Assembly (NCBI RefSeq): GCF_902506495.1
Contig: NZ_LR733263.1
Location: 1-64,000, forward strand
DNA from: Pseudomonas sp. 8O
GTDB taxonomy: Bacteria > Pseudomonadota > Gammaproteobacteria > Pseudomonadales > Pseudomonadaceae
Direction: 5' to 3'
Length of the DNA stretch: 64,000 nt
In this document: positions 1-64,000 of the stretch, piece after piece
How positions within the stretch are numbered: position 1 is the first letter of the stretch
Layout: each line of letters starts with the position of its first letter
Notes under the pieces: generated by a model
Databases searched by the model: none
Told to the model about the DNA's origin: nothing
Seen by the model: the letters and a program-made list of their open reading frames with translations, nothing else
Position numbers and translations under genes: made by a program

Positions 1-135
1 GTGGAGGGGGGTGGTGAAGGCGCCTGTGGCGAGTGCCGTTGATGTGCGGTGTTCGCTTTTTCTGCCGAGCTGACTGGGGTAGGGTGCCGCCTCGATTCGC
101 CCAGGCAGGCGGTTGTGAGTGCCAAGGAGAGTGTC
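1..135. other. Left edge, no confident gene
   Basis: A short open frame runs from the left edge to a TGA at 40-42 (glycine/glutamate/cysteine-rich residues), and another frame stays open to a TGA at 71-73. Either could be the end of a gene cut by the window edge. DUF2207 genes are often preceded by a lemA-like gene, but too little is present to recognise it. An AAGGAGAG-type ribosome-binding site at about 124-131 belongs to the next gene. Confidence 0.3.
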
Positions 136-2049
136 ATGTCAGGAAGACTGCGAATTCTGCTGTTGCTGTGCTGTTTCTGCGCCTTCAGTGCACAGGCCGA
201 AGAGGCCATCCAGAGCTATGACGTGCACCTGCAGGTCGAGCCCAGTGGCGAGGTGCGGGTGACCGAGCGCATCGCCGTGATTGCCGAAGGGCGACAGATA
301 TCTCGCGGCATCTATCGTGACATCCCTACACGCTACAGCCTGGGCAATGGCCTGCTGCGCAGCACGCCATTGACGCTGCTCTCGGCTACGCGTGACGGTC
401 AACCGGAAACCGTCACGCAACAGGCCCATGAGCACGGCGTTCGCCTGCGTCTGGGCCGCGCCGATGCCTTGCTTCAGCCCGGCCCCTATGTCTACGAACT
501 GACCTACCGCATGGATGCGCAACTGCTGCATCACGCCCGCGTCGATGAGCTCTACTGGAACGTCACCGGCAATGACTGGCTGCTGCCGATTCGTCGGGCC
601 AGCGTCGAGGTGCTGCTGCCTGAAGGGGCGCAGATCGAGGCCGCCCATGCCTACACCGGCTACCAGGGTTCGCGTGAAGGGGCCTATGAGGTGATCGAGC
701 AGCAGGGCAATCGCCTGCGCCTGGTGACCACGCGCGAGCTGGACGCGCGCGAAGGCTTTACCGTCGCCCTGGCCTGGCAGGCGGGGCTGGTCGCCCGACC
801 CGGCTGGTGGGACGAGTTGCTGATACTGCTGGCCGACAACCTGCGTCTTATCCTGCTGGTGTTCGCTTTCAGCGGGCTGTTGTTGTTCTACGCACGCCTC
901 TGGTGGACAGACGGCCGGGGGCCGGCCAGAGGCCTGGTGATCCCCCTGTTCGAGCTGCCTCGGGACGTCAGCCCCTTGATGGCCGGGTACGTATGGCGCC
1001 GTGGCCTGGGCAATGACCGCAAGGGCGTGCGCGCGCTGAGCATCATGTTCACCGACTTGGCCATTCGCGGCTGGCTGAGCCTGCAGCGCAACGCCGACGG
1101 CCTGGTGCTGACGCGTGGTGAGGCGGACGGGGACGCCATACGCGAGGAAGAGCGGCGCATGCTCGATGCCCTGATAGCACAGAAAAGTGGCTCGCTGACC
1201 CTGGGTGGCCGCTATGAACCGCGTCTGACGAAAGCCCTGGAGGTGCTGCTGAAGAGCTTCAAAGGGATCGAGCAAAACAACTTCAGTAACCATACCGGGT
1301 CCTGGTTGCTAGGTGCGTTCTTCGCCCTGATGACGGGGATCGCTCTGCTGGTGACGTCCACGGGCGACTCGGAGGCTGCGAACAACGCCGTTTGGGTGAT
1401 GCTGCTGGGGGTACTGCTGGGGGCCGGGATGTTCTACTGCCTGACCCACGAAATGATCGGTTCGGCACTCTTGCTGATGCTGTTCGTCCTGATCAGCCTG
1501 GGTCTGGCCGCAGGCCTTGTGGGCGGTGCGGCGGTGCTGCAGTGTCTGGCACTGTTCGTCATCGTCGCCGTGGCACGCAAGCTCATGCGCTCGCCCTCCA
1601 TAGCCGGACGACGCCTGCTCGATGAGCTGGAGGGCTACCGTAATTACCTGAGCCTGGCCGAGAGGGACGTGCTGGACAAGGCAGGCCAGGCCCCCGTGAT
1701 GAGCATTGCGTTGTACGAACGGCATCTGCCCTACGCCATGGCTCTGGGGGTCGAGCAGCAGTGGACTCAGCGGTTCACCGCCGAGCTGCGCAGGGGCACG
1801 CTGGCGCCTGTGGAGGTGGACTACCAGCCACAGGGTTTCACTCAGATGATGACCTCGGGTGAGGCCATGACGCTTGCCTGGAGTCTCGACCGGATGCTGA
1901 TGACGGCTTCCGTGCCGCCAGAGGCGCCGAGATCCGTCGACAGCTTTTCCGGTTCCAGCAACAGTGGCAGCGGCTCCGGCTCGTCCGCCTCCCATGGTGG
2001 AGGCTCCTCCGGCGGAGGAGCTGGTGGCGGCGGAGGCGGCGGCTGGTAA
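136..2049 (+). CDS. DUF2207 family membrane protein
   Basis: Predicted 637-residue membrane protein of the DUF2207 family, function unknown. The ATG at 136 was chosen over an upstream in-frame start because a strong AAGGAGAG site precedes it and translation then opens with a signal peptide (about residues 1-21, ending FSAQA). An extracytoplasmic beta-rich domain follows. A transmembrane segment lies near residues 235-256, and a cluster of hydrophobic segments falls in the second half. The last 35 or so residues are almost only Gly and Ser, ending in GGGW, which is typical of this family. The stop lies one base from the convergent pyrC stop, so no terminator fits between them. Family assignment is firm; the biochemical role is unknown. 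Confidence 0.88.
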   Translation: MSGRLRILLLLCCFCAFSAQAEEAIQSYDVHLQVEPSGEVRVTERIAVIAEGRQISRGIYRDIPTRYSLGNGLLRSTPLTLLSATRDGQPETVTQQAHEHGVRLRLGRADALLQPGPYVYELTYRMDAQLLHHARVDELYWNVTGNDWLLPIRRASVEVLLPEGAQIEAAHAYTGYQGSREGAYEVIEQQGNRLRLVTTRELDAREGFTVALAWQAGLVARPGWWDELLILLADNLRLILLVFAFSGLLLFYARLWWTDGRGPARGLVIPLFELPRDVSPLMAGYVWRRGLGNDRKGVRALSIMFTDLAIRGWLSLQRNADGLVLTRGEADGDAIREEERRMLDALIAQKSGSLTLGGRYEPRLTKALEVLLKSFKGIEQNNFSNHTGSWLLGAFFALMTGIALLVTSTGDSEAANNAVWVMLLGVLLGAGMFYCLTHEMIGSALLLMLFVLISLGLAAGLVGGAAVLQCLALFVIVAVARKLMRSPSIAGRRLLDELEGYRNYLSLAERDVLDKAGQAPVMSIALYERHLPYAMALGVEQQWTQRFTAELRRGTLAPVEVDYQPQGFTQMMTSGEAMTLAWSLDRMLMTASVPPEAPRSVDSFSGSSNSGSGSGSSASHGGGSSGGGAGGGGGGGW

Positions 2050-2050
2050 C

Positions 2051-3382
2051 TCAGACGCGTCGGTAGCGCAGCGGCAGCCCCTGGCAATCGTCCTGCACTT
2101 GGCCGGCGTGCCAGGCCAGTTGCCCTGAGACGAAGGTGCTGCGCACAGCATGACGGAAGGCGCGGCCCTGGAACGGTGTCCAGCCGCAATGAGCGAGGAT
2201 CGGGTCGGCCGCCACTGGGCGTGGTTCGGCCAGGCGTTCGACCAGGGTCAGGTCGGCCCAGTAGCCTTCGCGCAGGTAGCCGCGCTGCTCGATGGCGAAG
2301 CGCTCGGCCACGGCGTGGCTGGTTTTCTCCACCAGCATAGGCAGTGGCAGCAGGCTGTCGGCCACCAGTTCCAGCAGTGACGGCAAGGCGTGCTGCACCA
2401 GCGGTAGACCGGATGGCGCCTGCAGGTAGGGGCGCTGCTTTTCGTCCCAGGTGTGCGGCGCGTGGTCGGTGCCGATGATGTCCAGGCGACCACAGAGCAG
2501 GGCCTGGCGCAGGGCGTCGCGGTCCGCCTGGGTCTTGATCGCCGGGTTGCATTTGATCAGGTGGCCGAGCGCGGCGTAGTCGCTGTCATCGAAGTACAGG
2601 TGATGGGCGCAGACCTCGGCGGTGATCTGCTTGCCGGCCAGCGGGCCTGGCTGGAACAGGCCCAGTTCGCGTGCGGTGGTGATGTGCAGCACATGCAGGC
2701 GCGTGCCGTAGCGGCGCGCCAGGCTCACCGCCAGGCTGGAGGATTGGTAGCAGGCCTCGGCATCACGGATCGCCGGGTGCTCGCTGGCGTGGATGGCGTC
2801 ACCGAAGCGCGCCTGCCACTGCGCCTCGCGTTCGCGGATGCGCGGGGTGTGCTCGCAATGCGTCAGCAGCACGGTCGGGCAGTCGCGGAATAGCCGTTCC
2901 AGCACCGGCAGGTCGTCGACCAGCATGTTGCCGGTGCTGGCGCCCATGAACACCTTCACCGCCGCCACCCGGTTGGGGTCGAGCGCAGCGACGGTGTCGA
3001 GGTTGTCGTGACTGACGCCGAAGTGAAAGCCGTAGTTGACCCGCGAGCAACCGGCGGCGCGTTGCTCCTTGGCCGTCAGTGCCTCCAGGGTCAGGGTTGG
3101 CGGGTTGGTGTTGGGCATGTCCATGACGCTGGTGATGCCGCCAGCCACCGCCGCCCGCGACTCGCTGGCGAAGCTGCCCTTATGCGGCGCACCGGGGTCG
3201 CGAAAGTGCACCTGGTCATCGATCATGCCTGGCAGCAGATACTGCCCGGCGGCGTCGAGCAGGCCCTCGCCGGGCAGGTGGGCGAGGCTGCCAGAGATGG
3301 CGTCGATACGCCCGTGGCGAATGCGCAGGTCAGCCTCGAACACGCGGCCCTCGTTGACCAGGCGGGCATTAAGGATCAGCAC
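2051..3382 (-). CDS. pyrC: Dihydroorotase paralog (PyrC/PyrQ type) of the zinc-starvation operon
   Basis: Amidohydrolase-fold dihydroorotase, 443 residues, which would cyclise carbamoyl aspartate to dihydroorotate in pyrimidine synthesis. The family shows in the N-terminal metal motif around residues 55-64 (IDDQVHFRDPG), the Lys143 region (AVKVFMG), LTHCEH near 173-178, HVLH near 230-233 and GTDHAP with Asp306. The usual HxH pair reads QxH here (Gln57, His59), so one metal ligand differs. Start is GTG at 3382, two bases after the gamma-carbonic anhydrase stop, so it is the last gene of the leftward operon from folE2. P. aeruginosa has an equivalent extra dihydroorotase (PyrQ) induced by zinc starvation; the same role is inferred here. 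It might instead act on a related cyclic amide such as a hydantoin. Confidence 0.85.
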   Translation of the reverse strand: MLILNARLVNEGRVFEADLRIRHGRIDAISGSLAHLPGEGLLDAAGQYLLPGMIDDQVHFRDPGAPHKGSFASESRAAVAGGITSVMDMPNTNPPTLTLEALTAKEQRAAGCSRVNYGFHFGVSHDNLDTVAALDPNRVAAVKVFMGASTGNMLVDDLPVLERLFRDCPTVLLTHCEHTPRIREREAQWQARFGDAIHASEHPAIRDAEACYQSSSLAVSLARRYGTRLHVLHITTARELGLFQPGPLAGKQITAEVCAHHLYFDDSDYAALGHLIKCNPAIKTQADRDALRQALLCGRLDIIGTDHAPHTWDEKQRPYLQAPSGLPLVQHALPSLLELVADSLLPLPMLVEKTSHAVAERFAIEQRGYLREGYWADLTLVERLAEPRPVAADPILAHCGWTPFQGRAFRHAVRSTFVSGQLAWHAGQVQDDCQGLPLRYRRV

Positions 3383-3384
3383 GG

Positions 3385-3945
3385 TCAGAACTCGTTCTGC
3401 AGGGCTTTGTAACCCCGCACCAGGTCGATGTTGGTGCGCGCGACGTCCTCGGAGAACTCGCTGGCCGAGACGCTGACGCGCGGCAGGCTGGCCAGGTCTG
3501 TCTTCGGACCGATGCGCTGGGTGGAGGTGACATGGAAGCCCGCCGGCAGGTCGCAGCCGTCGACCACGGCGTTGTGCCGCACCACGCAGCCATCGCCTAC
3601 GGCGCAGTTGAACAGCACGCTGTTGAAGCCGATGAACACGCGGTTACCGACGCTGCACGGGCCGTGGATGATCGAGCGGTGGGCGATCGAACTGTGCTCG
3701 CCGATGGTCACTGCCGCGCCGGACTTGGAGTGGATCACCACGCCGTCCTGGATGTTGGAATTGGCGCCGATGACGATGGGCTGCATGTCACCGGTCGCAT
3801 CCACCTCGTCGGCGCGGATCACCGCGTAGGGGCCGACGAATACGTTGTCGTGGATGATCACCTTGCCGCAGATGATGGCAGTCTTGTCGACGTAGGCGGA
3901 CTCGGCGATGACCGGCAGGTGACCGGACGGATTCTTGCGGATCAT
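3385..3945 (-). CDS. Gamma-class carbonic anhydrase-like hexapeptide-repeat protein
   Basis: A 186-residue left-handed beta-helix protein related to Cam-type gamma carbonic anhydrases. Repeated hexapeptides run through residues 10-150. The three histidines that bind metal in this family are visible as His72, His89 and His94, with the family's H-x4-H spacing. Its ATG overlaps the yidD stop as ATGA, and pyrC follows within 2 bases, so the operon is tightly coupled. Gamma carbonic anhydrases can work with iron or cobalt. Known Zur-controlled clusters in pseudomonads contain such a gene, and it is thought to stand in for zinc-dependent beta enzymes. A beta-class enzyme lies at the other end of this window (62981-63709), which fits that backup role. 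Activity on CO2 is inferred. Confidence 0.85.
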
Positions 3946-4175
3946 GGTCGCTCCTTGGGCGAGGGGTCGGGTACCGGGTCATAGCCGCCCGGATGCCAGG
4001 GATGACAGCGCAACAGCCGGCGCAGACTGAGCCACAGGCCGCGCAGCAGGCCATGCTTTTCCAGTGCCTCGACGGCGTAGTGCGAGCAACTGGGGTGAAA
4101 GCGGCAGCGCGGCCCGAGCAGCGGGCTGATCAGGTACTGGTAGAAACGCACCAGGGCGATGGCCAGGCGCTTCAT
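3942..4175 (-). CDS. yidD: YidD family membrane protein insertion factor
   Basis: A 77-residue YidD protein (also called the alpha-hemolysin-like Hlp family), thought to help YidC insert inner-membrane proteins. The family core is intact: an amphipathic N-terminal helix, then FHPSCSHYA with Cys24 and Cys30, and [13 protein letters not shown] with Cys57. The start is at 4175 and overlaps the hisI stop as ATGA; the stop overlaps the next ATG in the same way, so it is translated as part of the folE2-hisI-yidD-carbonic anhydrase-pyrC operon. YidD normally sits between rnpA and yidC. Its presence inside a zinc-responsive operon is unusual, and the reason is unknown. Confidence 0.85.
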
Positions 4176-4591
4176 GCCGGTCGGCTCACGGCCACGCGCA
4201 GCTGGTCGCCGTCCAGGTCGTTGTAGAAACAGTTGGACCGGCCGGTGTGACAGGCCGGGCCGAGCTGCTCGACCTTGATCAGCAGGGCGTCGCCGTCGCA
4301 ATCGAGGTGCGCGCTGAGCAGGCGCTGGCGATGGCCGCTGGTTTCGCCCTTGCGCCACAATTGCTGGCGCGAACGAGACCAGTAGCAGACCTGGCCGCTG
4401 TGCAGGGTTTCCTGCAGCGCGGTGCAATTCATCCAGGCCAGCATCAGCACCTCGCCGCTGTCGTGGCGCTGGGTGATCACCGGGATCAGCCCGGTGTCGT
4501 TCCAGGCGATGGCATCCAGGGCCTCGCTCAGCGCCACGGCGTGGCCGGCTTCGGCGGATTCCAGCTGCAACCAGAGGGCGTCGGCAGTCAT
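4172..4591 (-). CDS. hisI: Phosphoribosyl-AMP cyclohydrolase HisI (zinc-operon copy)
   Basis: A 139-residue HisI-type phosphoribosyl-AMP cyclohydrolase, third step of histidine synthesis. Family motifs are clear: VLMLAWMN at 48-55, the [16 protein letters not shown] stretch near 72-87, the metal-binding DCDGD around residues 97-101, and [10 protein letters not shown] at 114-123. The zinc-type cysteines Cys98, Cys114 and Cys121 are all kept, so this copy is not obviously zinc-free. It has no hisE domain and no his genes around it. It follows folE2 by 3 bases and overlaps yidD. HisI paralogs are known companions of COG0523 and folE2 in zinc-responsive clusters, and a backup role under zinc shortage is inferred. 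Confidence 0.9.
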
Positions 4592-4594
4592 GGC

Positions 4595-5485
4595 TCAACT
4601 CCAGTTCCAGCGGCTTTGCGCCACCGCGTCGTGGGCGTGCAGGCTTTCGGCGTGGACGACCTTAAGGTGGAAGGCGCTGGCCTGTGGCAATTGGCGCAGG
4701 GCGCGATGCAGACGGCGTGCGGCGTCTTCGCAGAACATCAGGTTCTGCCCGTTGGCGAGGGCGAAGGCCTGTTCGTCGGCGCGCTTCACCGCGGTCTGTA
4801 CCGGCGTGCCGAGGGCCTGCTCGGCATTGTCGATCAACTCCAGTACGGGCAGGTCGATGCAGCCTGGCGCCAGGCGCAGTTGCAGGGTCGCCGTGCTGCG
4901 CTGGCTGTGCGGCGTGGCGATGATGCCCTGGGTCGAGCCGAGCCAGTCGAGCGCGCTGGAGTAATCCACCTGCTGATCGGGAAAGTCCCAGGCGAAGCGT
5001 TGCTGGATCAGCTGCCGTGCCAGCGCTGCCGAGCAAGGGCAGGTGGAGGAGTAACCGACCTCGACCTGTAATTCGATGTTCACGCCGCGACCGTCCTGAC
5101 GAGCACGTACCTCGAAGGGGTAGCCCTTCCAACCGTTCAATGGGCTGACCAGCGCCGGACGCTTGAGCGGCACCTCGCCGCGCAGGGTCAGGGTGGCGCT
5201 GTCGGACAGCGCCTGGTGGCTGCTCAGGCAGTCGTCCAGCACCTGTAGCACCGCCGGTACGTTCAATGGCTGATGCACCAGACGCTGCGCCGCCAGGTAC
5301 AGGCGCGACATGTGGATGCCGCGTGCGCCGGCATCGTCGAGGCTGACGCCGATATCGACGCTGGCCGTCACGGCGGCGTCCGCCAGACGAATGGGCAGGG
5401 CGATGCCGGCCATGCCGACCCAGTCCAGCGGCAGGTCGTGGTGGGTGGCTTGGGCGGCAATATCCGGCAGGGGCTGTTCGTTCAT
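4595..5485 (-). CDS. folE2: GTP cyclohydrolase IB (FolE2)
   Basis: A 296-residue GTP cyclohydrolase of the FolE2 (GCYH-IB, COG1469) family. It converts GTP to dihydroneopterin triphosphate for folate synthesis and can use metals other than zinc, unlike FolE. Family hallmarks are [13 protein letters not shown] (about 115-127) and the catalytic [10 protein letters not shown] at 147-156 with Cys149 and Cys151. It is the first gene of the leftward operon. Its ATG at 5485 is 33 bases from the Zur-like palindrome at 5518-5530, which it shares with dksA2. Zur control of folE2 is established in several bacteria; here it is inferred from operator and context. Confidence 0.93.
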
Positions 5486-5510
5486 CGCAAATCCGTGGGT
5501 AGCTGTCAGA

Positions 5511-5537
5511 AATTAATGTTATGTTATAACAATTAAA
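5511..5537. promoter_or_regulatory. Zur-box-like operator, divergent folE2 / dksA2 promoter region
   Basis: The 71-bp gap between folE2 and dksA2 holds GTTATGTTATAAC at 5518-5530, one change from the gammaproteobacterial Zur core GTTATAnTATAAC. The flanks extend the imperfect dyad (AAT on one side, ATT on the other). The segment is much more AT-rich than its surroundings. One site centred at 5524 could repress both directions. A related site lies between zur and znuA (46949-46961). Assignment to Zur rests on motif and gene content. Confidence 0.75.
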
Positions 5538-5556
5538 ACAAGCCAGCCGATTTGCC

Positions 5557-5979
5557 ATGACCCTGACCGCGACTACCGAAGCCGAGCTGCTGGCCCAGCC
5601 AGCCGCTGACTACATGAACGACGCCCAGCAGCAGTTCTTCCGCGAGTTGCTGCTGACTCAGCGAGCCGAGTTGCAGGCGCGCATCGACGAGGAATTCACC
5701 GAGCTGCGTCAGCCCGATACCAGCAGCGACGTCGCCGATATCGGTGCCGCCGAGGAGCAGCGCCAGTGGCAGCTGCGCCTGCTGGAGCGGGAAAAGAAGC
5801 TGCTGGACAAGATCGACCAGGCGCTCGAACGCCTGGCGCGTGGCGAATACGGCTGGTGCGCCGAGACCGGCGAACCCATTGGCCTCAAGCGCCTGCTGCT
5901 GCGCCCCACCGCGACCCTGTGCATCGAAGCCAAGGAGCGGCAGGAGCAGCGCGAAAAACATCAGCGTGACCGTGACTGA
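5557..5979 (+). CDS. dksA2: DksA2, zinc-independent DksA paralog
   Basis: A 140-residue DksA/TraR-family protein that acts in the RNA polymerase secondary channel with ppGpp. The coiled-coil hairpin carries the [10 protein letters not shown] tip (about residues 49-58), close to the DxxDxA pattern needed for activity. Ordinary DksA has a four-Cys zinc finger. Here the two CxxC pairs read CAET and CIEA, leaving two cysteines, as in P. aeruginosa DksA2, which works without zinc. It starts 27 bases from the Zur-like site and is followed by zigA after 14 bases. The likely role is to replace DksA when zinc is scarce. Confidence 0.92.
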
Positions 5980-5993
5980 ACGAGGAATACCCC

Positions 5994-7199
5994 ATGAATC
6001 AGCGTCTACCCGTTACCGTGCTGTCCGGCTTTCTTGGCGCCGGCAAGAGCACCCTGCTCAACCATGTGCTGAAGAATCGTGAAGGCCGCAAGGTCGCGGT
6101 TATCGTCAACGACATGAGCGAGATCAACATCGACGGTGCCACCGTCCAGCAAGACGTCAGCCTCAACCGTGCCGAAGAGAAGCTGGTGGAGATGAGCAAC
6201 GGCTGCATCTGCTGCACCTTGCGCGAGGACCTGCTCGAAGAAGTCAGCCGCCTGGCCAGCGAAGGCCGCTTCGACTACCTGCTGATCGAATCCACCGGTA
6301 TCAGCGAGCCGCTGCCGGTGGCCGAAACCTTCACCTTCCGCGACGAGCAGGGCCGCAGCCTGTCCGACCTGGCGCGACTGGACACCATGGTCACGGTGGT
6401 CGACGGGGTGAACTTCCTGCGCGATTTCCATGAGGCCGACAGTTTGGCCAGCCGTGGCGAGACACTGGGCGAGGAGGACGAACGCTCGATCACCGACCTG
6501 CTGATCGAGCAGGTGGAGTTCGCCGACGTCATCCTCATCAGCAAGATCGACCTGATCAGCCAGGCCGAGCGCGAAGAACTGATGGCCATACTGCGTGGCC
6601 TCAACACCCACGCCGACATCCAGGCCATGAGCATGGGTCAGATCGCCCTGGACAAGATCCTCGACACCGGCCGCTTCGACTTCGACCGCGCTTCGCAGGC
6701 CCCGGGTTGGCTCAAGGAACTGCGTGGCGAGCACGTGCCGGAAACCGAGGAATACGGCATCGCCTCCAGCGCTTACCGTGCGCGCCGGCCGTTCCATCCG
6801 CAGCGCTTCTTCGATTTCCTCTCGCAGGAATGGCGCAATGGCCGCCTGCTGCGCTCCAAGGGCTTCTTCTGGCTCGCCAGCAAATACCAGGAAGCCGGCA
6901 GCTGGTCGCAGGCCGGCGGGCTGATGCGCCATGGCCTGGCCGGGCGCTGGTGGCGCTTCGTGGCCAAGCAGCACTGGCCGCAGGACGAGGAAGGCCTGCA
7001 GACGATCATGAAACACTGGAGCGCCGAGGTCGGCGACTGCCGCCAGGAGCTGGTGTTCATCGGCCAGAACATCGACTTTCCGCGGTTGGTGCGTGAGCTG
7101 GACGACTGCCTGCTCACCGACGAGGAAATGGCCGGCGGCCCGGAAGCCTGGCGCCTGCTCGTCGACCCCTTCGGTGCCTGGCAGCAGGAGGCCGCCTGA
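5994..7199 (+). CDS. zigA: COG0523 GTPase, zinc metallochaperone ZigA type
   Basis: A 401-residue G3E-family GTPase of the COG0523 group, proposed to deliver zinc to client enzymes. Walker A is GFLGAGKS at 12-19. The metal motif CICC lies at residues 71-74 ([11 protein letters not shown]). A nucleotide-specificity motif (SKID) and a C-terminal CobW_C domain follow. It lies in the rightward dksA2-zigA-DUF1826 operon, and its stop overlaps the DUF1826 ATG (TGATG). Genes of this subgroup next to folE2, hisI and dksA2 are established members of Zur regulons. The client is unknown; candidates are the enzymes encoded in this operon pair. Confidence 0.9.
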
Positions 7200-7843
7200 T
7201 GTTCGCCCTGCAGTTGCCGAAAGTGTCCCGGCAGGTGCTGGGCGAAGATATTCAGGTGCTCGGCGAGGTGCTGCACGACGGCGTTAACCTGGCCGTCTGG
7301 CAGCGTCGCCTGCCGGTGCAGATCGCCGACTTCGCTGAGGCGCTGCTGGCGCAAGGTGAGCCGCTGGCGCAATCCATGACGCTGGAGCTGTCGCGCGCGG
7401 ACAGCGAGCCGAACCTCGACGGTCTGGTGGCGCAGTATGCTGATCTGCCGGGTCAGGCGGCCTTTCTCGCCGATGTGGCCTGGCTGGTGCGCGCCTATGC
7501 CTGCCTGCTCGATGCTGAGCGCATCGGCCTGCGCCTGCGCGCGCTGGACAAGGCCATGTGCCCGCGTTTTCACGTTGACCATGTACCGGTACGGCTGATT
7601 ACCAGCTATGCCGGTGTCGGCAGCGACTGGCTGGAAGAGGGCGCCATGTCGCGCAGCAAGCTCGGTCAGCCGGGCGCCGAGCCGCAGGACGAGGCGCTGA
7701 TCCGGCGTCTCGACACCGGCCATGTAGCGCTGGCCAAGGGCGAGAAATGGCACGGTAACGAGGGGCGCGGATTGATCCACCGCTCGCCGCAGCCGCCTGC
7801 CGGGCAGCGACGCTTGCTGTTGACCCTGGATTGGTTGGCCTGA
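7199..7843 (+). CDS. DUF1826 family protein, zinc-operon partner
   Basis: A 214-residue DUF1826 protein of unknown function. The ATG overlaps the zigA stop, so it is coupled to the metallochaperone, and such genes often follow COG0523 in pseudomonads. No signal peptide or membrane helix is seen. The conserved half has CPRFHVDHVPVRLITSY near residues 120-136 and GEKWHGN with a later HRSPQPP. The His/Asp followed by Arg pattern recalls metal-dependent oxygenase folds, but that is only a resemblance. The context suggests a role in zinc limitation. Confidence 0.8.
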   Translation: MFALQLPKVSRQVLGEDIQVLGEVLHDGVNLAVWQRRLPVQIADFAEALLAQGEPLAQSMTLELSRADSEPNLDGLVAQYADLPGQAAFLADVAWLVRAYACLLDAERIGLRLRALDKAMCPRFHVDHVPVRLITSYAGVGSDWLEEGAMSRSKLGQPGAEPQDEALIRRLDTGHVALAKGEKWHGNEGRGLIHRSPQPPAGQRRLLLTLDWLA

Positions 7844-7855
7844 GCGTGCTCTTTC

Positions 7856-7920
7856 CGTAGGGTGCGCTGCGCGCACCGCGAATACCTCGGTGTTTGGCGG
7901 TGCGCATGGCGCACCCTACG
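7856..7920. repeat. REP-like element, family A (GTAGGGTGCGC)
   Basis: Inverted ends CGTAGGGTGCGC (7856-7867) and GCGCACCCTACG (7909-7920) enclose a second small dyad. Related ends occur at 20338-20362, 21063-21111, 40994-41094 and 61531-61552. They form one dispersed palindromic family. Confidence 0.75.
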
Positions 7921-7993
7921 CGCAGCTGAGCCAGCGGTAATCGCCGGGAACAATCTTTGACGTGGCCTGCGACACCCTACTGGTGGCGAGCCA

Positions 7994-8140
7994 TAAAAAA
8001 ATAGGCCGGAGCAACTGCCCCGGCCTTAAGCACCAAGAGATCATGTCGACGCGTGACTCGACATGAGGGTTACGTGAGGTACCCGAGGTCATTAGGCGCT
8101 TTATTGGTGACGCTTTGATGTCAGGATCGTTGCGTTTCCT
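7994..8140 (-). ncRNA. Possible leftward small RNA or 3' untranslated region with terminator
   Basis: Read on the minus strand, a perfect 8-bp stem (CATGTCGA / TCGACATG, 8042-8065) is followed by a GC-rich hairpin (AGGCCGG / CCGGCCT, 8003-8026) and a run of seven T. This is a textbook rho-independent end. It could end the mRNA of the secreted-protein gene at 8242-8592, about 240 bases downstream, or end an independent small RNA. I could not find a convincing promoter inside the gap. The terminator is sound; the RNA is a guess. Confidence 0.35.
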
Positions 8141-8141
8141 C

Positions 8142-8190
8142 GTAGGGCGGGTGCAACCCGCCATTCGCAGCCTGGCGGGTTGCACCCGCC
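8142..8190. repeat. REP-like inverted pair (GGCGGGTGCAACCCGCC)
   Basis: Two palindromic units, GGCGGGTGCAACCCGCC at 8146-8162 and GGCGGGTTGCACCCGCC at 8174-8190, face each other. A degenerate relative lies at 34466-34498. This is a separate repeat family from the other three common ones in the window. Confidence 0.7.
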
Positions 8191-8241
8191 TGCGCTATTC
8201 AGACCCACGTGGCTCGGCGTTGCGCAGGTGATTGCAGGTAC

Positions 8242-8592
8242 TCAGGGCTTGATCCACGTGCCCTGGTATTGGCTGGTGCAGGCCGGCTCCAGGTACAGCG
8301 CGTCGCTGGCCACGCCGTAGTAGTGGATATCCTGCAGGTACAGACCGCTACCGGCGCGCGCGTTCTGACAGACGCCATGGGCGCCCTTGGGGCACTGCTC
8401 GACGAACTCCACCTCGACTGTCTGGCCTTGCAACTGCGGCTGGCAGAAGCCTTCGCGAAACAGGGTGTCGGGGATGTTGCGATTCTCCTGGCAGATCTGC
8501 ACGCTCAGGCGTTCGGCCTGGCTATGCACCACGCAGGCTTCGGCCAGGGCCAGGCCCGGCAGCAGGGAAAACAGCAACAGCCATGCACGCAT
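8242..8592 (-). CDS. Small secreted protein of unknown function
   Basis: A 116-residue predicted exported protein. The ATG at 8592 gives a signal peptide (MRAWLLLFSLLPGLALA, cut about residue 17), so it was preferred to the longer open frame. The mature part of about 99 residues has six cysteines, which suggests disulfide bonds in the periplasm. I do not recognise a family. It is transcribed toward the terminator at 8003-8026 and diverges from the second COG0523 gene, 95 bases away. Confidence 0.7.
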   Translation of the reverse strand: MRAWLLLFSLLPGLALAEACVVHSQAERLSVQICQENRNIPDTLFREGFCQPQLQGQTVEVEFVEQCPKGAHGVCQNARAGSGLYLQDIHYYGVASDALYLEPACTSQYQGTWIKP

Positions 8593-8687
8593 CGTTTCGA
8601 CTCCCGAAAAACTGCCGGCGAATCTAACATGCTGCTTCTTTGCAGTCTTTGCTGGCACTTGCCTGGCGAACCACCGAACATACATTC

Positions 8688-9665
8688 ATGCTCAGTCAAA
8701 TCCCTACCCACCTCATCGCTGGCCCGCTCGGCGCCGGCAAGACCACGCTGATCCGTCACCTGCTGGCGCAGAAACCGGCGGGCGAGCGCTGGGCGGTGCT
8801 GATCAACGAGTTCGGCCAGATCGGCCTGGACGCCGCCTTGCTGGAACGAGGCGACGACGGCATCGCCATGGCCGAAGTGGCCGGTGGTTGCCTGTGCTGC
8901 GTCAACGGCGCGCCGTTTCAGGTCGGCCTCGGGCGCCTGCTGCGCAAAGCGAAGCCCGATCGCCTGCTGATCGAGCCGTCCGGCCTGGGGCATCCGGCGC
9001 AGTTGCTGGCGCAATTGCGTCAGCCGCCCTGGCTCGGCGTGCTGGCCGTGCAGCCGGCGCTGATGGTGCTGGATGCTGCTGCGTTGGCGACAGGTCAACC
9101 GCTGCCTGACGTGCAGCGCCAGGCGTTGGATGCTGCGGGTTTGCTGCTGCTGAACAAGAGTGAGTGTCTGGACGAGGCCACGCGAACGCGGATCGCCGCC
9201 GCATTGCCGACCGTGCCGTTGCACTGGACGGAACAGGGCCAGCTCGACCTGGCCCTGCTACCGGGTCTGGCGGCGCAGGCCTCGCCCATCGAGGTGAGCG
9301 CCGAGTTACCCACAGTTGCATCCAGCATGGCGCAGATCTGGCGCAACGCCGCCGAGCCGATCTGCCAGGTGCAGGACCAGCCCGAAGGCTGGAGCATCGG
9401 CTGGCGCTGGCACCCGAGCCAGCGTTTCGATCTCGCGCAGGTCAGCCAATGGCTGCAGGGCATGAATTGGCGCAGGGCCAAGGCCGTGCTGCACGGCGCC
9501 GAGGGCTGGCGCTCGTTGAATGCCTTGCAGGGGCAAGCGCTGGAGGCCTGGCCAGCGAGCGAATGGCGCAAGGACTCACGGCTGGAACTGATTTTCGAGC
9601 AGGCGCAGAGCCTCGACGCGTTGACGGCCTCGTTCACCGCCTGCCGAATCCCCACGACAGGCTGA
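8688..9665 (+). CDS. Second COG0523 (CobW/YjiA-like) GTPase
   Basis: A 325-residue G3E-family GTPase, shorter than ZigA. Walker A is GPLGAGKTT at 12-20 and the metal motif CLCC lies at 68-71 (GGCLCCVNG). Switch and specificity regions follow (IEPSGLGHP, LNKSE), then a compact CobW_C domain. The ATG at 8688 gives the normal N-terminus; earlier in-frame residues look non-coding. It lies 1 kb from zigA but in its own unit, with no Zur-like box seen in its 95-bp upstream gap. It may serve another metal or another client. Confidence 0.87.
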   Translation: MLSQIPTHLIAGPLGAGKTTLIRHLLAQKPAGERWAVLINEFGQIGLDAALLERGDDGIAMAEVAGGCLCCVNGAPFQVGLGRLLRKAKPDRLLIEPSGLGHPAQLLAQLRQPPWLGVLAVQPALMVLDAAALATGQPLPDVQRQALDAAGLLLLNKSECLDEATRTRIAAALPTVPLHWTEQGQLDLALLPGLAAQASPIEVSAELPTVASSMAQIWRNAAEPICQVQDQPEGWSIGWRWHPSQRFDLAQVSQWLQGMNWRRAKAVLHGAEGWRSLNALQGQALEAWPASEWRKDSRLELIFEQAQSLDALTASFTACRIPTTG

Positions 9666-9703
9666 TAAACTCGCCGCGCTTTCGTCGCTGTGGATAACCC
9701 TGA

Positions 9704-10582
9704 ATGCAACTGCTGCCCTGGTCTCATGACACCTCTGCCGGCTTCACCCTGCGTGGCTGGCATACGCCACCGTCGGGTAAGCCGCTCCTGCATTTCCTGC
9801 ACGGCAATGGCTATTGCGGGCGCGTCTACACACCGATGCTGGCGCTGCTGGCCGAGGACTTCGACCTCTGGCTGTGCGACGTGCAGGGCCATGGTGACAG
9901 CGATCACGGCGGTCGTTTCCATGGCTGGAACCGCAGCGCCGAGCTGGCGGTAGAGGCCTTCGACACCTTGCGTGGGCCGTTCGGCGAAGTACCGCGTTTC
10001 GCCCTTGGCCACAGCTTCGGCGGCGTGCTCACCAGCCTGATCCTGGCGCGCCATCCCGAGTTGTTCCGGCGTGCGGTGCTGCTCGATCCGGTGCTGTTCA
10101 GCCCGGCGATGATCGGCGTGATGGCGCTGTCCGATGTTGTCGGCCTGGCGCAGCGTACCGGCATGGCGAATAAGGCACAGAAACGCCGCCGGCAATGGCC
10201 GGACCGTGCCAGCGCGCACGCTGCGTTGCATGGCCGTGGCATGTTCCGTGGCTGGGATGAGGCGGCGTTCGACGCCTATGTCGAGCATGCGCTGAAGGAC
10301 GTCGAGGGCGGCGTCGAGCTCAAGTGCCGGCCAAGCCGCGAGGCCGATATCTTTGGCTCCTTCCCACGGCGCCTGTGGCCGTCGCTGGCCAAGGTGACGA
10401 CACCGACCGAGGTGATACAGGGCGTGCATACCTATCCCTTCGTCGCCAAATCGGTGGCGCGCTGGTGCGCGAGCAACGCCCATGTGCGCAGTCAGGTGGT
10501 GCCGGGCGGGCACTGCTTCATGCAGGAGCAGCCAGCGGACAGCGCCGAGCGCGTGGCCGATTTCCTGCTGCAGCGCGGCTGA
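9704..10582 (+). CDS. Alpha/beta hydrolase
   Basis: A 292-residue alpha/beta-hydrolase-fold protein. It shows the oxyanion-region HGNGYCG near 33-39, GHGDS at 62-66, the nucleophile elbow GHSFGG with Ser104, and a late PGGHCF that supplies the histidine. No signal peptide is seen, so it is probably cytoplasmic. It follows the COG0523 gene by 38 bases on the same strand and may be co-transcribed. The substrate cannot be told; esters or lipids are common for this group. Confidence 0.87.
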   Translation: MQLLPWSHDTSAGFTLRGWHTPPSGKPLLHFLHGNGYCGRVYTPMLALLAEDFDLWLCDVQGHGDSDHGGRFHGWNRSAELAVEAFDTLRGPFGEVPRFALGHSFGGVLTSLILARHPELFRRAVLLDPVLFSPAMIGVMALSDVVGLAQRTGMANKAQKRRRQWPDRASAHAALHGRGMFRGWDEAAFDAYVEHALKDVEGGVELKCRPSREADIFGSFPRRLWPSLAKVTTPTEVIQGVHTYPFVAKSVARWCASNAHVRSQVVPGGHCFMQEQPADSAERVADFLLQRG

Positions 10583-10599
10583 TAGATCTTTACATCACG

Positions 10600-10650
10600 T
10601 AGGAGCCGGCTTGCCGGCTATCGAGGACACATACGGGCAAGGCCGCGCGC
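10600..10650. repeat. REP-like element (GTAGGAGCCGGC variant)
   Basis: GTAGGAGCCGGCTTGCCGGC at about 10600-10619 forms a small hairpin, followed by a second GC-rich dyad (GCCGCGCGCGGC at about 10641). It lies between the convergent hydrolase and DUF3301 genes. It resembles a divergent family C repeat. Confidence 0.5.
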
Positions 10651-10654
10651 GGCT

Positions 10655-11050
10655 TTACTGCGCCTTGCGTCGCCAGTCTTCCAGGTGGATGACGTTGCCT
10701 GAGTGCTGCACCGCAACTGGCTCGGGTTGCGGCTCCAGCACCGGATGAGGTTCCAGTTCGATGCGGCCGAGATGCGGGCCGAACATGCTGATATGCCCAC
10801 GCAGGCGCTGCTCGCCGGTGACGGTGAACTCGAAATCGTAGAGCCGCGCCAGGCGCCGGTGGCCCTTGGCATCACGCTGGATGGCCAGGCGGCGCAGCGC
10901 CACGGCACCGTCGAGCAGTTCGACATCGAGCTTGGCGCAGTGCTGCTTGGCGAAGCTCAGCGCACGCTCGCGAATGCCGTGGCCGCGCCATAGCCAGGCG
11001 CAGGCAGCGGCGAACAGCATCAGCAGGAAGACATCGAACAGATTGATCAT
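10655..11050 (-). CDS. DUF3301 family membrane-anchored protein
   Basis: A 131-residue protein with one N-terminal hydrophobic segment (about residues 5-20, FDVFLLMLFAAACAWLW), then a charged soluble domain containing LYDFEFTVTGEQRLRGHISM. This matches the DUF3301 family of gammaproteobacteria, function unknown. The start at 11050 is the methionine just before the membrane segment. The gene stands alone between convergent and divergent neighbours. Confidence 0.82.
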   Translation of the reverse strand: MINLFDVFLLMLFAAACAWLWRGHGIRERALSFAKQHCAKLDVELLDGAVALRRLAIQRDAKGHRRLARLYDFEFTVTGEQRLRGHISMFGPHLGRIELEPHPVLEPQPEPVAVQHSGNVIHLEDWRRKAQ

Positions 11051-11172
11051 GGCGACTCCAGACCGGGGACACAAAGCTTAGCTTATCTGCTACCTGTTTC
11101 TCAGCATCGTGGCTTGCCCATGTGTCGGCTCTGCATTAGCGTTCGCTCTCTTCAGATGAAAAGGACGTCACC

Positions 11173-11706
11173 ATGCATTGCCCCGCCTGCCGTACCAGTC
11201 GCCTGCAACCGGCAAAACTCGAAGATGGCCTGCTTGGCCATGGCTGCGCACAGTGCCAAGGCACGCTGGTCAGTCTGCTGCACTATCGCGACTGGGCCGA
11301 GCGCCAGCCAGCACAAGAGACTTCAACCGAGCTGGCCGCTGAGGCCGAAGTGGGCGAAACCAGCCATGCCCTGAGTTGTCCCAAGTGCGCCAAGCTGATG
11401 AGCAAGTTTCAGATCAGCGGCACCCGCGCCAACCGTCTCGACCTATGCGGCACGTGCGACGAAGCCTGGCTGGACAGCGGCGAATGGCAATTGCTCAAGG
11501 CCCTGGAGCTGAGCCAGCGCATGCCGGCTATCTTCACCGAGGCCTGGCAGCGCCAGGTGCGCCAGCAGGCCAGCGAGCAGGCCCGCCGCGAGCGTTTCAG
11601 CCGCATTGCCGGTGAAGAAGCCATCGTCCGCGCCGACGAGATTCGTGCCTGGCTCAAGGATCATCCGCAGCGCCGCGAGCTGCTGTTCTATATCGGTCAC
11701 GATTGA
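11173..11706 (+). CDS. Zinc-ribbon (zf-TFIIB type) protein
   Basis: A 177-residue protein with two four-cysteine zinc ribbons: Cys3, Cys6, Cys25 and Cys28, then Cys69, Cys72, Cys92 and Cys95 (CPKC and CGTC). The C-terminal half is helical and charged. The second ribbon with its CDEAWLDSGE is typical of zf-TFIIB family proteins of unknown role. It lies near the zinc block but has no visible Zur-like box upstream. It may be a zinc-consuming protein and does not belong to the sparing set. Confidence 0.8.
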   Translation: MHCPACRTSRLQPAKLEDGLLGHGCAQCQGTLVSLLHYRDWAERQPAQETSTELAAEAEVGETSHALSCPKCAKLMSKFQISGTRANRLDLCGTCDEAWLDSGEWQLLKALELSQRMPAIFTEAWQRQVRQQASEQARRERFSRIAGEEAIVRADEIRAWLKDHPQRRELLFYIGHD

Positions 11707-11733
11707 GGGGGCGATGCCCTACCCGTTAAGGCC

Positions 11734-12225
11734 CTAGGCCTGCTTCTTTTCGTCGCTCAACGCCTGGTAGCGCTGCTGCAACTCGTCGCGAATCTGCCGG
11801 CGCTGCTTGGCCTGGCGCTGACGGCGCAGGCCGTCGGCGGTGTCCGGTTGCAGTGCCGGGATCGGTGCCGGGCGGCCATGAGCATCGACTGCGACCATGG
11901 TGAAGAAGCAGCTGTTGGTGTGGCGCACCGAGCGCTCGCGAATGTTCTCGGTGATCACCTTGATGCCGATCTCCATCGACGTGCGGCCGGTGTGGTTGAC
12001 CGAGGCGAGGAAGGTGACCAGCTCACCGACATGCACCGGTTCGCGGAACATCACCTGGTCTACCGACAGGGTCACCACGTAGCAGCCGGCATAGCGGCTG
12101 GCACAGGCGTAGGCGACCTCGTCGAGGTACTTGAGCAGGGTGCCACCGTGGACATTTCCGGAGAAATTGGCCATATCCGGGGTCATCAGTACGGTCATCG
12201 TCAGTTGCGCGGTTCCGGCTTCCAT
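11734..12225 (-). CDS. Acyl-CoA thioesterase (hot-dog fold, YciA-like)
   Basis: A 163-residue hot-dog-fold acyl-CoA thioesterase. The family motif NVHGGTLLKYLDEVAY at 24-39 includes the catalytic-region Asp35. A second conserved run (VTFLASVNHTGRTSMEIGIKV) follows. The C-terminal 45 residues are basic and helical. Cytoplasmic hydrolysis of acyl-CoA is expected; chain length is unknown. It diverges from the secreted-protein gene at 12318. Confidence 0.88.
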   Translation of the reverse strand: MEAGTAQLTMTVLMTPDMANFSGNVHGGTLLKYLDEVAYACASRYAGCYVVTLSVDQVMFREPVHVGELVTFLASVNHTGRTSMEIGIKVITENIRERSVRHTNSCFFTMVAVDAHGRPAPIPALQPDTADGLRRQRQAKQRRQIRDELQQRYQALSDEKKQA

Positions 12226-12317
12226 CGTTGCTCCGAGTACGTGTGGGGCTTATGAGAGTAAGGCCTGCTGGCGTTGGGGATGCAAGATACACACTCACTA
12301 CTGCAAGGATGTCATCC

Positions 12318-13028
12318 ATGCCGATCCGCTCGAAATTTCTGCCTCTACCGCTGCTGTTGGGGCTGGCCGGTTCCGTGCAGGCGACCGAAGAATGCGCCAC
12401 GGTGGTGCAGTGCAACCAGGTCGGCAGCGTCGCTTACCAGGACGGTCGCCATGAGCAGGCCATCGAAGCGTTCGAACGTCAGTTACGACGCGTCGAGAAC
12501 GGCGACACGGCACAGTTGGAGCTGGCGCTGAACAATCTCATCCTTGCCAACCTGCGCGCCGGTCAGGCGGGTATGGCGCGCGCCTGGCTGGGCGTGGCGC
12601 TGGATAACAACCTAAGCGGTTCCTCGACCCGCCTGCACCTGCGCAAGGTAGCCGAGGCACTGGATTATCCGGTGCTGAGCGCCAGCCCCGTGGGCCGCTA
12701 CCTGCGCTATGGCGGCCAGGCGGTGTGGAGCGAGCTGCAGATCAGCGAGGACGGCAATGGCGGTTATCACGCCAGTTTCTCGCCCGTGCGCGCCGGTGCC
12801 CGGGTCGAGGAATACGGCCCGGCCGCCATCGGCGAGCTGGATGGCAAGCTGGTCGGCGACGGCGTGCAGATGCGCCTGGAGGATGCTGGCCTGGGCAGCG
12901 ATTGCGCGGTGCAGCTGTTGCGCGAGGGCATCGAGTTGCGCGTGCAGGAGGTGTTCGCCGATGGCTGCCAGGACTACGGCGGCATGGGTATCAGTGTGGC
13001 TGGCGAGTACATCAAGGTGAGCCGATGA
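12318..13028 (+). CDS. Secreted protein of unknown function, first of two-gene unit
   Basis: A 236-residue exported protein that I do not recognise. ATG at 12318 has AAGGA 8 bases before it and opens a signal peptide ending about VQATEE. Residues 30-110 are helical, with a tetratricopeptide-like feel (NQVGSVAYQDGRHEQAIEAFERQ). The second half is beta-rich with YHASFSPVRAGARVEEYG. Cysteines near the mature start and at the C-terminus could form disulfides. Its stop overlaps the next ATG (ATGA), so the two genes are coupled. No neighbour suggests a pathway. Confidence 0.75.
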   Translation: MPIRSKFLPLPLLLGLAGSVQATEECATVVQCNQVGSVAYQDGRHEQAIEAFERQLRRVENGDTAQLELALNNLILANLRAGQAGMARAWLGVALDNNLSGSSTRLHLRKVAEALDYPVLSASPVGRYLRYGGQAVWSELQISEDGNGGYHASFSPVRAGARVEEYGPAAIGELDGKLVGDGVQMRLEDAGLGSDCAVQLLREGIELRVQEVFADGCQDYGGMGISVAGEYIKVSR

Positions 13029-14275
13029 TGCGCACAGGGATCGTTGCGCTGCTCGTGGGCCTGCCCGTGCTGCTGGTCGCTGGCGGCTATGCCTGGATGC
13101 GGGATGAACCGCTGAGTGCCGACGCTCGAGCCTGGCTGGAGCAGGCACAGGTGGATGAGGGGCAGAGTCGTGCCTATGTGTTTCTCAATGGTCTGGATGC
13201 TGACCCTGGGCAGTCGCCGGAGGCACTGGGTGCCGAGCGGCTGCAAGCCTATCGCGCCTGGCGCAGCAGCCACGGCCCGATGAATGAGGGCTTTACAGAG
13301 CCAGTGGTGGCCACGTTGGCTTTACCGCAGGGACCTTTGTTCTGTGCGGTAGAGAAAGATGGCTGTCTGACCACGCTGCTGAGTGGGGTGTCTGGCTGGG
13401 TCGAGACGGATGAGCAGCGTCTTCTGCGCGAGCGCTACTGGCAGTTTCTCCAGCTCGATGACTACCGCAATCTTCTGGAGGCCAGCATCATTGCCCCGTT
13501 GCCGCCGCACCGTTACCTCGTGAGTGGCCAGCAGCTGCTGACTCTGCAACTGCTCAAGGTGGCTCAGGAGGGCGAAGGTGAGCAGGTTCGGGCGCGTCTC
13601 GATGAGGAGCTGCACCTGCTGCGAGGGCAGCTGCACCGCGCTGATACGCTGATCGCGAAGATGATTCTGGCGCGTATGGTCGAGCGCAACATGTTCTGGC
13701 AGGCCGTGCTCTATCGTAAGGGGTTGATGCCGGTGCCGAGCAGTGTGCCTGCTTTCGATGACGCTGAGCGCAGCCTGTTGATGCCGCTGCAGCATGAGTT
13801 TCAGGGGATGGCGTTACTTTTCGAGGCGCTGCCCAAGGCGCAGAGCAGCTTGGGGGAGTGGCTGATGCTGCGGTGGGGCCTGCGTCCACAGATGAGCACC
13901 AATGCCAGCTTGACGTTCTATCAGCCGACGGCCGAGCTGTCGCGGCGCTCACCTGAAGTGTTTGTCGGGGAGCTGCAGCAGTTGCCCGCTGCCCAGTGGC
14001 AACGCAGCTGGCGCAACCCAATGGGTAACGTGTTGCTTGAAATTGGGGCGCCTGACTATCGCCGCTATGCGGTACGACTACAGGACCTCGAAGCCTATCG
14101 TCGCCTGCTGCAGGGGCTGTCCCAACTGCCTCAAGGTACGCCAAGTGCCGAACAGTTGCGCGCCTTCGACAACCCCTACTTTCCGGGGCAGCCAGCACAG
14201 CTCGATGAGCAGGGCCGGCTGTGTTTTGCCGGTCCCATGCTGGAGGATGACGGCGCGCGCTGCCTGCTGCTGTGA
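13025..14275 (+). CDS. Membrane-anchored protein of unknown function, second of two-gene unit
   Basis: A 416-residue protein whose N-terminus is one hydrophobic helix (about residues 4-24, TGIVALLVGLPVLLVAGGYAW), probably an uncleaved anchor with the rest in the periplasm. The remainder is helical with many Leu, Glu and Gln and few conserved-looking motifs. The ending has a cysteine pair (LCFAGP and ARCLLL). It overlaps the upstream secreted-protein gene by four bases and probably works with it. Base composition matches the surroundings, so recent transfer is not suggested. Function unknown. Confidence 0.72.
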   Translation: MMRTGIVALLVGLPVLLVAGGYAWMRDEPLSADARAWLEQAQVDEGQSRAYVFLNGLDADPGQSPEALGAERLQAYRAWRSSHGPMNEGFTEPVVATLALPQGPLFCAVEKDGCLTTLLSGVSGWVETDEQRLLRERYWQFLQLDDYRNLLEASIIAPLPPHRYLVSGQQLLTLQLLKVAQEGEGEQVRARLDEELHLLRGQLHRADTLIAKMILARMVERNMFWQAVLYRKGLMPVPSSVPAFDDAERSLLMPLQHEFQGMALLFEALPKAQSSLGEWLMLRWGLRPQMSTNASLTFYQPTAELSRRSPEVFVGELQQLPAAQWQRSWRNPMGNVLLEIGAPDYRRYAVRLQDLEAYRRLLQGLSQLPQGTPSAEQLRAFDNPYFPGQPAQLDEQGRLCFAGPMLEDDGARCLLL

Positions 14276-14308
14276 GCTGGGCGTAGGGTTTTCATCCATC
14301 TGGCCGAC

Positions 14309-15676
14309 TCAGGCGTGACTCAGATACCAGCGCCAGTCCTGCTCGCCTACTTCGCCCATGAACTGGCGGAACTCGGCCCACTTGATCGCCAGGAACACCT
14401 TGAGGAAATCCTCGCCCAGCGCTCCGCGCGCCCAGCTCGAACCTTCCAGGTTGCGCAGTGCGGTGAGCCAGTCCGTGGGCAGAGTTTCGCGGGCCTGTTC
14501 GTAGCCGTTACCGACGATGGCCGCGCCTGGGTCGATCTGCTCACGGATACCCTTGTGGATACCGGCAAGGATCGCCGCCGCCGCCAGATAGGGATTGGCG
14601 TCGGCGCCGCAGATGCGGTGCTCGACATGGCGGCTTTTGGCCGGCCCGCCTGGCACGCGGAAGGACACGGTGCGGTTGTTCACTCCCCAGCTCTTGGCCA
14701 GCGGCGCGTAGCTGTTGGCCTGGAAGCGGCGGAAGGAGTTGGCGTTGGGGCAGAAGATCGCCAGGGCGTCGTCGAGCGTGGCCATCATGCCGCCGATGGC
14801 GTGACGCAGCAGCGGTGTGCCTTGTGGGTCTTCGCTGGCCATCAGGTTGTTGCCGTGCTCATCTGCCAGGCTGACGTGCATGTGCATGCCGCTGCCGGCC
14901 AGATCACCGAACGGCTTGGCCATGAAGCAGGCCTGCAGTCCATGTTTATTAGCCACACCCTTGACCAGACGCTTGTAGCGCACGCCTTCGTCTACCGCCT
15001 GAAGGGCATCGAAGCGGTGCTCCAGAGTCAGCTCGAGTTGGCCGGGGGCGTATTCGGAGATCGCCGTACGCACCGGCAGACCCTGCGCTTCACAGGCGGC
15101 GTAGAGGTCGTCGATGAAGGGTTGCATCTGCTCCAGCTCGTACACGCCGTAAACCTGCGGCGCCTGCGGGCGCACGCCGTTCATCTGCATGGCAGGCTGC
15201 GGGCGACCGTTGGCGTCGCGCTGCTTGTCCAGCAGGTAGAACTCCAGTTCCACCGCCATCACCGGGTGATAGCCGTCGGCCTTGAGCGCGTCGATGGTGC
15301 GCGCCAGCACATGGCGCGGATCGCCCGGCGTGGCCGGCATGCCCTCAGTCGGATGCATGCTCACCTGCAATTGGCCGGTGGGGACCGCGCGCCAGGGTTG
15401 CAGGGTCAGACTGCCGGGCAGTGGGTAGGTCCAGCAGTCGGCGTCGGCCACTTCCCAGACCAGGCCGCTTGCCTCGACGTCCTCGCCCTGGATGGTCAGC
15501 GAGAGGATCGAGCTGGGCAGTGGCCGGCCGTTCTCGTAGATGGCCAGCAGCTCGTCGCGGTGCAGCAGCTTGCCGCGCGGGATGCCGTTGGCGTCAATCA
15601 GCATCAGCTCGATGCTGCGAACTTCTGGGTGCTTGGCGAGGAAGTCGCGGGCTTCCTGGGGATGGGCGAATTGCAT
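14309..15676 (-). CDS. Glutamine synthetase family protein (glutamylpolyamine synthetase type)
   Basis: A 455-residue relative of glutamine synthetase of the PuuA/SpuI/PauA group, which joins glutamate to polyamines or other amines with ATP as the first step of their breakdown. Catalytic landmarks are MAVELEFYLL near 158, GSGMHMHVSLAD near 260, NRTVSFRVPGG and the RxEHRICGADANPY-like run. The ATG at 15676 gives the normal N-terminus. A class III aminotransferase follows upstream on the same strand, with a GntR regulator divergent from it. This set matches amine-catabolism loci; the exact amine is not known. Confidence 0.85.
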   Translation of the reverse strand: MQFAHPQEARDFLAKHPEVRSIELMLIDANGIPRGKLLHRDELLAIYENGRPLPSSILSLTIQGEDVEASGLVWEVADADCWTYPLPGSLTLQPWRAVPTGQLQVSMHPTEGMPATPGDPRHVLARTIDALKADGYHPVMAVELEFYLLDKQRDANGRPQPAMQMNGVRPQAPQVYGVYELEQMQPFIDDLYAACEAQGLPVRTAISEYAPGQLELTLEHRFDALQAVDEGVRYKRLVKGVANKHGLQACFMAKPFGDLAGSGMHMHVSLADEHGNNLMASEDPQGTPLLRHAIGGMMATLDDALAIFCPNANSFRRFQANSYAPLAKSWGVNNRTVSFRVPGGPAKSRHVEHRICGADANPYLAAAAILAGIHKGIREQIDPGAAIVGNGYEQARETLPTDWLTALRNLEGSSWARGALGEDFLKVFLAIKWAEFRQFMGEVGEQDWRWYLSHA

Positions 15677-15697
15677 GGTGGTGTCCTTGCTTTTCTT

Positions 15698-15854
15698 CCC
15701 CTCTCCCTTTGGGAGAGGGGCTAGGGGTGAGGGAAGACCCTCATCCGCTTTCTGATGATGCCCACGCTCTGCGTGGGAACCACTCCGGGGACGCTCTGCG
15801 TCCCTTGCGACGCGGAGCGTCGCTGCCTGCGCTCCCACGCCGGAGCGTGGGAGC
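15698..15854. repeat. Array of five hairpins between aminotransferase and synthetase genes
   Basis: Five perfect inverted repeats lie almost end to end: CCCCTCTCCC/GGGAGAGGGG (15698-15720), CCCACGC/GCGTGGG (15761-15777), GGGACGC/GCGTCCC (15788-15804), GCGACGC/GCGTCGC (15807-15823) and GCTCCCACGC/GCGTGGGAGC (15831-15854). The last four are variants of one unit. They fill the 183-bp gap between two genes on the same strand and could stabilise or separate their messages. Confidence 0.8.
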
Positions 15855-15859
15855 AATCT

Positions 15860-17254
15860 TCAGAGCCTGGCGCCGGGGATGGCCAGTAGCTCGGTGAGCG
15901 CCGCATCGAGCATGGCGATCAATTTGTCCACATCGGCCTCGGTGGTGCTCGGGCAGCACAGGGTCATGTTGTGGAAGGGCGTGATCAGGATGCCGCAGTT
16001 GATCAGGTACAGGTGCAGGGCCATCTGCAACTCGTCATGGAACGCCGCTTCGGCCTCTGCGCCAGTACGCGGCGGCGCGGCGCAGAACTGGAATTCGCAG
16101 CGTGCGCCCAGTTCGGTCACCGACCAGTTCAGGTCATGCTTGTCGATCAACTGGCGGAAGCCATCGGCCAGGCGAGCCGCCAGCGGCAGCATGTGGTCGT
16201 AGGCGGCCTGGGTCATCACCTGTTCCAGGTTGGCGCGCATGCAGTGCATGGCCAGGGCATTGGCCGACAGGGTGGTGCCCATGCCGCTGTGGCCGTGACC
16301 ATGGCTTTCTTCGCTGGCGCGCTGGCGCGCCTGGGTCATGGCTTCGGCCATCGCTGCGCTGCAACCGAAGATGCCGCACGGCACGCCACCGGCGATAGGT
16401 TTGCCGACCACGAAGAAGTCCGGGTCGAGGCCCCACAAGCGCGTGCAGCCGCCGATATCGGTGGAGATGGTGTGGGTTTCGTCGATGATCAGCAGGCTGC
16501 CGTACTTGCGCGTCAGCTCGCGGCACTTTTGCATGAAGCCTGGATCGGGCAGGACCATGCCGATGTTGGTCATCGCCGGCTCGCACAGCAGGGCGCAGAC
16601 GTCGCCCTGAGCCAGCGCCGCTTCCAGGGCTTCGACATCGTTGAAGGGAATGGCGCGGCTGTGCTCGGTCAGGTCATAGGCCTGGCCGACCAGGCCTGAA
16701 CGGTGCACGGTCTGGCCATCGCGATGGCGCACCATCACGTCGTCGACGGTGCCGTGGTAGCAGCCGTCGAACACCAGCAGGGTCTTGCGCCCGGTGATGG
16801 CGCGCGCCCAGCGCAGCACGTAGCGGTTGGAATCGGTGGCGGTGGCGGTCACCTGCCAGTAGGGCAGGCCGAAGCGCTGGGCCAGCAGCTCGCCGCAAAC
16901 CACGGCGTCCTCGCCGGGCAGCATGGTGGTCAGGCCGTTGTTCGCTTGCTCGGCGAGGGCGCGGGCTACTGGATCTGGCGAATGGCCAAACATGGTGCCG
17001 GTGTCGCCCAGGCAGAAGTCGATGTACTCATGACCGTCCACGTCGAAGAAGCGCGCACCCTTGGCGCGCTCGACGAACAGCGGCACCGGCGTTGACCAGT
17101 CGGCCATCCAGTGCATCGGTACGCCGCCATACAGCGAGTGGCGGGCACGTTCGGCCAGGGCCACGGACTTCGGATTGCGCGACAGGAACAGTTCGCGCTC
17201 GGCAGCGACGAAGCGGTCAACGGCGATTGGGCTGATACCACTGGCGGTGGTCAT
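15860..17254 (-). CDS. Class III aminotransferase (PLP-dependent)
   Basis: A 464-residue fold-type I aminotransferase, close in style to glutamate-1-semialdehyde aminomutase. It shows YIDFCLGDTGTMFGH near 69-83, the cofactor Asp in IIDETHTI, and the Schiff-base lysine region VVGKPIAGGVPCGIFG near 275-290. The ATG at 17254 has a GAGG about 10 bases before it and gives the normal N-terminus. It lies upstream of the glutamine synthetase relative and diverges from the GntR gene. The expected role is transamination of an amine or its glutamylated form. Confidence 0.87.
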   Translation of the reverse strand: MTTASGISPIAVDRFVAAERELFLSRNPKSVALAERARHSLYGGVPMHWMADWSTPVPLFVERAKGARFFDVDGHEYIDFCLGDTGTMFGHSPDPVARALAEQANNGLTTMLPGEDAVVCGELLAQRFGLPYWQVTATATDSNRYVLRWARAITGRKTLLVFDGCYHGTVDDVMVRHRDGQTVHRSGLVGQAYDLTEHSRAIPFNDVEALEAALAQGDVCALLCEPAMTNIGMVLPDPGFMQKCRELTRKYGSLLIIDETHTISTDIGGCTRLWGLDPDFFVVGKPIAGGVPCGIFGCSAAMAEAMTQARQRASEESHGHGHSGMGTTLSANALAMHCMRANLEQVMTQAAYDHMLPLAARLADGFRQLIDKHDLNWSVTELGARCEFQFCAAPPRTGAEAEAAFHDELQMALHLYLINCGILITPFHNMTLCCPSTTEADVDKLIAMLDAALTELLAIPGARL

Positions 17255-17287
17255 GGGGCATACCTCGATTGAATGCTGCACGCATGA

Positions 17288-17307
17288 TATTTTGTGATCA
17301 CAAAATA
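17288..17307. promoter_or_regulatory. Perfect 20-bp palindrome, probable GntR operator 1
   Basis: TATTTTGTGATCACAAAATA is a perfect dyad 34 bases upstream of the aminotransferase start. Its core TTTGTGATCAC recurs at 17353-17363. The gap is strikingly AT-rich. It probably binds the FCD-type GntR regulator encoded next door. Confidence 0.65.
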
Positions 17308-17349
17308 GTAAATATCATGATGATCATTGGATATTTCATCTATAAATTT

Positions 17350-17370
17350 ATATTTGTGATCACCAAATAT
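17350..17370. promoter_or_regulatory. Near-palindromic site, probable GntR operator 2
   Basis: ATTTGTGATCACCAAAT repeats the core of the upstream site. Dyad centres at 17297.5 and 17359.5 are 62 bp apart, close to six helical turns, so two bound dimers could lie on the same face of DNA. Confidence 0.55.
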
Positions 17371-17443
17371 TTAATGGCCAGCCATTTTTCACACAAAATA
17401 AGTTCCTGACGTAGACTCGCCACATTTCCCACTGGAGCCTTTC

Positions 17444-17509
17444 ATGCGTGACTGTAGCCTGACCCTTGCTCAACTGCCGGCGCCACCGAGGGAGGTAGCG
17501 CATGGCTGA
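17444..17509 (+). CDS. Possible 21-residue leader peptide before the GntR gene
   Basis: An ATG at 17444 follows TGGAG by about 8 bases and opens 21 codons (MRDCSLTLAQL...VAHG) to a TGA at 17507-17509. The GntR start at 17502 lies inside its last codons in another frame. Translation of this mini-gene could therefore affect GntR translation. There is no similarity evidence, and chance is quite possible. Confidence 0.3.
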   Translation: MRDCSLTLAQLPAPPREVAHG

Positions 17510-18155
17510 CAATCTGCAGGAACAGCTGTATCAGAACATCCGCTCAGGTCTTCTGGCCGGGCGCTTCCAGCCTGGAGAGCGGTTGAAGATCCGCGACTTG
17601 GCGAGCGAGTGGGGCACCAGCCCGATGCCGGTGCGCGCTGCCCTGCAGCGGCTAGTGGCCGAGGGCGCGCTGGAGGGCGAGCAGCAGCGCTCGGTGCGGG
17701 TCCCCTCGATGACCCGCGAGCGCTACGAGAACATCTTTCAGGTGCGCCTGGCGCTGGAAGGCCTGGCGGTGGAGTTGGCCACGCCACGGCTTAGCCGCGA
17801 TGACCTGGCTCTGTTGCGTGACTGCGTGCAACGCATGGATGTTGCCATCGAGACCCGCCAGGTGCAGGGCTACCTCAGCGCCAACAGCCAGTTTCACCTG
17901 CACCTGTACGGCGCCTGCGGCAACCCGGTGCTGATGCGTTCGATCGAGTCGCTATGGCTGCAGATCGGGCCATTCTTCAACCGGTTGTTTACCGGCGCCG
18001 ACCTGTCGCTACGGCTCAACGACTTTCATGAAGACGCCTTCGCCGCCATCGAGGCCGGCGACGCCAAGGGCGCGCGCCAGGCCATGGAGCAGGATTTGCT
18101 GTATTTCGCGCGATTCCTGCTCAACCTGCTGGCGTTGGAGCAGGGCGAGGTGTGA
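17502..18155 (+). CDS. GntR-family regulator (FadR/FCD subfamily)
   Basis: A 217-residue transcription regulator. A winged helix occupies residues 1-75 (RDLASEWGTSPMPVRAALQRLVAEG), and an FCD helical ligand domain fills 85-205 (FQVRLALEGLAVELA; NSQFHLHLYGACGN, whose histidines often bind metal). A GGGAGG site lies 7 bases before the ATG. It diverges from the aminotransferase/glutamine synthetase pair and probably controls it through the TGTGATCACA-type sites between them. Confidence 0.88.
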   Translation: MADNLQEQLYQNIRSGLLAGRFQPGERLKIRDLASEWGTSPMPVRAALQRLVAEGALEGEQQRSVRVPSMTRERYENIFQVRLALEGLAVELATPRLSRDDLALLRDCVQRMDVAIETRQVQGYLSANSQFHLHLYGACGNPVLMRSIESLWLQIGPFFNRLFTGADLSLRLNDFHEDAFAAIEAGDAKGARQAMEQDLLYFARFLLNLLALEQGEV

Positions 18156-18183
18156 CCGGGTTTGGCTGATGTGTTGTGCCGGT

Positions 18184-18250
18184 CGCGGCTGAAGCCCCTC
18201 CCACGGGGTCACGTGCGACTGCCAACTGTGGGAGGCGCTTCAGCCGCGAC
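18184..18250. repeat. REP-like inverted pair, family C (GCGGCTGAAGC)
   Basis: CGCGGCTGAAGCCCCTCCCAC at 18184-18204 faces GTGGGAGGCGCTTCAGCCGCG at 18229-18249, making a long imperfect hairpin between convergent genes. Other members are near 19265, 48040, 55311, 55403, 55462 and 62913-62971. Confidence 0.75.
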
Positions 18251-18262
18251 GAGGCTTTGCCG

Positions 18263-18670
18263 TCAGCTCTCCAGCCAGACGTCGCGGCACCAGTGCCAGA
18301 CAGAGTCCCAGCTTTCGTCGGTCAGTTCGCCTTCGTCGCCGTCCCACAGCCAGACCTGGCCTTCCACGTCCACGGCGTAGTAGTTGCGGCCGTCCTGGCA
18401 CAGCGGCACCAGATCGCGCGGCAGCCCCAAACTCCAGGCTTCAGCGGCGACTTCCGGCAGGTAGGTGTGCGATTGCGGGTCACTGGCGGTCACCGGCTCC
18501 AGGCGGCCGTAGACCACATCACTGACCTTGAGCAGGTATTCGCGCAGCTCGAAGGGCAAGTGGATGAGGATCTGCTCCTGAATCTCCACCAGGGTTTCTT
18601 CTTCCGGCAGCTCCAGCGGTACCGGTACCGGCTCGTTGAGTTCGCGCAGCTGTTCGATGACTTCTTCCAC
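18263..18670 (-). CDS. SMI1/KNR4-like (SUKH) small acidic protein
   Basis: A 135-residue acidic protein of the SMI1/KNR4 type, with PEVAAEAWSLGLPRDLVPLCQDGRNYYAVDVEGQVWLWD in the second half, the typical SUKH core. Start is GTG at 18670 with GAGGAG 8 bases before it. SUKH proteins include toxin immunity proteins, but no toxin gene adjoins it and it looks like a housekeeping orphan. Function unknown. Confidence 0.75.
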   Translation of the reverse strand: MEEVIEQLRELNEPVPVPLELPEEETLVEIQEQILIHLPFELREYLLKVSDVVYGRLEPVTASDPQSHTYLPEVAAEAWSLGLPRDLVPLCQDGRNYYAVDVEGQVWLWDGDEGELTDESWDSVWHWCRDVWLES

Positions 18671-18775
18671 GGCGTCGGCTCCTCATCATGGGGGATCGGC
18701 TTTATACAGTAGCTGGCCGGCAGAATGAAAACATGTCGTCGTCACTGCATACTGGCGCTTTTGCGGAGCCCTTTG

Positions 18776-19246
18776 ATGTCATCTCTTGCCTGGCCCTGCC
18801 TGCACCACAGCGAACTCGATACCGCCACCCTCTATGAACTGCTGGCGCTGCGCACCCAGGTGTTCGTGGTCGAGCAGAACTGTCCCTATCTGGAAACCGA
18901 TGGCCAGGACCTGGTCGGTGACACCTGCCACCTGCTGGCACGCGACGAGTCGGGGTTGGTGGGTTATCTGCGCCTGCTCGATCCGCAGCGTATGGAGGGC
19001 GAGGTGGTGATCGGTCGGGTGGTGATCGCCGAGCGGGCGCGTGGCACCGGGCTGGGTCACCGGCTTATGGAGCAGGCGCTGCTCGAGTGTCACCAGCGTT
19101 GGCCGGGCGTGCCGGTCTATCTGTCGGCGCAGGCGCATCTGCAGGGCTACTACGGGCGTTATGGTTTCGTGGCGGTGACCGAGGTGTATCTGGAGGACGA
19201 CATCCCGCATATCGGCATGCGCCGGGTTGTTACAGAGCAGTCGTGA
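18776..19246 (+). CDS. elaA: GNAT acetyltransferase ElaA
   Basis: A 156-residue GNAT-fold acetyltransferase of the ElaA type. It has LYELLALRTQVFVVEQNCPY at 19-38, the acetyl-CoA loop RVVIAERARGTGLGHRLM (about 100-117), and a C-terminal QGYYGRYGFV. The ATG at 18776 has GGAG about 8 bases before it. ElaA is widespread and poorly characterised; the substrate is unknown. It is a single gene facing the Tim44-like gene across a terminator. Confidence 0.88.
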   Translation: MSSLAWPCLHHSELDTATLYELLALRTQVFVVEQNCPYLETDGQDLVGDTCHLLARDESGLVGYLRLLDPQRMEGEVVIGRVVIAERARGTGLGHRLMEQALLECHQRWPGVPVYLSAQAHLQGYYGRYGFVAVTEVYLEDDIPHIGMRRVVTEQS

Positions 19247-19264
19247 CGGGCAGGTAATCAGGCT

Positions 19265-19286
19265 GTAGGAGCGGCTTCAGCCGCGA
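19265..19286. repeat. REP-like element, family C
   Basis: GTAGGAGCGGCTTCAGCCGC is a single unit with a 7-bp stem, 18 bases after elaA and just before the terminator. Confidence 0.65.
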
Positions 19287-19307
19287 TAGCGGGCGAATGC
19301 TGAAATG

Positions 19308-19333
19308 AAAAACCCGGGCAAGCCCGGGTTTTT
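19308..19333. terminator. Bidirectional rho-independent terminator
   Basis: AAAAACCCGGGC and GCCCGGGTTTTT form a perfect 12-bp stem around a 2-base centre, with A and T runs on the two sides. It serves elaA rightward and the Tim44-like gene leftward. Confidence 0.85.
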
Positions 19334-19347
19334 GTGCGTCGTAGCGA

Positions 19348-20202
19348 TCAGTTCTGGCGAATGCCAGCGACCAGCCAGGGCTGGTTGTCGCCCTGAGCAC
19401 GCTCCAGGCGCCAGCTTTCGCTGAACGGCTCGCCCTGGTCGAAGCGCGAGGTCTTCGACAGACCGCTGAAAGTCAGGGTGGCGATGGTCTTCTCGGCATT
19501 GTCGTCGACGCCGTCGAGCTGCACGTTGAGTTCGTCGATGTAGGTGGACTGGAAGCCGTCACCCAGCTCGGCGCGCTCGCGCTTGAGGAACTCCAGCAGT
19601 TGCGGGGTAACGAACTCGGCGATCTTGTCCATCTCGTCGGCGTCCCAGTGCTGCTGCAGGTTCATGAAGTGCTCACGGCCGGCGGCGATGAAGCTCTGCT
19701 CGTTGAACCAGGCCGGGGCGTTGATCACCGGAGCGGCCGTAGCCAGGCGACCACCGAAGATATTGCTGCCAGCGGCCGGCGCGTTGTCGGCGTTCGGCAT
19801 TTCACGCTGGTAGGGCGCACCGGCAGCTGCCATTTGTGGCTGCTGGCGCGCACGACGGGCGGCGAGGAAACGGAACAGCAGGAAGGCGATCAGGCCGAAG
19901 ATCAGCATGTCCATGATCTGCAGGCCTTCGAAACCATCACCCATGAACATCGAGGCCAGCAGACCACCGGCGGCCAGGCCGGCCAGCGGGCCGAGCCAGC
20001 GCGAAGCACCGCTGGCGGCAGCGGCAGGCTGTTGGCGGCCGGGCGCCTGCGCAGCGGACTGCGCCGGCGGTGTGGCCTGACGGGTTTGGTGGCTGGGTGC
20101 GGAGCCGAAGGATTTGCCACCGCCAAAGCGCTTGGCGTGGGCTTCGAAGCTGAAGGTCAGTGCCAGGCACAGCACCATGGCAATACTGAGGAAACGCTGC
20201 AT
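19348..20202 (-). CDS. Tim44-like domain membrane protein
   Basis: A 284-residue protein with a signal peptide (about residues 1-23, ending FEAHA), a Gly/Ala/Gln/Pro-rich stretch (25-70), two hydrophobic segments (about 68-85 and 92-110), and a C-terminal Tim44-like domain of about 120 residues (HFMNLQQHWDADEMDKIAEF onward). This is the usual layout of bacterial Tim44-like proteins. Their role is unclear, although the fold resembles the mitochondrial import factor. It is a lone gene facing elaA across a terminator. Confidence 0.85.
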   Translation of the reverse strand: MQRFLSIAMVLCLALTFSFEAHAKRFGGGKSFGSAPSHQTRQATPPAQSAAQAPGRQQPAAAASGASRWLGPLAGLAAGGLLASMFMGDGFEGLQIMDMLIFGLIAFLLFRFLAARRARQQPQMAAAGAPYQREMPNADNAPAAGSNIFGGRLATAAPVINAPAWFNEQSFIAAGREHFMNLQQHWDADEMDKIAEFVTPQLLEFLKRERAELGDGFQSTYIDELNVQLDGVDDNAEKTIATLTFSGLSKTSRFDQGEPFSESWRLERAQGDNQPWLVAGIRQN

Positions 20203-20337
20203 CACGGTTTTCTCTCTTGTGGAAAAGCTTGGACGGCATCTTGCCCGCCACGGGGGCGCATGACCAGTGACAGAATGTTTCCGGCTTTTGCCTGCGTTAG
20301 GCGGCGCCATGCGCGCCCGGTCCAGTATCGAAGCGGC

Positions 20338-20413
20338 CCCGGTGCGCATGGCGCACCCTACGGGCGTTGTCGCAGGCTTGCTACCATGCTCCCGGATTTC
20401 ATCCGGGCTACGG
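20338..20413. repeat. REP-like elements, families A and B side by side
   Basis: GGTGCGCATGGCGCACCCTACG (20342-20363, half of family A) is followed by CCCGGATTTCATCCGGGCTACG (20391-20412, family B). They separate the Tim44-like gene from the end of the TetR gene. Confidence 0.65.
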
Positions 20414-20989
20414 GCGTTGCAGCAGCAGAGGCAGCGGGCCGCAGCGCAGTTGGCCACGGAGAAAGGCGCGGAAGGTTGCTGCATCTTCTTCGGGATGGCG
20501 CAGCCAGTGTACGAAGCTGCGCAGGTAGGCGCCGGTGAGCAGGGTTTCTTCGGCGATGCGGCGCAGGTGCAGGCTTTGCCGGCCAGCGGCTTCACGCCAC
20601 CACTGCACGGTGCGGCTGATACGCATCAGGCCGAGCACCTGCAGATGGATATGCCCGGGTTCGAGCTTGTACAACAACATCTGCCCGGTCACCGCGCGAT
20701 GTGCTGCCAAGCTGTCGAGCCAGACCAGCAGGCAACTTTCCAGGCGTTGTTCGGCGTTCAGGCCCTGCAGGTCAGGATTTCTCGCATGGCCGAGCATGGC
20801 CTGGTCGGCGCGGTCGAACCAGGCTTCCACCAGATCGTCCTTGTCGCGGTAGTGACGGGCGATATCGTCCAGGCCAATGTCGAGCGCGGCGCCGACGTCG
20901 AACAGGTGAAGGCGCTCCCAGCCGCAGACGTCGGCCAGTTGCAGGGCGCTATCGAGGATTCGGGCGGGGTCGGTCGGCTTGTTTTTCAT
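20408..20989 (-). CDS. TetR-family transcription regulator
   Basis: A 193-residue TetR-type regulator. The helix-turn-helix spans residues 8-52 (ARILDSALQLADVCGWERLHLFDVGAALDIGLDDIARHYRDKDDLV in outline), and the rest is a helical ligand domain. The ATG at 20989 starts the conserved part. The gene is isolated, so its target cannot be read from context. The stop overlaps a family B repeat unit. Confidence 0.8.
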   Translation of the reverse strand: MKNKPTDPARILDSALQLADVCGWERLHLFDVGAALDIGLDDIARHYRDKDDLVEAWFDRADQAMLGHARNPDLQGLNAEQRLESCLLVWLDSLAAHRAVTGQMLLYKLEPGHIHLQVLGLMRISRTVQWWREAAGRQSLHLRRIAEETLLTGAYLRSFVHWLRHPEEDAATFRAFLRGQLRCGPLPLLLQRP

Positions 20990-21062
20990 CCGAGAAGTAT
21001 GGCCGCCAGGGCATGAGGCGCAGCCTGGAACGACAAACGGAGCCATTGAACGCTGGGGCGCG

Positions 21063-21124
21063 CGGCGCACCCTACGTTGCGTCTCCGTTGTGAGGCACGG
21101 ATAGGGTGCGCCACGCGCACCGTC
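21063..21124. repeat. REP-like element, family A, inverted pair
   Basis: GCGCACCCTACG (21066-21077) and TAGGGTGCGCCACGCGCACCG (from 21102) are inverted relative to each other. They fall between the divided ends of the TetR region and the TRAP protein gene. Confidence 0.65.
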
Positions 21125-21141
21125 TACGCCGCATTGCCAGT

Positions 21142-22224
21142 TCAGCGCCAGTCGTACAGCTCCTTTTCCGACAGCGCCTGCATCGAGGTGGCCAGCGCCT
21201 GGAACGCCTGCATCGAGGCCCAGATTCGGCCGTTGAGCTCGCTCTGCGCGGCCAGTTCGCCCAGCACCTGTTCGCTCTCACGTTGCATGGCCTGCAGCAC
21301 TTCGTCGGGGAAGCGCTTGAGCAGCGTGCCGCTCTTCTTCAGTTCGTCCAGTGCCAGGGCGTTGTGGTAGACGTAGTCGTCCATCATGTCCTGGGTCGCT
21401 GCGCGCGCCGCTTCGCTGACGATGGCCTGCAGGTCGGCCGGCAGTGCATCGAAGGCCTTCTGATTGATCAGCAGCTCGAGCACCGACTGCGGCTCCTGCC
21501 AGCCGGGGTAGTAGTAGTACCTGGCGGCCTTCTGCAGACCGAAGGCCAGGTCGTTGTAGGGGCTGACCCAGTCGGTGGCGTCGATGGCGCCAGTCTGCAG
21601 GGCGGTGAAGATTTCGCCACCCGGCATCACCACGGTGGTCGCACCCAGGCGGCTCCAGACTTCACCGCCGAGGCCCGGCATGCGGATTTTCAGGCCCTTG
21701 ATGTCGGCCAGGCTGTTGATTTCCTTGTTGAACCAACCGCCCATCTGCATGGTGCTGTTGCCCGCAGTCAGTGGCTTGAGGCCGAATGGCGCATAGGCTT
21801 CGTCCCACAGGGCCTGACCCCCGCCCTTGTTCAGCCAGGCATTTATCTCCAGGGTGGACAGGCCGAACGGCACCGCGCCGAAGAACTGCGCGGCCGGCAC
21901 CTTGCCCTTCCAGTAATAGGGTGTGCCGTGGCCGAGTTCGGCAGTGCCGCGAGATACCGCGTCGAACACTTCCAGCGCCGGCACCAGCTCGCCAGCCGCG
22001 TAGACCTTGATGGTCAGGCGCCCGGCGCTCATGGCGTTGACGCGCTCAGCCAGGCGTTCGGCTGCGGTGCCGGTGCCGGGTGCGTTCTTCGGCCAGGTGG
22101 TGACCATCTTCCAGTGGAAGGTCTGGGCGGGTGCTGCGGCCTGGTCGGCCGGCGCGGAATCGTCCTTGCAGCCGATCAGGCCGAAGGCGAGCAGGGGCAG
22201 TAAAAGCAGAGAGTGAAGACGCAT
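21142..22224 (-). CDS. TRAP transporter substrate-binding lipoprotein (DctP type), copy 2
   Basis: A 360-residue periplasmic binding protein of the TRAP DctP family. A lipoprotein signal ends in FGLIGC, so Cys19 would be lipidated, which is unusual for DctP proteins. Family runs include AGELVPALEVFDAVSRGTAE, MGGWFNKEI and DWVSPYNDLAFGL. It is a close paralog of the gene just upstream (22273-23367). No DctQ or DctM membrane subunit is encoded nearby. The ligand is probably a carboxylate or amide-type compound; it cannot be named. Confidence 0.87.
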   Translation of the reverse strand: MRLHSLLLLPLLAFGLIGCKDDSAPADQAAAPAQTFHWKMVTTWPKNAPGTGTAAERLAERVNAMSAGRLTIKVYAAGELVPALEVFDAVSRGTAELGHGTPYYWKGKVPAAQFFGAVPFGLSTLEINAWLNKGGGQALWDEAYAPFGLKPLTAGNSTMQMGGWFNKEINSLADIKGLKIRMPGLGGEVWSRLGATTVVMPGGEIFTALQTGAIDATDWVSPYNDLAFGLQKAARYYYYPGWQEPQSVLELLINQKAFDALPADLQAIVSEAARAATQDMMDDYVYHNALALDELKKSGTLLKRFPDEVLQAMQRESEQVLGELAAQSELNGRIWASMQAFQALATSMQALSEKELYDWR

Positions 22225-22240
22225 GGGCGCAATCCCTAAG

Positions 22241-22264
22241 AAAAACGGGGCCCTTGGCCCCGTT
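22241..22264 (-). terminator. Rho-independent terminator between the two TRAP genes
   Basis: On the minus strand AACGGGGCC, a 3-base loop and GGCCCCGTT are followed by T residues. It lies after the upstream TRAP gene and 17 bases before the second one, so readthrough or a separate promoter must express copy 2. Confidence 0.75.
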
Positions 22265-22272
22265 CAGTTGGC

Positions 22273-23367
22273 TCAACGCCAGTTGTACAGCTCTTTCTCG
22301 GTCAGTGCCTGCATGGCGCTGGCTTCTTCGAGGAAGGCTTTCTGCGAGGCCCAGATGCGGCCATTGAGATCGTTCTCGGCGGCCAGGGACTCGAGGACCA
22401 CGTTTGATTGCTCACGCATGGCTTGCAGCACCTCGTCCGGCAGACGCTTGAACTGCACACCCTCGCTCTTCAGGCTCTGCAGCGCCTTGGCGTTGTTGAA
22501 CACGTAGTCGTCCATCATATCCAGGGTCGCGGCGCGCGCGGCCTCGACGACGATGGCCTGCAGGTCGGCCGGCAGTGCGTCGAAGGCCTTCTGGTTGACC
22601 ATGGATTCGACCACGGCCTGCGGCTCCTGCCAGCCCGGGAAGTAGTAGTACTTGGCCGCCTTGTGCAGACCGAAGGCCAGGTCGTTGTACGGGCCGACCC
22701 AGTCGGTGGCATCGATGGCGCTGGTCTGCAGGGAGGTGAAAATCTCGCCACCCGGCAGGTTGACGGTGATCGCGCCGAGCTTGCTCCAGACTTCGCCGCC
22801 GAGGCCCGGCATGCGGATCTTCAGGCCCTTGATGTCGGCCAGGCTGTTGATTTCCTTGTTGAACCAGCCGCCCATCTGCATGGTGGTGTTGCCGGCCGAC
22901 AGCGGCTTCACGCCGAAGGGTGCGTAGGTTTCGTCCCATAGCGCTTGGCCGCCGCCCTTGCTCAGCCAGGCGTTCATTTCCAGGGTGGACAGGCCGAACG
23001 GCACGCTGCTGAAGAACTGCGCAGCCGGCACCTTGCCCTTCCAGTAGTACGGCGTGCCATGGCCCATCTCGGCGGTGCCGCGGGATACGGCGTCGAACAC
23101 TTCCAGCGCCGGCACCAGCTCACCGGCGGCGTAGACCTTGACGGTCAGGCGTCCGGCGCTCATGGCATTGATACGCCCGGCCAGGCGTTCGGCAGCGGTG
23201 CCCAGGCCGGGGAAGTTCTTCGGCCAGGAGGTGACCATCTTCCAGTGGATGGCTTCTGCCGGCTTGGCAGCGGCCTGCTGGGTGGCAGGCTTGTCTTCTT
23301 TGCAGCCAACCAGGCCGATGGCGGCGATCAGAGCCAGTACAGCGCCGAACAGATTGCGGCGATTCAT
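22273..23367 (-). CDS. TRAP transporter substrate-binding lipoprotein (DctP type), copy 1
   Basis: A 364-residue DctP-family binding protein with a lipobox ending GLVGC (Cys22). It shares long runs with the downstream copy (for example the EVFDAVSRGTAE and YYWKGKVPAAQFF regions), so the pair is a tandem duplication that has since diverged. It starts 23 bases from the uvrD stop and shares its strand. Membrane partners are missing locally, so both copies may feed a permease encoded elsewhere, or act as sensors. Confidence 0.87.
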   Translation of the reverse strand: MNRRNLFGAVLALIAAIGLVGCKEDKPATQQAAAKPAEAIHWKMVTSWPKNFPGLGTAAERLAGRINAMSAGRLTVKVYAAGELVPALEVFDAVSRGTAEMGHGTPYYWKGKVPAAQFFSSVPFGLSTLEMNAWLSKGGGQALWDETYAPFGVKPLSAGNTTMQMGGWFNKEINSLADIKGLKIRMPGLGGEVWSKLGAITVNLPGGEIFTSLQTSAIDATDWVGPYNDLAFGLHKAAKYYYFPGWQEPQAVVESMVNQKAFDALPADLQAIVVEAARAATLDMMDDYVFNNAKALQSLKSEGVQFKRLPDEVLQAMREQSNVVLESLAAENDLNGRIWASQKAFLEEASAMQALTEKELYNWR

Positions 23368-23390
23368 CGATTATCTCCAGATACGGTGTG

Positions 23391-25574
23391 CTAATAGGCT
23401 TCAAGCTTGGCGTACGCCAGCATCAGCCATTTACTGCCTTCGTTTTCGAAATTCACTTGGACCCGCGCCTGGGCACCAGCACCCTCGAAATTGAGGATGG
23501 TGCCCTCGCCGAACAGGCTGTGACGTACGCGCTGACCCAGGTTGAAGGGCGTTTGCGGTATGGCACTGCCGGCGAACAGGCTGCCGCCACCCATCGAGCT
23601 GGTGCTCATCGGGCGGCTGACACTGTTGCTCAGGCGTACTTCCTGAATCAGCGGTGCGGGGATTTCGCGGACAAAGCGCGACACCTTGTTATAGGTCTCG
23701 CTACCGTAGAGACGCCGTGTTTCGGCGTAGCTGATCACCAGCTTCTGCATGGCACGGGTAATGCCGACATAGGCCAGGCGGCGTTCTTCTTCCAATCGGC
23801 CCGGTTCTTCCAGGCTCATCTTGTGTGGGAACAGACCCTCTTCCATGCCCACCAGGAACACCAGGGGGAATTCCAGGCCCTTGGCGCTGTGCAGGGTCAT
23901 CAGTTGAATACTGTCTTCATTCTCGGCGGCCTGGGTGTCCCCGGCCTCCAGCGAGGCGTGGGTGAGGAAGGCCTGCAGCGGGGTCAGCTCGTCGTCTTCA
24001 TCGTTCTCGAAGGCGCGTGCGGCGCTGACCAGTTCCTCCAGGTTTTCCACCCGGGCCTGGCCCTTCTCGCCCTTTTCCGCCTCGTGATAGGCGAGCAGGC
24101 CGCTCTTTTCGACGACCACCTGGGTCATCTGGTGCAGCGGCATGGCCAGCACCTGCTCGGCCAGGCCGTCGATCAGCTCGATAAAGCCGGCCAGTGCGCC
24201 CGAGGCGCGGCCAGGCAGCGCCTTGACCGCCAGCATCAGGCGAATCGCCTCCCACATGTGCACGTCGTGAGCGCGGGCGTATTCGCGGATGGTCTCGATG
24301 GTCTTCTCGCCGATGCCGCGTGCCGGCACGTTGATGATGCGCTCCAGCGCCGCATCGTTGCCGCGCCCGTCGAGCAGGCGCAGGTAGGCCATGGCGTTCT
24401 TGATTTCGGCGCGCTCGAAGAAGCGCTGACCGCCGTAGATGCGATAGGGGATCTTCTCGCGCAGCAGCGCCTCTTCCAGCACCCGTGACTGGGCGTTGGA
24501 GCGATAGAGAATGGCGATCTCGCTGCGTTTGAGGCCGTCCTTGCGCAGGGCGTCCTCGATGGTTTCCACCACGTAGCGCGCTTCGTCGTGCTCGTTGAAG
24601 GCGGCGTACAGAGCCAGCGGCTCGCCATCACCGACGTCGGTGCGCAGCTCCTTGCCGAGGCGCCCCTGGTTGTTGGCGATCAGCGCGTTGGCGGCATTGA
24701 GGATGTTCGCCGTGGAGCGGTAGTTCTGCTCCAGACGGATGATCTCGGCATCGGCGAAATCGCTGTCGAACTGCTGGATGTTCTCGATCTTCGCGCCACG
24801 CCAGCCGTAGATCGACTGGTCGTCGTCGCCCACCACCATCAGGCTTTCGCCGCCTTTGGCGAGAAAGCGCAGCCAGGCGTACTGTACGGCGTTGGTGTCC
24901 TGGAACTCGTCGACCAGGATATGGCGGAAGCGTCGCTGGTAGTGCTCCAGCAGCCCGGCGTTGTCGCGCCACAGGTCGAGGGCGCGCAGCAGCAGTTCGG
25001 CGAAGTCGATGACGCCGGTGCGCGCGCAGGCCGCCTCGTAGGCTTCATAGATGCTGCGCATGGTGGCCAGGAACAGGTCGCCGCTGGCCTGGATGCCTTG
25101 CGGGCGAATGCCTTCGTCCTTCTGCCCGTTGATGAACCACTGCGCCTGCTTGGCCGGCCAGCGCTGTTCATCGAGACCGAGGTCGCGGATCACTCGCTTG
25201 ATCAGGCGTTGCTGATCGTCGGAGTCGAGAATCTGGAAGTTCTCGGCCAGTCCGGCTTCTTTCCAGTGCGCACGCAACAGGCGGTGAGCCAGGCCGTGGA
25301 AGGTACCGACCCACATGCCGGCAGGGGCGTGGCCCAGAACGTCTTCGATGCGGTGGCGCATCTCGGCGGCCGCCTTGTTGGTGAAGGTCACCGACAGGAT
25401 GCTGTGCGGCGAGACATCCAGGCGCTGGATCAGGAAGGCGATGCGGTGCACCAGCACGCGGGTCTTGCCCGAGCCGGCACCGGCCAGCACCAGCTGATGA
25501 CCAGGCGGCGTGGTAACCGCATGGTGCTGGGCGGGATTGAGTGTGGTGAGTCTGTGATCGAGGTCGTTTTGCAT
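23391..25574 (-). CDS. uvrD: DNA helicase II UvrD
   Basis: A 727-residue superfamily 1A helicase. UvrD unwinds DNA in nucleotide excision and mismatch repair. Walker A is AGAGSGKT at 31-38. Further motifs are VDEFQDTN (motif II), GDDDQSIYGWRGA (III) and LMTLHSAKGLEF with VGITRAMQ late (V and VI). A C-terminal Tudor-like module is present (LGQRVRHSLFGEGTILNFEG onward), as in UvrD. The length fits the family. No LexA-type CTG-N10-CAG box is evident in the 118-bp gap upstream. Confidence 0.96.
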   Translation of the reverse strand: MQNDLDHRLTTLNPAQHHAVTTPPGHQLVLAGAGSGKTRVLVHRIAFLIQRLDVSPHSILSVTFTNKAAAEMRHRIEDVLGHAPAGMWVGTFHGLAHRLLRAHWKEAGLAENFQILDSDDQQRLIKRVIRDLGLDEQRWPAKQAQWFINGQKDEGIRPQGIQASGDLFLATMRSIYEAYEAACARTGVIDFAELLLRALDLWRDNAGLLEHYQRRFRHILVDEFQDTNAVQYAWLRFLAKGGESLMVVGDDDQSIYGWRGAKIENIQQFDSDFADAEIIRLEQNYRSTANILNAANALIANNQGRLGKELRTDVGDGEPLALYAAFNEHDEARYVVETIEDALRKDGLKRSEIAILYRSNAQSRVLEEALLREKIPYRIYGGQRFFERAEIKNAMAYLRLLDGRGNDAALERIINVPARGIGEKTIETIREYARAHDVHMWEAIRLMLAVKALPGRASGALAGFIELIDGLAEQVLAMPLHQMTQVVVEKSGLLAYHEAEKGEKGQARVENLEELVSAARAFENDEDDELTPLQAFLTHASLEAGDTQAAENEDSIQLMTLHSAKGLEFPLVFLVGMEEGLFPHKMSLEEPGRLEEERRLAYVGITRAMQKLVISYAETRRLYGSETYNKVSRFVREIPAPLIQEVRLSNSVSRPMSTSSMGGGSLFAGSAIPQTPFNLGQRVRHSLFGEGTILNFEGAGAQARVQVNFENEGSKWLMLAYAKLEAY

Positions 25575-25692
25575 CGCGGCATTCTAGGGGGCGCTGCAGG
25601 GTAGGGCAAACGCCAGCGACGAGGCAGTTTGCCGGTGCCCCTGTGCGGGGTAGACTGCGCCCTTCAATGGATTTGAGGGAGTCGCGATAGCA

Positions 25693-27360
25693 ATGTCGAC
25701 TGGTGACAGCCCGCTGCTGGGCATTGATCTGGGCACCACCAACAGCCTGATCGCCGTCTGGCGTGACGGGCGAGCCGAATTGATCCCCAATGCGCTCGGC
25801 GATGTACTGACCCCCTCGGCGGTGAGCCTGGACGAGGACGGTAGCATTCTCGTCGGCGCTGCCGCCCGGGCGCGCCTGACCACCCATCCATTGCACAGCG
25901 TGGCCGCGTTCAAGCGCTTCATGGGCAGCGACAAGCGCTTTACCCTGGGTGATCGCCAGTTCACGCCGGAAGAACTGTCGGCGTTGGTGCTGGGCTCGCT
26001 CAAGGCGGACGCCGAGGCGTATCTCGGGGTGCCGGTGAGCGCGGCGGTGATCTCGGTACCGGCCTATTTCAGCGACGAACAGCGCAAGCGCACGGTATTC
26101 GCCGCCGAGCTGGCCGGGCTGCGCGTCGAGCGCCTGATCAACGAACCCACCGCAGCCGCCATGGCTTATGGGCTGCATGAGCAGCAGTTCGAGCGCACGC
26201 TGATCTTCGACCTGGGCGGCGGCACCTTCGATGTCACCGTGCTGGAGTACGCCCTGCCGCTGATCGAGGTGCATGCTTCCACCGGTGACAACTTCCTCGG
26301 CGGTGAGGATTTCACCGAAGCCCTGCTCAAGGCCTGCCTGGGCGATTGGGGGCTGTCGCGCAGCGAGCTGGACGGCCAGGCCCTGGCCAGCCTCGAAGAT
26401 GCGCTGGAACAGCTCAAGCGACGTCTCGCCGAGGGGCCGCAGACGCTCGAGTGGAATGGCCGCCAATGGCAGTTGGACGACGTCCGCGCGCAGCAGATCT
26501 GGGCGCCGCTGCTGGCGCGCCTGCGCCAGCCCATCGAGCAGGCGCTGCGCGATGCGCGGCTCAACCCACGTGATCTGGACAGCCTGGTGCTGGTCGGCGG
26601 TGCCACGCGCATGAGCGTGGTGCAGCAACTGGTCGCCACCTTGTTCGGCCGCTTGCCCTATCGTCACCTCGACCCGGACACCATCGTTGCCCTCGGCGCC
26701 GCCGCGCAGGCGGCGTGCAAGGCGCGCGACCGGGCCATCGAGGAAATCATCCTCACCGATGTCTGCCCCTACACGCTGGGTATTTCCTCGCGGCGCAGCG
26801 ATGAGCAGCCGGGCGCCTTCTCGCCGATCATCGAGCGCAACACAGTGATCCCGGCGTCGCGCGTGCAGCGCTACTACACCACCCACGCGCAGCAGGAATA
26901 CATCCGCATCGAGGTCTATCAGGGTGAGCGCCCCTGGGTGCGCGACAACATCTTCGTCGATGCCTTCGAGGTGAAGTTGACCCAGACCGGCCAGGTGCAG
27001 GCGCTGGACGTGCGTTTCAGCTACGACATCAACGGTCTGCTGGAAGTGGACGTGACCCTGGAGAGTGGCCAGCGCCATGGCCACGTGATCGACCGCAGCC
27101 CCACCGGGCTGAGTGCCGAGGCGCGTGCCGCCAGCCAGGCGCGCCTGGCCAGCCTGAAGATTCATCCGCGTGACACGCTGCACAACCGTACCCTTCTGGC
27201 CCGCCTGGAGCGTGCCTGGATGCAGACCCTGGGTACTGAGCGCGAGCAGATTGGTCAGTGGCTGGACGAGTTTCAGAGCGTGCTCGGCGCCCAGCAGGAG
27301 CAGCCGATCACTGCCGCGCGTCAGCGTCTGGAGCAGGCGCTGGACGCGCTGCGCTTCTGA
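25693..27360 (+). CDS. hscC: Hsp70-family chaperone HscC
   Basis: A 555-residue Hsp70 paralog with the short C-terminus typical of HscC (DnaK is about 640). ATPase motifs are LGIDLGTTNSL at 9-19, NEPTAAAMAYGL, IFDLGGGTFDVT and VLVGGATRM. The substrate-binding half is shortened and lacks the full lid. A GAGGGAG site lies before the ATG. It faces a J-domain protein gene (27433-30096) that overlaps a DUF1266 gene. The same three families surround hscC in E. coli (djlB, djlC, ybeR, ybeU), which supports the name. Clients are unknown. Confidence 0.92.
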   Translation: MSTGDSPLLGIDLGTTNSLIAVWRDGRAELIPNALGDVLTPSAVSLDEDGSILVGAAARARLTTHPLHSVAAFKRFMGSDKRFTLGDRQFTPEELSALVLGSLKADAEAYLGVPVSAAVISVPAYFSDEQRKRTVFAAELAGLRVERLINEPTAAAMAYGLHEQQFERTLIFDLGGGTFDVTVLEYALPLIEVHASTGDNFLGGEDFTEALLKACLGDWGLSRSELDGQALASLEDALEQLKRRLAEGPQTLEWNGRQWQLDDVRAQQIWAPLLARLRQPIEQALRDARLNPRDLDSLVLVGGATRMSVVQQLVATLFGRLPYRHLDPDTIVALGAAAQAACKARDRAIEEIILTDVCPYTLGISSRRSDEQPGAFSPIIERNTVIPASRVQRYYTTHAQQEYIRIEVYQGERPWVRDNIFVDAFEVKLTQTGQVQALDVRFSYDINGLLEVDVTLESGQRHGHVIDRSPTGLSAEARAASQARLASLKIHPRDTLHNRTLLARLERAWMQTLGTEREQIGQWLDEFQSVLGAQQEQPITAARQRLEQALDALRF

Positions 27361-27381
27361 CCAGGTGGGTGACCCGACGGC

Positions 27382-27421
27382 CTCGCAGGGGGCGCCATGT
27401 GCAACGAAGCGCCCCTGCGAG
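27382..27421. terminator. Hairpin between convergent hscC and J-domain gene
   Basis: CTCGCAGGGGGCGC (27382-27395) pairs with GCGCCCCTGCGAG (27409-27421) across a 13-base loop. There is no T run. It is a probable two-way transcription end. Confidence 0.6.
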
Positions 27422-27432
27422 CCTGACGCGAT

Positions 27433-30096
27433 TCAGTCCCTGACCCCGTTCAGGCGCCGCAGGCGCGCCTGCAAGCCCTGTGTGCTGGCCGCCGCCTTGC
27501 CTCCGGGCGGGCCGTAACGGTTGGGCAACGGGTCGCTGGGCCAGAAGAACAGCACCAGCAACATGTAGGGCAGCATGAAGCTGCCCAGCAGCAACATCAG
27601 TAACGTACCCACGCCACGGCTCATGTCATGCAACCGGCGCAGCATGCAGGTGACCATGACGAGGATGGCGCCTGCGAGCACCGCCAGTGCCAGGTCGCTG
27701 CTGAGTTTGTCGACAAGCAAGCTCAGCGGCAGTGCAGCCCCTGCCAGGGCAAGAGTCTGCAGGGTGAAGTTGATCCGGTTCAGGCGTCCGCCCAGTCGCC
27801 ACATCTGCCACTGTGAACGCCAGGTGGTCGGCGCGTGCTTGGGTAGCAGGCGCTCACAACGCGACAGCAGCAAGGTGATCGCCAGGCGGACGGCCGTCGG
27901 TGTGGCGCTGGAGTCCTTGGCCTGCTGCAACTTGCGCAACTGGCTGGTCGAGGGCAGATGCGATTTGGCGCCGCCGAGCAGATCGCGCATGCCATCGAAG
28001 ATCGCCTGCATGGTGGCGAACACCAGCCCGTTATCGGTGCAGATCGATTGCGCCAGGTTTTGTGGTCGGCCCTTGACCAGTCCCTCGCGGAAGGGCTCGA
28101 ACCAGATGCCAGGGCAGGTGAATGCCAGCAGCCGTTGCAAGGCCAGGTTGCGTTCCTCTTGCGGCAGATCCGGGTCGTGATGGAGCAGGGCGTCGAGCAG
28201 CATCTGGCCGAACGGGTCGCCTGCCAGCTCGTGGCTGTGTTGCTCGGCGCAGGCTCCGATACGGGCGACCGACGGCAGACGCGGGCTGCCGAGGAGAATG
28301 TCCGGGCTGACCTGCCCGGCGGCGATCAACCCTTGCAGTGGATCACCTTCGTCGAGATCCAGCAGCCAGCGACGAGGTGTGGTGGTATTCGCCAGCAACT
28401 GCGCCTTGGCCTCGTGGGCCGGATGCTCGGCATCGGTGGGCAGGTCGGCGAGGGTTTGATCCAGTTGCTCCAGCCATTGTTCAGGCTGTTCCAGCAGGCC
28501 CAGCAGCAACAGTGTCTGGCGCTGCCAGTGCCAGCGAGCGTCGCCATCGTCGGGAAGCTCTGGCAGGCTGCGACCGCTGCGCTGCAGGGCCAGTTGCAAC
28601 TGCAGGCAGGGCGGCAGCAACCAGCCCGGCAGTGGCGCGAGCAGTTCGCCAAGGCGTTGCAGCGTCGCCTCGTCGTATCGGCGCAAGCGCCTGAGCCCGC
28701 GCAACATCTGGGCACGAGCCACGGTGTTGTCACCGAGCGCCTGCGGCAGTTTCGCGCCTGGGCTGCTCGATGCCTGTTGCAGCGCCTGCAGCGCAGGCGA
28801 TTCGCGCAGCCACTGGCGCTGTTGCCGGGCGTGGTGCTGTAGCCCCTGCACCAGCACGGCATCGAGCGGATGGTCGCCGGCCTGCAGGTTCAGCAGGTGT
28901 TCGAGGTCGCTGTCGTCGCCACGTTGCAGCAGCCAGGCCTGGCGATAGAGCCGCGTGAGCGGCGTGTCCGCAGCGCCGAGCAGCTCGGCAAGGAATGGCC
29001 ACTCGCTGTCCCCCATCTGCCAGGCGATGAAAGTGCGCGCCAGCGGCGGCAGTTCGCTGATGGCGGCGCGCTGCCAGCGCGCCAGGGTTTGCGGCGCCTG
29101 GGCGGGCTCGCCATCGGCTAACTGATAGGCGTCGAGCGGATGCTCATGGCCGAGCTCGATCTGGCTGCGGTTGAACGCCAGGATCAGCAGCGGCAGGCGT
29201 TCAGGCGAGTGATGAGCGCACCAGGCCAGCATCCAGGCGGCCGCCTCGGGTATCTCGCGTTCATGCCACAGACGCGTCCACAGGTCGAGGGCGTCCAGGT
29301 CATGGTGCTGCTTCTGCAGCGCCAGCAGGTACTGGATGTCGAGGTCGTCGGGTGTCTCGTCATGCAGCGCCTGGTAGTGCTCCAGGGCGCCGCCCAGGGC
29401 CACCCCGGCCAGGGTGCACTGGCGATACAGGCGCGGATAGTAGTCCGGGTCGACCGGCATTGGCAGGCACAGGTGCAGCGAGCACCAGCCACGAAATTCC
29501 TGCAGTGGCCGGTTCCTGAACAGATGCTCCAGGGTGCGCACGTACCAGAGGTTTTCCACCTGCGCGACGGTCGGCCAATCGGACAGGCTGGCGAGGTCGA
29601 ACGGGTCGGGTTCGGCGATGCGCTGGAGCAACTGATCCAGTGCCTCGGCTTCCTCGAAGGGCATTTGCATCAGGCGATTGGCCCAGGCCATGCGCTCGGT
29701 GAGCAGGTTCACGCAGCGATGCGACAGCGGCCCGTTGCTCAGCAGCAGACCGCGCAGCGAGCCATCGAGACCTTCAAGTACGTCTAGCGGCAACTGGTCG
29801 AGCATCCGGCAGTAGTCCTGCCATGCTTCGGGTCGAAAGCGCCGGCCGGCGTCCTGCAGCAGTTCGACGAACTGTTGCACGGCCTGTTCACTGGCGCTGG
29901 GCGGTGCGCTCGGCTCGCTTGTCGCCGGGACTTCGCCGCGGGCCTGGCGCAGGGCGTCCTCGTAGGCGCCGCGCAGGGCCTGGAAACCCTCGGGATCGCG
30001 CTCCGGGTGGACGTCGGGCAGGCGTGCGCGATAGGCGCTGCGGATGCTGTTCTGATCGTCAGTCGGCGCTATGCCGAGGTGTTCCCAGCAACTCAT
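27433..30096 (-). CDS. J-domain protein with C-terminal DUF805 membrane domain, HscC co-chaperone candidate
   Basis: An 887-residue protein. Residues 1-60 form a J-domain (CWEHLGIAPTDDQNSIRSAYRARL...FQALRGAYEDAL), in which the usual HPD reads HPE (His30, Pro31, Glu32). A long helical, Leu/Gln-rich middle of about 700 residues follows, with no recognised domain. The end (about 785-870) is a DUF805-like module with three hydrophobic segments, RLHDM and NRYGPPGG. It would be anchored in the inner membrane by its C-terminus. Its ATG overlaps the DUF1266 stop as ATGA. By analogy with DjlB/DjlC it should stimulate HscC. The D-to-E change may weaken or retune that. Confidence 0.85.
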   Translation of the reverse strand: MSCWEHLGIAPTDDQNSIRSAYRARLPDVHPERDPEGFQALRGAYEDALRQARGEVPATSEPSAPPSASEQAVQQFVELLQDAGRRFRPEAWQDYCRMLDQLPLDVLEGLDGSLRGLLLSNGPLSHRCVNLLTERMAWANRLMQMPFEEAEALDQLLQRIAEPDPFDLASLSDWPTVAQVENLWYVRTLEHLFRNRPLQEFRGWCSLHLCLPMPVDPDYYPRLYRQCTLAGVALGGALEHYQALHDETPDDLDIQYLLALQKQHHDLDALDLWTRLWHEREIPEAAAWMLAWCAHHSPERLPLLILAFNRSQIELGHEHPLDAYQLADGEPAQAPQTLARWQRAAISELPPLARTFIAWQMGDSEWPFLAELLGAADTPLTRLYRQAWLLQRGDDSDLEHLLNLQAGDHPLDAVLVQGLQHHARQQRQWLRESPALQALQQASSSPGAKLPQALGDNTVARAQMLRGLRRLRRYDEATLQRLGELLAPLPGWLLPPCLQLQLALQRSGRSLPELPDDGDARWHWQRQTLLLLGLLEQPEQWLEQLDQTLADLPTDAEHPAHEAKAQLLANTTTPRRWLLDLDEGDPLQGLIAAGQVSPDILLGSPRLPSVARIGACAEQHSHELAGDPFGQMLLDALLHHDPDLPQEERNLALQRLLAFTCPGIWFEPFREGLVKGRPQNLAQSICTDNGLVFATMQAIFDGMRDLLGGAKSHLPSTSQLRKLQQAKDSSATPTAVRLAITLLLSRCERLLPKHAPTTWRSQWQMWRLGGRLNRINFTLQTLALAGAALPLSLLVDKLSSDLALAVLAGAILVMVTCMLRRLHDMSRGVGTLLMLLLGSFMLPYMLLVLFFWPSDPLPNRYGPPGGKAAASTQGLQARLRRLNGVRD

Positions 30097-30800
30097 GACC
30101 AGTCGAACGCCTCCAGCGATGCCGGTTTTTCCGGCAGATCCAGTTCCATGTCCCAGAGCAATTGGTCGAATCCGGCGGCCGGGCTCAGCGTCAGTTCGCG
30201 TACCAGGGCACGGTGCGTCGGGTCACTGCCCTGACGGCTGATACACAGCGCCTGTTCGTCCGGTTGCTCGTGGCCCAGGCAGTTCCAGTAGCAGCGGCCG
30301 ATGAGAAAACCGGCCAGGTAGCTGTGCCAGCCCTGGTAGTAGTAGCGCGCCCGCAGGCTCAGGCGAGTATGCAGCCAGAGGTTTTCCTCGAGGCTCAGCC
30401 AGCCGTTCAACTGACCAATGCGGGCGAGAAAGCTCATGCGCCCTAGGTCCCAGGCGCGGATGCCACCGGAGCCGCAGACCAGTATGGTGTCGGCGACGTA
30501 GCGATAGGCCACCCGTTGGCCTTCGTCGAGGCTGTCGACCAGCGCCTGCCATTCGCCCGGTAGCAGGCGCGCGTTATCCCAGTAGGCGCCGCTCAGATCG
30601 CGTGCATGGCCGTCGTCGGTCATGCGTTGGATCATCGCCAGCAGTGCGGGGCGATCCGCGATATCCCAGGACTCGCTGAGGTCAACGAACTCGCTGTTCG
30701 GATAGAAATCAGGCCGCCCGTATTGCGCGCCCGAGTGGGTGTTGATCGCCACCATCGGCGCGGAAAGGGCAAAGAGCCAGCGTTGTTGCAAGTCATCCAT
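30093..30800 (-). CDS. DUF1266 family protein (YbeR/YbeU-like)
   Basis: A 235-residue DUF1266 protein with the family core YYQGWHSYLAGFLIGRCYWNCLG near 150-172 and a WDxGR-like run (RAWDLGRMSFLARIG). No signal peptide is seen. It is the first gene of the pair with the J-domain protein, overlapping by four bases. In E. coli two DUF1266 genes (ybeR, ybeU) flank the djlB/djlC/hscC group, so membership in this chaperone module is conserved across genera. It may be a client or adaptor; nothing shows which. Confidence 0.85.
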   Translation of the reverse strand: MDDLQQRWLFALSAPMVAINTHSGAQYGRPDFYPNSEFVDLSESWDIADRPALLAMIQRMTDDGHARDLSGAYWDNARLLPGEWQALVDSLDEGQRVAYRYVADTILVCGSGGIRAWDLGRMSFLARIGQLNGWLSLEENLWLHTRLSLRARYYYQGWHSYLAGFLIGRCYWNCLGHEQPDEQALCISRQGSDPTHRALVRELTLSPAAGFDQLLWDMELDLPEKPASLEAFDWS

Positions 30801-31125
30801 GGGCGTTTGGCCGTGCTTCCCTGAGTGCGGAGGGTGCCCATCCTAGGAGCTGTTGCGGGGGCGCCGCAAGCCTCTCGCGGAGGCAGTGGGGGACGCGTCG
30901 AAAAATGCGCCGAGCAGCCGACGACCGGCGGGTCAGGCTGCAAAGGGTAGCTGCGGGCGGGCAAAATGCCAGCATTGGCGCCACGAATCAGGCGCCAAGC
31001 CTTGAAATTGCCCACAACGTTGTTGGGCACGGCGCCTGTCTCGGGTATTCTCCCGCGACGTCAGGGTTGAGGGTGCCGCAAAGAACACCCGATACCCTCA
31101 GGCAACCATTACAAGAAAATCGCCT
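30801..31125. other. Divergent promoter region with two inverted repeats
   Basis: This 325-bp gap separates the DUF1266 gene from the PAS-GGDEF-EAL gene. It holds TTGGCGCC-N8-GGCGCCAA (30975-30998, perfect) and GCCCACAACGTTGTTGGGC (31010-31028, near-perfect), both within 155 bases of the downstream start. The remaining 175 bases show nothing recognisable. Confidence 0.6.
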
Positions 31126-34008
31126 ATGACCGACACGACTAGCGCCGTAGTTCAAGAGGTGACGCTGGACCCGCATCAGGCTGAACGTCAGTTCGCTACG
31201 GACATTGCCGTCGAGCGTACACGTCTATTGTTCCAGGGCTCGCGCCTGCCCACGTTGCTCATGCTGCTGGTCGGCCTGGCCTGCAGTTTATTGCTGTGGA
31301 GTCAGCAGAGCGCGCCGATGCTTGCGGCCTGGCTGGGCTGGGTCGTGCTGCTGGCGCTGCTGCGCCTGACCCAGGTGAATGCGTTCAACGAGGCGCTGCC
31401 GAGCCGCCAAGCCGAGCCTTACTGGCAGCGTATCTTCCTCTTTGGCGCCGGTGCTTGCGGCCTCACCCTCGCCTTTGCCGTGATCGTGCTGGTGCCTGCC
31501 GATGTGTTCTACCAGCAGGCGCTGGTTTACGGCCTGATCGCCGCCGCCATTCTTTCGGCCAGCGTGGCCTATGCCGTCAGCCTGTCCGCCTTCCTTACGT
31601 TCGCCTTGCCCTGCCTGCTGCCTTCGGCGGCCTTCCTGCTGCTCAGCGATAACGGTTTGCAGCGCGGCTGGGGTCTGCTCAGCGTCATGCTGTTGCTCGC
31701 CCTGCTGGTGGTGGCCTGGCAGGTCAACCGCCTGGTGCAGCGCAGCTTGCGGCAGCGTTTTCACAACCTGGCGCTGATCAGCAATCTGGAGTACGCCAAG
31801 CAGCGCGCCGAAGGGCTCAATGAAGAACTGGCGCGCGAGGTGGAGCAACGTCGCCGCGCTGAGCGCGAACTGCGTGGCGCCCATGGCGAGCTGGAAATGC
31901 GCGTGGCCGAGCGCACCCTGGAGCTGGACGAAGCGACCCATGCCCTGGGCAAGAGCCAGGCGCGCCTGGCCCTGGCGCTGGAAGCCAGCGAGCTGGGCCT
32001 GTGGGACTGGGACCTGGAGAGTGATCATGTGCACCACTCGCACCTGCGCGAGCTGTTCGGTCTGGAGCCGGGCCAGGTGCAAGTGATGCTGCGCGACCTG
32101 ACCCCGCGCCTGCACCCGGATGATCTGCCGGGGCTACGCCGGGCGTTGGTCCGGCACCTCAAGGGACGCAGCGAGGATTATCAGATCGAGTACCGCGTGC
32201 GCCATGTCGATGGCCACTGGGTCTGGGTCGAGGACCGTGGCCGTGCGGTCGAGCGCGATGCCGCCGGCCGTGTACGGCGCATGCTCGGCACCCGGCGCGA
32301 TGTCAGCGCGCGGCGTCAGCAGGAGCAACAGCAGCGCCTGGCGGCGACCGTGTTCGAAGCGGCCAGCGAAGGCATCTTCATTCTCGACCCCGACTACCGC
32401 GTGCTGGCGGTCAACCGCGCTTTCAGCGCGGTGACCGGATACAGCCGTGAGGAAGTGGTCGGGCGTACGGTGACCAGCCTGATCGGCAGCCGCGAGATGC
32501 GTCGGCAATACCAGATGATCCGCCAGGAGCTGGACAGCACCGGCACCTGGCAGGGCGAGCTGATCGAGACGCGCAAGAGTGGCGAGCTTTACCCGCAGTG
32601 GCTGCAGCTCAATCTGGTGCGCGATGTAACGGGTCGGCCCAGCCATATCGTCGGCTTCTTCGCCGATCTCAGTGCGCGGCGCGAGGCCGAAGAGCGCCTG
32701 CGCTACCTGTCGCACTATGACGACCTGACCGGCCTGGCCAACCGCAGTCTGTTCAAGGAGCGTCTGCACGAGGCCAGCCAGCGCGCCCGCCAGAGCGGCC
32801 GCAGCATCGCTCTGGTGCATATCGATCTGGACCGTTTCAAGCTGCTCAACGACAGCCTCGGCCATGAAGTGGCGGACCAGTTGCTGCGGCAGATGAGCCG
32901 CCGCCTGACCCAGGCCGTGCCCGAGGCCGACTGCATCGCGCGGCTCTCGGGCGACGAGTTCGCCATCATCCTCGATGCCTACGGCAGCCTCTCCAGCCTG
33001 GCGCGGGTGGCCAGTCGGTTGCTGGCCAAGCTGCGTGTGCCGATGACCGTCGGTGGGCACGAGCTGGTGATCAGCGCCTCGCTGGGCATCAGTCTGCTGC
33101 CGGACTACGCCCGCGAGATCAGCGCGCTGATCAGCCAGGCCAACATGGCCGTGCAACATGCCAAGCACCTGGGCGGTAACACCTTCCAGTTCTTCACCGA
33201 CAACCTGCAGGCCTGCACCCTGGAGCGTCTGCAACTGGAGAACCAGCTGCGCAAGGCCATCGATGAAGGCCAACTGGAGGTGTTCTACCAGCCCAAGCTG
33301 AACCTCGCCGACGACCAGCTCAACGCCGCTGAAGCACTGGTGCGCTGGCGCCATCCGCAGCAAGGCATGGTGGCGCCTGGCGAATTCATTGGCCTGGCCG
33401 AAGAGACCGGGCTGATCGCGCCGATTGGCGAGTTCGTGCTGCGTCAGGCCTGCCGCCAGGCGCGCCAGTGGCAGCAGGAAGGGCTGGCGCAGATACGGGT
33501 GTCGGTGAATATCTCGGTGTACCAGTTGCGCCAGGGCAACCTCACCAGCCTGGTGCGCCAGGTGCTCGAAGAAACCGGCCTGGCGCCGCAGTACCTGGAG
33601 CTGGAGTTGACTGAAAGCCAGCTGCTGGACAACGTCGACAGCGTCATCGTCACCTTCCGTCAGCTGCGTGAGCTGGGGGTCAAACTGGCCATCGACGATT
33701 TCGGCACCGGCTATTCCTCGCTCAGCTACCTCAAGCGCTTCCCGGTGCATTACGTGAAGATCGACCAGACCTTCATCCGCGATCTGTCGCCCGGTGGCGA
33801 GGATGCGGCGATCACCCGCGCGATCATCGCCATGGCCCACAGCCTGGAGCTGAAAGTGGTGGCCGAGGGCGTGGAAACCCAGGCGCAGATGGATTTCCTC
33901 AAGAGCCAGAACTGTGACGAGATCCAGGGTTTTCTGATCAGCCGCCCGGTGGAGGCGAGCGCCTTCGCCGAACTGCTGCGCGCGCAGATCGACAATCCGC
34001 TGGATTGA
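31126..34008 (+). CDS. Membrane PAS-PAS-GGDEF-EAL cyclic-di-GMP enzyme
   Basis: A 960-residue inner-membrane signalling protein. Five or six membrane segments span about 40-200, a coiled coil about 205-285, and two PAS domains about 280-400 and 410-525. A GGDEF domain (about 530-690) has signature SGDEF at 608-612 in place of GGDEF. An EAL domain (about 710-955) has EALVRW at 736, then ELTES, DDFGTGYSSL, KIDQTF and AEGVET, all intact. The EAL part should hydrolyse cyclic di-GMP. The GGDEF part may be active or merely bind GTP. It lies by itself near uvrD, as a similar gene does in P. aeruginosa. Confidence 0.93.
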   Translation: MTDTTSAVVQEVTLDPHQAERQFATDIAVERTRLLFQGSRLPTLLMLLVGLACSLLLWSQQSAPMLAAWLGWVVLLALLRLTQVNAFNEALPSRQAEPYWQRIFLFGAGACGLTLAFAVIVLVPADVFYQQALVYGLIAAAILSASVAYAVSLSAFLTFALPCLLPSAAFLLLSDNGLQRGWGLLSVMLLLALLVVAWQVNRLVQRSLRQRFHNLALISNLEYAKQRAEGLNEELAREVEQRRRAERELRGAHGELEMRVAERTLELDEATHALGKSQARLALALEASELGLWDWDLESDHVHHSHLRELFGLEPGQVQVMLRDLTPRLHPDDLPGLRRALVRHLKGRSEDYQIEYRVRHVDGHWVWVEDRGRAVERDAAGRVRRMLGTRRDVSARRQQEQQQRLAATVFEAASEGIFILDPDYRVLAVNRAFSAVTGYSREEVVGRTVTSLIGSREMRRQYQMIRQELDSTGTWQGELIETRKSGELYPQWLQLNLVRDVTGRPSHIVGFFADLSARREAEERLRYLSHYDDLTGLANRSLFKERLHEASQRARQSGRSIALVHIDLDRFKLLNDSLGHEVADQLLRQMSRRLTQAVPEADCIARLSGDEFAIILDAYGSLSSLARVASRLLAKLRVPMTVGGHELVISASLGISLLPDYAREISALISQANMAVQHAKHLGGNTFQFFTDNLQACTLERLQLENQLRKAIDEGQLEVFYQPKLNLADDQLNAAEALVRWRHPQQGMVAPGEFIGLAEETGLIAPIGEFVLRQACRQARQWQQEGLAQIRVSVNISVYQLRQGNLTSLVRQVLEETGLAPQYLELELTESQLLDNVDSVIVTFRQLRELGVKLAIDDFGTGYSSLSYLKRFPVHYVKIDQTFIRDLSPGGEDAAITRAIIAMAHSLELKVVAEGVETQAQMDFLKSQNCDEIQGFLISRPVEASAFAELLRAQIDNPLD

Positions 34009-34023
34009 AGGATTTCCTCGCGC

Positions 34024-34449
34024 TTACTTGGCGAACAACTGGCCGATGTCCTTGAACGCCTTGAACTCCAGGGCGTTGCCGCAGGGGTCGAGGAGAAACA
34101 TGGTGGCCTGCTCGCCGACCTGGCCCTTGAAGCGCACGTAGGGCTCGATGACGAACGTCGTCTCGCGGCTGCGCAGGCGCTCGGCCAGCGCTTCCCAGTC
34201 GGCCCAGCCGAGCACCACGCCGAAATGCGGCACCGGCACATCGTGGCCGTCCACCGGGTTGCTGGCGGCTGATTCCTGGTAGGCCATCTTTGGCGCTTCG
34301 TGGATCACCAACTGGTGGCCGAAGAAATTGAAATCCACCCAGTGCTCGCTGCTGCGGCCCTCGGCACAGCCGAACACCTCGCCGTAGAAGTGCCGCGCGG
34401 CGGCCAGGTCGTACACGGGAATCGCCAGGTGAAAGGGAGCAAGGGCCAT
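34024..34449 (-). CDS. VOC (glyoxalase/dioxygenase-like) family protein
   Basis: A 141-residue vicinal-oxygen-chelate protein made of two beta-alpha-beta-beta-beta units. It has [22 protein letters not shown] near 5-26 (His6 as a likely metal ligand), HQLVIHEA in the middle, and [16 protein letters not shown] near 115-130 (Glu ligand). The ATG at 34449 starts the conserved part. Members include glyoxalases, dioxygenases and resistance proteins; which applies is unknown. It diverges from a LysR regulator, its likely controller. Confidence 0.85.
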
Positions 34450-34594
34450 CACGCAATACCTCTGATTTGTTGTGGGTAGGACGGGTACAACCCGCCATCG
34501 ATGTTCATCGCACCAGCCTACCAACAGCAAAATTGTTCTAAAGCGAATATTCTTGCTCTCAAGCTCAACTATTTTCGATCAATCGAGGGCCTCG

Positions 34595-35464
34595 ATGCTG
34601 CGCGAGCTGAAAACCTTCGTCACCGTCGCTCGCCTGGGCACCTTCGCTGCCGCTGGCCAGCAGGTGGGGCTGACCCAGTCGGCGGTCAGCGCGCAGATGC
34701 GCGTATTGGAGCAGCACCTCGGCGTGCGCCTGTTCGACCGCAGCGGTCGCGCCGCCGTGCTCAACGCAGCCGGCCGCCACGCCCTGCCGCTGGCCGAGCA
34801 GATGCTTGCGCTGTACACGCAGATGGCGCTGCCGCAGGCGGCCGATCAGTGGCAGGGCGAGCTGCGCGTCGGCGCCATCGCCACCTTGCAGACCGGTCTG
34901 CTGGCCGAGGCGCTGCCGCGCTTTCGGCAACTGGCACCGCGGGTCGAACTGAAGCTGGTGCCGGGCGTGTCCTTGCAGCTGTTCAGCCAGCTGGATGCCG
35001 GTGAGCTGGATCTGGCGCTGTTGATCAAACCGCCGTTTGCCTTACCCAAGGAGCTGCTGGAGGTGCCGCTGGCGTGCGAGCCCTTCGTACTGATCGCACC
35101 CTTGGACGTGGACGGGGAAGACCCATTGCGCCTGCTCGCCAAGCAGCCTTTCGTGCGCTACGACCGCGCTTCGTTCGGCGGGCGCCAGGTGACGCGCTTC
35201 CTGCGTGAGCAACGCCTGAACGTGCGCGAGGCGCTGGAGCTGGATGAACTGGAAGCCATCGTGCGGCTGGTGGAAAACGGCATGGGCGTGGCCCTGGTAC
35301 CGCGTGCGGGCCTGTGGCTGCAAAGGCCGACGCGTCTGCGGGTGATCGAGCTGGGTGAGCTGACCTTCCATCGCGAGCTGGTCGCCCTGGTGCGCCGTGC
35401 GCAGCGCCAGCCGGCCCTGGATTGTTTGTTGAGCTGTCTGCTGTCGAGAGATGCGCCTTGGTAA
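34595..35464 (+). CDS. LysR-family transcription regulator
   Basis: A 289-residue LysR regulator. The winged helix occupies residues 1-60 (TFAAAGQQVGLTQSAVSAQMRVLEQHLGVRLFDR) and an effector domain spans about 90-285. The ATG at 34595 gives the standard N-terminus. It is divergent from the VOC gene with a 145-bp AT-rich gap between, the classic layout for a regulator and its target. The ligand is unknown. Confidence 0.88.
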   Translation: MLRELKTFVTVARLGTFAAAGQQVGLTQSAVSAQMRVLEQHLGVRLFDRSGRAAVLNAAGRHALPLAEQMLALYTQMALPQAADQWQGELRVGAIATLQTGLLAEALPRFRQLAPRVELKLVPGVSLQLFSQLDAGELDLALLIKPPFALPKELLEVPLACEPFVLIAPLDVDGEDPLRLLAKQPFVRYDRASFGGRQVTRFLREQRLNVREALELDELEAIVRLVENGMGVALVPRAGLWLQRPTRLRVIELGELTFHRELVALVRRAQRQPALDCLLSCLLSRDAPW

Positions 35465-35485
35465 TGGCCGCGCACTGCTGTCTGC

Positions 35486-35516
35486 GCCGGAAGTGACAGT
35501 TGCAGTCACTTCCGGC
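35486..35516. terminator. Perfect 12-bp hairpin between convergent genes
   Basis: GCCGGAAGTGAC and GTCACTTCCGGC pair perfectly around a 7-base loop (AGTTGCA). It lies between the LysR gene and the heme receptor gene. It lacks a T tract but is well placed to end both messages. Confidence 0.65.
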
Positions 35517-35523
35517 TGCCGGC

Positions 35524-38136
35524 TCAGATGTCCCAGACCAGGTTGATCGAGAAGTTGCGCCCCGGTTGAGTCAGGCGGTCGAGATTGGCGGGGGCGGTCA
35601 CGCCGGCCTCTCCGTTACCGTCGTAGCCGCGCACGTCGTCCCACTGCCAGTACTTCTTATCCGTCAGGTTGTACAGACCGGCATTGACGGTGAGATCGTC
35701 GGTCAGCTTGTAGTAGCCGGTCAGATCGACAATGCCATAGCCGGGTGTGGCGAACTGGCTGCCGTCGCCGGTCGGAGAGTTGAAGCCGCTTTGGTCGATG
35801 CGGGATTTGCGCTTGACCAGTGTCCAGTTCAGCAGGCCGCCGAAGCGTTCCTGCTCGTAGCCCAGACCGAATACGCCGGTCAGCGGGTTGATGCTGTTCA
35901 GCGGCTCGCCGGTTTCCTCGTCGCGACCACGGGCATAGGCGATCGAGCCTTGCGCGTACAGACCCGGCAGTGCGCCGAAGTTGTCCAGATTCAGGCGGCC
36001 CTTGGCTTCCGCACCACGAATGCTGGCACGGCTGATGTTGCGGCTCTGGAACACTGTCAGGCCGCCAGCTGCACCTACGGCATCCTCGTCGATGAAGTCG
36101 CGATAGCGGTTATAGAACACGGCCAGGCTGAAGCTGCCGCCCTCGAAGTTGCCACGCAGACCGGTCTCGAGACTGCGGCTGGTTTCCGGGTCGAGGTCGG
36201 GGTTGGGCTCCACGATGTAGGGCGGGTTGTTGTTCTGGAAGCGGCCATACATTTCCTTGGCCGTAGGTGTGCGGAAGCCTTCGGCGTACTGGGCGAAGCC
36301 GGTGTAGTGCTCATCGAAGGCATAGGTCACGCCGAGCTTGGGTGAAACGCGCTGCCAGGTCGTGCTCGCGCCTGTGGGGTCGAAGGTACTGCTTGCGGGG
36401 GCGCTGGCGAGGTACTCGTCGGTCAGATCGGGTTTGAGTTTGGTCCGGTCGTAGCGAACACCCGGCAGGAACGTCCACTGGTTCCAGCGGATTTCGTCTT
36501 GCAGAAATACGCCGTAGACATCGATGGTTGGATCCGGGAAGTCGCTCTGGGTGGTGAGGGTATCGCCGCTATTGCTGCTGATCGCGCCGACGGTGGGGCA
36601 GTTGGCGCCCAGCGCCCGCAGGCAGACGCCATAACCGCTGCGCTGGCCGGTGACTTCCTGGCGCTTGAGGTTGAAGCCGTAGGTCAGCAGGTGACCTGTT
36701 TCGCCCAGGGCGAAGGCCTTGTCCAGCTGTGCGTTGAGCACCCACTGGCGATCCTTGTAGTCGGTGCTGCGATAGCGCATCACGTCGCGGGTGATGGCCT
36801 GGGTAAAGAAGTTCCTGGGGGTGTAGCGCTCCTGGGTGCTCTGGTCGGTCTTGGCGATCTGGTAATTCAGGCTCCATTTCAGGCTGTCGGCCAGCAGACT
36901 GTCCAGCGCCAGGCTGTGCTCCAGGCCGAAGCGCTCGCGGGTGATGGTGTCGTTGCCAGCACGACTCGCGTAGTAGTTCTGTCCCGCACCGATGGTCGGG
37001 GCGTTGAACGGCCCACCGACGGCGCTGAGTTGATTGCTGTCGCGATCATCCTTGTATTTCTCATAGGTCAACTGCAGGCGGTCGCTGCCGTTGTAGTTCC
37101 AACCCAGTTTGGCCAGGACGTTGGTGGTGCGTACGTCTTCCGGATTGGCCGCAGTACGATCCAGGCCGGTACCGCCGTGATTGCCGTAGGATTCGGTCTC
37201 ATGGCCGTTGCGCTGTGACAGGTGCAGCAACGCATCGAAGTCCTCATGGCGACCGGCGACGGTGGCCGAGTTCAGCCAGCTTTCGTCGGCGGAGCTGTAG
37301 CCTGTCTTCAGGCGGGCGCCGCTGTTGCGGCCATCCTTGATGATGTCGTCAGCATCGAGGGTGAAGTAGCTCACCGCACCACCAATGGCATTGCTGCCGT
37401 ACAGGGCCGAGGCCGGGCCGCGGAGAATTTCCACCCGCTTGATGATCTCCGGGTCGACATAGTTGCGCTGGGTATTGGCATAGGGACCGTAGTAGAAGCT
37501 GGCAGGGATCTCGACGCCGTCGACCTGCGTCAACACCCGGTTACCATCGATGCCACGGATGTTGTAGCCGGTGAGGCCGGAGCGCTGACCAGTGCCACCG
37601 ACGGAGACGCCAGGCTCGTCGCGTACCAGCTGCTTGATGGTGTTGATGTTGTTGCGGTCCAGGATTGTTCGATCGCGCACGCTGACCGTGCTGGGAACGG
37701 CGTTTACATCCTGCTCGTGAAGCGTGGCGGTGACCGTAGTTGGTTGGAGGGCGAGCGATTGCGCAGGATTCTTCACCAGCACCACGCTACGTTCCCCAAC
37801 GCTGCGGTAGCTCAAACCGGTGCCTTCGAGCAGGCGCGCCAGGGCCAGCTCCGGCGATTGGCGGCCACTGGTTCCCGGCGAGTCGATGCCGTCGGCCAAT
37901 TGTGCCGGCAGGCCGATCTGCCACCCCGTGACGTCGCTGAATGCGTTCAGCGCCGAAACCAGGGGCTGGCGCTCGATGGCGAAGCGGTAACCGCTCTGGC
38001 TCTGCTGCTGTGCTGCAGGCGACGGCTCGGCAGCGTTGGCCAGCGGCAGGCTGGCGCAGGCGATGGAGAGTGCCAGCAGCGACAGGCTGGCGGTGGACAG
38101 TCGCGGGAAATGCGGGCGCCTGGTGTGAAGGGGCAT
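35524..38136 (-). CDS. TonB-dependent heme receptor with STN signalling domain (HxuA type)
   Basis: An 870-residue outer-membrane receptor. A signal peptide (1-36, ending ANA) leads to an STN domain (about 50-115) that talks to an anti-sigma factor, then the plug and a 22-strand barrel ending in Trp-Asp-Ile. GFRTPTAKEMY and EPNPDLDPETS match the FRAP and NPNL boxes of heme/hemoglobin receptors. It is the receptor of the sigma/anti-sigma pair encoded just upstream. A Fur-like site lies 38 bases before the start. Heme oxygenase is encoded 2 kb away. No hemophore gene is seen, so an Hxu-type and not a Has-type system is inferred. Confidence 0.92.
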   Translation of the reverse strand: MPLHTRRPHFPRLSTASLSLLALSIACASLPLANAAEPSPAAQQQSQSGYRFAIERQPLVSALNAFSDVTGWQIGLPAQLADGIDSPGTSGRQSPELALARLLEGTGLSYRSVGERSVVLVKNPAQSLALQPTTVTATLHEQDVNAVPSTVSVRDRTILDRNNINTIKQLVRDEPGVSVGGTGQRSGLTGYNIRGIDGNRVLTQVDGVEIPASFYYGPYANTQRNYVDPEIIKRVEILRGPASALYGSNAIGGAVSYFTLDADDIIKDGRNSGARLKTGYSSADESWLNSATVAGRHEDFDALLHLSQRNGHETESYGNHGGTGLDRTAANPEDVRTTNVLAKLGWNYNGSDRLQLTYEKYKDDRDSNQLSAVGGPFNAPTIGAGQNYYASRAGNDTITRERFGLEHSLALDSLLADSLKWSLNYQIAKTDQSTQERYTPRNFFTQAITRDVMRYRSTDYKDRQWVLNAQLDKAFALGETGHLLTYGFNLKRQEVTGQRSGYGVCLRALGANCPTVGAISSNSGDTLTTQSDFPDPTIDVYGVFLQDEIRWNQWTFLPGVRYDRTKLKPDLTDEYLASAPASSTFDPTGASTTWQRVSPKLGVTYAFDEHYTGFAQYAEGFRTPTAKEMYGRFQNNNPPYIVEPNPDLDPETSRSLETGLRGNFEGGSFSLAVFYNRYRDFIDEDAVGAAGGLTVFQSRNISRASIRGAEAKGRLNLDNFGALPGLYAQGSIAYARGRDEETGEPLNSINPLTGVFGLGYEQERFGGLLNWTLVKRKSRIDQSGFNSPTGDGSQFATPGYGIVDLTGYYKLTDDLTVNAGLYNLTDKKYWQWDDVRGYDGNGEAGVTAPANLDRLTQPGRNFSINLVWDI

Positions 38137-38173
38137 CGTTGTGCTCTCTGCGGGTGTCGTCGGAAGGTCAGTT

Positions 38174-38192
38174 AATGCGAATTATTTGCATT
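38174..38192. promoter_or_regulatory. Fur-box-like operator of the heme receptor gene
   Basis: AATGCGAATTATTTGCATT is a 9-1-9 inverted repeat with one mismatch, matching the Fur pattern. It lies 38-56 bases before the receptor start. Iron repression of the receptor is inferred. Confidence 0.75.
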
Positions 38193-38240
38193 GTTATGAC
38201 GGGACGAACGAAGCCCTCTTGGAGCGTAAAAATTCTTTTC

Positions 38241-39257
38241 TCAGTTGAGAATCAGCAGCGATGGGTACTCTTGAAGCTGCGCCGAGGTCACCTGCGCCAG
38301 CGAGCGCATGATGTCGGCCGGTTCGCTCAGGCGATAGTTGCCGGTGATGCGCAGGTCATCCAGACGGGCGTTGCGGTTGATGATCCAGCCGGGGTAGTAG
38401 CGGCGCAGTTCATCCAGGACTTCGTGCAAAGGGCGGTCATCGAAGATCAGGCGCCCCTGAACCCACGCGAGCTGATTGGCTGTGGCGCCGTGTATGCGCT
38501 TGCCGACACCGTCCGGGCCGACACGGATGCTATCGCCGCTTACCAGGTAGATGCGCGTGTCGTTGCCGCGCGCATGCACTTCGATCTCGCCCCGCTCGAC
38601 GCTGACTTCGGCGGTATCGTCGAGGTAGCGCACGGAGAATGCGGTGCCGCGTACCGATATCAGAACGGGGCCAGCGGCAACCTGAAAGGGGCGGCTGCTG
38701 TCCTTGGCGACATCGAAATAGGCTTCGCCTCTGAGCAACTGCGTGACGCGCTGACTCGCGTCGATCTGGCTGGAGAACGCGCTACCGGTGTTGAGCAGAA
38801 CGTGCGAGCCATCGGCCAGATCCAGGCTCTGGCGTTGGCCAACGGCAGTGACATGATCGGCGCGCAGGTGCAGCAGCAGATCGCTTTGCAGGGTGATGCC
38901 GACCACCAGCAGCAGCGAGGCGGCGATCGCCAGCTTTCTACCGATGCGCCGCGAGCGCCCGGGCGCCGGTTGTCTGCGCTGCTCCAGGCGCGCGGCTGCG
39001 GTGACCAGCGTGGATGATTGCCAGCACTGTTGCGCACGCTCGAATGCTTCGGCATTGGCAGGGGAGGCGGCCAGCCATTCGGTGAATCGCGCCCGGCAAT
39101 CATCGTCCGCATGTTCCAGCAGAAGCAGCCAGTCCAGCGCCTGGCTCAGCGATGCGTCGCTGTCGTTGGGGGTTCCCTGCTGCGGGTGCATCGGGCTGTT
39201 CTCGAAACCGGGGGGCGATATTCTGGCCGAAGGTGCGGGTGAGCGATAGTTGCTCAT
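38241..39257 (-). CDS. FecR-type anti-sigma factor
   Basis: A 338-residue anti-sigma factor. Residues 1-100 form the cytoplasmic sigma-binding DUF4880-like domain (ALDWLLLLEHADDDCRARFTEWLAASPANAEAFERA). One membrane segment spans about 108-124 (LAIAASLLLVVGITLQ). A periplasmic FecR domain follows (GQRQSLDLADGSHVLLNTGS; RGEAYFDVAKD), with a secretin-like C-terminus. The ATG at 39257 overlaps the sigma factor stop as ATGA, which decided the start. It relays heme-bound receptor status to the sigma factor. Confidence 0.92.
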   Translation of the reverse strand: MSNYRSPAPSARISPPGFENSPMHPQQGTPNDSDASLSQALDWLLLLEHADDDCRARFTEWLAASPANAEAFERAQQCWQSSTLVTAAARLEQRRQPAPGRSRRIGRKLAIAASLLLVVGITLQSDLLLHLRADHVTAVGQRQSLDLADGSHVLLNTGSAFSSQIDASQRVTQLLRGEAYFDVAKDSSRPFQVAAGPVLISVRGTAFSVRYLDDTAEVSVERGEIEVHARGNDTRIYLVSGDSIRVGPDGVGKRIHGATANQLAWVQGRLIFDDRPLHEVLDELRRYYPGWIINRNARLDDLRITGNYRLSEPADIMRSLAQVTSAQLQEYPSLLILN

Positions 39258-39775
39258 GTCGGAGGCGCGAGGCGCTCGAGCAGGGTCATGCACAGGGTCA
39301 TGATCAACTTGAGCTCTTTCTGCACCGTGCTGGCTGACACGCCGAGCTCTGCAGCGATCTCGGCATAGCCCTGACCATGCAGACGGCTGAGGATGAAGAT
39401 GCGCTGCTGGCGTTCGCTCAACTGCTCCAGTGCGTTGCCCAGCCGTTGCAGCAGGCGTTCGGCGTGCAGACTGTCTTCGCTGGATGAACCCGGAGCGGGA
39501 ACGGCCTGCATGATGGCGTCCGGCACGTCATCGAGCATGGTGCGTGACTGCATGCGCTCGCGGCGCAAGTGGTCGAGCGCCAGATTGCGGCCTGTCTGGA
39601 AGAGAAAGGGTTCGAGGTGATCGACCGGTTTGTCGCGCAGGCTACGGGCGACCCGCAGGTAGGTTTCCTGCACCAGCTCCTCGGCGATGCTGGCGTTCTT
39701 CACGATTTTTACCAGCGTGCGCAGCAGCGGGGTGCGCTGGCTGATGAATACGCTGTCTAGATTGGAGATGGTCAC
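39254..39775 (-). CDS. FecI-type ECF sigma factor
   Basis: A 173-residue extracytoplasmic-function sigma factor. Region 2 (about 25-90) includes NASIAEELVQETYLRVARS, and region 4 (about 115-165) includes LSERQQRIFILSRLHGQGYAEIAAELGVSASTVQKEL. A longer frame begins with GTG at 39817, but that codon sits inside an AT-rich Fur-like dyad (39803-39817). The GTG at 39775 gives the normal FecI N-terminus and was chosen. It should transcribe the heme receptor gene when heme is bound. Confidence 0.88.
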   Translation of the reverse strand: MTISNLDSVFISQRTPLLRTLVKIVKNASIAEELVQETYLRVARSLRDKPVDHLEPFLFQTGRNLALDHLRRERMQSRTMLDDVPDAIMQAVPAPGSSSEDSLHAERLLQRLGNALEQLSERQQRIFILSRLHGQGYAEIAAELGVSASTVQKELKLIMTLCMTLLERLAPPT

Positions 39776-39802
39776 TGGCAAGCCTGATTCGCCGACTACT
39801 TC

Positions 39803-39817
39803 GTGAATAATAATCAC
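39803..39817. promoter_or_regulatory. Fur-like dyad before the sigma factor gene
   Basis: GTGAATAATAATCAC is a dyad with 4-bp perfect arms in an AT-rich stretch, 28 bases before the chosen sigma start. By analogy with fecI-type genes it is a candidate Fur site. It is weaker than the site at 38174. Confidence 0.5.
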
Positions 39818-40015
39818 TTTTAATAAGGCCGGATAGCGAGCGCGTGCGCGAAGCCCGTCTGCAGTGTCATATCCCTGTGTTTCGCTTTATTTTTACGGAG
39901 CTTGGCAGGTTCGTTCGTCTTTATAAGGCAGTGGCGGTCTAACGTCCTGCACGCTTCATCGAGCGGTGCAGGGGACGGGCTGCCTTACTTCATGCCAGTC
40001 ATCAGCGAGCTTTCC

Positions 40016-40606
40016 ATGACCGCCTCTTCGCAACTGTCCCATCCGCTGCGTTCGCAGCGCCTGAACCAGATTACCCACGAGCCGCACAGTCACCTCGACA
40101 ATCTGGTCAAGAGCCATGATCCGTTCGGGAGCCCGGAGCGGTTTTCTCACTTCGTGGCCGCCCAATATCTGTTCCAGCGTGATCTGGAAAATCTCTATAA
40201 CGACCCGCAGCTGATCAGGCTGGTGCCTGATCTGCCGCAGCGCTGCCGTGTCGAGCAGGCCGTGCTGGACCTGGCCGATCTGCAGCGCGCACTGCCAGAG
40301 GGCGATGACGCCATCCGCAACAAGGTCATGGGCACCGGCGAAGCGCTGGCCTGGCTGTTCGTTTCCGAAGGCTCCAAGCTGGGCGCCGCTTTCCTGCTCA
40401 AGCGCATGCCGGCGCTGGGCCTGAGCGAGACCTTTGGCGCGCGTCATCTGGGTGAGCCGGAAGGTGGTCGCGCGCAGGGTTGGAAGGCGTTTACCGCCGT
40501 GCTCGACAGCGTCGAACTGGATGCCGAGCAGGAGCGTCTGGCCGAGGTAGCGGCCATCGCGGCCTTCGAGCGTTTCACCGTCCACCTGGAACGCTGCTTT
40601 GCCTGA
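40016..40606 (+). CDS. hemO: Heme oxygenase HemO/PigA, biliverdin-producing
   Basis: A 196-residue bacterial heme oxygenase of the HemO/PigA type. It opens heme to biliverdin, CO and iron in the cytoplasm. Marks of the family are RSQRLNQITHEPH (residues 12-24, with His24 as probable axial ligand and Asn17 in the position of Asn19 of P. aeruginosa HemO, linked to its unusual cleavage site), FVSEGSKLGAAFL and FGARHLGEPEGGRAQGWK. The ATG at 40016 gives the expected N-terminus. It diverges from the heme sigma/anti-sigma/receptor genes, completing heme uptake and use, and is followed by an overlapping ybaN-like gene. Confidence 0.94.
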   Translation: MTASSQLSHPLRSQRLNQITHEPHSHLDNLVKSHDPFGSPERFSHFVAAQYLFQRDLENLYNDPQLIRLVPDLPQRCRVEQAVLDLADLQRALPEGDDAIRNKVMGTGEALAWLFVSEGSKLGAAFLLKRMPALGLSETFGARHLGEPEGGRAQGWKAFTAVLDSVELDAEQERLAEVAAIAAFERFTVHLERCFA

Positions 40607-40997
40607 AATCACGCTGGCGCGTTCGGCCTGGCAGCGTTGGCTATGGCTGCTGTTGGCCTACCTGAGCATCGGCATGGCCATGCTCGGGGTAATACTGCCG
40701 GGCCTGCCCACGACCGAGTTCGTGCTGTTGGCGGCCTGGGCAGCGTCGCGCAGTTCGCCGCGTCTGGCCGCGTGGCTGGAGAATCATCGGGTGTTCGGCC
40801 CGCTGCTGCGCGACTGGAAGAACGGCGGCCTGATCGCCCGGCGTATCAAGTGGGTGGCGAGTGGCAGCATGCTGCTAGCGCTGATCATCCTGCTGCTGAC
40901 CGTCGATCACCTGCCTTCCGTGCTGTTCGCCGCTGCCGGCATGAGTTGCGGCGCACTGTTCATCTGGACGCGTCCGGAAAAAACCAGAGCCGAGTAG
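40599..40997 (+). CDS. YbaN-like DUF454 inner-membrane protein
   Basis: A 132-residue DUF454 protein with three or four membrane segments (about 18-50 and 88-122) and the family core LPGLPTTEFVLLAAWAASRSSPRLAAWLENHRVFGPLLRDW. Start is TTG at 40599, overlapping the hemO stop by 8 bases, so it is co-translated. Function unknown. In several pseudomonads a ybaN-like gene follows heme oxygenase, so a link to heme use is plausible. Confidence 0.82.
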   Translation: MPEITLARSAWQRWLWLLLAYLSIGMAMLGVILPGLPTTEFVLLAAWAASRSSPRLAAWLENHRVFGPLLRDWKNGGLIARRIKWVASGSMLLALIILLLTVDHLPSVLFAAAGMSCGALFIWTRPEKTRAE

Positions 40998-41094
40998 GGT
41001 GCGCCGTGCGCACCGACGATTTCGGATGATCGTAGCCCGGATGCAATCCGGGGCGGTTACCGCGTTGCGCCCTGGTGCGCACGGCGCACCCTAC
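40994..41094. repeat. Nested REP-like element: family B unit inside a family A pair
   Basis: GTAGGGTGCGCCGTGCGCACC (40994-41014) and GGTGCGCACGGCGCACCCTAC (41074-41094) are exact inverted copies 80 bp apart, center to center. Between them lies GTAGCCCGGATGCAATCCGG (41032-41051), a family B unit. The nesting looks like one repeat landing inside another. Confidence 0.8.
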
Positions 41095-41190
41095 GGATCG
41101 CCGAGTGCCCGCCGATGCATGCCGCACATGAAAATGCCGCGCAGCTTTGCAGCGGCGCGGCATCGGGTAAGGCGAGGCTTTCAGCGGCGA

Positions 41191-41961
41191 TCAGAACGCC
41201 GGGACAACGGCGCCTTTGTACTTCTCTTCGATGAACTGCTTCACCTCGGCGCTGTGCAGGGCTTTGACCAGCTTCTGTACGGCGTCGCTGTCCTTGTTGT
41301 CGGCGCGGGTCACCAGGATGTTGACGTACGGCGAGTCGCTGCCTTCAATGGCCAGGGCATCCTGGGTCGGGTTCAGCTTGGCTTCCAGGGCGTAGTTGGT
41401 GTTGATCAGGGCGAGGTCGACCTGGCTCAGCACGCGCGGCAGGGTGGCCGCTTCCAGTTCACGCACCTTGATCGCCTTCGGGTTCTCGACGATGTCCTTC
41501 GGCGTGGCGAGGATGCCGGCTTCCGGTTTGAGCGTGATCACACCGGCTTTCTGCAGCAGCAGCAGGGCGCGGCCGCCATTGGTGGCGTCGTTGGGGATGG
41601 CCACGGTGGCGCCCTGCGGCAGCTCGCTGAGGTCCTTGATCTTGCTCGAGTACGCGCCGAAGGGCTCGACGTGCACACCGGCAACGCTGACCAGATCGGT
41701 CTTGCGGCTGGCATTGAACTCGTCCAGGTACGGCTGGTGCTGGAAGAAGTTGGCGTCGAGGTTCTTCTGCTGCACCTGCAGGTTGGGCTGCACGTAGTCG
41801 GTGAACACGCGCACCTTCAGCTCCACGCCTTCTTTGGCCAGGGCCGGTTTGACGAACTCGAGGATCTCCGCGTGCGGCACCGGGGTGGCGGCGACGTTGA
41901 GGGTTTCGGCCTGGGCCGAGAAGGCCGCGCAGGCGGCCAGGGCAGTCAGCAGTTTCTTCAT
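41191..41961 (-). CDS. metQ: Methionine ABC transporter binding protein MetQ
   Basis: A 256-residue NlpA/MetQ-family binding protein. A signal peptide ends SAQA (about residue 18) without a lipobox cysteine, so it should be soluble in the periplasm. Family runs are ATPVPHAEILEFV, FFQHQPYLDEFN and IPNDATNGGRALLLLQKAG. It is the last gene of metN-metI-metQ. The ATG at 41961 gives the signal peptide. It takes up methionine, probably both isomers, as in E. coli. Confidence 0.92.
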   Translation of the reverse strand: MKKLLTALAACAAFSAQAETLNVAATPVPHAEILEFVKPALAKEGVELKVRVFTDYVQPNLQVQQKNLDANFFQHQPYLDEFNASRKTDLVSVAGVHVEPFGAYSSKIKDLSELPQGATVAIPNDATNGGRALLLLQKAGVITLKPEAGILATPKDIVENPKAIKVRELEAATLPRVLSQVDLALINTNYALEAKLNPTQDALAIEGSDSPYVNILVTRADNKDSDAVQKLVKALHSAEVKQFIEEKYKGAVVPAF

Positions 41962-42025
41962 TTCAAGGTTCCTTTTGGGAAGGTTGGCGCGGGTCTCGCG
42001 GGTGGCGAGTCGCCGCTTTTCATAA

Positions 42026-42694
42026 TCACTTGCGAGAAAAATGTACGACCAGGCGATCACCGACCATCTGCAGCACCTGCACCAGAATCAGCAGCAGGAT
42101 CACGGTCACGGCCATCACGTCCGGTTGGTAGCGTTGGTAGCCGTAGCGCACGGCCAGGTCGCCTAGACCACCGCCGCCGATCAGGCCGCTCATGGCGGTG
42201 TAGGACACCAGGGTAATCGCGGTGACGGTGGTGGCCGCGAGCAGACCGGGCAACGCCTCGGGCAGCAGCGCGCGGGTGATGATCTGCCAGGTGGTGGCGC
42301 CCATGGCCTGAGTCGCTTCGATGATGCCGCGCTCGACTTCGCGCAGGGCGGTTTCCACCAGGCGCGCGAAGAACGGCGTGGCGCCCACCACCAGCGGCGG
42401 AATGGCGCCGGCCACACCCAGCGAGGTACCGACCAGCAGCTCGGTGAAGGGGATCATCAGGATCAAGAGGATGACGAAGGGCACCGAACGCAGGATGTTC
42501 ACCACCAGCGACAGCGCGCCGTAAAGGGCCTTCTGCTCGAACAGCTGACGTGGGCCGGTGAGGAAAAGCAGCACGCCGAGCGGCAGGCCGAGCAGCACGG
42601 TGAACAGCATCGAGCCGAGCAGCATGTTCAGGGTGTCGAGGCTGGCCTGCCAGATTTCCGGCCAGAATACGTTGGGCAGCAGTTGTTCGAGCAT
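42026..42694 (-). CDS. metI: Methionine ABC transporter permease MetI
   Basis: A 222-residue permease with five predicted membrane helices and the ABC-permease EAA-type loop (EATQAMGATTWQIITRALLPEALPGLLA, about residues 125-152). Its ATG overlaps the metN stop (ATGA), and metQ begins 64 bases after its end. Confidence 0.94.
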   Translation of the reverse strand: MLEQLLPNVFWPEIWQASLDTLNMLLGSMLFTVLLGLPLGVLLFLTGPRQLFEQKALYGALSLVVNILRSVPFVILLILMIPFTELLVGTSLGVAGAIPPLVVGATPFFARLVETALREVERGIIEATQAMGATTWQIITRALLPEALPGLLAATTVTAITLVSYTAMSGLIGGGGLGDLAVRYGYQRYQPDVMAVTVILLLILVQVLQMVGDRLVVHFSRK

Positions 42695-43701
42695 CAGCGC
42701 AGTACCTCCAGATGCACGTCGGCGGCTTCGAAGCGCGCCAGCGCGGCGTCGATGTCGCCACCGGTCAGGGCCAGGGTGAGCTGGCCGTAGGGGGTGTCCT
42801 TGATGCGGTCGATGCGCCCGGCGAGGATGCTGTAGTCCACCCCGGTTTCGCGGGCCACGGTGCCCAGCAGCGGTGCGTAGGTGGCTTCGCCCTGGAAGGT
42901 CAGGCGCAGGATGCGGCCCTCGACATGGGCAAAGTCGTCGCGCTGCTCGTCCTCGTCGACGTGCTCGGACTCCTGCACGAAGCGCCGCGTGGTCGGGTGC
43001 TGCGGGTGCAGGAACACCTCGGCCACCGGGCCTTCCTCGACGATGACACCGGCATCCATCACCGCCACGCGGTCGCAGACGCGGCGGATCACGTCCATCT
43101 CGTGGGTGATCAGCACGATGGTCAGTCCCAGTTCGCGGTTGATCTCGGCCAGCAGCTGCAGCACGGCGGTGGTGGTCTGCGGATCGAGGGCGCTGGTCGC
43201 CTCATCGCACAGCAGGATCTTCGGCCGGGTGCTCAGTGCGCGGGCGATGCCGACGCGCTGCTTCTGCCCACCGGAGAGCTGCGCCGGATATTTGTTGGCG
43301 TGATCCTGCAGGCCAACGCGGGCCAGCAGCTCGGAGACGCGGGCGTGAATCTCGGCGCCGCTCAGCTCGCCGGCCAGACGCAACGGCATGGCGATGTTGT
43401 CGGCCACGGTCTTCGACGACAGCAGGTTGAAGTGCTGGAAGATCATCCCGACCTGCTGGCGGAAACGGCGCAGGCCACCCGCATCGAGGGCGGTGACGTC
43501 GACACCGTCGATCTCGATGCGCCCACCCGAGGGTTCCTCCAGGCGGTTGATCAGGCGCAGCAGTGTGCTTTTGCCGGCACCGGAGTGGCCGATGATGCCG
43601 AACACCTGGCCGCTGCCGACCTGCAGCGTGGTGGGCTGCAGTGCCGGAATCTCGCGACCGGCGACGCGGTAGGCTTTGTGGACGGATTGAAACTGAATCA
43701 C
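42694..43701 (-). CDS. metN: Methionine ABC transporter ATPase MetN
   Basis: A 335-residue ABC ATPase. Walker A is GHSGAGKST near 38-46, the signature [15 protein letters not shown] is near 139, and Walker B is [15 protein letters not shown]-terminal NIL domain (about 260-335) senses methionine in this family. It is the first gene of metNIQ. No riboswitch is obvious in the 169 bases upstream. Confidence 0.95.
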
Positions 43702-43870
43702 GCGAACGACCTTTTGGGTGTGTTCAGGGCCGGATTTCGGGATTGCTGAAGCGGCCGTTGGCGCCGGGTAGGCGCAAAAGGGCGCTAGTTTACCCGGCGG
43801 TGTTTAGGCCGAGAAAATCTTTGTTGGCCTATGGTTATTACAAAATGGCATTACCGATAAGCGACCTGTA

Positions 43871-44710
43871 TCAGTTGCGCTTTGGGCTCAACAGCAGGCG
43901 CGGTATCTGCTGCGGGGCGATCTTCTGGCTCAGCTGCGGACGAAAGCCCGGGTCGAGTTTCTTGATGCGTGCCGAGAGCAGCGCCGCAACCCAGGGATAA
44001 TCCTTGGCCTCGCGTACTTCGATGCGCACGGCGCAGCGAAAGGTCACTACATCGGCGGCCACGCTGTCGAGCAGGCGGCGCAGGTTTTCGTTGTCCTGGC
44101 TGTCCAGCATAGGCATGGCCACGATGCTGGTGGCCGCGCTCGGATCGATCAGGCGTGCTGTCGGCTTGCTCTCTACCACGGGCGTCGGCTGGCTGGCAGG
44201 TATGGCTGCGACGCTCGCTGCGGCCTGGCGTTCGCTGGCCAGGCGCTGCTGGCGCAGTTGTTCCTGGCGCTCGGCATCGAGCTTGGCGGCGGCATCGCGC
44301 GCCTGTTGCTCGGCAGCCGCTTGGCGCGCCGTGCGGGCGCTGGCGATGGCCTGGTTGAGGTCGTGACTCAGGGCTGGCGCCTGTGGCATCAGGTTGCGGG
44401 CCTGGCCCAGCGCCTGCGCGGCGCGGTCCAGATCGCCCTGCTGCAGCGCTTCGCGGCCCTGCTCCATATAGGCCTCGGCCAGCTGGCGCTGATACTGCTC
44501 CAGGCGCGTGTCGCCGCTGGCGCGTTGCTGCAGCGTGCTGAGCTGGCTGCGCGCGTCATCGAGACGTTCTTCGGCCAGGCTCAGGTCGAGCTGACGGAAG
44601 GCGACGACCAGATCGTCGACCGGCGGGAGACTGTGCTGCTGGTTGCTCTGGCAACCGGCCAGAAGTAGAACCAGAAAAAGCGGAAGACCACGAAAAGCGA
44701 ACGACTTCAT
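43871..44710 (-). CDS. Lipoprotein of unknown function downstream of znu genes
   Basis: A 279-residue predicted lipoprotein with lipobox LLLAGC (Cys about 19). It has a long helical, Ala/Gln/Arg-rich, probably coiled-coil middle containing a TPR-like region (LAEAYMEQGREALQQGDLDRAAQALGQARNLMP, about 75-107) and a compact C-terminal domain. A gene in this place, between metNIQ and znuB, is also found in P. aeruginosa (PA5502, from memory). A role with zinc uptake is possible but not shown. A REP pair separates it from znuB. Confidence 0.78.
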   Translation of the reverse strand: MKSFAFRGLPLFLVLLLAGCQSNQQHSLPPVDDLVVAFRQLDLSLAEERLDDARSQLSTLQQRASGDTRLEQYQRQLAEAYMEQGREALQQGDLDRAAQALGQARNLMPQAPALSHDLNQAIASARTARQAAAEQQARDAAAKLDAERQEQLRQQRLASERQAAASVAAIPASQPTPVVESKPTARLIDPSAATSIVAMPMLDSQDNENLRRLLDSVAADVVTFRCAVRIEVREAKDYPWVAALLSARIKKLDPGFRPQLSQKIAPQQIPRLLLSPKRN

Positions 44711-44788
44711 AATTACGCGTCTCGAATTGTGCAAAAAACGCGCAATCATACAGGTTCGTACCGCTGATTTCATCTCGATCGGTCGCGC

Positions 44789-44852
44789 CGTAGCCCGGAT
44801 GCAATCCGGGGAAAACGTGCTGGAGCATTCCCGGATTGCATCCGGGCTACGC
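44789..44852. repeat. REP-like inverted pair, family B (GTAGCCCGGATGCAATCCGG)
   Basis: GTAGCCCGGATGCAATCCGG at 44789-44808 faces CCGGATTGCATCCGGGCTAC at about 44832-44851. It can form a long hairpin between znuB and the downstream lipoprotein gene. Further members are near 20391, 41032, 47961-48017, 49406-49460 and 55547. Confidence 0.8.
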
Positions 44853-44863
44853 AGAGCGCGTCA

Positions 44864-45652
44864 TCATGTGTTGCGCTTGGGCAGCGCAAAGCTGGCCAGA
44901 AACAGCGCAGCAGCGCTGACCACGATGGAGGGCCCGGCCGGCGTGTCCTGATACCAGGACAGCGCCAGGCCGCAGCACACTGCGAGCAGGCCGAGCAGGC
45001 TGGCGCCCACGGCCATCTGTTCCGGTGTGCGGGCGTGGCGCTGGGCGGCGGCGGCGGGGATGATCAGCAGCGAGGTGATCAGCAATACGCCGACGATCTT
45101 CATCGCCACGGCGATCACCACGGCGATCAGCAGCATCAGCGCCAGGCGAATCGCCGCCACCGGCAGACCTTCGACCCGCGCCAGTTCCTCGTGCACGGTG
45201 ATCGCCAGCAGTGGTCGCCATAGCCAGGCCAGCAGCGCCAGCACCAGCGCGCTGCCACCGATGATCCAGGCCAGGTCGGTGGGGCTGACGGCGAGCAGGT
45301 CGCCGAACAGGTAGCTCATCAGGTCGATGCGCACGTCATGCATGAAGCTCAGCGCCACCAGGCCCAGCGACAGGGTGCTGTGGGCGAGGATGCCGAGCAG
45401 CGTGTCGGAGGCCAGCGGCTGGCGCTGTTGCAGGGTGACCAGCAGCACCGCGAGCAGCACGCAGCCGACCGTTACCGTCAGGGTCGGGCTGACGTCGAGC
45501 ATCAGCCCCAATGCCACGCCAAGCAGGGCGGCATGGGACAGGGTGTCGCCAAAATAGGCCATGCGCCGCCACACCACGAAGGAGCCGAGCGGGCCGGCCA
45601 CCAGGGCCAGGGTAAGGCCGGCGAGCAGAGCGTTGAGGAGGAAGTCGGGCAT
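44864..45652 (-). CDS. znuB: Zinc ABC transporter permease ZnuB
   Basis: A 262-residue metal ABC permease with seven or eight membrane helices, moving zinc across the inner membrane. Family runs are SFVVWRRMAYFGDTLSHAALLGVALG (about 29-54) and MKIVGVLLITSLLIIPAAAA. The ATG at 45652 overlaps the znuC stop as ATGA, deciding the start. It belongs to the zur-znuC-znuB operon. Confidence 0.94.
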   Translation of the reverse strand: MPDFLLNALLAGLTLALVAGPLGSFVVWRRMAYFGDTLSHAALLGVALGLMLDVSPTLTVTVGCVLLAVLLVTLQQRQPLASDTLLGILAHSTLSLGLVALSFMHDVRIDLMSYLFGDLLAVSPTDLAWIIGGSALVLALLAWLWRPLLAITVHEELARVEGLPVAAIRLALMLLIAVVIAVAMKIVGVLLITSLLIIPAAAAQRHARTPEQMAVGASLLGLLAVCCGLALSWYQDTPAGPSIVVSAAALFLASFALPKRNT

Positions 45653-46440
45653 CAGTGTTTGCAACCAGGGCCGTGAACGTGCGCCGGGCCGTGGATGGTC
45701 AGGCCTGGCTGAACCACGCCGCCATGCAGGTCGTGAGCGTGGTCATGATGGTGGTGGTAGACGGCCAGGCTCTTGGCATCCTGGCCGAACAGCTCGATGA
45801 AGGCCGGGTCGCCACTGACCTGCTCCGGGTGTCCCGAGCAGCACACATGGCGGTTGAGGCAGACCACCTGGTCGGTGGCGCTCATCACCAGGTGCAGGTC
45901 GTGCGAGACCATCAGCACGCCGCAGCCATGGCGCTCGCGCAGCCGCGAGATCAGCCGGTACAGCTCGGCCTGGCCGGCCACGTCGACGCCCTGCACCGGC
46001 TCGTCGAGTACCAGCAGTTGCGGCTCGCGCAGCAGGGCACGGGCCAGCAGCACGCGCTGCATCTCGCCACCGGAAATGCTCTGCAACGGACTGTCGATCA
46101 CCTGTTCGGCGCCCACCTCGGCCAGTGCCTCCAGCGCGCGTTTGCGATCCACTCCCGGCACCAGGCGCAGGAAACGCAGCACCGACAGCGGCAGGGTGGC
46201 GTCGACGTGGAGTTTTTGTGGCATGTAGCCGATGCGCAGGCGTGGCGCCCGGCGCACGTTGCCACGGTCGGGCTGTAGCAGGCCGAGCACGACGCGCACC
46301 AGGGTGGTCTTGCCGGCGCCGTTGGGGCCGATCAGGGTGACGATTTCGCCGGGCTGCACGCTCAGTTGCACGTCATCCAGCACAGGCTGGCCGTTGAAGC
46401 TGACAGCGACTCCGTCGAGCTGTATCAGCGCATCGCTCAT
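45652..46440 (-). CDS. znuC: Zinc ABC transporter ATPase ZnuC
   Basis: A 262-residue ABC ATPase. Walker A is GPNGAGKTT near 39-47, the signature [14 protein letters not shown] near 130, and Walker [13 protein letters not shown]. The last 50 residues are His-rich ([15 protein letters not shown], then more His to the end), beyond the usual ABC domain, and could bind zinc in the cytoplasm. The start overlaps the zur stop, and the stop overlaps the znuB start. Confidence 0.95.
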
Positions 46441-46922
46441 GCCGCGCCCTTGCAGCCTGCGCAGAGGCCGACCACTTCCACGGTCTGGTTTTCGACGACG
46501 AAACCGACGCCGGCCGCGCCGTCGACGATGGCCTGGCTGATCGCTGGCTGCTCCAGTTCGGTCGCCGCATGGCACGCGCGGCAGATCAGAAACTGGCCCT
46601 GATGCGCATGCTCGGGATGGCTGCAACCGACGAAGGCGTTGAGTGAGGCGATGCGGTGCACCAGACCGTTTTCCAGAAGGAAGTCCAGCGCGCGGTAGAC
46701 GGTGGGCGGCGCTGCGCGGCGACCGTCTTCGTCACTCAGCACGCCGAGAATGTCATAGGCGCCGAGCGGCTTGTGGCTAGCCCACACCAGTTCGAGTACA
46801 CGTTTGCGCAGGGCGGTCAGGCGCAGGCCCTGGCGGGTGCAGATGGCTTCGGCCTCGGCCAGTGCATGGCTGACGCAGCGGGAGTGGTCGTGAGGGCGTG
46901 CAGCCAGAGGTGTGTCGGTCAT
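46437..46922 (-). CDS. zur: Zinc uptake regulator Zur (Fur family)
   Basis: A 161-residue Fur-family repressor that senses zinc. A winged helix fills about 15-85 ([38 protein letters not shown]), followed by the dimer domain with metal ligands. CRAC and a final CAGC give the structural zinc site, and [13 protein letters not shown] gives further His ligands. The ATG at 46922 was preferred to a TTG two codons earlier. It is the first gene of zur-znuC-znuB and divergent from znuA. It is the likely regulator of both Zur-like boxes in this window. Confidence 0.95.
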
Positions 46923-46948
46923 GGGCAAGGACGGCGCTGATAAGAGAC

Positions 46949-46961
46949 GTTATTATATTAC
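46949..46961. promoter_or_regulatory. Zur-box-like operator between zur and znuA
   Basis: GTTATTATATTAC matches the Zur core GTTATAnTATAAC at 11 of 13 positions. It is the AT-rich centre of the 66-bp gap between the divergent zur and znuA starts. It should let Zur repress both its own operon and znuA when zinc is plentiful. Confidence 0.75.
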
Positions 46962-46988
46962 CCGTTCATTTCCATCCGAGTATGCCCC

Positions 46989-47933
46989 GTGTTGCGTCTT
47001 TTCTGTCTCTTTACCCTGTTTTTCGTCGCCAATGCCCAGGCCGAAGTGCGTGTGCTGACCAGTATCAAACCGCTGCAACTGATCGCTGCGGCGGTGCAGG
47101 ACGGTATTGGTGAGCCCGAGGTGCTGCTGCCGCCTGGTGCTTCACCGCATCACTATGCATTGCGCCCATCCGACGTACGGCGAGTGCGTGATGCCGACCT
47201 GCTGTACTGGATTGGCCCGGACATGGAGAGTTTTCTGCCGCGCGTGCTGGACAGCCGTGACAAGCCGCAGGTGGCTGTGCAGGATCTGCCCGGCATGACC
47301 CTGCGTCACTTCGGAGAAGATCACGAAGAGCATGAAAATGGCCACGATGATCATGATCACGCGCACGAACATGCCGGTGACGACCTGGGTCATGACCATG
47401 ATCACCGTCCGGGCAGCCTGGATGCACACCTTTGGCTGGCCGCTGACAACGCCCGGGTGATCGCCGCGCGCATGGCGGCCGACCTGGCTCAGCTGGATGC
47501 CGCCAACGCCGCGCGTTACGCCGCCAACCTGCAAGCCTTCGAAGCGCGCCTGGATGCGCTCGATAGCCGTATTCGTCCGCAATTGGCTGCCTTGCAGGGC
47601 AAGCCGTACTTCGTCTTCCACGAGGCCTTCGACTATTTCGAGGCTGCCTACGGCCTCAAGCACGCCGGCGTATTCAGCGTGTTGACCGAAGTACAGCCCG
47701 GCGCGCGCCATGTCGCTGCCATGCGCAAGACGCTGCAAGAGGCTGGCCCGAGCTGCGTGTTCAGCGAACCGCCGCTGCGTCCGCGCCTGGCCGAAACACT
47801 CAGCGCCGGCTTGCCGGTCAAGCTGGCGGAACTGGATGCGCTGGGCGGTACCTTGCCGGTGAATGCCACCGGTTACGAGCAACTGCTGGAAAACCTGGCA
47901 AACGGCCTGACCGAGTGCCTGGATAGCCTATAG
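46989..47933 (+). CDS. znuA: Zinc-binding periplasmic protein ZnuA
   Basis: A 314-residue cluster A-I metal-binding protein that delivers zinc to ZnuBC. A signal peptide ends NAQA (residue 18). Zinc-site histidines are expected in PGASPHHYALRP (54-55), DAHLWL (His147) and VFHEAFDYF. A loop at residues 107-139 holds 11 histidines among Asp and Glu, as in ZnuA proteins, for capturing zinc. Start is GTG at 46989, which gives the signal peptide. It is divergent from zur-znuC-znuB across a Zur-like box. Confidence 0.95.
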   Translation: MLRLFCLFTLFFVANAQAEVRVLTSIKPLQLIAAAVQDGIGEPEVLLPPGASPHHYALRPSDVRRVRDADLLYWIGPDMESFLPRVLDSRDKPQVAVQDLPGMTLRHFGEDHEEHENGHDDHDHAHEHAGDDLGHDHDHRPGSLDAHLWLAADNARVIAARMAADLAQLDAANAARYAANLQAFEARLDALDSRIRPQLAALQGKPYFVFHEAFDYFEAAYGLKHAGVFSVLTEVQPGARHVAAMRKTLQEAGPSCVFSEPPLRPRLAETLSAGLPVKLAELDALGGTLPVNATGYEQLLENLANGLTECLDSL

Positions 47934-47960
47934 GGCCTTTGGCGTCGTGAACTTTTCCAC

Positions 47961-48063
47961 GTAGCCCGGATGCAATCCGGGAGCGATAGCAACGGCCCCG
48001 GATTGCATCCGGGCTACAACCAATCGAACGTCCTGCCCCGTGGGAGGGGCTTCAGCCGCGACG
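47961..48063. repeat. REP-like cluster: family B pair plus family C unit
   Basis: GTAGCCCGGATGCAATCCGG (47961-47980) and CCGGATTGCATCCGGGCTAC (47998-48017) form a hairpin pair. A family C unit, GTGGGAGGGGCTTCAGCCGC, follows at 48040-48059. They fill most of the gap between znuA and the permease gene. Confidence 0.75.
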
Positions 48064-48149
48064 AACCCGGCTACGAACTGTAACCACCCTCGCATTGCCG
48101 CTGACCGGCGCCAACCACTAGGCTTGCGTTTTTGCCGCGAGCGCCCGCC

Positions 48150-49415
48150 ATGTCGCCAACCGCACCTCGCCCGTCCAACGCCACGCTGGTGCTGCTGGCC
48201 TCGCTGTACTGCGCGCAGGGTCTTCCTTCCGGGCTGATCGCCCACTCGCTGCCGGTGTTGCTGCGCCAGCATGGCGTCGATCTGGCGCTGATCGGCCTGC
48301 TCAAGCTGCTGGCGCTGCCCTGGTTGCTCAAGGTGTGCTGGGCGCCCTGGGTCGACCGCCTGGCATCACCCCGGCTGGGACATCACCGTGGCTGGATACT
48401 GCCGCTGCAAAGCGGCGTCATCGCCTGTGTCGCGGCGTTGGCGCTGCTCGCCCCGCAGACGCTGTTCGGCTCCGGCCTGTGGTTGTTGCTCGGCTTGCTG
48501 CTACTGATCAACCTGCTGGCATCGACCCAGGACATCGCCACTGATGGCCTCACCGTGCGCTTGCTACCCGAGCGCTGGCGCGGCCTGGGCAACAGCCTGC
48601 AGGTCGGAGGCTACAAGGTCGGCATGATCGTCAGTGGCAGTGGCCTGCTGCTGGTGATCGACCCGCTGGGCTGGAACCTGGCGCTTGGCCTGCTGGCCGG
48701 CCTGATCCTGCTGATGACCGTGCCGATCTGGCTGTTCCCCGAGCGCCGCGTGTTGCCCTTCCAGCCAGCCCTGGCCGAAACCGCCCTCGGCCCGCGTCTG
48801 CTGCTGAACCACTATCGCGGCCTGCTGGCGCAGCCCGGCATGCTGCTGTGGCTGGCGGTGGTGCTGACCTTCAAATTGGGCGACTCGCTCGGCTCGCCGA
48901 TGATCAAGCCGATGCTGGTGGATCAGGGCTGGAGCACCGGGGCGCTCGGCCAACTGACGTTGATCAGCAGCCTGGCCGGCATCGGCGGCGCGGTGATAGG
49001 CGGCCTGCTCTACGCCCGTATCGGCGTGCTGCGTGCGCTGATCCTGTTCGGCGCCCTGCAGGCCATTGGCATGGCCGCCTTGGCCTTACTGGTGGGACAG
49101 GGCGCCAATACCGGGCTGGTCTACGCCGTGACTCTGTTCGAGCAGGTGGCCGACGGCATGTCCACCGTCGCCCTGTTCGCCGCCATGATGCGTATGTGCC
49201 GCCCCGAACACGAAGGCGCCGACTTCACCCTGCAGGCCTCGGCGCAGGTGCTGCTGTCCGGCTTCGTCGGGGCCAGCAGCGGGGTACTGGCCAAGGCACT
49301 GGGGTACGAAGGATTGTTCCTAGGCGCCGGAGCGCTGGGCGTACTGGTGCTGGCGATGGTGTTGCTGCACCAAGGCAGCCTCAGGCGACAAGCCGCAAGC
49401 CAGTCGCCCGGATGA
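48150..49415 (+). CDS. Major facilitator permease, AmpG/FptX-like
   Basis: A 421-residue permease with 12 predicted membrane helices and AmpG-type marks: LASLYCAQGLPSGLIAHSLPVLLRQHGVDLALIGL at the N-terminus, LKVCWAPWVDR and STQDIATDGLTVRLL. Relatives carry muropeptides (AmpG) or siderophores such as pyochelin (FptX, RhtX). The ATG at 48150 was preferred to a TTG 18 bases upstream. No partner gene indicates the cargo. The end of the gene runs into a family B repeat. Confidence 0.82.
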   Translation: MSPTAPRPSNATLVLLASLYCAQGLPSGLIAHSLPVLLRQHGVDLALIGLLKLLALPWLLKVCWAPWVDRLASPRLGHHRGWILPLQSGVIACVAALALLAPQTLFGSGLWLLLGLLLLINLLASTQDIATDGLTVRLLPERWRGLGNSLQVGGYKVGMIVSGSGLLLVIDPLGWNLALGLLAGLILLMTVPIWLFPERRVLPFQPALAETALGPRLLLNHYRGLLAQPGMLLWLAVVLTFKLGDSLGSPMIKPMLVDQGWSTGALGQLTLISSLAGIGGAVIGGLLYARIGVLRALILFGALQAIGMAALALLVGQGANTGLVYAVTLFEQVADGMSTVALFAAMMRMCRPEHEGADFTLQASAQVLLSGFVGASSGVLAKALGYEGLFLGAGALGVLVLAMVLLHQGSLRRQAASQSPG

Positions 49416-49460
49416 AATCCGCGGCGGTGCTGAAAGCCCCCGGATTGCATCCGGGCTACG
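49406..49460. repeat. REP-like inverted pair, family B, overlapping a gene end
   Basis: CGCCCGGATGAAATCCGCGG (from 49405) and CCGGATTGCATCCGGGCTAC (49440-49459) face each other. The first half includes the stop codon of the permease gene, so the last codons are repeat-derived. Confidence 0.65.
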
Positions 49461-49463
49461 CCT

Positions 49464-50903
49464 TCAGGCCCAGTGCCGGCCGTGACGCTCGAGTAGGTGT
49501 TGCAGTTGCTCCGGCCCGTCACTGCCGGCCGGGTAGGGGCGCGGGCTCTGGTAGTGCTGGTGCCAGCCCTGCAGGATCGGATCGACCCACTGCCAGGCCG
49601 CCTCCACTTCATCGCGGCGCATGAACAGCGTCGAATCACCGTCGATCACATCGAGCAGCAGGCGCTCGTAGGCGTCCCAGCGACGTTGCTGGTTGAAGGC
49701 GTTGGCCAGGTTGAGATCCAGCTCCACCGGTTTGAGGTGCATGCCCTTGCCGGGATTCTTGGCCATCAGTTGCAGGCTGATGCGCTCTTCCGGCTGCAGG
49801 CGGATCAGCAACTGGTTGGCTTCGCCTTCGTGGAACAGGCGGTGCGGCACCGGCTTGAACTGGATGAGAATTTCCGAGGCCTTCTTCGCCAGGCGTTTGC
49901 CGGTGCGCAGGTAGAAGGGCACGCCAGCCCAGCGCCAGTTGTCGATCTCGACCTGCACGGCGACGAAGGTTTCGGTGTCGCTGTCATTGTCGACGTTCTT
50001 CTCGAAGTAGTAGGCGGGCACGTCATGGCCGCCGATCTTGCCGGCGGTGTACTGGCCGCGCACGGTCTTGTCCTGCACGTCGAGCCCGGAGATGGGTTTC
50101 AGTGCTTCGAGGATCTTCACCTTTTCGTTGCGCACGGCTTCGGCGTCGAAGCGTACCGGCGCTTCCATGGCCACCAGGCAGAGCAGTTGCAGCAGGTGAT
50201 TCTGGATCATGTCGCGCATGGCGCCGGCTTGATCGTAGTAGCTGCCGCGATTTTCCACGCCAAGGGTTTCGCACACGCTGATCTGTACGTGATCGATATG
50301 CCCGGCGCGCCATACCGGCTCGAACAGGGCGTTGGCGAAGCGCAGCGCCATCAGGTTCTGCACGGTTTCCTTGCCCAGGTAGTGATCGATGCGAAACACC
50401 CGCGCTTCGTCGAACACGGCGCCGATGGCGGCGTTGATCGCACGCGCCGATTCCAGCGAGTGGCCAATGGGTTTTTCCAGCACGATACGCGCCGCCGGAC
50501 CCGCCAGGCCGGCGTTGGCCAGGTGCGCAGCGATGGCTTCGAACAGGCTCGGTGCGGTGGCCAGGTAGTAGACCCGTACGCGCTCGTCATCACGCCCCAG
50601 GCGTTTGGCCAGGCGGCCGAAGTCGGCGCTCTGCGCAGCGTCCATGGCGAAGTAGTCGAGGCGTGCGGCGAAGCTGGCCCAGGTCTCGTTGGCAAAATCG
50701 GCGCGCGCCACCTGAGCGCGGCAGTGACGCTCGGCCAGCGCCTGGTAGGCTTCGCGGCTGTGGCTGCTGCGGGCCAGGGCGAGGATGCGTACATCGGCGT
50801 GCAGGCGTCCTTCGCGGTGCAGGTGATAGAGCGCTGGCAGCAGCTTGTGCAGGGCCAGGTCGCCCGTACCACCGAAGACCAGCATGTCGCAGGGGATGCT
50901 CAA
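49464..50903 (-). CDS. zwf: Glucose-6-phosphate dehydrogenase (zwf paralog)
   Basis: A 479-residue glucose-6-phosphate dehydrogenase, first step of the Entner-Doudoroff and pentose phosphate routes, forming NADPH or NADH. The nucleotide motif is FGGTGDLALHKLLPAL (about 7-22). The catalytic motif is FRIDHYLGKETVQNLMALRFAN (about 177-198), and EKPIGH and PFYLRTGKRL are also typical. TTG at 50903 with GGAG 10 bases before it gives the normal N-terminus; an ATG at 50939 would add 12 unlikely residues. It is divergent from an RpiR regulator and is probably the second zwf, since pgl, edd and eda are absent here. Confidence 0.93.
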   Translation of the reverse strand: MSIPCDMLVFGGTGDLALHKLLPALYHLHREGRLHADVRILALARSSHSREAYQALAERHCRAQVARADFANETWASFAARLDYFAMDAAQSADFGRLAKRLGRDDERVRVYYLATAPSLFEAIAAHLANAGLAGPAARIVLEKPIGHSLESARAINAAIGAVFDEARVFRIDHYLGKETVQNLMALRFANALFEPVWRAGHIDHVQISVCETLGVENRGSYYDQAGAMRDMIQNHLLQLLCLVAMEAPVRFDAEAVRNEKVKILEALKPISGLDVQDKTVRGQYTAGKIGGHDVPAYYFEKNVDNDSDTETFVAVQVEIDNWRWAGVPFYLRTGKRLAKKASEILIQFKPVPHRLFHEGEANQLLIRLQPEERISLQLMAKNPGKGMHLKPVELDLNLANAFNQQRRWDAYERLLLDVIDGDSTLFMRRDEVEAAWQWVDPILQGWHQHYQSPRPYPAGSDGPEQLQHLLERHGRHWA

Positions 50904-51048
50904 GGGAAGACTCCGACTCGTTGTGGCAGGCCGTTGCACGCTACCTGCGTTTGCAGCAAAGAGGCAGTGAAAAGATCGGGTGCGCCCCTCTGCCGGAAAG
51001 TTCGTTCAGCGAATTGGCAGCCGCTTGGCTGTGCGCGGGCGCGAGCTA

Positions 51049-51063
51049 TGTAGTATAACTACA
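51049..51063. promoter_or_regulatory. HexR-type operator between zwf and the RpiR gene
   Basis: TGTAGTATAACTACA is a perfect 6-3-6 dyad, fitting the HexR pattern TGTARTNNNAYTACA. It lies 146 bases from the zwf start and 91 from the regulator start. It probably binds the adjacent RpiR protein, or HexR encoded elsewhere. Confidence 0.7.
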
Positions 51064-51153
51064 AGGTCACTACAACCGCCGGCCGCCGATCATAACCGAG
51101 CCATGACTCGCCGAGTCCCGCAGTAGACCCTTTTCTGCATAGAGCCTATCTCA

Positions 51154-52020
51154 GTGAATCTGTTGCAACACATCGCCCAGTCGCGCCACCTGCTGCGCAA
51201 GTCCGAGCTCAAGGTGGCCGATCACGTCTTGCTCGATCCTGCATCAGTGATGCACAGCTCCATGGCTGAGTTGGCGCATAGCGTCGGCATCAGCGAGCCG
51301 ACCATCGTGCGTTTTTGCCGTGCCATCGGTTGCAGCGGCTTCCAGGACCTCAAGCTGAAGCTGGCGCAGAGCCTGGCCGCCGGGGCCAGCTTCGGCCAGT
51401 TCGCGATTCATGAGGATGACTCGGTCGCCGACTTCAGTCTGAAGATCTTCGACACCACCCTGCATACGCTGATGGAAGTGCGCGAGAAGCTCGACCCCGA
51501 GGCGTTGCAGCGCGCCATCGCCGCCTGCTCGAAGGCGCAGCGCGTGGAGTTCTATGGCTTCGGTGCGTCCGGCGCGGTGGCGGCCGATGCCCAGCACAAA
51601 TTCTTCCGCCTGCTGCTCAACGCTGCGGCCTATTCCGACCCGCACATGCAGGCGATGAGTGCGGTGACCCTGCAGCCGGGCGACGTGGCGGTGTGCATTT
51701 CCCAGTCCGGCCGTTCCAAGGACCTGCTGATCACCGCCAACCTGGTGCGTGAGTCTGGCGCCAGCCTGATCACCCTGTGCCCGAGCCAGACGCCGCTGGC
51801 AGAGCTGTCGACCGTCAACCTGGCGATTGACGTGCAGGAAGATACCGAGATCTACACTCCGCTGACTTCGCGTATCGCCCACCTGGTGGTGATCGACGTG
51901 CTGGCCATGGGCGTGGCCATGGCGCGCGGGCCGAGCCTGGTCAACCACCTCAAGAGCGTCAAGCGCAGCCTGCGCAGCTTGCGCCTGTCGCCGAAATCGC
52001 TGCGCAACACCGAGGATTGA
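51154..52020 (+). CDS. RpiR/HexR-family sugar-phosphate-sensing regulator
   Basis: A 288-residue RpiR-family regulator. The N-terminal helix-turn-helix (about 1-77) includes SMAELAHSVGISEPTIVRFCRAIGCSGFQDLKLKLAQ. A SIS sugar-phosphate domain (about 115-255) includes YGFGASGAVAADAQHKFFRL and CISQSGRSKDLL. Start is GTG at 51154. It is divergent from zwf with a HexR-type dyad between. The protein resembles HexR, which represses glucose genes and is released by 2-keto-3-deoxy-6-phosphogluconate. Whether this is HexR itself or a paralog is not decidable from this window. Confidence 0.9.
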   Translation: MNLLQHIAQSRHLLRKSELKVADHVLLDPASVMHSSMAELAHSVGISEPTIVRFCRAIGCSGFQDLKLKLAQSLAAGASFGQFAIHEDDSVADFSLKIFDTTLHTLMEVREKLDPEALQRAIAACSKAQRVEFYGFGASGAVAADAQHKFFRLLLNAAAYSDPHMQAMSAVTLQPGDVAVCISQSGRSKDLLITANLVRESGASLITLCPSQTPLAELSTVNLAIDVQEDTEIYTPLTSRIAHLVVIDVLAMGVAMARGPSLVNHLKSVKRSLRSLRLSPKSLRNTED

Positions 52021-52116
52021 GAGAACGGGTTCACCGCCTGTTCATCCTCTCGCCGTCAAAGCGTCATCTTCGCGGAACAAGCTGAGGCCTCCAGTCCTCG
52101 TTCCGGGAGAACCGAG

Positions 52117-52329
52117 ATGCCTCGTATCTTCGATGACGCGCAACTGCACGACCAACCTGACGCCAAGACCCGGCGCAAACTGCAAGACCAGCGCCGCATG
52201 GCCTATCGCCGGGCCATCGAGCACTACGCCGAGCAGTGCCAGCTGCAACGCGAGCTTGCCGACTTCCCCGAGCTGGTTTCCGCCAGCTACCTCCAGCACG
52301 CCGAACCTGATTCGCGCCGCGCCGCCTGA
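52117..52329 (+). CDS. Small charged protein of unknown function
   Basis: A 70-residue hydrophilic, largely helical protein (RRKLQDQRRMAYRRAIEHYAEQCQLQRELADFPELV) with an ATG preceded by GGGAGAA. It has no signal peptide or membrane segment. Similar short proteins appear in other pseudomonads, so it looks real, but I know no function. A perfect hairpin at 52338-52361 follows. Confidence 0.7.
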   Translation: MPRIFDDAQLHDQPDAKTRRKLQDQRRMAYRRAIEHYAEQCQLQRELADFPELVSASYLQHAEPDSRRAA

Positions 52330-52337
52330 CTTTCTTG

Positions 52338-52361
52338 CTGCCCTGCCTGCGGGCAGGGCAG
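52338..52361 (+). terminator. Hairpin after small protein gene
   Basis: CTGCCCTGCC and GGCAGGGCAG pair perfectly around a 4-base loop, 9 bases after the stop at 52329. Only a weak T run follows. Confidence 0.6.
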
Positions 52362-52539
52362 TGATCTTGCCTGATTCTACGAACTTATTGCCCGGTTCTG
52401 CCGATCTCTGCGGCAGGCGGCGACAGCAGGTTTTGCGCCCTCTACAGTGATTGTCTGGCCCCTGTGTGCGGGGTTGACCGTGACCACCGGCACGCTATGC
52501 CGGAACCATCAGACACCATCAGAACAAGGTGGGCAGACC

Positions 52540-52998
52540 ATGATTACCCTGAATCTCAATGGCAAGGACCACGAGCTGGATGTGGCCGCTGACATGCCGC
52601 TGCTCTGGGCATTGCGCGACGTCGCCAATCTCACAGGCACCAAGTACGGCTGTGGCATGGCCCTGTGCGGCGCCTGCACGGTGAACGTCGAAGGCCAGCC
52701 GACCCGCTCCTGCGTCACCCCGGTATCGGCGGTGGTCGGCAAGCGCATCAGCACCATCGAAGCGGTCGGCGAAGACGCCGTGGGCAAGGTGGTGCAGGAA
52801 GCCTGGCGGCAACTGGACGTGGTGCAGTGCGGCTACTGCCAGTCCGGGCAGATCATGGCAGCGACAGCGCTGCTGAGCAGCAACAAGACGCCGAGCGATG
52901 CCGATATCGATGCGGCCATGAGCAGCAACATCTGTCGCTGCGCCACCTATGTGCGGATTCGTGCCGCCATTCACGAAGCTGCCGGCAAACTGGCCTGA
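52540..52998 (+). CDS. iorA: Molybdenum hydroxylase small [2Fe-2S] subunit (IorA type)
   Basis: A 152-residue iron-sulfur subunit of a xanthine dehydrogenase-family oxidoreductase, annotated in relatives as isoquinoline 1-oxidoreductase alpha subunit. A plant-type [2Fe-2S] site uses Cys38, Cys43, Cys46 and Cys58. A second [2Fe-2S] site uses Cys97, Cys100, Cys132 and Cys134 (CGYCQSGQ, ICRCATY). The ATG at 52540 begins the ferredoxin fold. The large subunit gene follows after 14 bases. Electrons from the molybdenum centre pass through here; the natural substrate is unknown. Confidence 0.92.
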   Translation: MITLNLNGKDHELDVAADMPLLWALRDVANLTGTKYGCGMALCGACTVNVEGQPTRSCVTPVSAVVGKRISTIEAVGEDAVGKVVQEAWRQLDVVQCGYCQSGQIMAATALLSSNKTPSDADIDAAMSSNICRCATYVRIRAAIHEAAGKLA

Positions 52999-53012
52999 GG
53001 AGGCGTATAGAC

Positions 53013-55250
53013 ATGGGCAAGATCGAAACCCCCGATAGCGCCACTCGCGGCATCCTCAATGTCAGCCGTCGCACCCTGCTCCAGGGTGCTGGTGGCCTGG
53101 CGCTGGGCATCTTCTTCGCGCCGCTGATCCGCGGTATGGACGCGCTGGCGGCAGGCGGCCCGCTGGAGCCGAACGCCTTCGTCCGTATCGACCTCGACGG
53201 CACGGTGACCGTGCTGGCCAAACACCTGGAAATGGGCCAGGGCAGCTACACCGGCCTGGCCACCTTGCTCGCCGAAGAGCTGGATGCCGACTGGGACAAG
53301 GTACGTGTCGAAGGCGCGCCGGCCGATGTGAAGCGCTACAACAACCTCGCCTTCGGCCCGATGCAGGGCACGGGCGGCAGCACTGCCATGGCCAACTCCT
53401 GGGAGCAGATGCGTAACGCCGGTGCGACGGCCAAGGCCATGCTGGTGGCTGCGGCCGCGCAGCGCTGGGGCGTGCCGGCCAGTGAAATCAGCGTCAGCCA
53501 GGGTGTGGTCAGTCACGCCGGCTCAGGCCGCAGCGCCGGCTTCGGTGAGCTGGTCGAGGCGGCGGCGTCACTGCCGGTACCGGAGCAGGTGCAGCTCAAG
53601 CAGCCCAAGGATTTCAAACTGATCGGCAAGGTCGAGCTGCGCCGCAAGGACAGCCCGGGCAAGACCGATGGCAGCGCCATCTTCACCCAGGACTTCAAGC
53701 TGCCCGGCATGCTGGTGGCCATGGTTGCCTACCCGCCGCGTTTCGGCGGCGTACCGCGCTCGGTCGACAGCAGCAAGGCCAAGGCCGTGCGCGATGTGGT
53801 CGAGGTGGTGGAGTTTCGCGATCTGCCCCACGGTCGCTCCGGTGTCGCCGTGTTGGCGAAGAACACCTGGGCAGCGCGGCAGGGCCGCGATGCGCTGGTA
53901 ATCGAGTGGGACGAGAGCCAGGCCTTCACTCTGGGCAGCGAGGAGATTTTCGCGCAGTACCGCGACAGCGCCAGCAAGCCAGGCCTACCGGCAGCGAGCA
54001 AGGGCGACGCCGATGCGGCGTTGGCCCAGGCGGCAAAAACCGTCGAGGCCGACTACGAGTTTCCTTATCTTGCCCATGCGGCGATGGAACCGATGAACTG
54101 CTTGGTGAAGCTGTCCAGTGACCGCTGCGAAATCTGGAACGGCGAGCAGTTCCAGACCGTCGACCAGGCCATCATCAGCAGTTATCTGGGCCTGACGCCC
54201 GAGCAGGTTTCACTGACCCAACTGTACGCTGGCGGCAGTTTCGGTCGTCGCGCCAGTTCGGTGTCGGATTACCTGCTGGAAGCGGTGGCAATCACCAAGG
54301 CCGCGCGCGACAAGGGCGTGGATGCGCCGGTGAAAATGGTCTGGACGCGCGAGGACGATACCCGTGGCGGTTCCTTCCGGCCGTTGTACCTGCACCGCGT
54401 GCGCATCGGCCTGGATGAGGCCGGCAAGCTGCAGGCCTGGCATAACCGTATCGTCGGCCAGTCGATCATCGCCGGCACCTCGATGGAGCCGTTCCTGGTC
54501 AAGGATGGGATCGACCACACCTCGGTGGAGGGGATCTCCAACCTGTCCTACGCGGTGCCCAACCTGCAGGTGGAGCTGAGCACGCCGACCAATATCAAGG
54601 TGCCGGTGCTCTGGTGGCGTTCGGTCGGTCATACCCACACCGGTTACGTCGCCGAAACCATGATCGACGAGGCCGCCGTCGCTGCAGGCCAGGACCCTTA
54701 CGCCTTCCGCCATGCATTGCTGGAAAGTCATCCGCGTCATCGCGGTGCGCTGGAGCTGGCCGCCAAACAAGCCGGCTGGGACAAGCCGCTGGCGGCGGGT
54801 GCCGAGGGCGAGAAACGCGGGCGTGGCATTGCCGTGCACGAGTCATTCGGTTCTTTCGTGGCGCAGGTGGCCGAAGTCACGGTGAAGGCCGATGGTAGCT
54901 ACCGCCTGGATCGCGTGGTGTGCGCCGTGGACTGCGGCATCGCCATCAACCCGGATGTGATCAAGGCGCAGATGGAGGGCGGTATCGGCTTCGCCCTGGC
55001 GGCGGCCCGGCACAGCGCGATCACCTTGAAGGAAGGGCGGGTCGAGCAATCGAACTTCCACGACTTCCAGGTGTTGCGCCTGAACGAAATGCCCAAGGTC
55101 GAGGTGCATATCGTACCGTCGGCGGCGAATCCGACCGGTGTCGGTGAGCCGGGCGTGCCGCCGCTGGCGCCCGCGTTGGCCAACGCCCTGTTCGCGGCCA
55201 CTGGCGTGCGTCTGCGCAAGCTGCCGTTCCCGGCGCAGATCAAGGCCTGA
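53013..55250 (+). CDS. iorB: Molybdenum hydroxylase large subunit (IorB type) with Tat signal
   Basis: A 745-residue molybdopterin-binding subunit of the isoquinoline 1-oxidoreductase / aldehyde oxidase type. A twin-arginine signal ([20 protein letters not shown], residues 18-37) suggests export of the folded complex, probably carrying IorA with it. Cofactor-binding runs include [18 protein letters not shown] and the late [17 protein letters not shown] with the catalytic glutamate. No cytochrome or FAD subunit is encoded beside it, so the electron acceptor is unknown. Substrate could be an aldehyde or N-heterocycle. A convergent xdhC-type gene probably serves maturation. Confidence 0.92.
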
Positions 55251-55573
55251 GGTCTGGTACGGTAGACACGACGCCCGGGCAATTGCCCGGGCGTTTTTGT
55301 TTCAGCCGGTCGCGGCTAAAGCCCCTCCCACAACTCTGGCATCCTGCTTCCTCTACCTCCTGCTTCCGTGCAGTCGCAGCGGCGAGCTTTTTGAGTATTG
55401 ATCGCGGCTGAAGCCGCTCCTACGGGGGGGCTGTGTCGGACGGTAGACGGTGCCGCTCTGTGTAGGAGGCGCTTCAGCGGCGAGCTCTTGCAGTTGATTG
55501 CGGCTGAAGCGGAGTGTCGCTCTCACAGAGGTGCTGTGTCAGGCCGTAGCCCGGATGCAATCCGGAGCTTTGC
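55251..55573. other. Intergenic region with terminator and a run of REP-like repeats
   Basis: This 323-bp gap between convergent iorB and xdhC has no gene. It holds a terminator (55272-55298), three or four family C units (55311-55331, 55402-55424, 55462-55483 and a degenerate one at about 55498) and a family B unit (55547-55567). Confidence 0.75.
55272..55298 (+). terminator. Rho-independent terminator of iorAB
   Basis: CGCCCGGGCAA and TTGCCCGGGCG make a perfect 11-bp dyad followed by five T. It starts 22 bases after the iorB stop. Confidence 0.9.
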
Positions 55574-56761
55574 TCAGGAGGCGGTCAGTATGGTCGCTGG
55601 CTCGATATCGCTGCAGTCCAGCGGCGTTGGCGTGTGGATTGCCGCCTGGCGGTGCTTGAGCATGCCGCCTGTGCGCAGGTTAATGGCGGCGGTCATCTCG
55701 GCGAGAATCGCCGTGGCCACGCTTTCCGGCGTATCGCCGCCGATATCCAGGCCGATGGGATAGTGCAGCCGTTCCAGCGCCGGTAGTTGTTCGCTGTGCT
55801 GGCGAATCTCGTCCAGCAGGCGTTCGGTACGGTCGCGCGGCCCCAATTGGCCGATGTAAGCCGGTGCGCCCTGTAGCACGCTGCCTAGCCAATGACGATC
55901 CTGGCTGTAGCTGTGACTCATGATCGCCACCATGGCGCCGTCGGTGAGCGTGTGCAGATCGTAGGGCGGCCGGGCATCGACCTGCAGTACAGCATCGGCG
56001 TCGGGAAAGCGCTCTGCGCGGGCGAAATGGGCGCGGCCATCGACCACGGTGACGTGCCAGTCCAGCAGCTTGGCCATATGCGTCAGGGGCTGTGCATCAT
56101 GCCCGGCGCCGAAGATCACCAGGCGTCGCTGCGGTGCCAGGTATTCGCAGAACACCTCGATCTCGCCACGCGCATCACGGTAGCTGCGCAGTGAGGATCG
56201 GCCATCGGTCAGGGTTCGTTGCAGATCGGCGCGAACCTCGGCGTCGAGCGCGGGATCGAGCAGGCGGCCGTTGTCGCTGAGCGATGGATGCAGCAACAGG
56301 CGCTCACCCACACGCACACGGGCGTTGCGATAACTGCAGATCACCGTGGCGACCGCCCCCCCCTGGCCGCTCTCACGCACCTGGCGCAGCAGTTCGAGCA
56401 CGGCCAGCGGCTTTTCCGCGCTGTGGCGCTCGAGCAGCACATGCACGGTGCCGTTGCAGCCGAGGCCGAAGGTCAGTGCGGCGTCCTGATCGTCATCGTC
56501 GTCCTGGGTGGCGGTGCTGTAGCGACGGATTACGGCTTCGCCGCCATCGGTCAGCCACCAGGCCTTCTTCGCCACCTCGGACTCCAGGCAGCCGCCGCTG
56601 ATGGTGCCCACGGTGCCGCCGTAGAGCGGGATCAGCATGCGCGCGCCGGGGCGGCGATAGGCTGAGCCTTCGACCTTGACCACGGTGGCGAGCACGGCCT
56701 GGCCGTTGTCGCGTTCGAGCGCGCGAAGGGCGCCGAGCAGGGCGCTGATTCCCGACAGCAT
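55574..56761 (-). CDS. xdhC: XdhC/CoxI-type molybdenum hydroxylase maturation protein
   Basis: A 395-residue XdhC-family protein. The N-terminal CoxI-like part includes ATVVKVEGSAYRRPGARMLI and GTISGGCLESEVAKKA (about 24-70). The C-terminal Rossmann part includes RLVIFGAGHDAQPLTHMAKLLDW. XdhC proteins sulfurate or insert the molybdenum cofactor into partners of the xanthine dehydrogenase family. Facing iorAB, it is the likely maturation factor for that enzyme. The ATG at 56761 gives the normal N-terminus. Confidence 0.9.
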   Translation of the reverse strand: MLSGISALLGALRALERDNGQAVLATVVKVEGSAYRRPGARMLIPLYGGTVGTISGGCLESEVAKKAWWLTDGGEAVIRRYSTATQDDDDDQDAALTFGLGCNGTVHVLLERHSAEKPLAVLELLRQVRESGQGGAVATVICSYRNARVRVGERLLLHPSLSDNGRLLDPALDAEVRADLQRTLTDGRSSLRSYRDARGEIEVFCEYLAPQRRLVIFGAGHDAQPLTHMAKLLDWHVTVVDGRAHFARAERFPDADAVLQVDARPPYDLHTLTDGAMVAIMSHSYSQDRHWLGSVLQGAPAYIGQLGPRDRTERLLDEIRQHSEQLPALERLHYPIGLDIGGDTPESVATAILAEMTAAINLRTGGMLKHRQAAIHTPTPLDCSDIEPATILTAS

Positions 56762-56832
56762 TGATTTCTCCCAGGCAGGTTTTGGTGGAGCGATCCCAGG
56801 CTGCCAATGTCCCGTATGCCAGTTAAGAAGGG

Positions 56833-57807
56833 TTAGGCCGATCCTGCGAGATTCTTGCCCGATCCTGCGTGGCTGGGCTGGAAGCGTTCGGCCAGTTTGA
56901 CGATTTGCGCGCGCTCGGTGCGGATGAAGTCGACGAAGGCCTGCGCCACTGGCGACAGGCGCCTGCCACGGATATTCACCACGCACCAGCTGCGCTGCAG
57001 CGGCAGTTCGGCCACCGGCAGTTCGCGCAGCAGGCCATGCTGCAATTCCAGGCGCACAGCGTGGCGCGGCAGCAGGGCGATGCCGAGACCGGCCAGCACC
57101 GCTTCGCGCTGCGATTCCAGCGAACCGATTTCCAGGGTGCTCGGGAAGTGCGCACGTTTCTGATGGCAGTACTCCTCACAGGCGCGGCGGGTCCCCGAGC
57201 CGCTTTCGCGAATCAGCAGCGGGTAGGGCGTGAGGTCGTGCAACTGCAGGCTGTCCGCCTCGCACAGGGGATGATCCGGCGGCGCCACGGCAATGATTGG
57301 GTTGTTGAGGAAGGGCATGAAGTCCAGCGCCATGTCCTGTGGCACCTGGCTCATGATCATCAGGTCGTCGCGGCTCTGGGTCAGGCGACGCACCACCAGC
57401 GCGTGGTTGACCACCGTTAGGTTGAGGCTGACTTCCGGGTATTGGCGGCGAAATTCGGCGAACAGGTGGGGAATGAAATATTTCGCGCTGGATTCCACGC
57501 ACAGATTGAGCTGCCCCTGCAGCGAGCCCTGCAGGTCGGACAGCTGCATGTCGAGGCTTTCCAGGCGGCCGAAAATATCGCTGCTGGCGCGTTTGAGTGC
57601 CTCGGCGGCTTCGGTCAGGTAGAGCTTCTTGCCCACGTATTCGAACAACGGCTGGCCCACCAGCTCCTCCAGCTGACGAATCTGCAGGCTGACGGCGGGC
57701 TGGGTCAGTGACATCTCCTCGGCTGCGCGGCTGTAGGAGCCGTGTTCGCACACGGCACGGAACACCTGGAGCTGGCGCAAGGTCATGCGCAGCAGGGTTT
57801 TACGCAC
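56833..57807 (-). CDS. pycR: LysR-family regulator PycR
   Basis: A 324-residue LysR regulator. The helix-turn-helix is at about 8-68 (LQVFRAVCEHGSYSRAAEEMSLTQPAVSLQIRQLEELVGQPLFEY) and the effector domain covers about 95-300. GTG at 57807 has GAGGAC 8 bases before it; an ATG seven codons on is possible. It is divergent from pycA across a 154-bp gap containing a 20-bp perfect palindrome. The place matches P. aeruginosa pycR, which affects pyruvate carboxylase and virulence. The ligand is unknown. Confidence 0.9.
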   Translation of the reverse strand: MRKTLLRMTLRQLQVFRAVCEHGSYSRAAEEMSLTQPAVSLQIRQLEELVGQPLFEYVGKKLYLTEAAEALKRASSDIFGRLESLDMQLSDLQGSLQGQLNLCVESSAKYFIPHLFAEFRRQYPEVSLNLTVVNHALVVRRLTQSRDDLMIMSQVPQDMALDFMPFLNNPIIAVAPPDHPLCEADSLQLHDLTPYPLLIRESGSGTRRACEEYCHQKRAHFPSTLEIGSLESQREAVLAGLGIALLPRHAVRLELQHGLLRELPVAELPLQRSWCVVNIRGRRLSPVAQAFVDFIRTERAQIVKLAERFQPSHAGSGKNLAGSA

Positions 57808-57830
57808 GGTTTCGTCCTCGTTCGGTCAAT

Positions 57831-57850
57831 GCATAAGTAATTACTTATGC
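57831..57850. promoter_or_regulatory. Perfect 20-bp palindrome between pycR and pycA
   Basis: GCATAAGTAATTACTTATGC is a perfect dyad 24 bases upstream of the pycR start, in an AT-rich promoter gap. It includes T-N11-A spacing, so it is a strong candidate PycR operator, although other regulators are possible. Confidence 0.65.
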
Positions 57851-57961
57851 TCGATCAAATAATTATTCATTTTTGTTAATTCGTATAGCCGGATAGGGTT
57901 TCACCACGTTTGCAACCAACTGTTGCAGCGGCCCTTGCAGCTCTGCGCTGAGGATTGGATC

Positions 57962-59377
57962 GTGATAAGAAAAATACTGATCGCCAACCGTGGTGAGATT
58001 GCCGTCCGCATCGTGCGGGCCTGCGCCGAGATGGGCATCCGCTCGGTAGCGATCTACTCCGATGCGGACCGTCATGCCCTGCACGTCAAGCGTGCCGACG
58101 AGGCGCACAGCATTGGCGAAGATCCGCTGGCCGGCTATCTGAACCCGCGCAAGCTGGTCAATCTGGCCGTGGAAACCGGTTGCGACGCGCTGCATCCCGG
58201 TTACGGCTTTCTTTCCGAAAATGCCGAACTTGCAGAGATCTGCGCCGAGCGTGGCATCAAATTCATAGGGCCGAGCGCGGAAGTCATCCGCCGCATGGGC
58301 GACAAGACCGAAGCGCGCCGCAGCATGATCAAGGCCGGTGTACCGGTCACACCCGGTACTGAAGGCAACGTTGCCGACCTGGCTGAAGCCCTGCGTGAAG
58401 CCGAGCGCATCGGTTATCCGGTGATGCTCAAGGCCACCTCCGGTGGTGGCGGTCGCGGTATTCGTCGCTGCAACAGCCGCGAGGAGCTGGAGCAGGCCTA
58501 CCCGCGGGTCATCTCCGAGGCGACCAAGGCCTTCGGCAGTGCGGAAGTCTTCCTGGAAAAGTGCATCGTCAATCCCAAACACATCGAAGCGCAGATCCTC
58601 GCCGACAGCTTCGGTAACACCGTGCACCTGTACGAGCGCGATTGCTCGATCCAGCGTCGTAACCAGAAGCTCATCGAAATCGCCCCCAGCCCGCAGCTTA
58701 CCCCCGAGCAGCGTGCCTATATCGGCGACCTGGCTGTGCGCGCTGCGCAGGCCGTTGGGTACGAGAACGCCGGCACCGTGGAGTTCCTGCTCGCCGAAGG
58801 CGAGGTGTACTTCATGGAGATGAACACCCGGGTGCAGGTGGAGCACACCATCACCGAGGAAATCACCGGCATCGATATCGTCCGCGAGCAGATCCGCATC
58901 GCCAGCGGCCAGCCACTGTCGGTCAAGCAGGAAGACATCATCCACCGTGGATATGCCCTGCAGTTCCGCATCAATGCCGAGGACCCGAAGAACAACTTCC
59001 TGCCCTCGTTCGGCAAGATCACCCGTTACTACGCGCCCGGCGGCCCCGGCGTGCGCACCGACACGGCGATCTACACCGGCTACACCATTCCGCCCTATTA
59101 CGACTCGATGTGCCTGAAGCTGATCGTCTGGGCGCTGACCTGGGAAGAGGCAATGGACCGTGGCCTGCGCGCGCTGGACGACATGCGCGTGCAGGGCGTG
59201 CGCACCACCGCGCCCTATTACCAGGAAATTCTGCGTAATCCGGAATTCCGTAGCGGCCAGTTCAACACCAGCTTCGTCGAAAGCCACCCAGAACTGACCC
59301 AGTACTCGATCAAGCGCAACCCGTCGCACCTGGCCATCGCCATCGCCACCGCCATCGCTGCCCACGCGGGCCTGTAG
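57962..59377 (+). CDS. pycA: Pyruvate carboxylase subunit A (biotin carboxylase)
   Basis: A 471-residue ATP-grasp biotin carboxylase. It uses bicarbonate and ATP to carboxylate biotin carried by the B subunit. The start is GTG at 57962 (GAGGA before it), giving IRKILIANRGEIAVRI. ATP-grasp runs are KATSGGGGRGIRR (about 157-170), EKCIVNPKHIEAQIL and EMNTRVQVEHTITEE. The partner gene starts 8 bases after its stop. This two-subunit form is typical of pseudomonads. Confidence 0.95.
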   Translation: MIRKILIANRGEIAVRIVRACAEMGIRSVAIYSDADRHALHVKRADEAHSIGEDPLAGYLNPRKLVNLAVETGCDALHPGYGFLSENAELAEICAERGIKFIGPSAEVIRRMGDKTEARRSMIKAGVPVTPGTEGNVADLAEALREAERIGYPVMLKATSGGGGRGIRRCNSREELEQAYPRVISEATKAFGSAEVFLEKCIVNPKHIEAQILADSFGNTVHLYERDCSIQRRNQKLIEIAPSPQLTPEQRAYIGDLAVRAAQAVGYENAGTVEFLLAEGEVYFMEMNTRVQVEHTITEEITGIDIVREQIRIASGQPLSVKQEDIIHRGYALQFRINAEDPKNNFLPSFGKITRYYAPGGPGVRTDTAIYTGYTIPPYYDSMCLKLIVWALTWEEAMDRGLRALDDMRVQGVRTTAPYYQEILRNPEFRSGQFNTSFVESHPELTQYSIKRNPSHLAIAIATAIAAHAGL

Positions 59378-59385
59378 GGGACATC

Positions 59386-61197
59386 ATGAGCAAGAAGATC
59401 ACCGTTACCGATACCGTCCTGCGCGATGCCCACCAGTCGCTGCTGGCCACGCGCATGCGCACCGAAGACATGCTGCCGATCTGCGACAAGCTCGACCGCG
59501 TCGGCTACTGGTCGCTGGAAGTCTGGGGTGGCGCCACCTTCGACTCGTGCGTGCGCTTTCTCAAGGAAGACCCGTGGGAGCGCCTGCGCCAGCTCAAGGC
59601 GGCGCTGCCCAACACCCGCCTGCAGATGCTTCTGCGCGGGCAGAATCTGCTTGGCTACCGCCACTACAGCGATGATGTGGTCAAGGCCTTCGTGGCCAAG
59701 GCGGCGGTCAATGGCATCGACGTGTTCCGCATCTTCGACGCGATGAACGACGTGCGTAACCTGCGCGTGGCCATCGAGGCAGTGAAGGCTGCCGGCAAGC
59801 ACGCCCAGGGCACCATCGCCTATACCACCAGCCCGGTGCACACCACCGAGGCCTTCGTCGCCCAGGCCAAGGCCATGCAGGCGATGGGTATCGACTCCAT
59901 CGCGATCAAGGACATGGCCGGCCTGCTCACGCCTTACGCCACCTTTGCGCTGGTCAAGGCACTGAAGAGCGAAGTCGACCTGCCGGTATTCATCCATAGC
60001 CACGATACGGCCGGTCTCGGTTCGATGTGCCAGCTCAAGGCCATCGAAGCGGGTGCCGACCATATCGACACCGCTATCTCCAGCCTGGCCTGGGGCACCA
60101 GCCATCCGGGTACCGAGTCGATGGTCGCCGCGCTCAAGGGCAGCGAGTTCGACACCGGCCTCGATCTGGAGCTGATCCAGGAGATCGGCATGTACTTCCA
60201 TGCAGTGCGCAAGAAGTACCACCAGTTCGAGAGCGAGTTCACCGGCGTTGATACCCGCGTGCAGGTCAATCAGGTGCCGGGCGGGATGATTTCCAACCTG
60301 GCCAACCAGCTCAAGGAACAGGGCGCGCTGAACCGCATGAACGAAGTGCTGGAAGAGATTCCGCGCGTGCGTGCCGACCTCGGCTTCCCACCGTTGGTTA
60401 CGCCGACCTCGCAGATTGTCGGCACCCAGGCGTTCTTCAACGTGCTGGCCGGCGAGCGCTACAAGACCATCACCAACGAGGTGAAGCTGTACCTGCAGGG
60501 CCGCTACGGCAAGGCGCCGGGCAAGGTCGACGAGCAACTGCGCAAGCAGGCCATCGGCAGCGAAGAAGTGATTGACGTACGCCCGGCCGACCTGCTCAAG
60601 CCCGAGTTGGCGCGCCTGCGTGAAGAGATCGGCAGCCTGGCCAAGTCCGAAGAGGACGTGCTGACCTTCGCCATGTTCCCCGATATCGGGCGCAAGTTCC
60701 TCGAAGAGCGCGCGGCCGGCACCCTCAAGCCGGAAGAACTGCTGCCCATGCCGAACGGTCAGGGCAAGGCCGCGCCGGTGGGTGGCGAAGGCGTGCCGAC
60801 CGAGTTCGTGGTCGACGTGCATGGCGAAAGCTACCGCGTGGACATCACCGGTGTGGGCGTCAAGGGCGACGGCAAGCGCCACTTCTACCTGTCCATCGAC
60901 GGCATGCCGGAAGAAGTGGTGTTCGAGGCGCTCAATGAATACGTCGCAGGCGCCGCTGGCAAGCGCAAGCAGGCCGGTGCACCGGGCGACGTGTCCACCA
61001 CCATGCCGGGCAACATCGTCGATGTGCTGGTCAAGGAAGGTGACACGGTCAAGGCTGGTCAGGCGGTGCTGATCACCGAAGCAATGAAGATGGAAACCGA
61101 AGTGCAGGCGCCGATTGCCGGTACCGTCAAGGCCGTTCACGTGGCCAAGGGCGACCGCGTCAATCCGGGCGAAGTACTGGTGGAAATCGAAGGTTAA
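59386..61197 (+). CDS. oadA: Pyruvate carboxylase subunit B (carboxyltransferase and biotin carrier)
   Basis: A 603-residue oadA-type subunit. The carboxyltransferase domain starts VTDTVLRDAHQSLLATRMR (about 7-25), and HSHDTAGLG holds metal-binding histidines near 205-213. The C-terminal biotinyl domain ends with ITEAMKMETE, with the biotinylated lysine about 15 residues before the end of the module. With PycA it makes oxaloacetate from pyruvate. It is also annotated as oxaloacetate decarboxylase alpha, but the pycA partner and absence of oadB/oadG favour pyruvate carboxylase. Its terminator is at 61205-61262. Confidence 0.95.
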   Translation: MSKKITVTDTVLRDAHQSLLATRMRTEDMLPICDKLDRVGYWSLEVWGGATFDSCVRFLKEDPWERLRQLKAALPNTRLQMLLRGQNLLGYRHYSDDVVKAFVAKAAVNGIDVFRIFDAMNDVRNLRVAIEAVKAAGKHAQGTIAYTTSPVHTTEAFVAQAKAMQAMGIDSIAIKDMAGLLTPYATFALVKALKSEVDLPVFIHSHDTAGLGSMCQLKAIEAGADHIDTAISSLAWGTSHPGTESMVAALKGSEFDTGLDLELIQEIGMYFHAVRKKYHQFESEFTGVDTRVQVNQVPGGMISNLANQLKEQGALNRMNEVLEEIPRVRADLGFPPLVTPTSQIVGTQAFFNVLAGERYKTITNEVKLYLQGRYGKAPGKVDEQLRKQAIGSEEVIDVRPADLLKPELARLREEIGSLAKSEEDVLTFAMFPDIGRKFLEERAAGTLKPEELLPMPNGQGKAAPVGGEGVPTEFVVDVHGESYRVDITGVGVKGDGKRHFYLSIDGMPEEVVFEALNEYVAGAAGKRKQAGAPGDVSTTMPGNIVDVLVKEGDTVKAGQAVLITEAMKMETEVQAPIAGTVKAVHVAKGDRVNPGEVLVEIEG

Positions 61198-61615
61198 CCT
61201 CTATGGAGCCCGGCCTGTTGGATGGGCAAGTTTGACGGGGCGTAACCCGGGCTCCTTTTTTATTCAGCGCCACGGCGCAGGTTTGTCCCGGGGGCCGCGA
61301 GGCTCCCTTTTTTTGCACGGCACATCCATGTGCTTCACCCCTCGGCGGCCCCGCGCAAAATGCTAACGGCGTTTGTGCGACTCGCCAGCGCGGGGGCAGC
61401 CGGGCATGTCGGCTAAGCTTTTCGGCCATGCCCCGGCGTTTCGCCTTCGTGGCGAGGCAAAGCAGGGCGATCAGCACCGCCTTGTGCCGGGGTATGGCCC
61501 TTTCCTTTGCGTGTACGTGGCCGTCCGGGTGGGGTGCGCCGTGCGCACCGGGGCGGGTGGTGAACAGTGGCAGGCGTGCACAGCGCACCCTGAGAAGCAG
61601 GGGAGGTGAACTGAG
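61198..61615. other. Intergenic region between oadA and the bicarbonate permease gene
   Basis: This 418-bp gap has no gene I can support. It begins with the oadA terminator and contains a partial family A repeat (GGGGTGCGCCGTGCGCACCG, 61531-61550) and a second weaker dyad with an isolated T run near 61301. A strong ribosome-binding site (GGGGAGG) for the next gene lies near 61600. Confidence 0.6.
61205..61262 (+). terminator. Rho-independent terminator of pycA-oadA
   Basis: GGAGCCCGG (61205-61213) pairs with CCGGGCTCC (61247-61255) across a 33-base loop and is followed by seven T. The long loop is unusual but the T run is clear. Confidence 0.8.
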
Positions 61616-62557
61616 GTGGGTCTGGATCCGGTGGTGCTGTTTTTCGTCTTCGGCCTGGTCGCCGGCCTGCTCAAGAGTGAGCTGAAGTTGCCGGCGGCGC
61701 TGTACGAGACGCTGTCGATCATTCTCTTGCTGGCCATCGGTCTGCACGGCGGTGTGGAGCTGGCACAGCAGGCCAGCCTGCAGCTGCTCGGTCAGTCGGC
61801 GCTGGTACTGGCGCTCGGCATGCTGCTGCCGATCCTGGCGTTTGTCCTGTTGCGCGGCCTGCGCTTCGACCGCGTCAATGCTGCGGCGGTGGCGGCGCAC
61901 TACGGTTCGGTCAGCGCCGGTACCTTCGCCGTGGTGGTGGCCTACATGCTGGCCAAGGGCATCGAGTTCGAGAGTTACATGCCGCTGTTCGTGGCCATCC
62001 TGGAGATTCCAGCGATCCTGGTCGGTATCGTCCTGGCCAAGGGCATTTCGCGCGAGACGCACTGGGGCGAACTGGGCCGCGAGATCTTCCTGGGCAAGAG
62101 CATCATGCTGCTGCTCGGCGGCCTGGTGATCGGCGCGATCGCCGGCAAGGAGGCGATCAAGCCGCTGGAGCCGCTGTACACCAGCATGTTCAAGCCGGTG
62201 CTGGCGTTCTTTCTGCTGGAGATGGGCCTGATCGCCTCCGGCCAGCTCGGTGCGCTGAAGCAGTTCGGTGTGCGCCTGGCGGCCTTCGCCCTGCTGATGC
62301 CGCTGCTCGGTGCGTTGATCGGCGCCTTGCTGGCGCGCTTCATGGGCCTGAGCCTGGGTGGCACGGCGATGCTTGCCACGCTCGCGGCCTCGGCGTCCTA
62401 TATCGCGGTGCCGGCGGCCATGCGCCTGGCCTTGCCCGAGGCCAACCCATCGCTGTCGCTGACCGCCTCGCTGGGCATCACCTTCCCATTCAATATCCTG
62501 ATCGGCATTCCGCTCTACCTGGCGCTGGCCGAACGACTGATCGCCTGGGGGTTCTGA
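61616..62557 (+). CDS. sbtA: Sodium-dependent bicarbonate permease, SbtA family
   Basis: A 313-residue SbtA-family (formerly DUF897) membrane permease with about ten helices in two related halves. The substrate region shows VAAHYGSVSAGTFAVVVAYM near 91-110, and a matching half has TAMLATLAASASYIAVPAAMRLALPEANPSLSLTASLGITFPFNI. SbtA proteins of cyanobacteria import bicarbonate with sodium. Start is GTG at 61616 with GGGGAGG before it. The PII-like gene begins one base after the stop, as in sbtAB pairs. It lies next to pyruvate carboxylase, a bicarbonate user. Confidence 0.92.
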   Translation: MGLDPVVLFFVFGLVAGLLKSELKLPAALYETLSIILLLAIGLHGGVELAQQASLQLLGQSALVLALGMLLPILAFVLLRGLRFDRVNAAAVAAHYGSVSAGTFAVVVAYMLAKGIEFESYMPLFVAILEIPAILVGIVLAKGISRETHWGELGREIFLGKSIMLLLGGLVIGAIAGKEAIKPLEPLYTSMFKPVLAFFLLEMGLIASGQLGALKQFGVRLAAFALLMPLLGALIGALLARFMGLSLGGTAMLATLAASASYIAVPAAMRLALPEANPSLSLTASLGITFPFNILIGIPLYLALAERLIAWGF

Positions 62558-62558
62558 G

Positions 62559-62861
62559 ATGAACGCACATAGCCGCACCCTGCTCACCGTGATCTGCGAG
62601 GCGGCGTTGGAGAAGCGCCTACTGGCCGATCTGGAAGCGCTCGGCGCACCCGGCTGGACCATCTCCGACGCCCGTGGCCGCGGCCACCGTGGCGTGCGCA
62701 GCGCCGGCTGGGACACCGAAGGCAACATCCGCCTGGAAATCATCTGCAACCGCGAATTGGCCGAGCGCATCGCCGAGCATCTGCAGGCGCGCTACTACGA
62801 CCACTTCGCCATGGTCTGCTACCTGGCGCAGGTGGAAGTGCTGCGTGGGGAGAAGTTCTAA
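62559..62861 (+). CDS. sbtB: SbtB-like PII-family regulator
   Basis: A 100-residue PII-fold protein that resembles cyanobacterial SbtB along its length: GAPGWTISDARGRGHRGVRSAGW with a T-loop-like region (about 29-52), NIRLEIICNRELAERIAEHL (about 56-75), and a YYDHFAMVCYLAQVEVLRGEKF ending. SbtB binds adenyl nucleotides including cAMP and gates SbtA. The cyanobacterial C-terminal CxxxxC-type redox loop is missing, since the chain ends at the core strand. The gene is one base downstream of sbtA, so they are co-translated. Confidence 0.88.
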   Translation: MNAHSRTLLTVICEAALEKRLLADLEALGAPGWTISDARGRGHRGVRSAGWDTEGNIRLEIICNRELAERIAEHLQARYYDHFAMVCYLAQVEVLRGEKF

Positions 62862-62912
62862 GGCGCATCAGGGGACGGAGCCGCCTGGGCCGTGAAACTC
62901 TGGGAGGAGCAT

Positions 62913-62971
62913 CGCGGCTAAAGCCCCTCCCACAATACCCACCGTGACCCTGGGAGGGGCTTTAGCCGCGA
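62913..62971. repeat. REP-like inverted pair, family C
   Basis: CGCGGCTAAAGCCCCTCCCA (62914-62933) faces GGGAGGGGCTTTAGCCGCGA (62952-62971). It lies between the convergent sbtB-like and carbonic anhydrase genes and is the main structure in that 119-bp gap. Confidence 0.8.
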
Positions 62972-62980
62972 GCCTGCGTA

Positions 62981-63709
62981 TCAGCTTTGTGGAAAACGCG
63001 CGCGTGGCGTCGCCATTGGAATCTTGTCGCCGTCGAGCGGCAGGAAGCTGCCCAACTCTGCATCGTAGGCCTTGATCTGGCTGGTTTCGATGTCATACAC
63101 CCAGCCATGGATGAACAGCTGGCCGCGCGCCAGTTTGGCCGCCACCGACGGGTGAGTACACAGGTGGTTGAGCTGCGCCACCACGTTCTCTTCGGTGAGT
63201 ACGCTCAGGGCTTCCTTGTCGTCGCTGCAGTTGCAGTTCTCTGCCACTACGCTGCGCGCCACCTCGGCATGACGTAGCCAGGCTTTTACAGTGGGCATGG
63301 TTTCCAGTGAGGCCGGGTTGAGCACCGCCTTCATCGCGCCGCAGTCGGAGTGGCCGCAGATGACGATGTGTTGCACGCCCAGGGCCATCACCGCGTACTC
63401 GATGGCGGTGGAGACGCCGCCCATCATCTGCCCGTAGGCCGGCACCACGTTACCGACGTTGCGGTTGACGAACAGGTCGCCAGGCGAGCTCTGGGTGATC
63501 AGCTCCGGCACCACGCGCGAGTCGGCGCAGGTGATGAACATGGCGCGTGGGTTCTGGGCGGTGGCGAGCTTCTTGAACAGTTCTTCCTGCTGCGGGAAGA
63601 CCTCGTTGCGAAAGCGCTTGAAGCCATCGACGATGCTGTGCAGCGCCTGCTCGGCGGTTTCGTTGCCCTCGTGGACCTGAAGCGGAATCACCTGATGTTT
63701 GTAAGGCAT
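62981..63709 (-). CDS. Beta-class carbonic anhydrase
   Basis: A 242-residue beta carbonic anhydrase, a zinc enzyme interconverting CO2 and bicarbonate. Zinc ligands are Cys61, His120 and Cys123 (CADSRV and ICGHSDCG), and the Asp63-Arg65 dyad that activates water is intact. No signal peptide is seen, so it is cytoplasmic. It faces the sbtA-sbtB pair across a REP hairpin. Together these would raise cytoplasmic bicarbonate or recover leaked CO2. It needs zinc, while the gamma-type enzyme at 3385-3945 may replace it when zinc is short. Confidence 0.94.
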   Translation of the reverse strand: MPYKHQVIPLQVHEGNETAEQALHSIVDGFKRFRNEVFPQQEELFKKLATAQNPRAMFITCADSRVVPELITQSSPGDLFVNRNVGNVVPAYGQMMGGVSTAIEYAVMALGVQHIVICGHSDCGAMKAVLNPASLETMPTVKAWLRHAEVARSVVAENCNCSDDKEALSVLTEENVVAQLNHLCTHPSVAAKLARGQLFIHGWVYDIETSQIKAYDAELGSFLPLDGDKIPMATPRARFPQS

Positions 63710-63889
63710 GCCCTGAACCTCTGGGTTATCTGAAAATACGCTGCTAGAACGACAGTCGCTGCGCTGTGCGAGTCACACACCAAGTGTCGCCTCCAGCGAG
63801 CTGAGCGACAACCGGCGGTTTCGGGCCATTCGCCTTGGCGCACAGGGAGCCTGTGCCGCTGCCAGGTGATGCAGCGAGGGGTGGCTCGG
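63710..63889. other. Intergenic region, nothing recognised
   Basis: This 180-bp gap before the truncated gene at the right edge shows no repeat, terminator or clear promoter element that I can identify. Open frames crossing it look non-coding. Confidence 0.4.
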
Positions 63890-64000
63890 TCAGCGCGCGC
63901 TCTGCCGCTCCAGCTCATGCAGGTAGGGCAGGTCGGGGCCGACCCGCGAGCAGGTCAGCGCAGCAGACTCGATGGCCAGGCGCAGCATGTCGTTGATCTG
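63890..64000 (-). CDS. C-terminal end of an unidentified gene (cut by window edge)
   Basis: On the minus strand a frame open from the window edge ends in TGA at 63892-63890, giving 36 residues (DMLRLAIESAALTCSRVG... ending ELERQSAR). Codon use looks like that of the neighbours, so it is probably the end of a real protein. Too little is present to name it. Confidence 0.45.
   Translation of the reverse strand, partial: QINDMLRLAIESAALTCSRVGPDLPYLHELERQSAR

Follow-up and report, generated by a model that had tools for sequence, protein, structure and literature searches.

The sbtA-sbtB locus of Pseudomonas sp. 8O

In the window (the whole 64,000-nucleotide stretch of Pseudomonas sp. 8O DNA that was analysed), a two-subunit pyruvate carboxylase operon is followed by genes for an Sbt_1-family permease and a PII-type protein, with a beta-carbonic anhydrase gene facing them (Table 1). 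The TGA of sbtA ends at position 62557 and the ATG of sbtB lies at 62559 (one base between), 119 bp separate sbtB from the convergent carbonic anhydrase gene, and the spacing between pycB and sbtA is 418 bp; these coordinates and distances, first given in a preliminary description of the locus, hold on re-examination.

Table 1. Features of the pyc-sbtAB region, in window coordinates
Feature	Coordinates	Strand	Remarks
LysR-type regulator	56833..57807	-	Divergent from pycA; profile match
pycA, biotin carboxylase (alpha) subunit of two-subunit pyruvate carboxylase	57962..59377	+	471 aa, GTG start
pycB, carboxyltransferase and biotin carrier subunit	59386..61197	+	EAMKME and HGE motifs in translation
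Terminator-like hairpin and T-run, 3' of pycB	61205..61261	+	
Second terminator-like hairpin and T-run	61290..61314	+	
sbtA, Sbt_1-family Na+/bicarbonate-type symporter	61616..62557	+	313 aa, GTG start; PF05982
sbtB-like PII-type signalling protein	62559..62861	+	100 aa; PF00543, E 6.5e-23
beta-carbonic anhydrase	62981..63709	-	242 aa; PF00484, E 7.1e-51, 173 bits

The carboxylase genes had been called pycA-oadA. The pair stands, but the name oadA does not, since the best profile of the second gene is pyruvate carboxylase subunit B (PRK09282, 945.9 bits), with the oadA profile TIGR01108 (851.2 bits) also above its cut-off. A reading of this gene as oxaloacetate decarboxylase was rejected on these scores and on the presence of a separate Na+-pumping set, oadG-oadA-oadB, on contig C2 of the 8O genome; neither oadB nor oadG, which accompany oadA in the Na+-pumping enzyme, adjoins pycB, whose neighbours are pycA and sbtA. 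Two-subunit pyruvate carboxylases are described in the available excerpt of PMC5059739 as having an alpha subunit of ~471 aa that ends in a hydrophobic Ala-rich helix and a beta subunit with HGE; the 8O PycA has this length and an Ala-rich C-terminal end, and PycB carries HGE and a biotin motif. For the LysR-type regulator, the top NCBIfam model is CbbR, with a score far under the cut-off.

Conservation of the linkage

Within a sample of 199 Pseudomonas genomes, sbtAB adjoins pycB in 17 of the 18 genomes that carry an orthologue (8O included). Among the best 80 of 498 relatives (taken from the matches listed, a set that leans to close relatives and includes several near-identical strains as well as two contigs of one assembly, L084 and L088), sbtA is directly preceded by pycB in 72 named loci and the order lysR-pycA-pycB-sbtA-sbtB is complete in 67, an arrangement that is more than chance. 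The conserved linkage on which the preliminary description had staked its proposal was thus found in both surveys. Pseudomonas, Stutzerimonas and Halopseudomonas all retain this order, whereas what lies beyond sbtB differs between loci (19 loci viewed). No PF05982 match at an E-value of 0.001 was obtained in 179 of the 199 sampled Pseudomonas genomes; most of the sample has a PYC_OADA gene without sbtA, and two close relatives also lack sbtA. A second PYC_OADA gene, which in 8O is the Na+-pumping oxaloacetate decarboxylase, is present in 17/18 carriers of an sbtA orthologue versus 7/180 others (relatedness not corrected for). RuBisCO (PF00016) gave no match in the 8O genome or in 14 other Pseudomonas sbtA genomes (15 of 15 tested, of 19), and 8O therefore lacks the enzyme that marks a RuBisCO-serving carbon-concentrating mechanism. 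Judged by names alone, several carriers look alkaliphilic or saline (P. alcaliphila, P. cuatrocienegasensis, Halopseudomonas).

The gap from pycB to sbtA contains terminator-like sites in 60 of the 72 pycB-linked loci (from the best 80 of 498 relatives; shuffle controls were five per gap and preserved single-base content only), which counts against simple co-expression of pyc and sbtA. Such sites also occur 3' of pycB in 18 of 20 sbtA-less loci hand-picked from the PYC_OADA listing of the sampled genomes. With sbtAB placed behind the pyc operon's own terminator, its transcription would depend on read-through, a promoter in the gap, or both. The 418-bp gap of 8O yielded no sigma-70-like promoter (0.3 expected). 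In 13 of the 72 loci (again from the best 80 of 498) the T-run is only 16-31 nt from sbtA, so that a separate promoter would hardly fit between them; P. alcaligenes (L083) is a species with such a tight gap.

The beta-carbonic anhydrase of 8O has a Pro_CA domain (PF00484), and its translation contains CADSR and HSDC, which we take to be the Cys-Asp-Arg and His-Cys zinc motifs of the family. Its inclusion in a bicarbonate module, as originally proposed, is not borne out: a carbonic anhydrase gene lies ≤5 kb downstream of sbtAB in 29 of the 80 loci (best 80 of 498, at least seven loci having short downstream flanks), in two orientations (10 convergent, 19 same-strand), and in two close relatives (L231, L241), where sbtAB is missing, it adjoins pycB. 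The enzyme was accordingly rejected as an obligate third part and is a neighbour of sbtAB-pyc rather than a core part. Beta-carbonic anhydrase occurs in 199/199 sampled Pseudomonas genomes. The 8O enzyme has no obvious signal sequence (judged by eye), and beside a bicarbonate importer it would tend to dissipate imported bicarbonate; this, together with the absence of RuBisCO, speaks against the suggestion of a carbon-concentrating device.

The SbtA and SbtB proteins

SbtA matches PF05982 (Sbt_1) over positions 1-307 of the 308 of the profile (E 1.7e-111, 372.9 bits), and the top five PDB matches of its AlphaFold2 model (mean pLDDT 89) are all SbtA chains (7egl, 8zor, 7egk, 7cyf and 7cye; TM 0.82-0.90), so that an SbtA fold is predicted. 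Slr1512 has four docked bicarbonate contacts, and alanine at any of them lowers transport to 10-40% (PMC8352866). Two of the four are kept in 8O SbtA (Ser114 and Ser324), with Tyr140 replaced by Val and Ser327 by Ala. All 24 RuBisCO-linked SbtA proteins surveyed resemble 8O in having Ser114, Ser324, Tyr325 and Ala327 and in lacking Tyr140 (Leu, Met or Val at this position). Since the same pocket type is also found in the majority of the sampled SbtA that are unlinked or RuBisCO-free, it is not specific to RuBisCO-linked proteins and cannot tell substrates apart; judged by its profile match, 8O SbtA is a member of the Sbt_1 family, and the cyanobacterial pocket subtype is not claimed for it.

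A PII-type gene lies directly 3' of sbtA in 8O and in 80/80 loci (best 80 of 498 relatives), the pattern to be expected if its product partners SbtA, and SbtB chains are among the PDB sequence matches of the 8O protein. The equivalent of R43xxR46, the ATP-phosphate motif of Slr1513 (PMC10117731, available part), is kept in 8O and in 77/81 rows of the SbtB alignment (L088, a cut contig, has no row). The CGPxGC R-loop is absent from the C-terminus of 8O SbtB, and Cys occurs in 0/79 of the tails compared; because the motif is conserved in some homologues (PMC8352866), it was not treated as defining SbtB.

Neighbours of sbtA in other lineages

A view of SbtA/SbtB as a cyanobacterial hallmark is not supported: SbtA-like proteins in numerous heterotrophs are already in print (PMC10117731, available part), and PF05982 scores above the cut-off in 54/369 genomes of the class. 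The class sample has 57 sbtA places in 53 further genomes: RuBisCO is ≤15 kb away at 24 of them and PYC_OADA at none (contig ends limit some of these places), indicating that the link to pyc is lineage-specific. RuBisCO was scored on strong matches, weak or form-IV-like ones being left out (G456, G270 and G242 are thus classed as RuBisCO-free); on this scoring the enzyme is present in 36 of the 53 genomes. Two beta-carbonic anhydrase matches under the cut-off (G520, G304) were likewise left out. A tblastn search with 8O pycA and pycB of the stretches fetched around the class sbtA places (≤~9 kb each side) showed no pyc alongside, the sole weak pycA match (22%, L163) being purK. One genome of the same order and another family (G845) has PYC_OADA ~14 kb from sbtA, under the 15-kb limit and not adjacent, which counts against strict family-specificity of the link.

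A different pair of genes, purE-purK, comes next after sbtAB in 10 of the 80 loci (best 80 of 498 relatives), and pyc is found upstream as well in four of the 10; the full order lysR-pycA-pycB-sbtA-sbtB-purE-purK occurs in four Halopseudomonas-type loci, and Pseudohongiella-type loci have sbtAB-purEK with no pyc nearby (purEK identity is by Pfam for L131, L127 and the purE of L125). Other SbtA branches show purK-purE-sbtA-sbtB (L163) or sbtA-purE-purK with an ATGA overlap (L218). PurK uses HCO3- (PMC10880623, available part), and the position of purEK beside sbtAB in related lineages strengthens the reading in which bicarbonate is passed to a carboxylase. The counts point weakly to a purE-sbtA link that is rare outside the clade of the 80 loci: purE lies ≤3 kb from sbtA in 3/53 class-sample genomes (G338, G223, G404; rough Poisson expectation 0.12, purE having been chosen after being seen), 0/21 further gammaproteobacteria and 0/25 other proteobacteria (5 of the 99 genomes had no purE match). 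For PEP carboxylase, no same-contig pair closer than ~56 kb was seen (coordinates compared by eye) in 79 genomes (8O, 30 of the 53 from the class sample and 48 more from the phylum sample), 52 of which had a match. The neighbours of other RuBisCO-free sbtA loci are mixed (10 proteins, six loci: P-type ATPase, Tn3 transposase, chaperonin, purE, purK, AMP-binding enzyme, LysR, CNNM and two without family). The available part of a Roseobacter paper (PMC5071866) names no SbtA.

Proposed function and alternatives

We hold with moderate confidence that sbtA-sbtB encodes a Na+/bicarbonate importer, perhaps adenylate-gated through SbtB, that feeds ATP-dependent carboxylases in heterotrophs; substrate, direction, gating and metabolic purpose are all proposed here from sequence. 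SbtA would import bicarbonate in a Na+-driven manner, as the proteobacterial type, and SbtB would be a PII-like gate, most likely one that senses adenylates (AMP/ATP/cAMP) and blocks SbtA in energy shortage. In Pseudomonas, Stutzerimonas and Halopseudomonas this bicarbonate would reach pyruvate carboxylase, and where purEK follows sbtAB it would reach PurK as well; the importer would matter when CO2 diffusion and carbonic anhydrase fall below demand (e.g., at alkaline pH, low CO2 or high pyruvate flux). Bicarbonate supply for anaplerotic carboxylation, put forward in the preliminary description, is retained as the most economical reading of the conserved pyc linkage, the lack of RuBisCO and the purEK genes of relatives, the function itself being putative. 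Several observations count against it. The two missing Slr1512 contacts (Tyr140 and Ser327) may argue against bicarbonate import, as may, by analogy, a Shewanella SbtA-family protein in which mutation leads to formate tolerance and for which docking was judged more consistent with export (PMC12093963, available part), and an SbtB T-loop shorter than that of Slr1513 may weaken the parallel in gating. The beta-carbonic anhydrase present throughout the Pseudomonas sample could supply bicarbonate without an importer, most sampled Pseudomonas keep PYC_OADA without sbtA, PEP carboxylase, which also uses bicarbonate, was not seen near sbtA in the 79 genomes compared, and purE is seldom linked to sbtA outside the clade of the 80 loci.

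The importer might instead serve the bicarbonate need of the whole cell, or pH and Na+ homeostasis in alkaline or saline settings, with the pyc neighbourhood inherited rather than functional. This is rather unlikely: the gene order persists across three genera whereas the flank beyond sbtB is variable (19 loci viewed), sbtA elsewhere often stands beside RuBisCO and sometimes purEK, all of them inorganic-carbon carboxylases, and the 13/72 loci (best 80 of 498) with 16-31 nt between T-run and sbtA have little promoter room. In its favour are the alkaliphilic or saline names (names alone) of several carriers, a terminator that belongs to the pyc operon itself (18/20 picked sbtA-less loci have one) and the second PYC_OADA gene of 17/18 carriers versus 7/180 others, relatedness uncorrected, which perhaps reflects a Na+-handling niche. 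The Shewanella formate tolerance (PMC12093963, available part) and the departure of the pocket from Slr1512 at two contacts would also suit a permease for another small anion (formate, pyruvate or a related monocarboxylate), possibly working outward. We consider this improbable, as 24/24 RuBisCO-linked SbtA share the pocket type and two Sbt proteins (Sbt and Sbt-CS) of the autotroph Thiomicrospira pelophila, whose sequences lie outside the pocket alignment, rescue carbonic anhydrase-less E. coli at low CO2 (PMC12628692, available part). There is a very slim chance that SbtB acts on pyruvate carboxylase itself, instead of or besides SbtA; the neighbourhood would fit, as would the c-di-AMP-related DarB that binds pyruvate carboxylase in Bacillus subtilis (PMC8822347, available part), but sbtB accompanies sbtA in 80/80 loci (best 80 of 498), including the pyc-less Pseudohongiella type.

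Import for carboxylases could be extended to a possible, if doubtful, general scheme in which SbtAB would be an adenylate-gated bicarbonate supply for RuBisCO in autotrophs, pyruvate carboxylase in Pseudomonadaceae and PurEK in Pseudohongiella and others. Heterotroph SbtB would keep Na+-costly import in step with the ATP demand of pyruvate carboxylase and PurK, purine synthesis would feed back on the adenylates sensed by SbtB, and in tight-gap species the pyc terminator would be a leaky valve setting the transporter-to-carboxylase ratio.

Bicarbonate importers have so far been studied mostly within photosynthetic or chemolithotrophic carbon fixation, and no report tying SbtA/SbtB to pyruvate carboxylase, anaplerosis or purK in heterotrophs was found in the open-licence literature searched. 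If the pyc and PurEK link is true, heterotrophs too would be putting resources into regulated uptake of bicarbonate, for anaplerosis and for purine synthesis. The role of SbtA/SbtB outside autotrophs can be tested in bacteria that are easy to grow, with a bearing on dark CO2 fixation by the heterotrophs of alkaline and saline waters.

Comparison with known systems

Cyanobacterial SbtA (Slr1512) has in common with 8O the sbtA-sbtB pair, the Pfam families, the predicted fold, Ser114 and Ser324. At ~31% identity over the compared segments, however, the 313-aa protein of 8O is missing the greater part of the stretch from residue 156 to residue 217 in the 374-aa Slr1512 chain and lacks Tyr140 and Ser327, and the 8O genome has no RuBisCO. 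The SbtA of chemolithoautotrophic Proteobacteria belongs to the same family, the pocket likeness resting on the 24 surveyed RuBisCO-linked proteins and not on Thiomicrospira sequences; its partner, unlike that in 8O, is RuBisCO, and the PII-like neighbour of RuBisCO-linked SbtA is mostly of another type (R43/R46 pair in 1/20). Compared with Slr1513, 8O SbtB shares R43xxR46 but has no R-loop and a T-loop ~4 residues shorter. Its best PDB sequence match is the Thermus PII-like protein TTHA0516 (2cz4, E 6.4e-25), which is similar in its T-loop of nearly equal length and in having no R-loop.

The two-subunit pyruvate carboxylase operon of Pseudomonas agrees with that of 8O in subunit length, Ala-rich C-terminal end and HGE motif, and the LysR-pycA-pycB order recurs in 19/20 of the hand-picked sbtA-less loci. 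P. aeruginosa PycR is placed 'immediately downstream' of the operon (PMC5059739, available excerpt), whereas the LysR gene of 8O is divergent (compared by position only). The further difference is that in 8O sbtAB is added behind the terminator.

The locus and its carboxylase

The gene cluster at the end of the window (Table) has the layout given in the preliminary description, with sbtA, sbtB and a facing beta-carbonic anhydrase (CA) gene beside pycA-pycB, and its spacings were exact (one base between sbtA and sbtB; 418 bp between the carboxylase operon and sbtA). The name oadA used there is replaced, since the top NCBIfam score of the second carboxylase subunit is pyruvate carboxylase subunit B. 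An imperfect inverted repeat around GGGAGGGGCTTTAGCCGCG lies between sbtB and the CA gene (window 62880-62980), and we take it to resemble Pseudomonas REP elements. PycA (471 residues, alanine-rich end) and PycB (HGE and biotin motif in the translation) carry marks that are among those of bacterial two-subunit pyruvate carboxylases in PMC5059739; with the NCBIfam score, these identify the carboxylase beside sbtA as pyruvate carboxylase. The genome's second gene of the pyruvate carboxylase/oxaloacetate decarboxylase family (PYC_OADA) belongs to a distinct Na+-pumping oxaloacetate decarboxylase set (oadG-oadA-oadB) on another contig, where OAD_beta and OAD_gamma adjoin the alpha subunit. In P. 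aeruginosa, the regulator PycR is encoded next to the pyruvate carboxylase operon (PMC5059739); the top NCBIfam model for the window's LysR-type regulator is CbbR (RuBisCO-operon regulator), at 227.8 bits versus a cut-off of 450.

Features of the sbtA locus in the window and sbtA(B)-purEK neighbourhoods in other loci
Feature	Location	Strand	Pfam match
LysR-type regulator gene	window 56833-57807	minus	
pycA	window 57962-59377		
pycB	window 59386-61197		
sbtA	window 61616-62557		Sbt_1, E 1.7e-111
sbtB	window 62559-62861		P-II, E 6.5e-23
beta-carbonic anhydrase gene	window 62981-63709	minus	Pro_CA, E 7.1e-51
sbtA(B)-purEK	L131:10001-12917		
sbtA(B)-purEK	L127:6747-12998		
sbtA(B)-purEK	L163:7459-10463		
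sbtA(B)-purEK	L218:7477-10075		

Conservation of the linkage

The sbtAB-pycB linkage, suggested for survey in the preliminary description, holds both in an evenly drawn genus sample of 199 genomes and in 80 named loci, which are the best 80 of 498 relatives and therefore lean to close relatives, with several near-identical strains. In the genus sample, the SbtA family (PF05982) was found in 20/199 genomes at E 0.001 and in 19/199 above cut-off; one of the 19 (G052) has divergent copies only. The orthologue is present in the other 18, among them the window's genome; sbtB accompanies it in 18/18 and pycB lies directly upstream in 17/18. The SbtA of the exception (G069) is identical to that of a named exception (L078), so the two are probably one case. 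Among the best 80 of 498, sbtB follows sbtA in 80/80, pycB precedes it in 72/80 and pycA as well in 68/80, and the whole order lysR-pycA-pycB-sbtA-sbtB is seen in 67/80. Of the eight in which pycB does not precede sbtA, five are Pseudohongiella-type loci (L122, L123, L126, L128, L131) and the others are one at a contig edge (L084), L078 and L130; carriers by title in this set include P. oleovorans, alcaliphila, alcaligenes, anguilliseptica and others, Stutzerimonas, and Halopseudomonas. A PYC_OADA gene occurs in 199/199 genus genomes, so the transporter is an addition made in some lineages.

At least two PYC_OADA genes occur in 17/18 genus-sample genomes with orthologous sbtA versus 7/180 without, a comparison uncorrected for kinship and with G052 excluded from both groups. 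G052 itself has two divergent sbtAB copies (L220:4053-9739 and L221; SbtA identity to the window's protein 55% and 59%), perhaps a mobile form. One copy (L220), close to a Tn3-type transposase gene, has its sbtA split across two frames; a gene after the copy in L221 is like that transposase gene in size and position.

Carbonic anhydrase and transcription

The preliminary description proposed an sbtA-sbtB-CA bicarbonate module acting as a carbon-concentrating device. The association of sbtAB with a bicarbonate-consuming carboxylase stands and constitutes the module; CA is not a member, for in two relatives lacking a PF05982 match (L231, L241; PycA/PycB 97-98% identical) the CA gene still adjoins pycB. 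The gap in both resembles the window at the pycB side and the CA end, and L241 retains 44 bp of the pycB-sbtA gap seen in the window; together with the wider distribution, this suggests that sbtAB was lost. Among the best 80 of 498, 10 loci, from P. oleovorans, alcaliphila, toyotomiensis and others, have the linked CA gene facing sbtB; 19, including many Stutzerimonas, have it on the strand of sbtB, in L114, L118 and L121 53-59 bp past that gene. At least one beta-CA occurs in 199/199 genus genomes, and in two (G012, G078) the linked CA is the single beta-CA match. The linked CA looks like a housekeeping enzyme staying near bicarbonate users, and it argues against bicarbonate concentration in the cytosol; the concentrating claim is not warranted. 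Anaplerotic bicarbonate supply is the best single reading.

A terminator-like hairpin with a T-run was found in the pycB-sbtA gap of 60/72 loci (versus 4/360 shuffled gaps), in 0/67 pycA-pycB gaps and in 2/78 stretches after sbtB, all within the best 80 of 498. It also follows pycB in 18/20 hand-picked loci without sbtA and, occurring with and without sbtA, is in all likelihood the terminator of the pyc operon itself. Gaps of 50-72 nt occur in 13 of the 72 loci, leaving 16-31 nt ahead of sbtA, which suggests read-through into sbtA in these tight-gap loci. The window has ~300 nt between the terminator-like site and sbtA, which could hold a promoter; none was seen there by a simple scan.

A second linked carboxylase

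A new element is the occurrence of sbtA(B) beside purE-purK in several lineages and varied orders, linking the predicted bicarbonate importer to purine synthesis. PurK is ATP-dependent. Among the best 80 of 498, purE and purK lie after sbtB in Halopseudomonas L125 and L127 and related MAGs L124 and L132, giving the order lysR-pycA-pycB-sbtA-sbtB-purE-purK, and sbtAB-purEK occurs with no pyc in the flank examined in the five Pseudohongiella-type loci and L130 (gene identity by Pfam on L131, L127 and L125). In an 84-row tree, the SbtA of these purEK-linked loci and of Pseudomonas form one 24-row clade (support 100/100). Other SbtA branches have purK-purE-sbtA-sbtB (L163), sbtA-purE-purK with overlapping stop/start codons (L218), or a looser sbtAB-purEK arrangement (L190). 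PurK consumes bicarbonate (PMC10880623). The purE link, seen first and counted afterwards, is rare broadly (3/53 class-sample genomes; 0/46 further non-pseudomonad genomes); sbtA and purE share a contig in Pseudomonas G154 and G912, 27-30 kb apart, and stand on different contigs in the window's genome (G000) and G839. No PEP carboxylase-sbtA link was found in 79 genomes searched, the closest same-contig pair being ~56 kb apart.

Comparison with known SbtA-SbtB systems

The top matches of the predicted SbtA model (mean pLDDT 89) are five solved SbtA chains. Compared with cyanobacterial Slr1512, in which Ser114, Tyr140, Ser324 and Ser327 are mutant-supported contacts of docked bicarbonate (PMC8352866), the window's SbtA shares Ser114 and Ser324 but not Tyr140 or Ser327. 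This loss alone would weaken the bicarbonate reading, but RuBisCO-linked SbtA proteins (24/24) have residues 114, 324, 325 and 327 as in the window, with Leu, Met or Val at 140, so this is the proteobacterial pocket type. Most unlinked and RuBisCO-free SbtA in the sample share it; the pocket thus supports no change of substrate, yet is no proof of bicarbonate. In CA-less E. coli, rescue was obtained with two Sbt proteins of Thiomicrospira pelophila (PMC12628692). A Shewanella SbtA-family protein tied to formate tolerance (PMC12093963) calls for caution on the putative substrate and direction in heterotrophs.

SbtB retains the R43xxR46 pair in 77/81 rows and has a cysteine-free tail in 79/79 and a T-loop about four residues shorter than that of Slr1513; the closest solved relative of the window's protein is TTHA0516. 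Adenylate sensing is thus plausible, and a redox-controlled apyrase, as described for Slr1513 in PMC10117731, is not; SbtB may plug SbtA. Beside RuBisCO-linked SbtA, most PII-like proteins are of a different type (R43/R46 pair in 1/20). The one such locus with the pair, L171 (G262), has an SbtA that the tree places next to the Pseudomonas/Pseudohongiella clade, though support is modest (89/74); it is a possible intermediate.

PF05982 occurs above cut-off in 54/369 class-sample genomes and 55/398 phylum-wide genomes. At the 57 sbtA places in the 53 class-sample genomes other than the window's, a RuBisCO gene lies within 15 kb in 24, a beta-CA in one and a PYC_OADA gene in none (32/53 have one). 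RuBisCO matches were found in 0/15 Pseudomonas sbtA genomes examined of the genus sample's 19, the window's among them. Across the 55 phylum-wide sbtA genomes (48 covered in one search, seven in two others), the genomes in which PYC_OADA directly adjoins sbtA all belong to the window's genus or family (G912, G839); in G845, of the same order, it lies ~14 kb away. The importer of the Pseudomonas family thus adjoins a different carboxylase from the RuBisCO often seen beside sbtA elsewhere.
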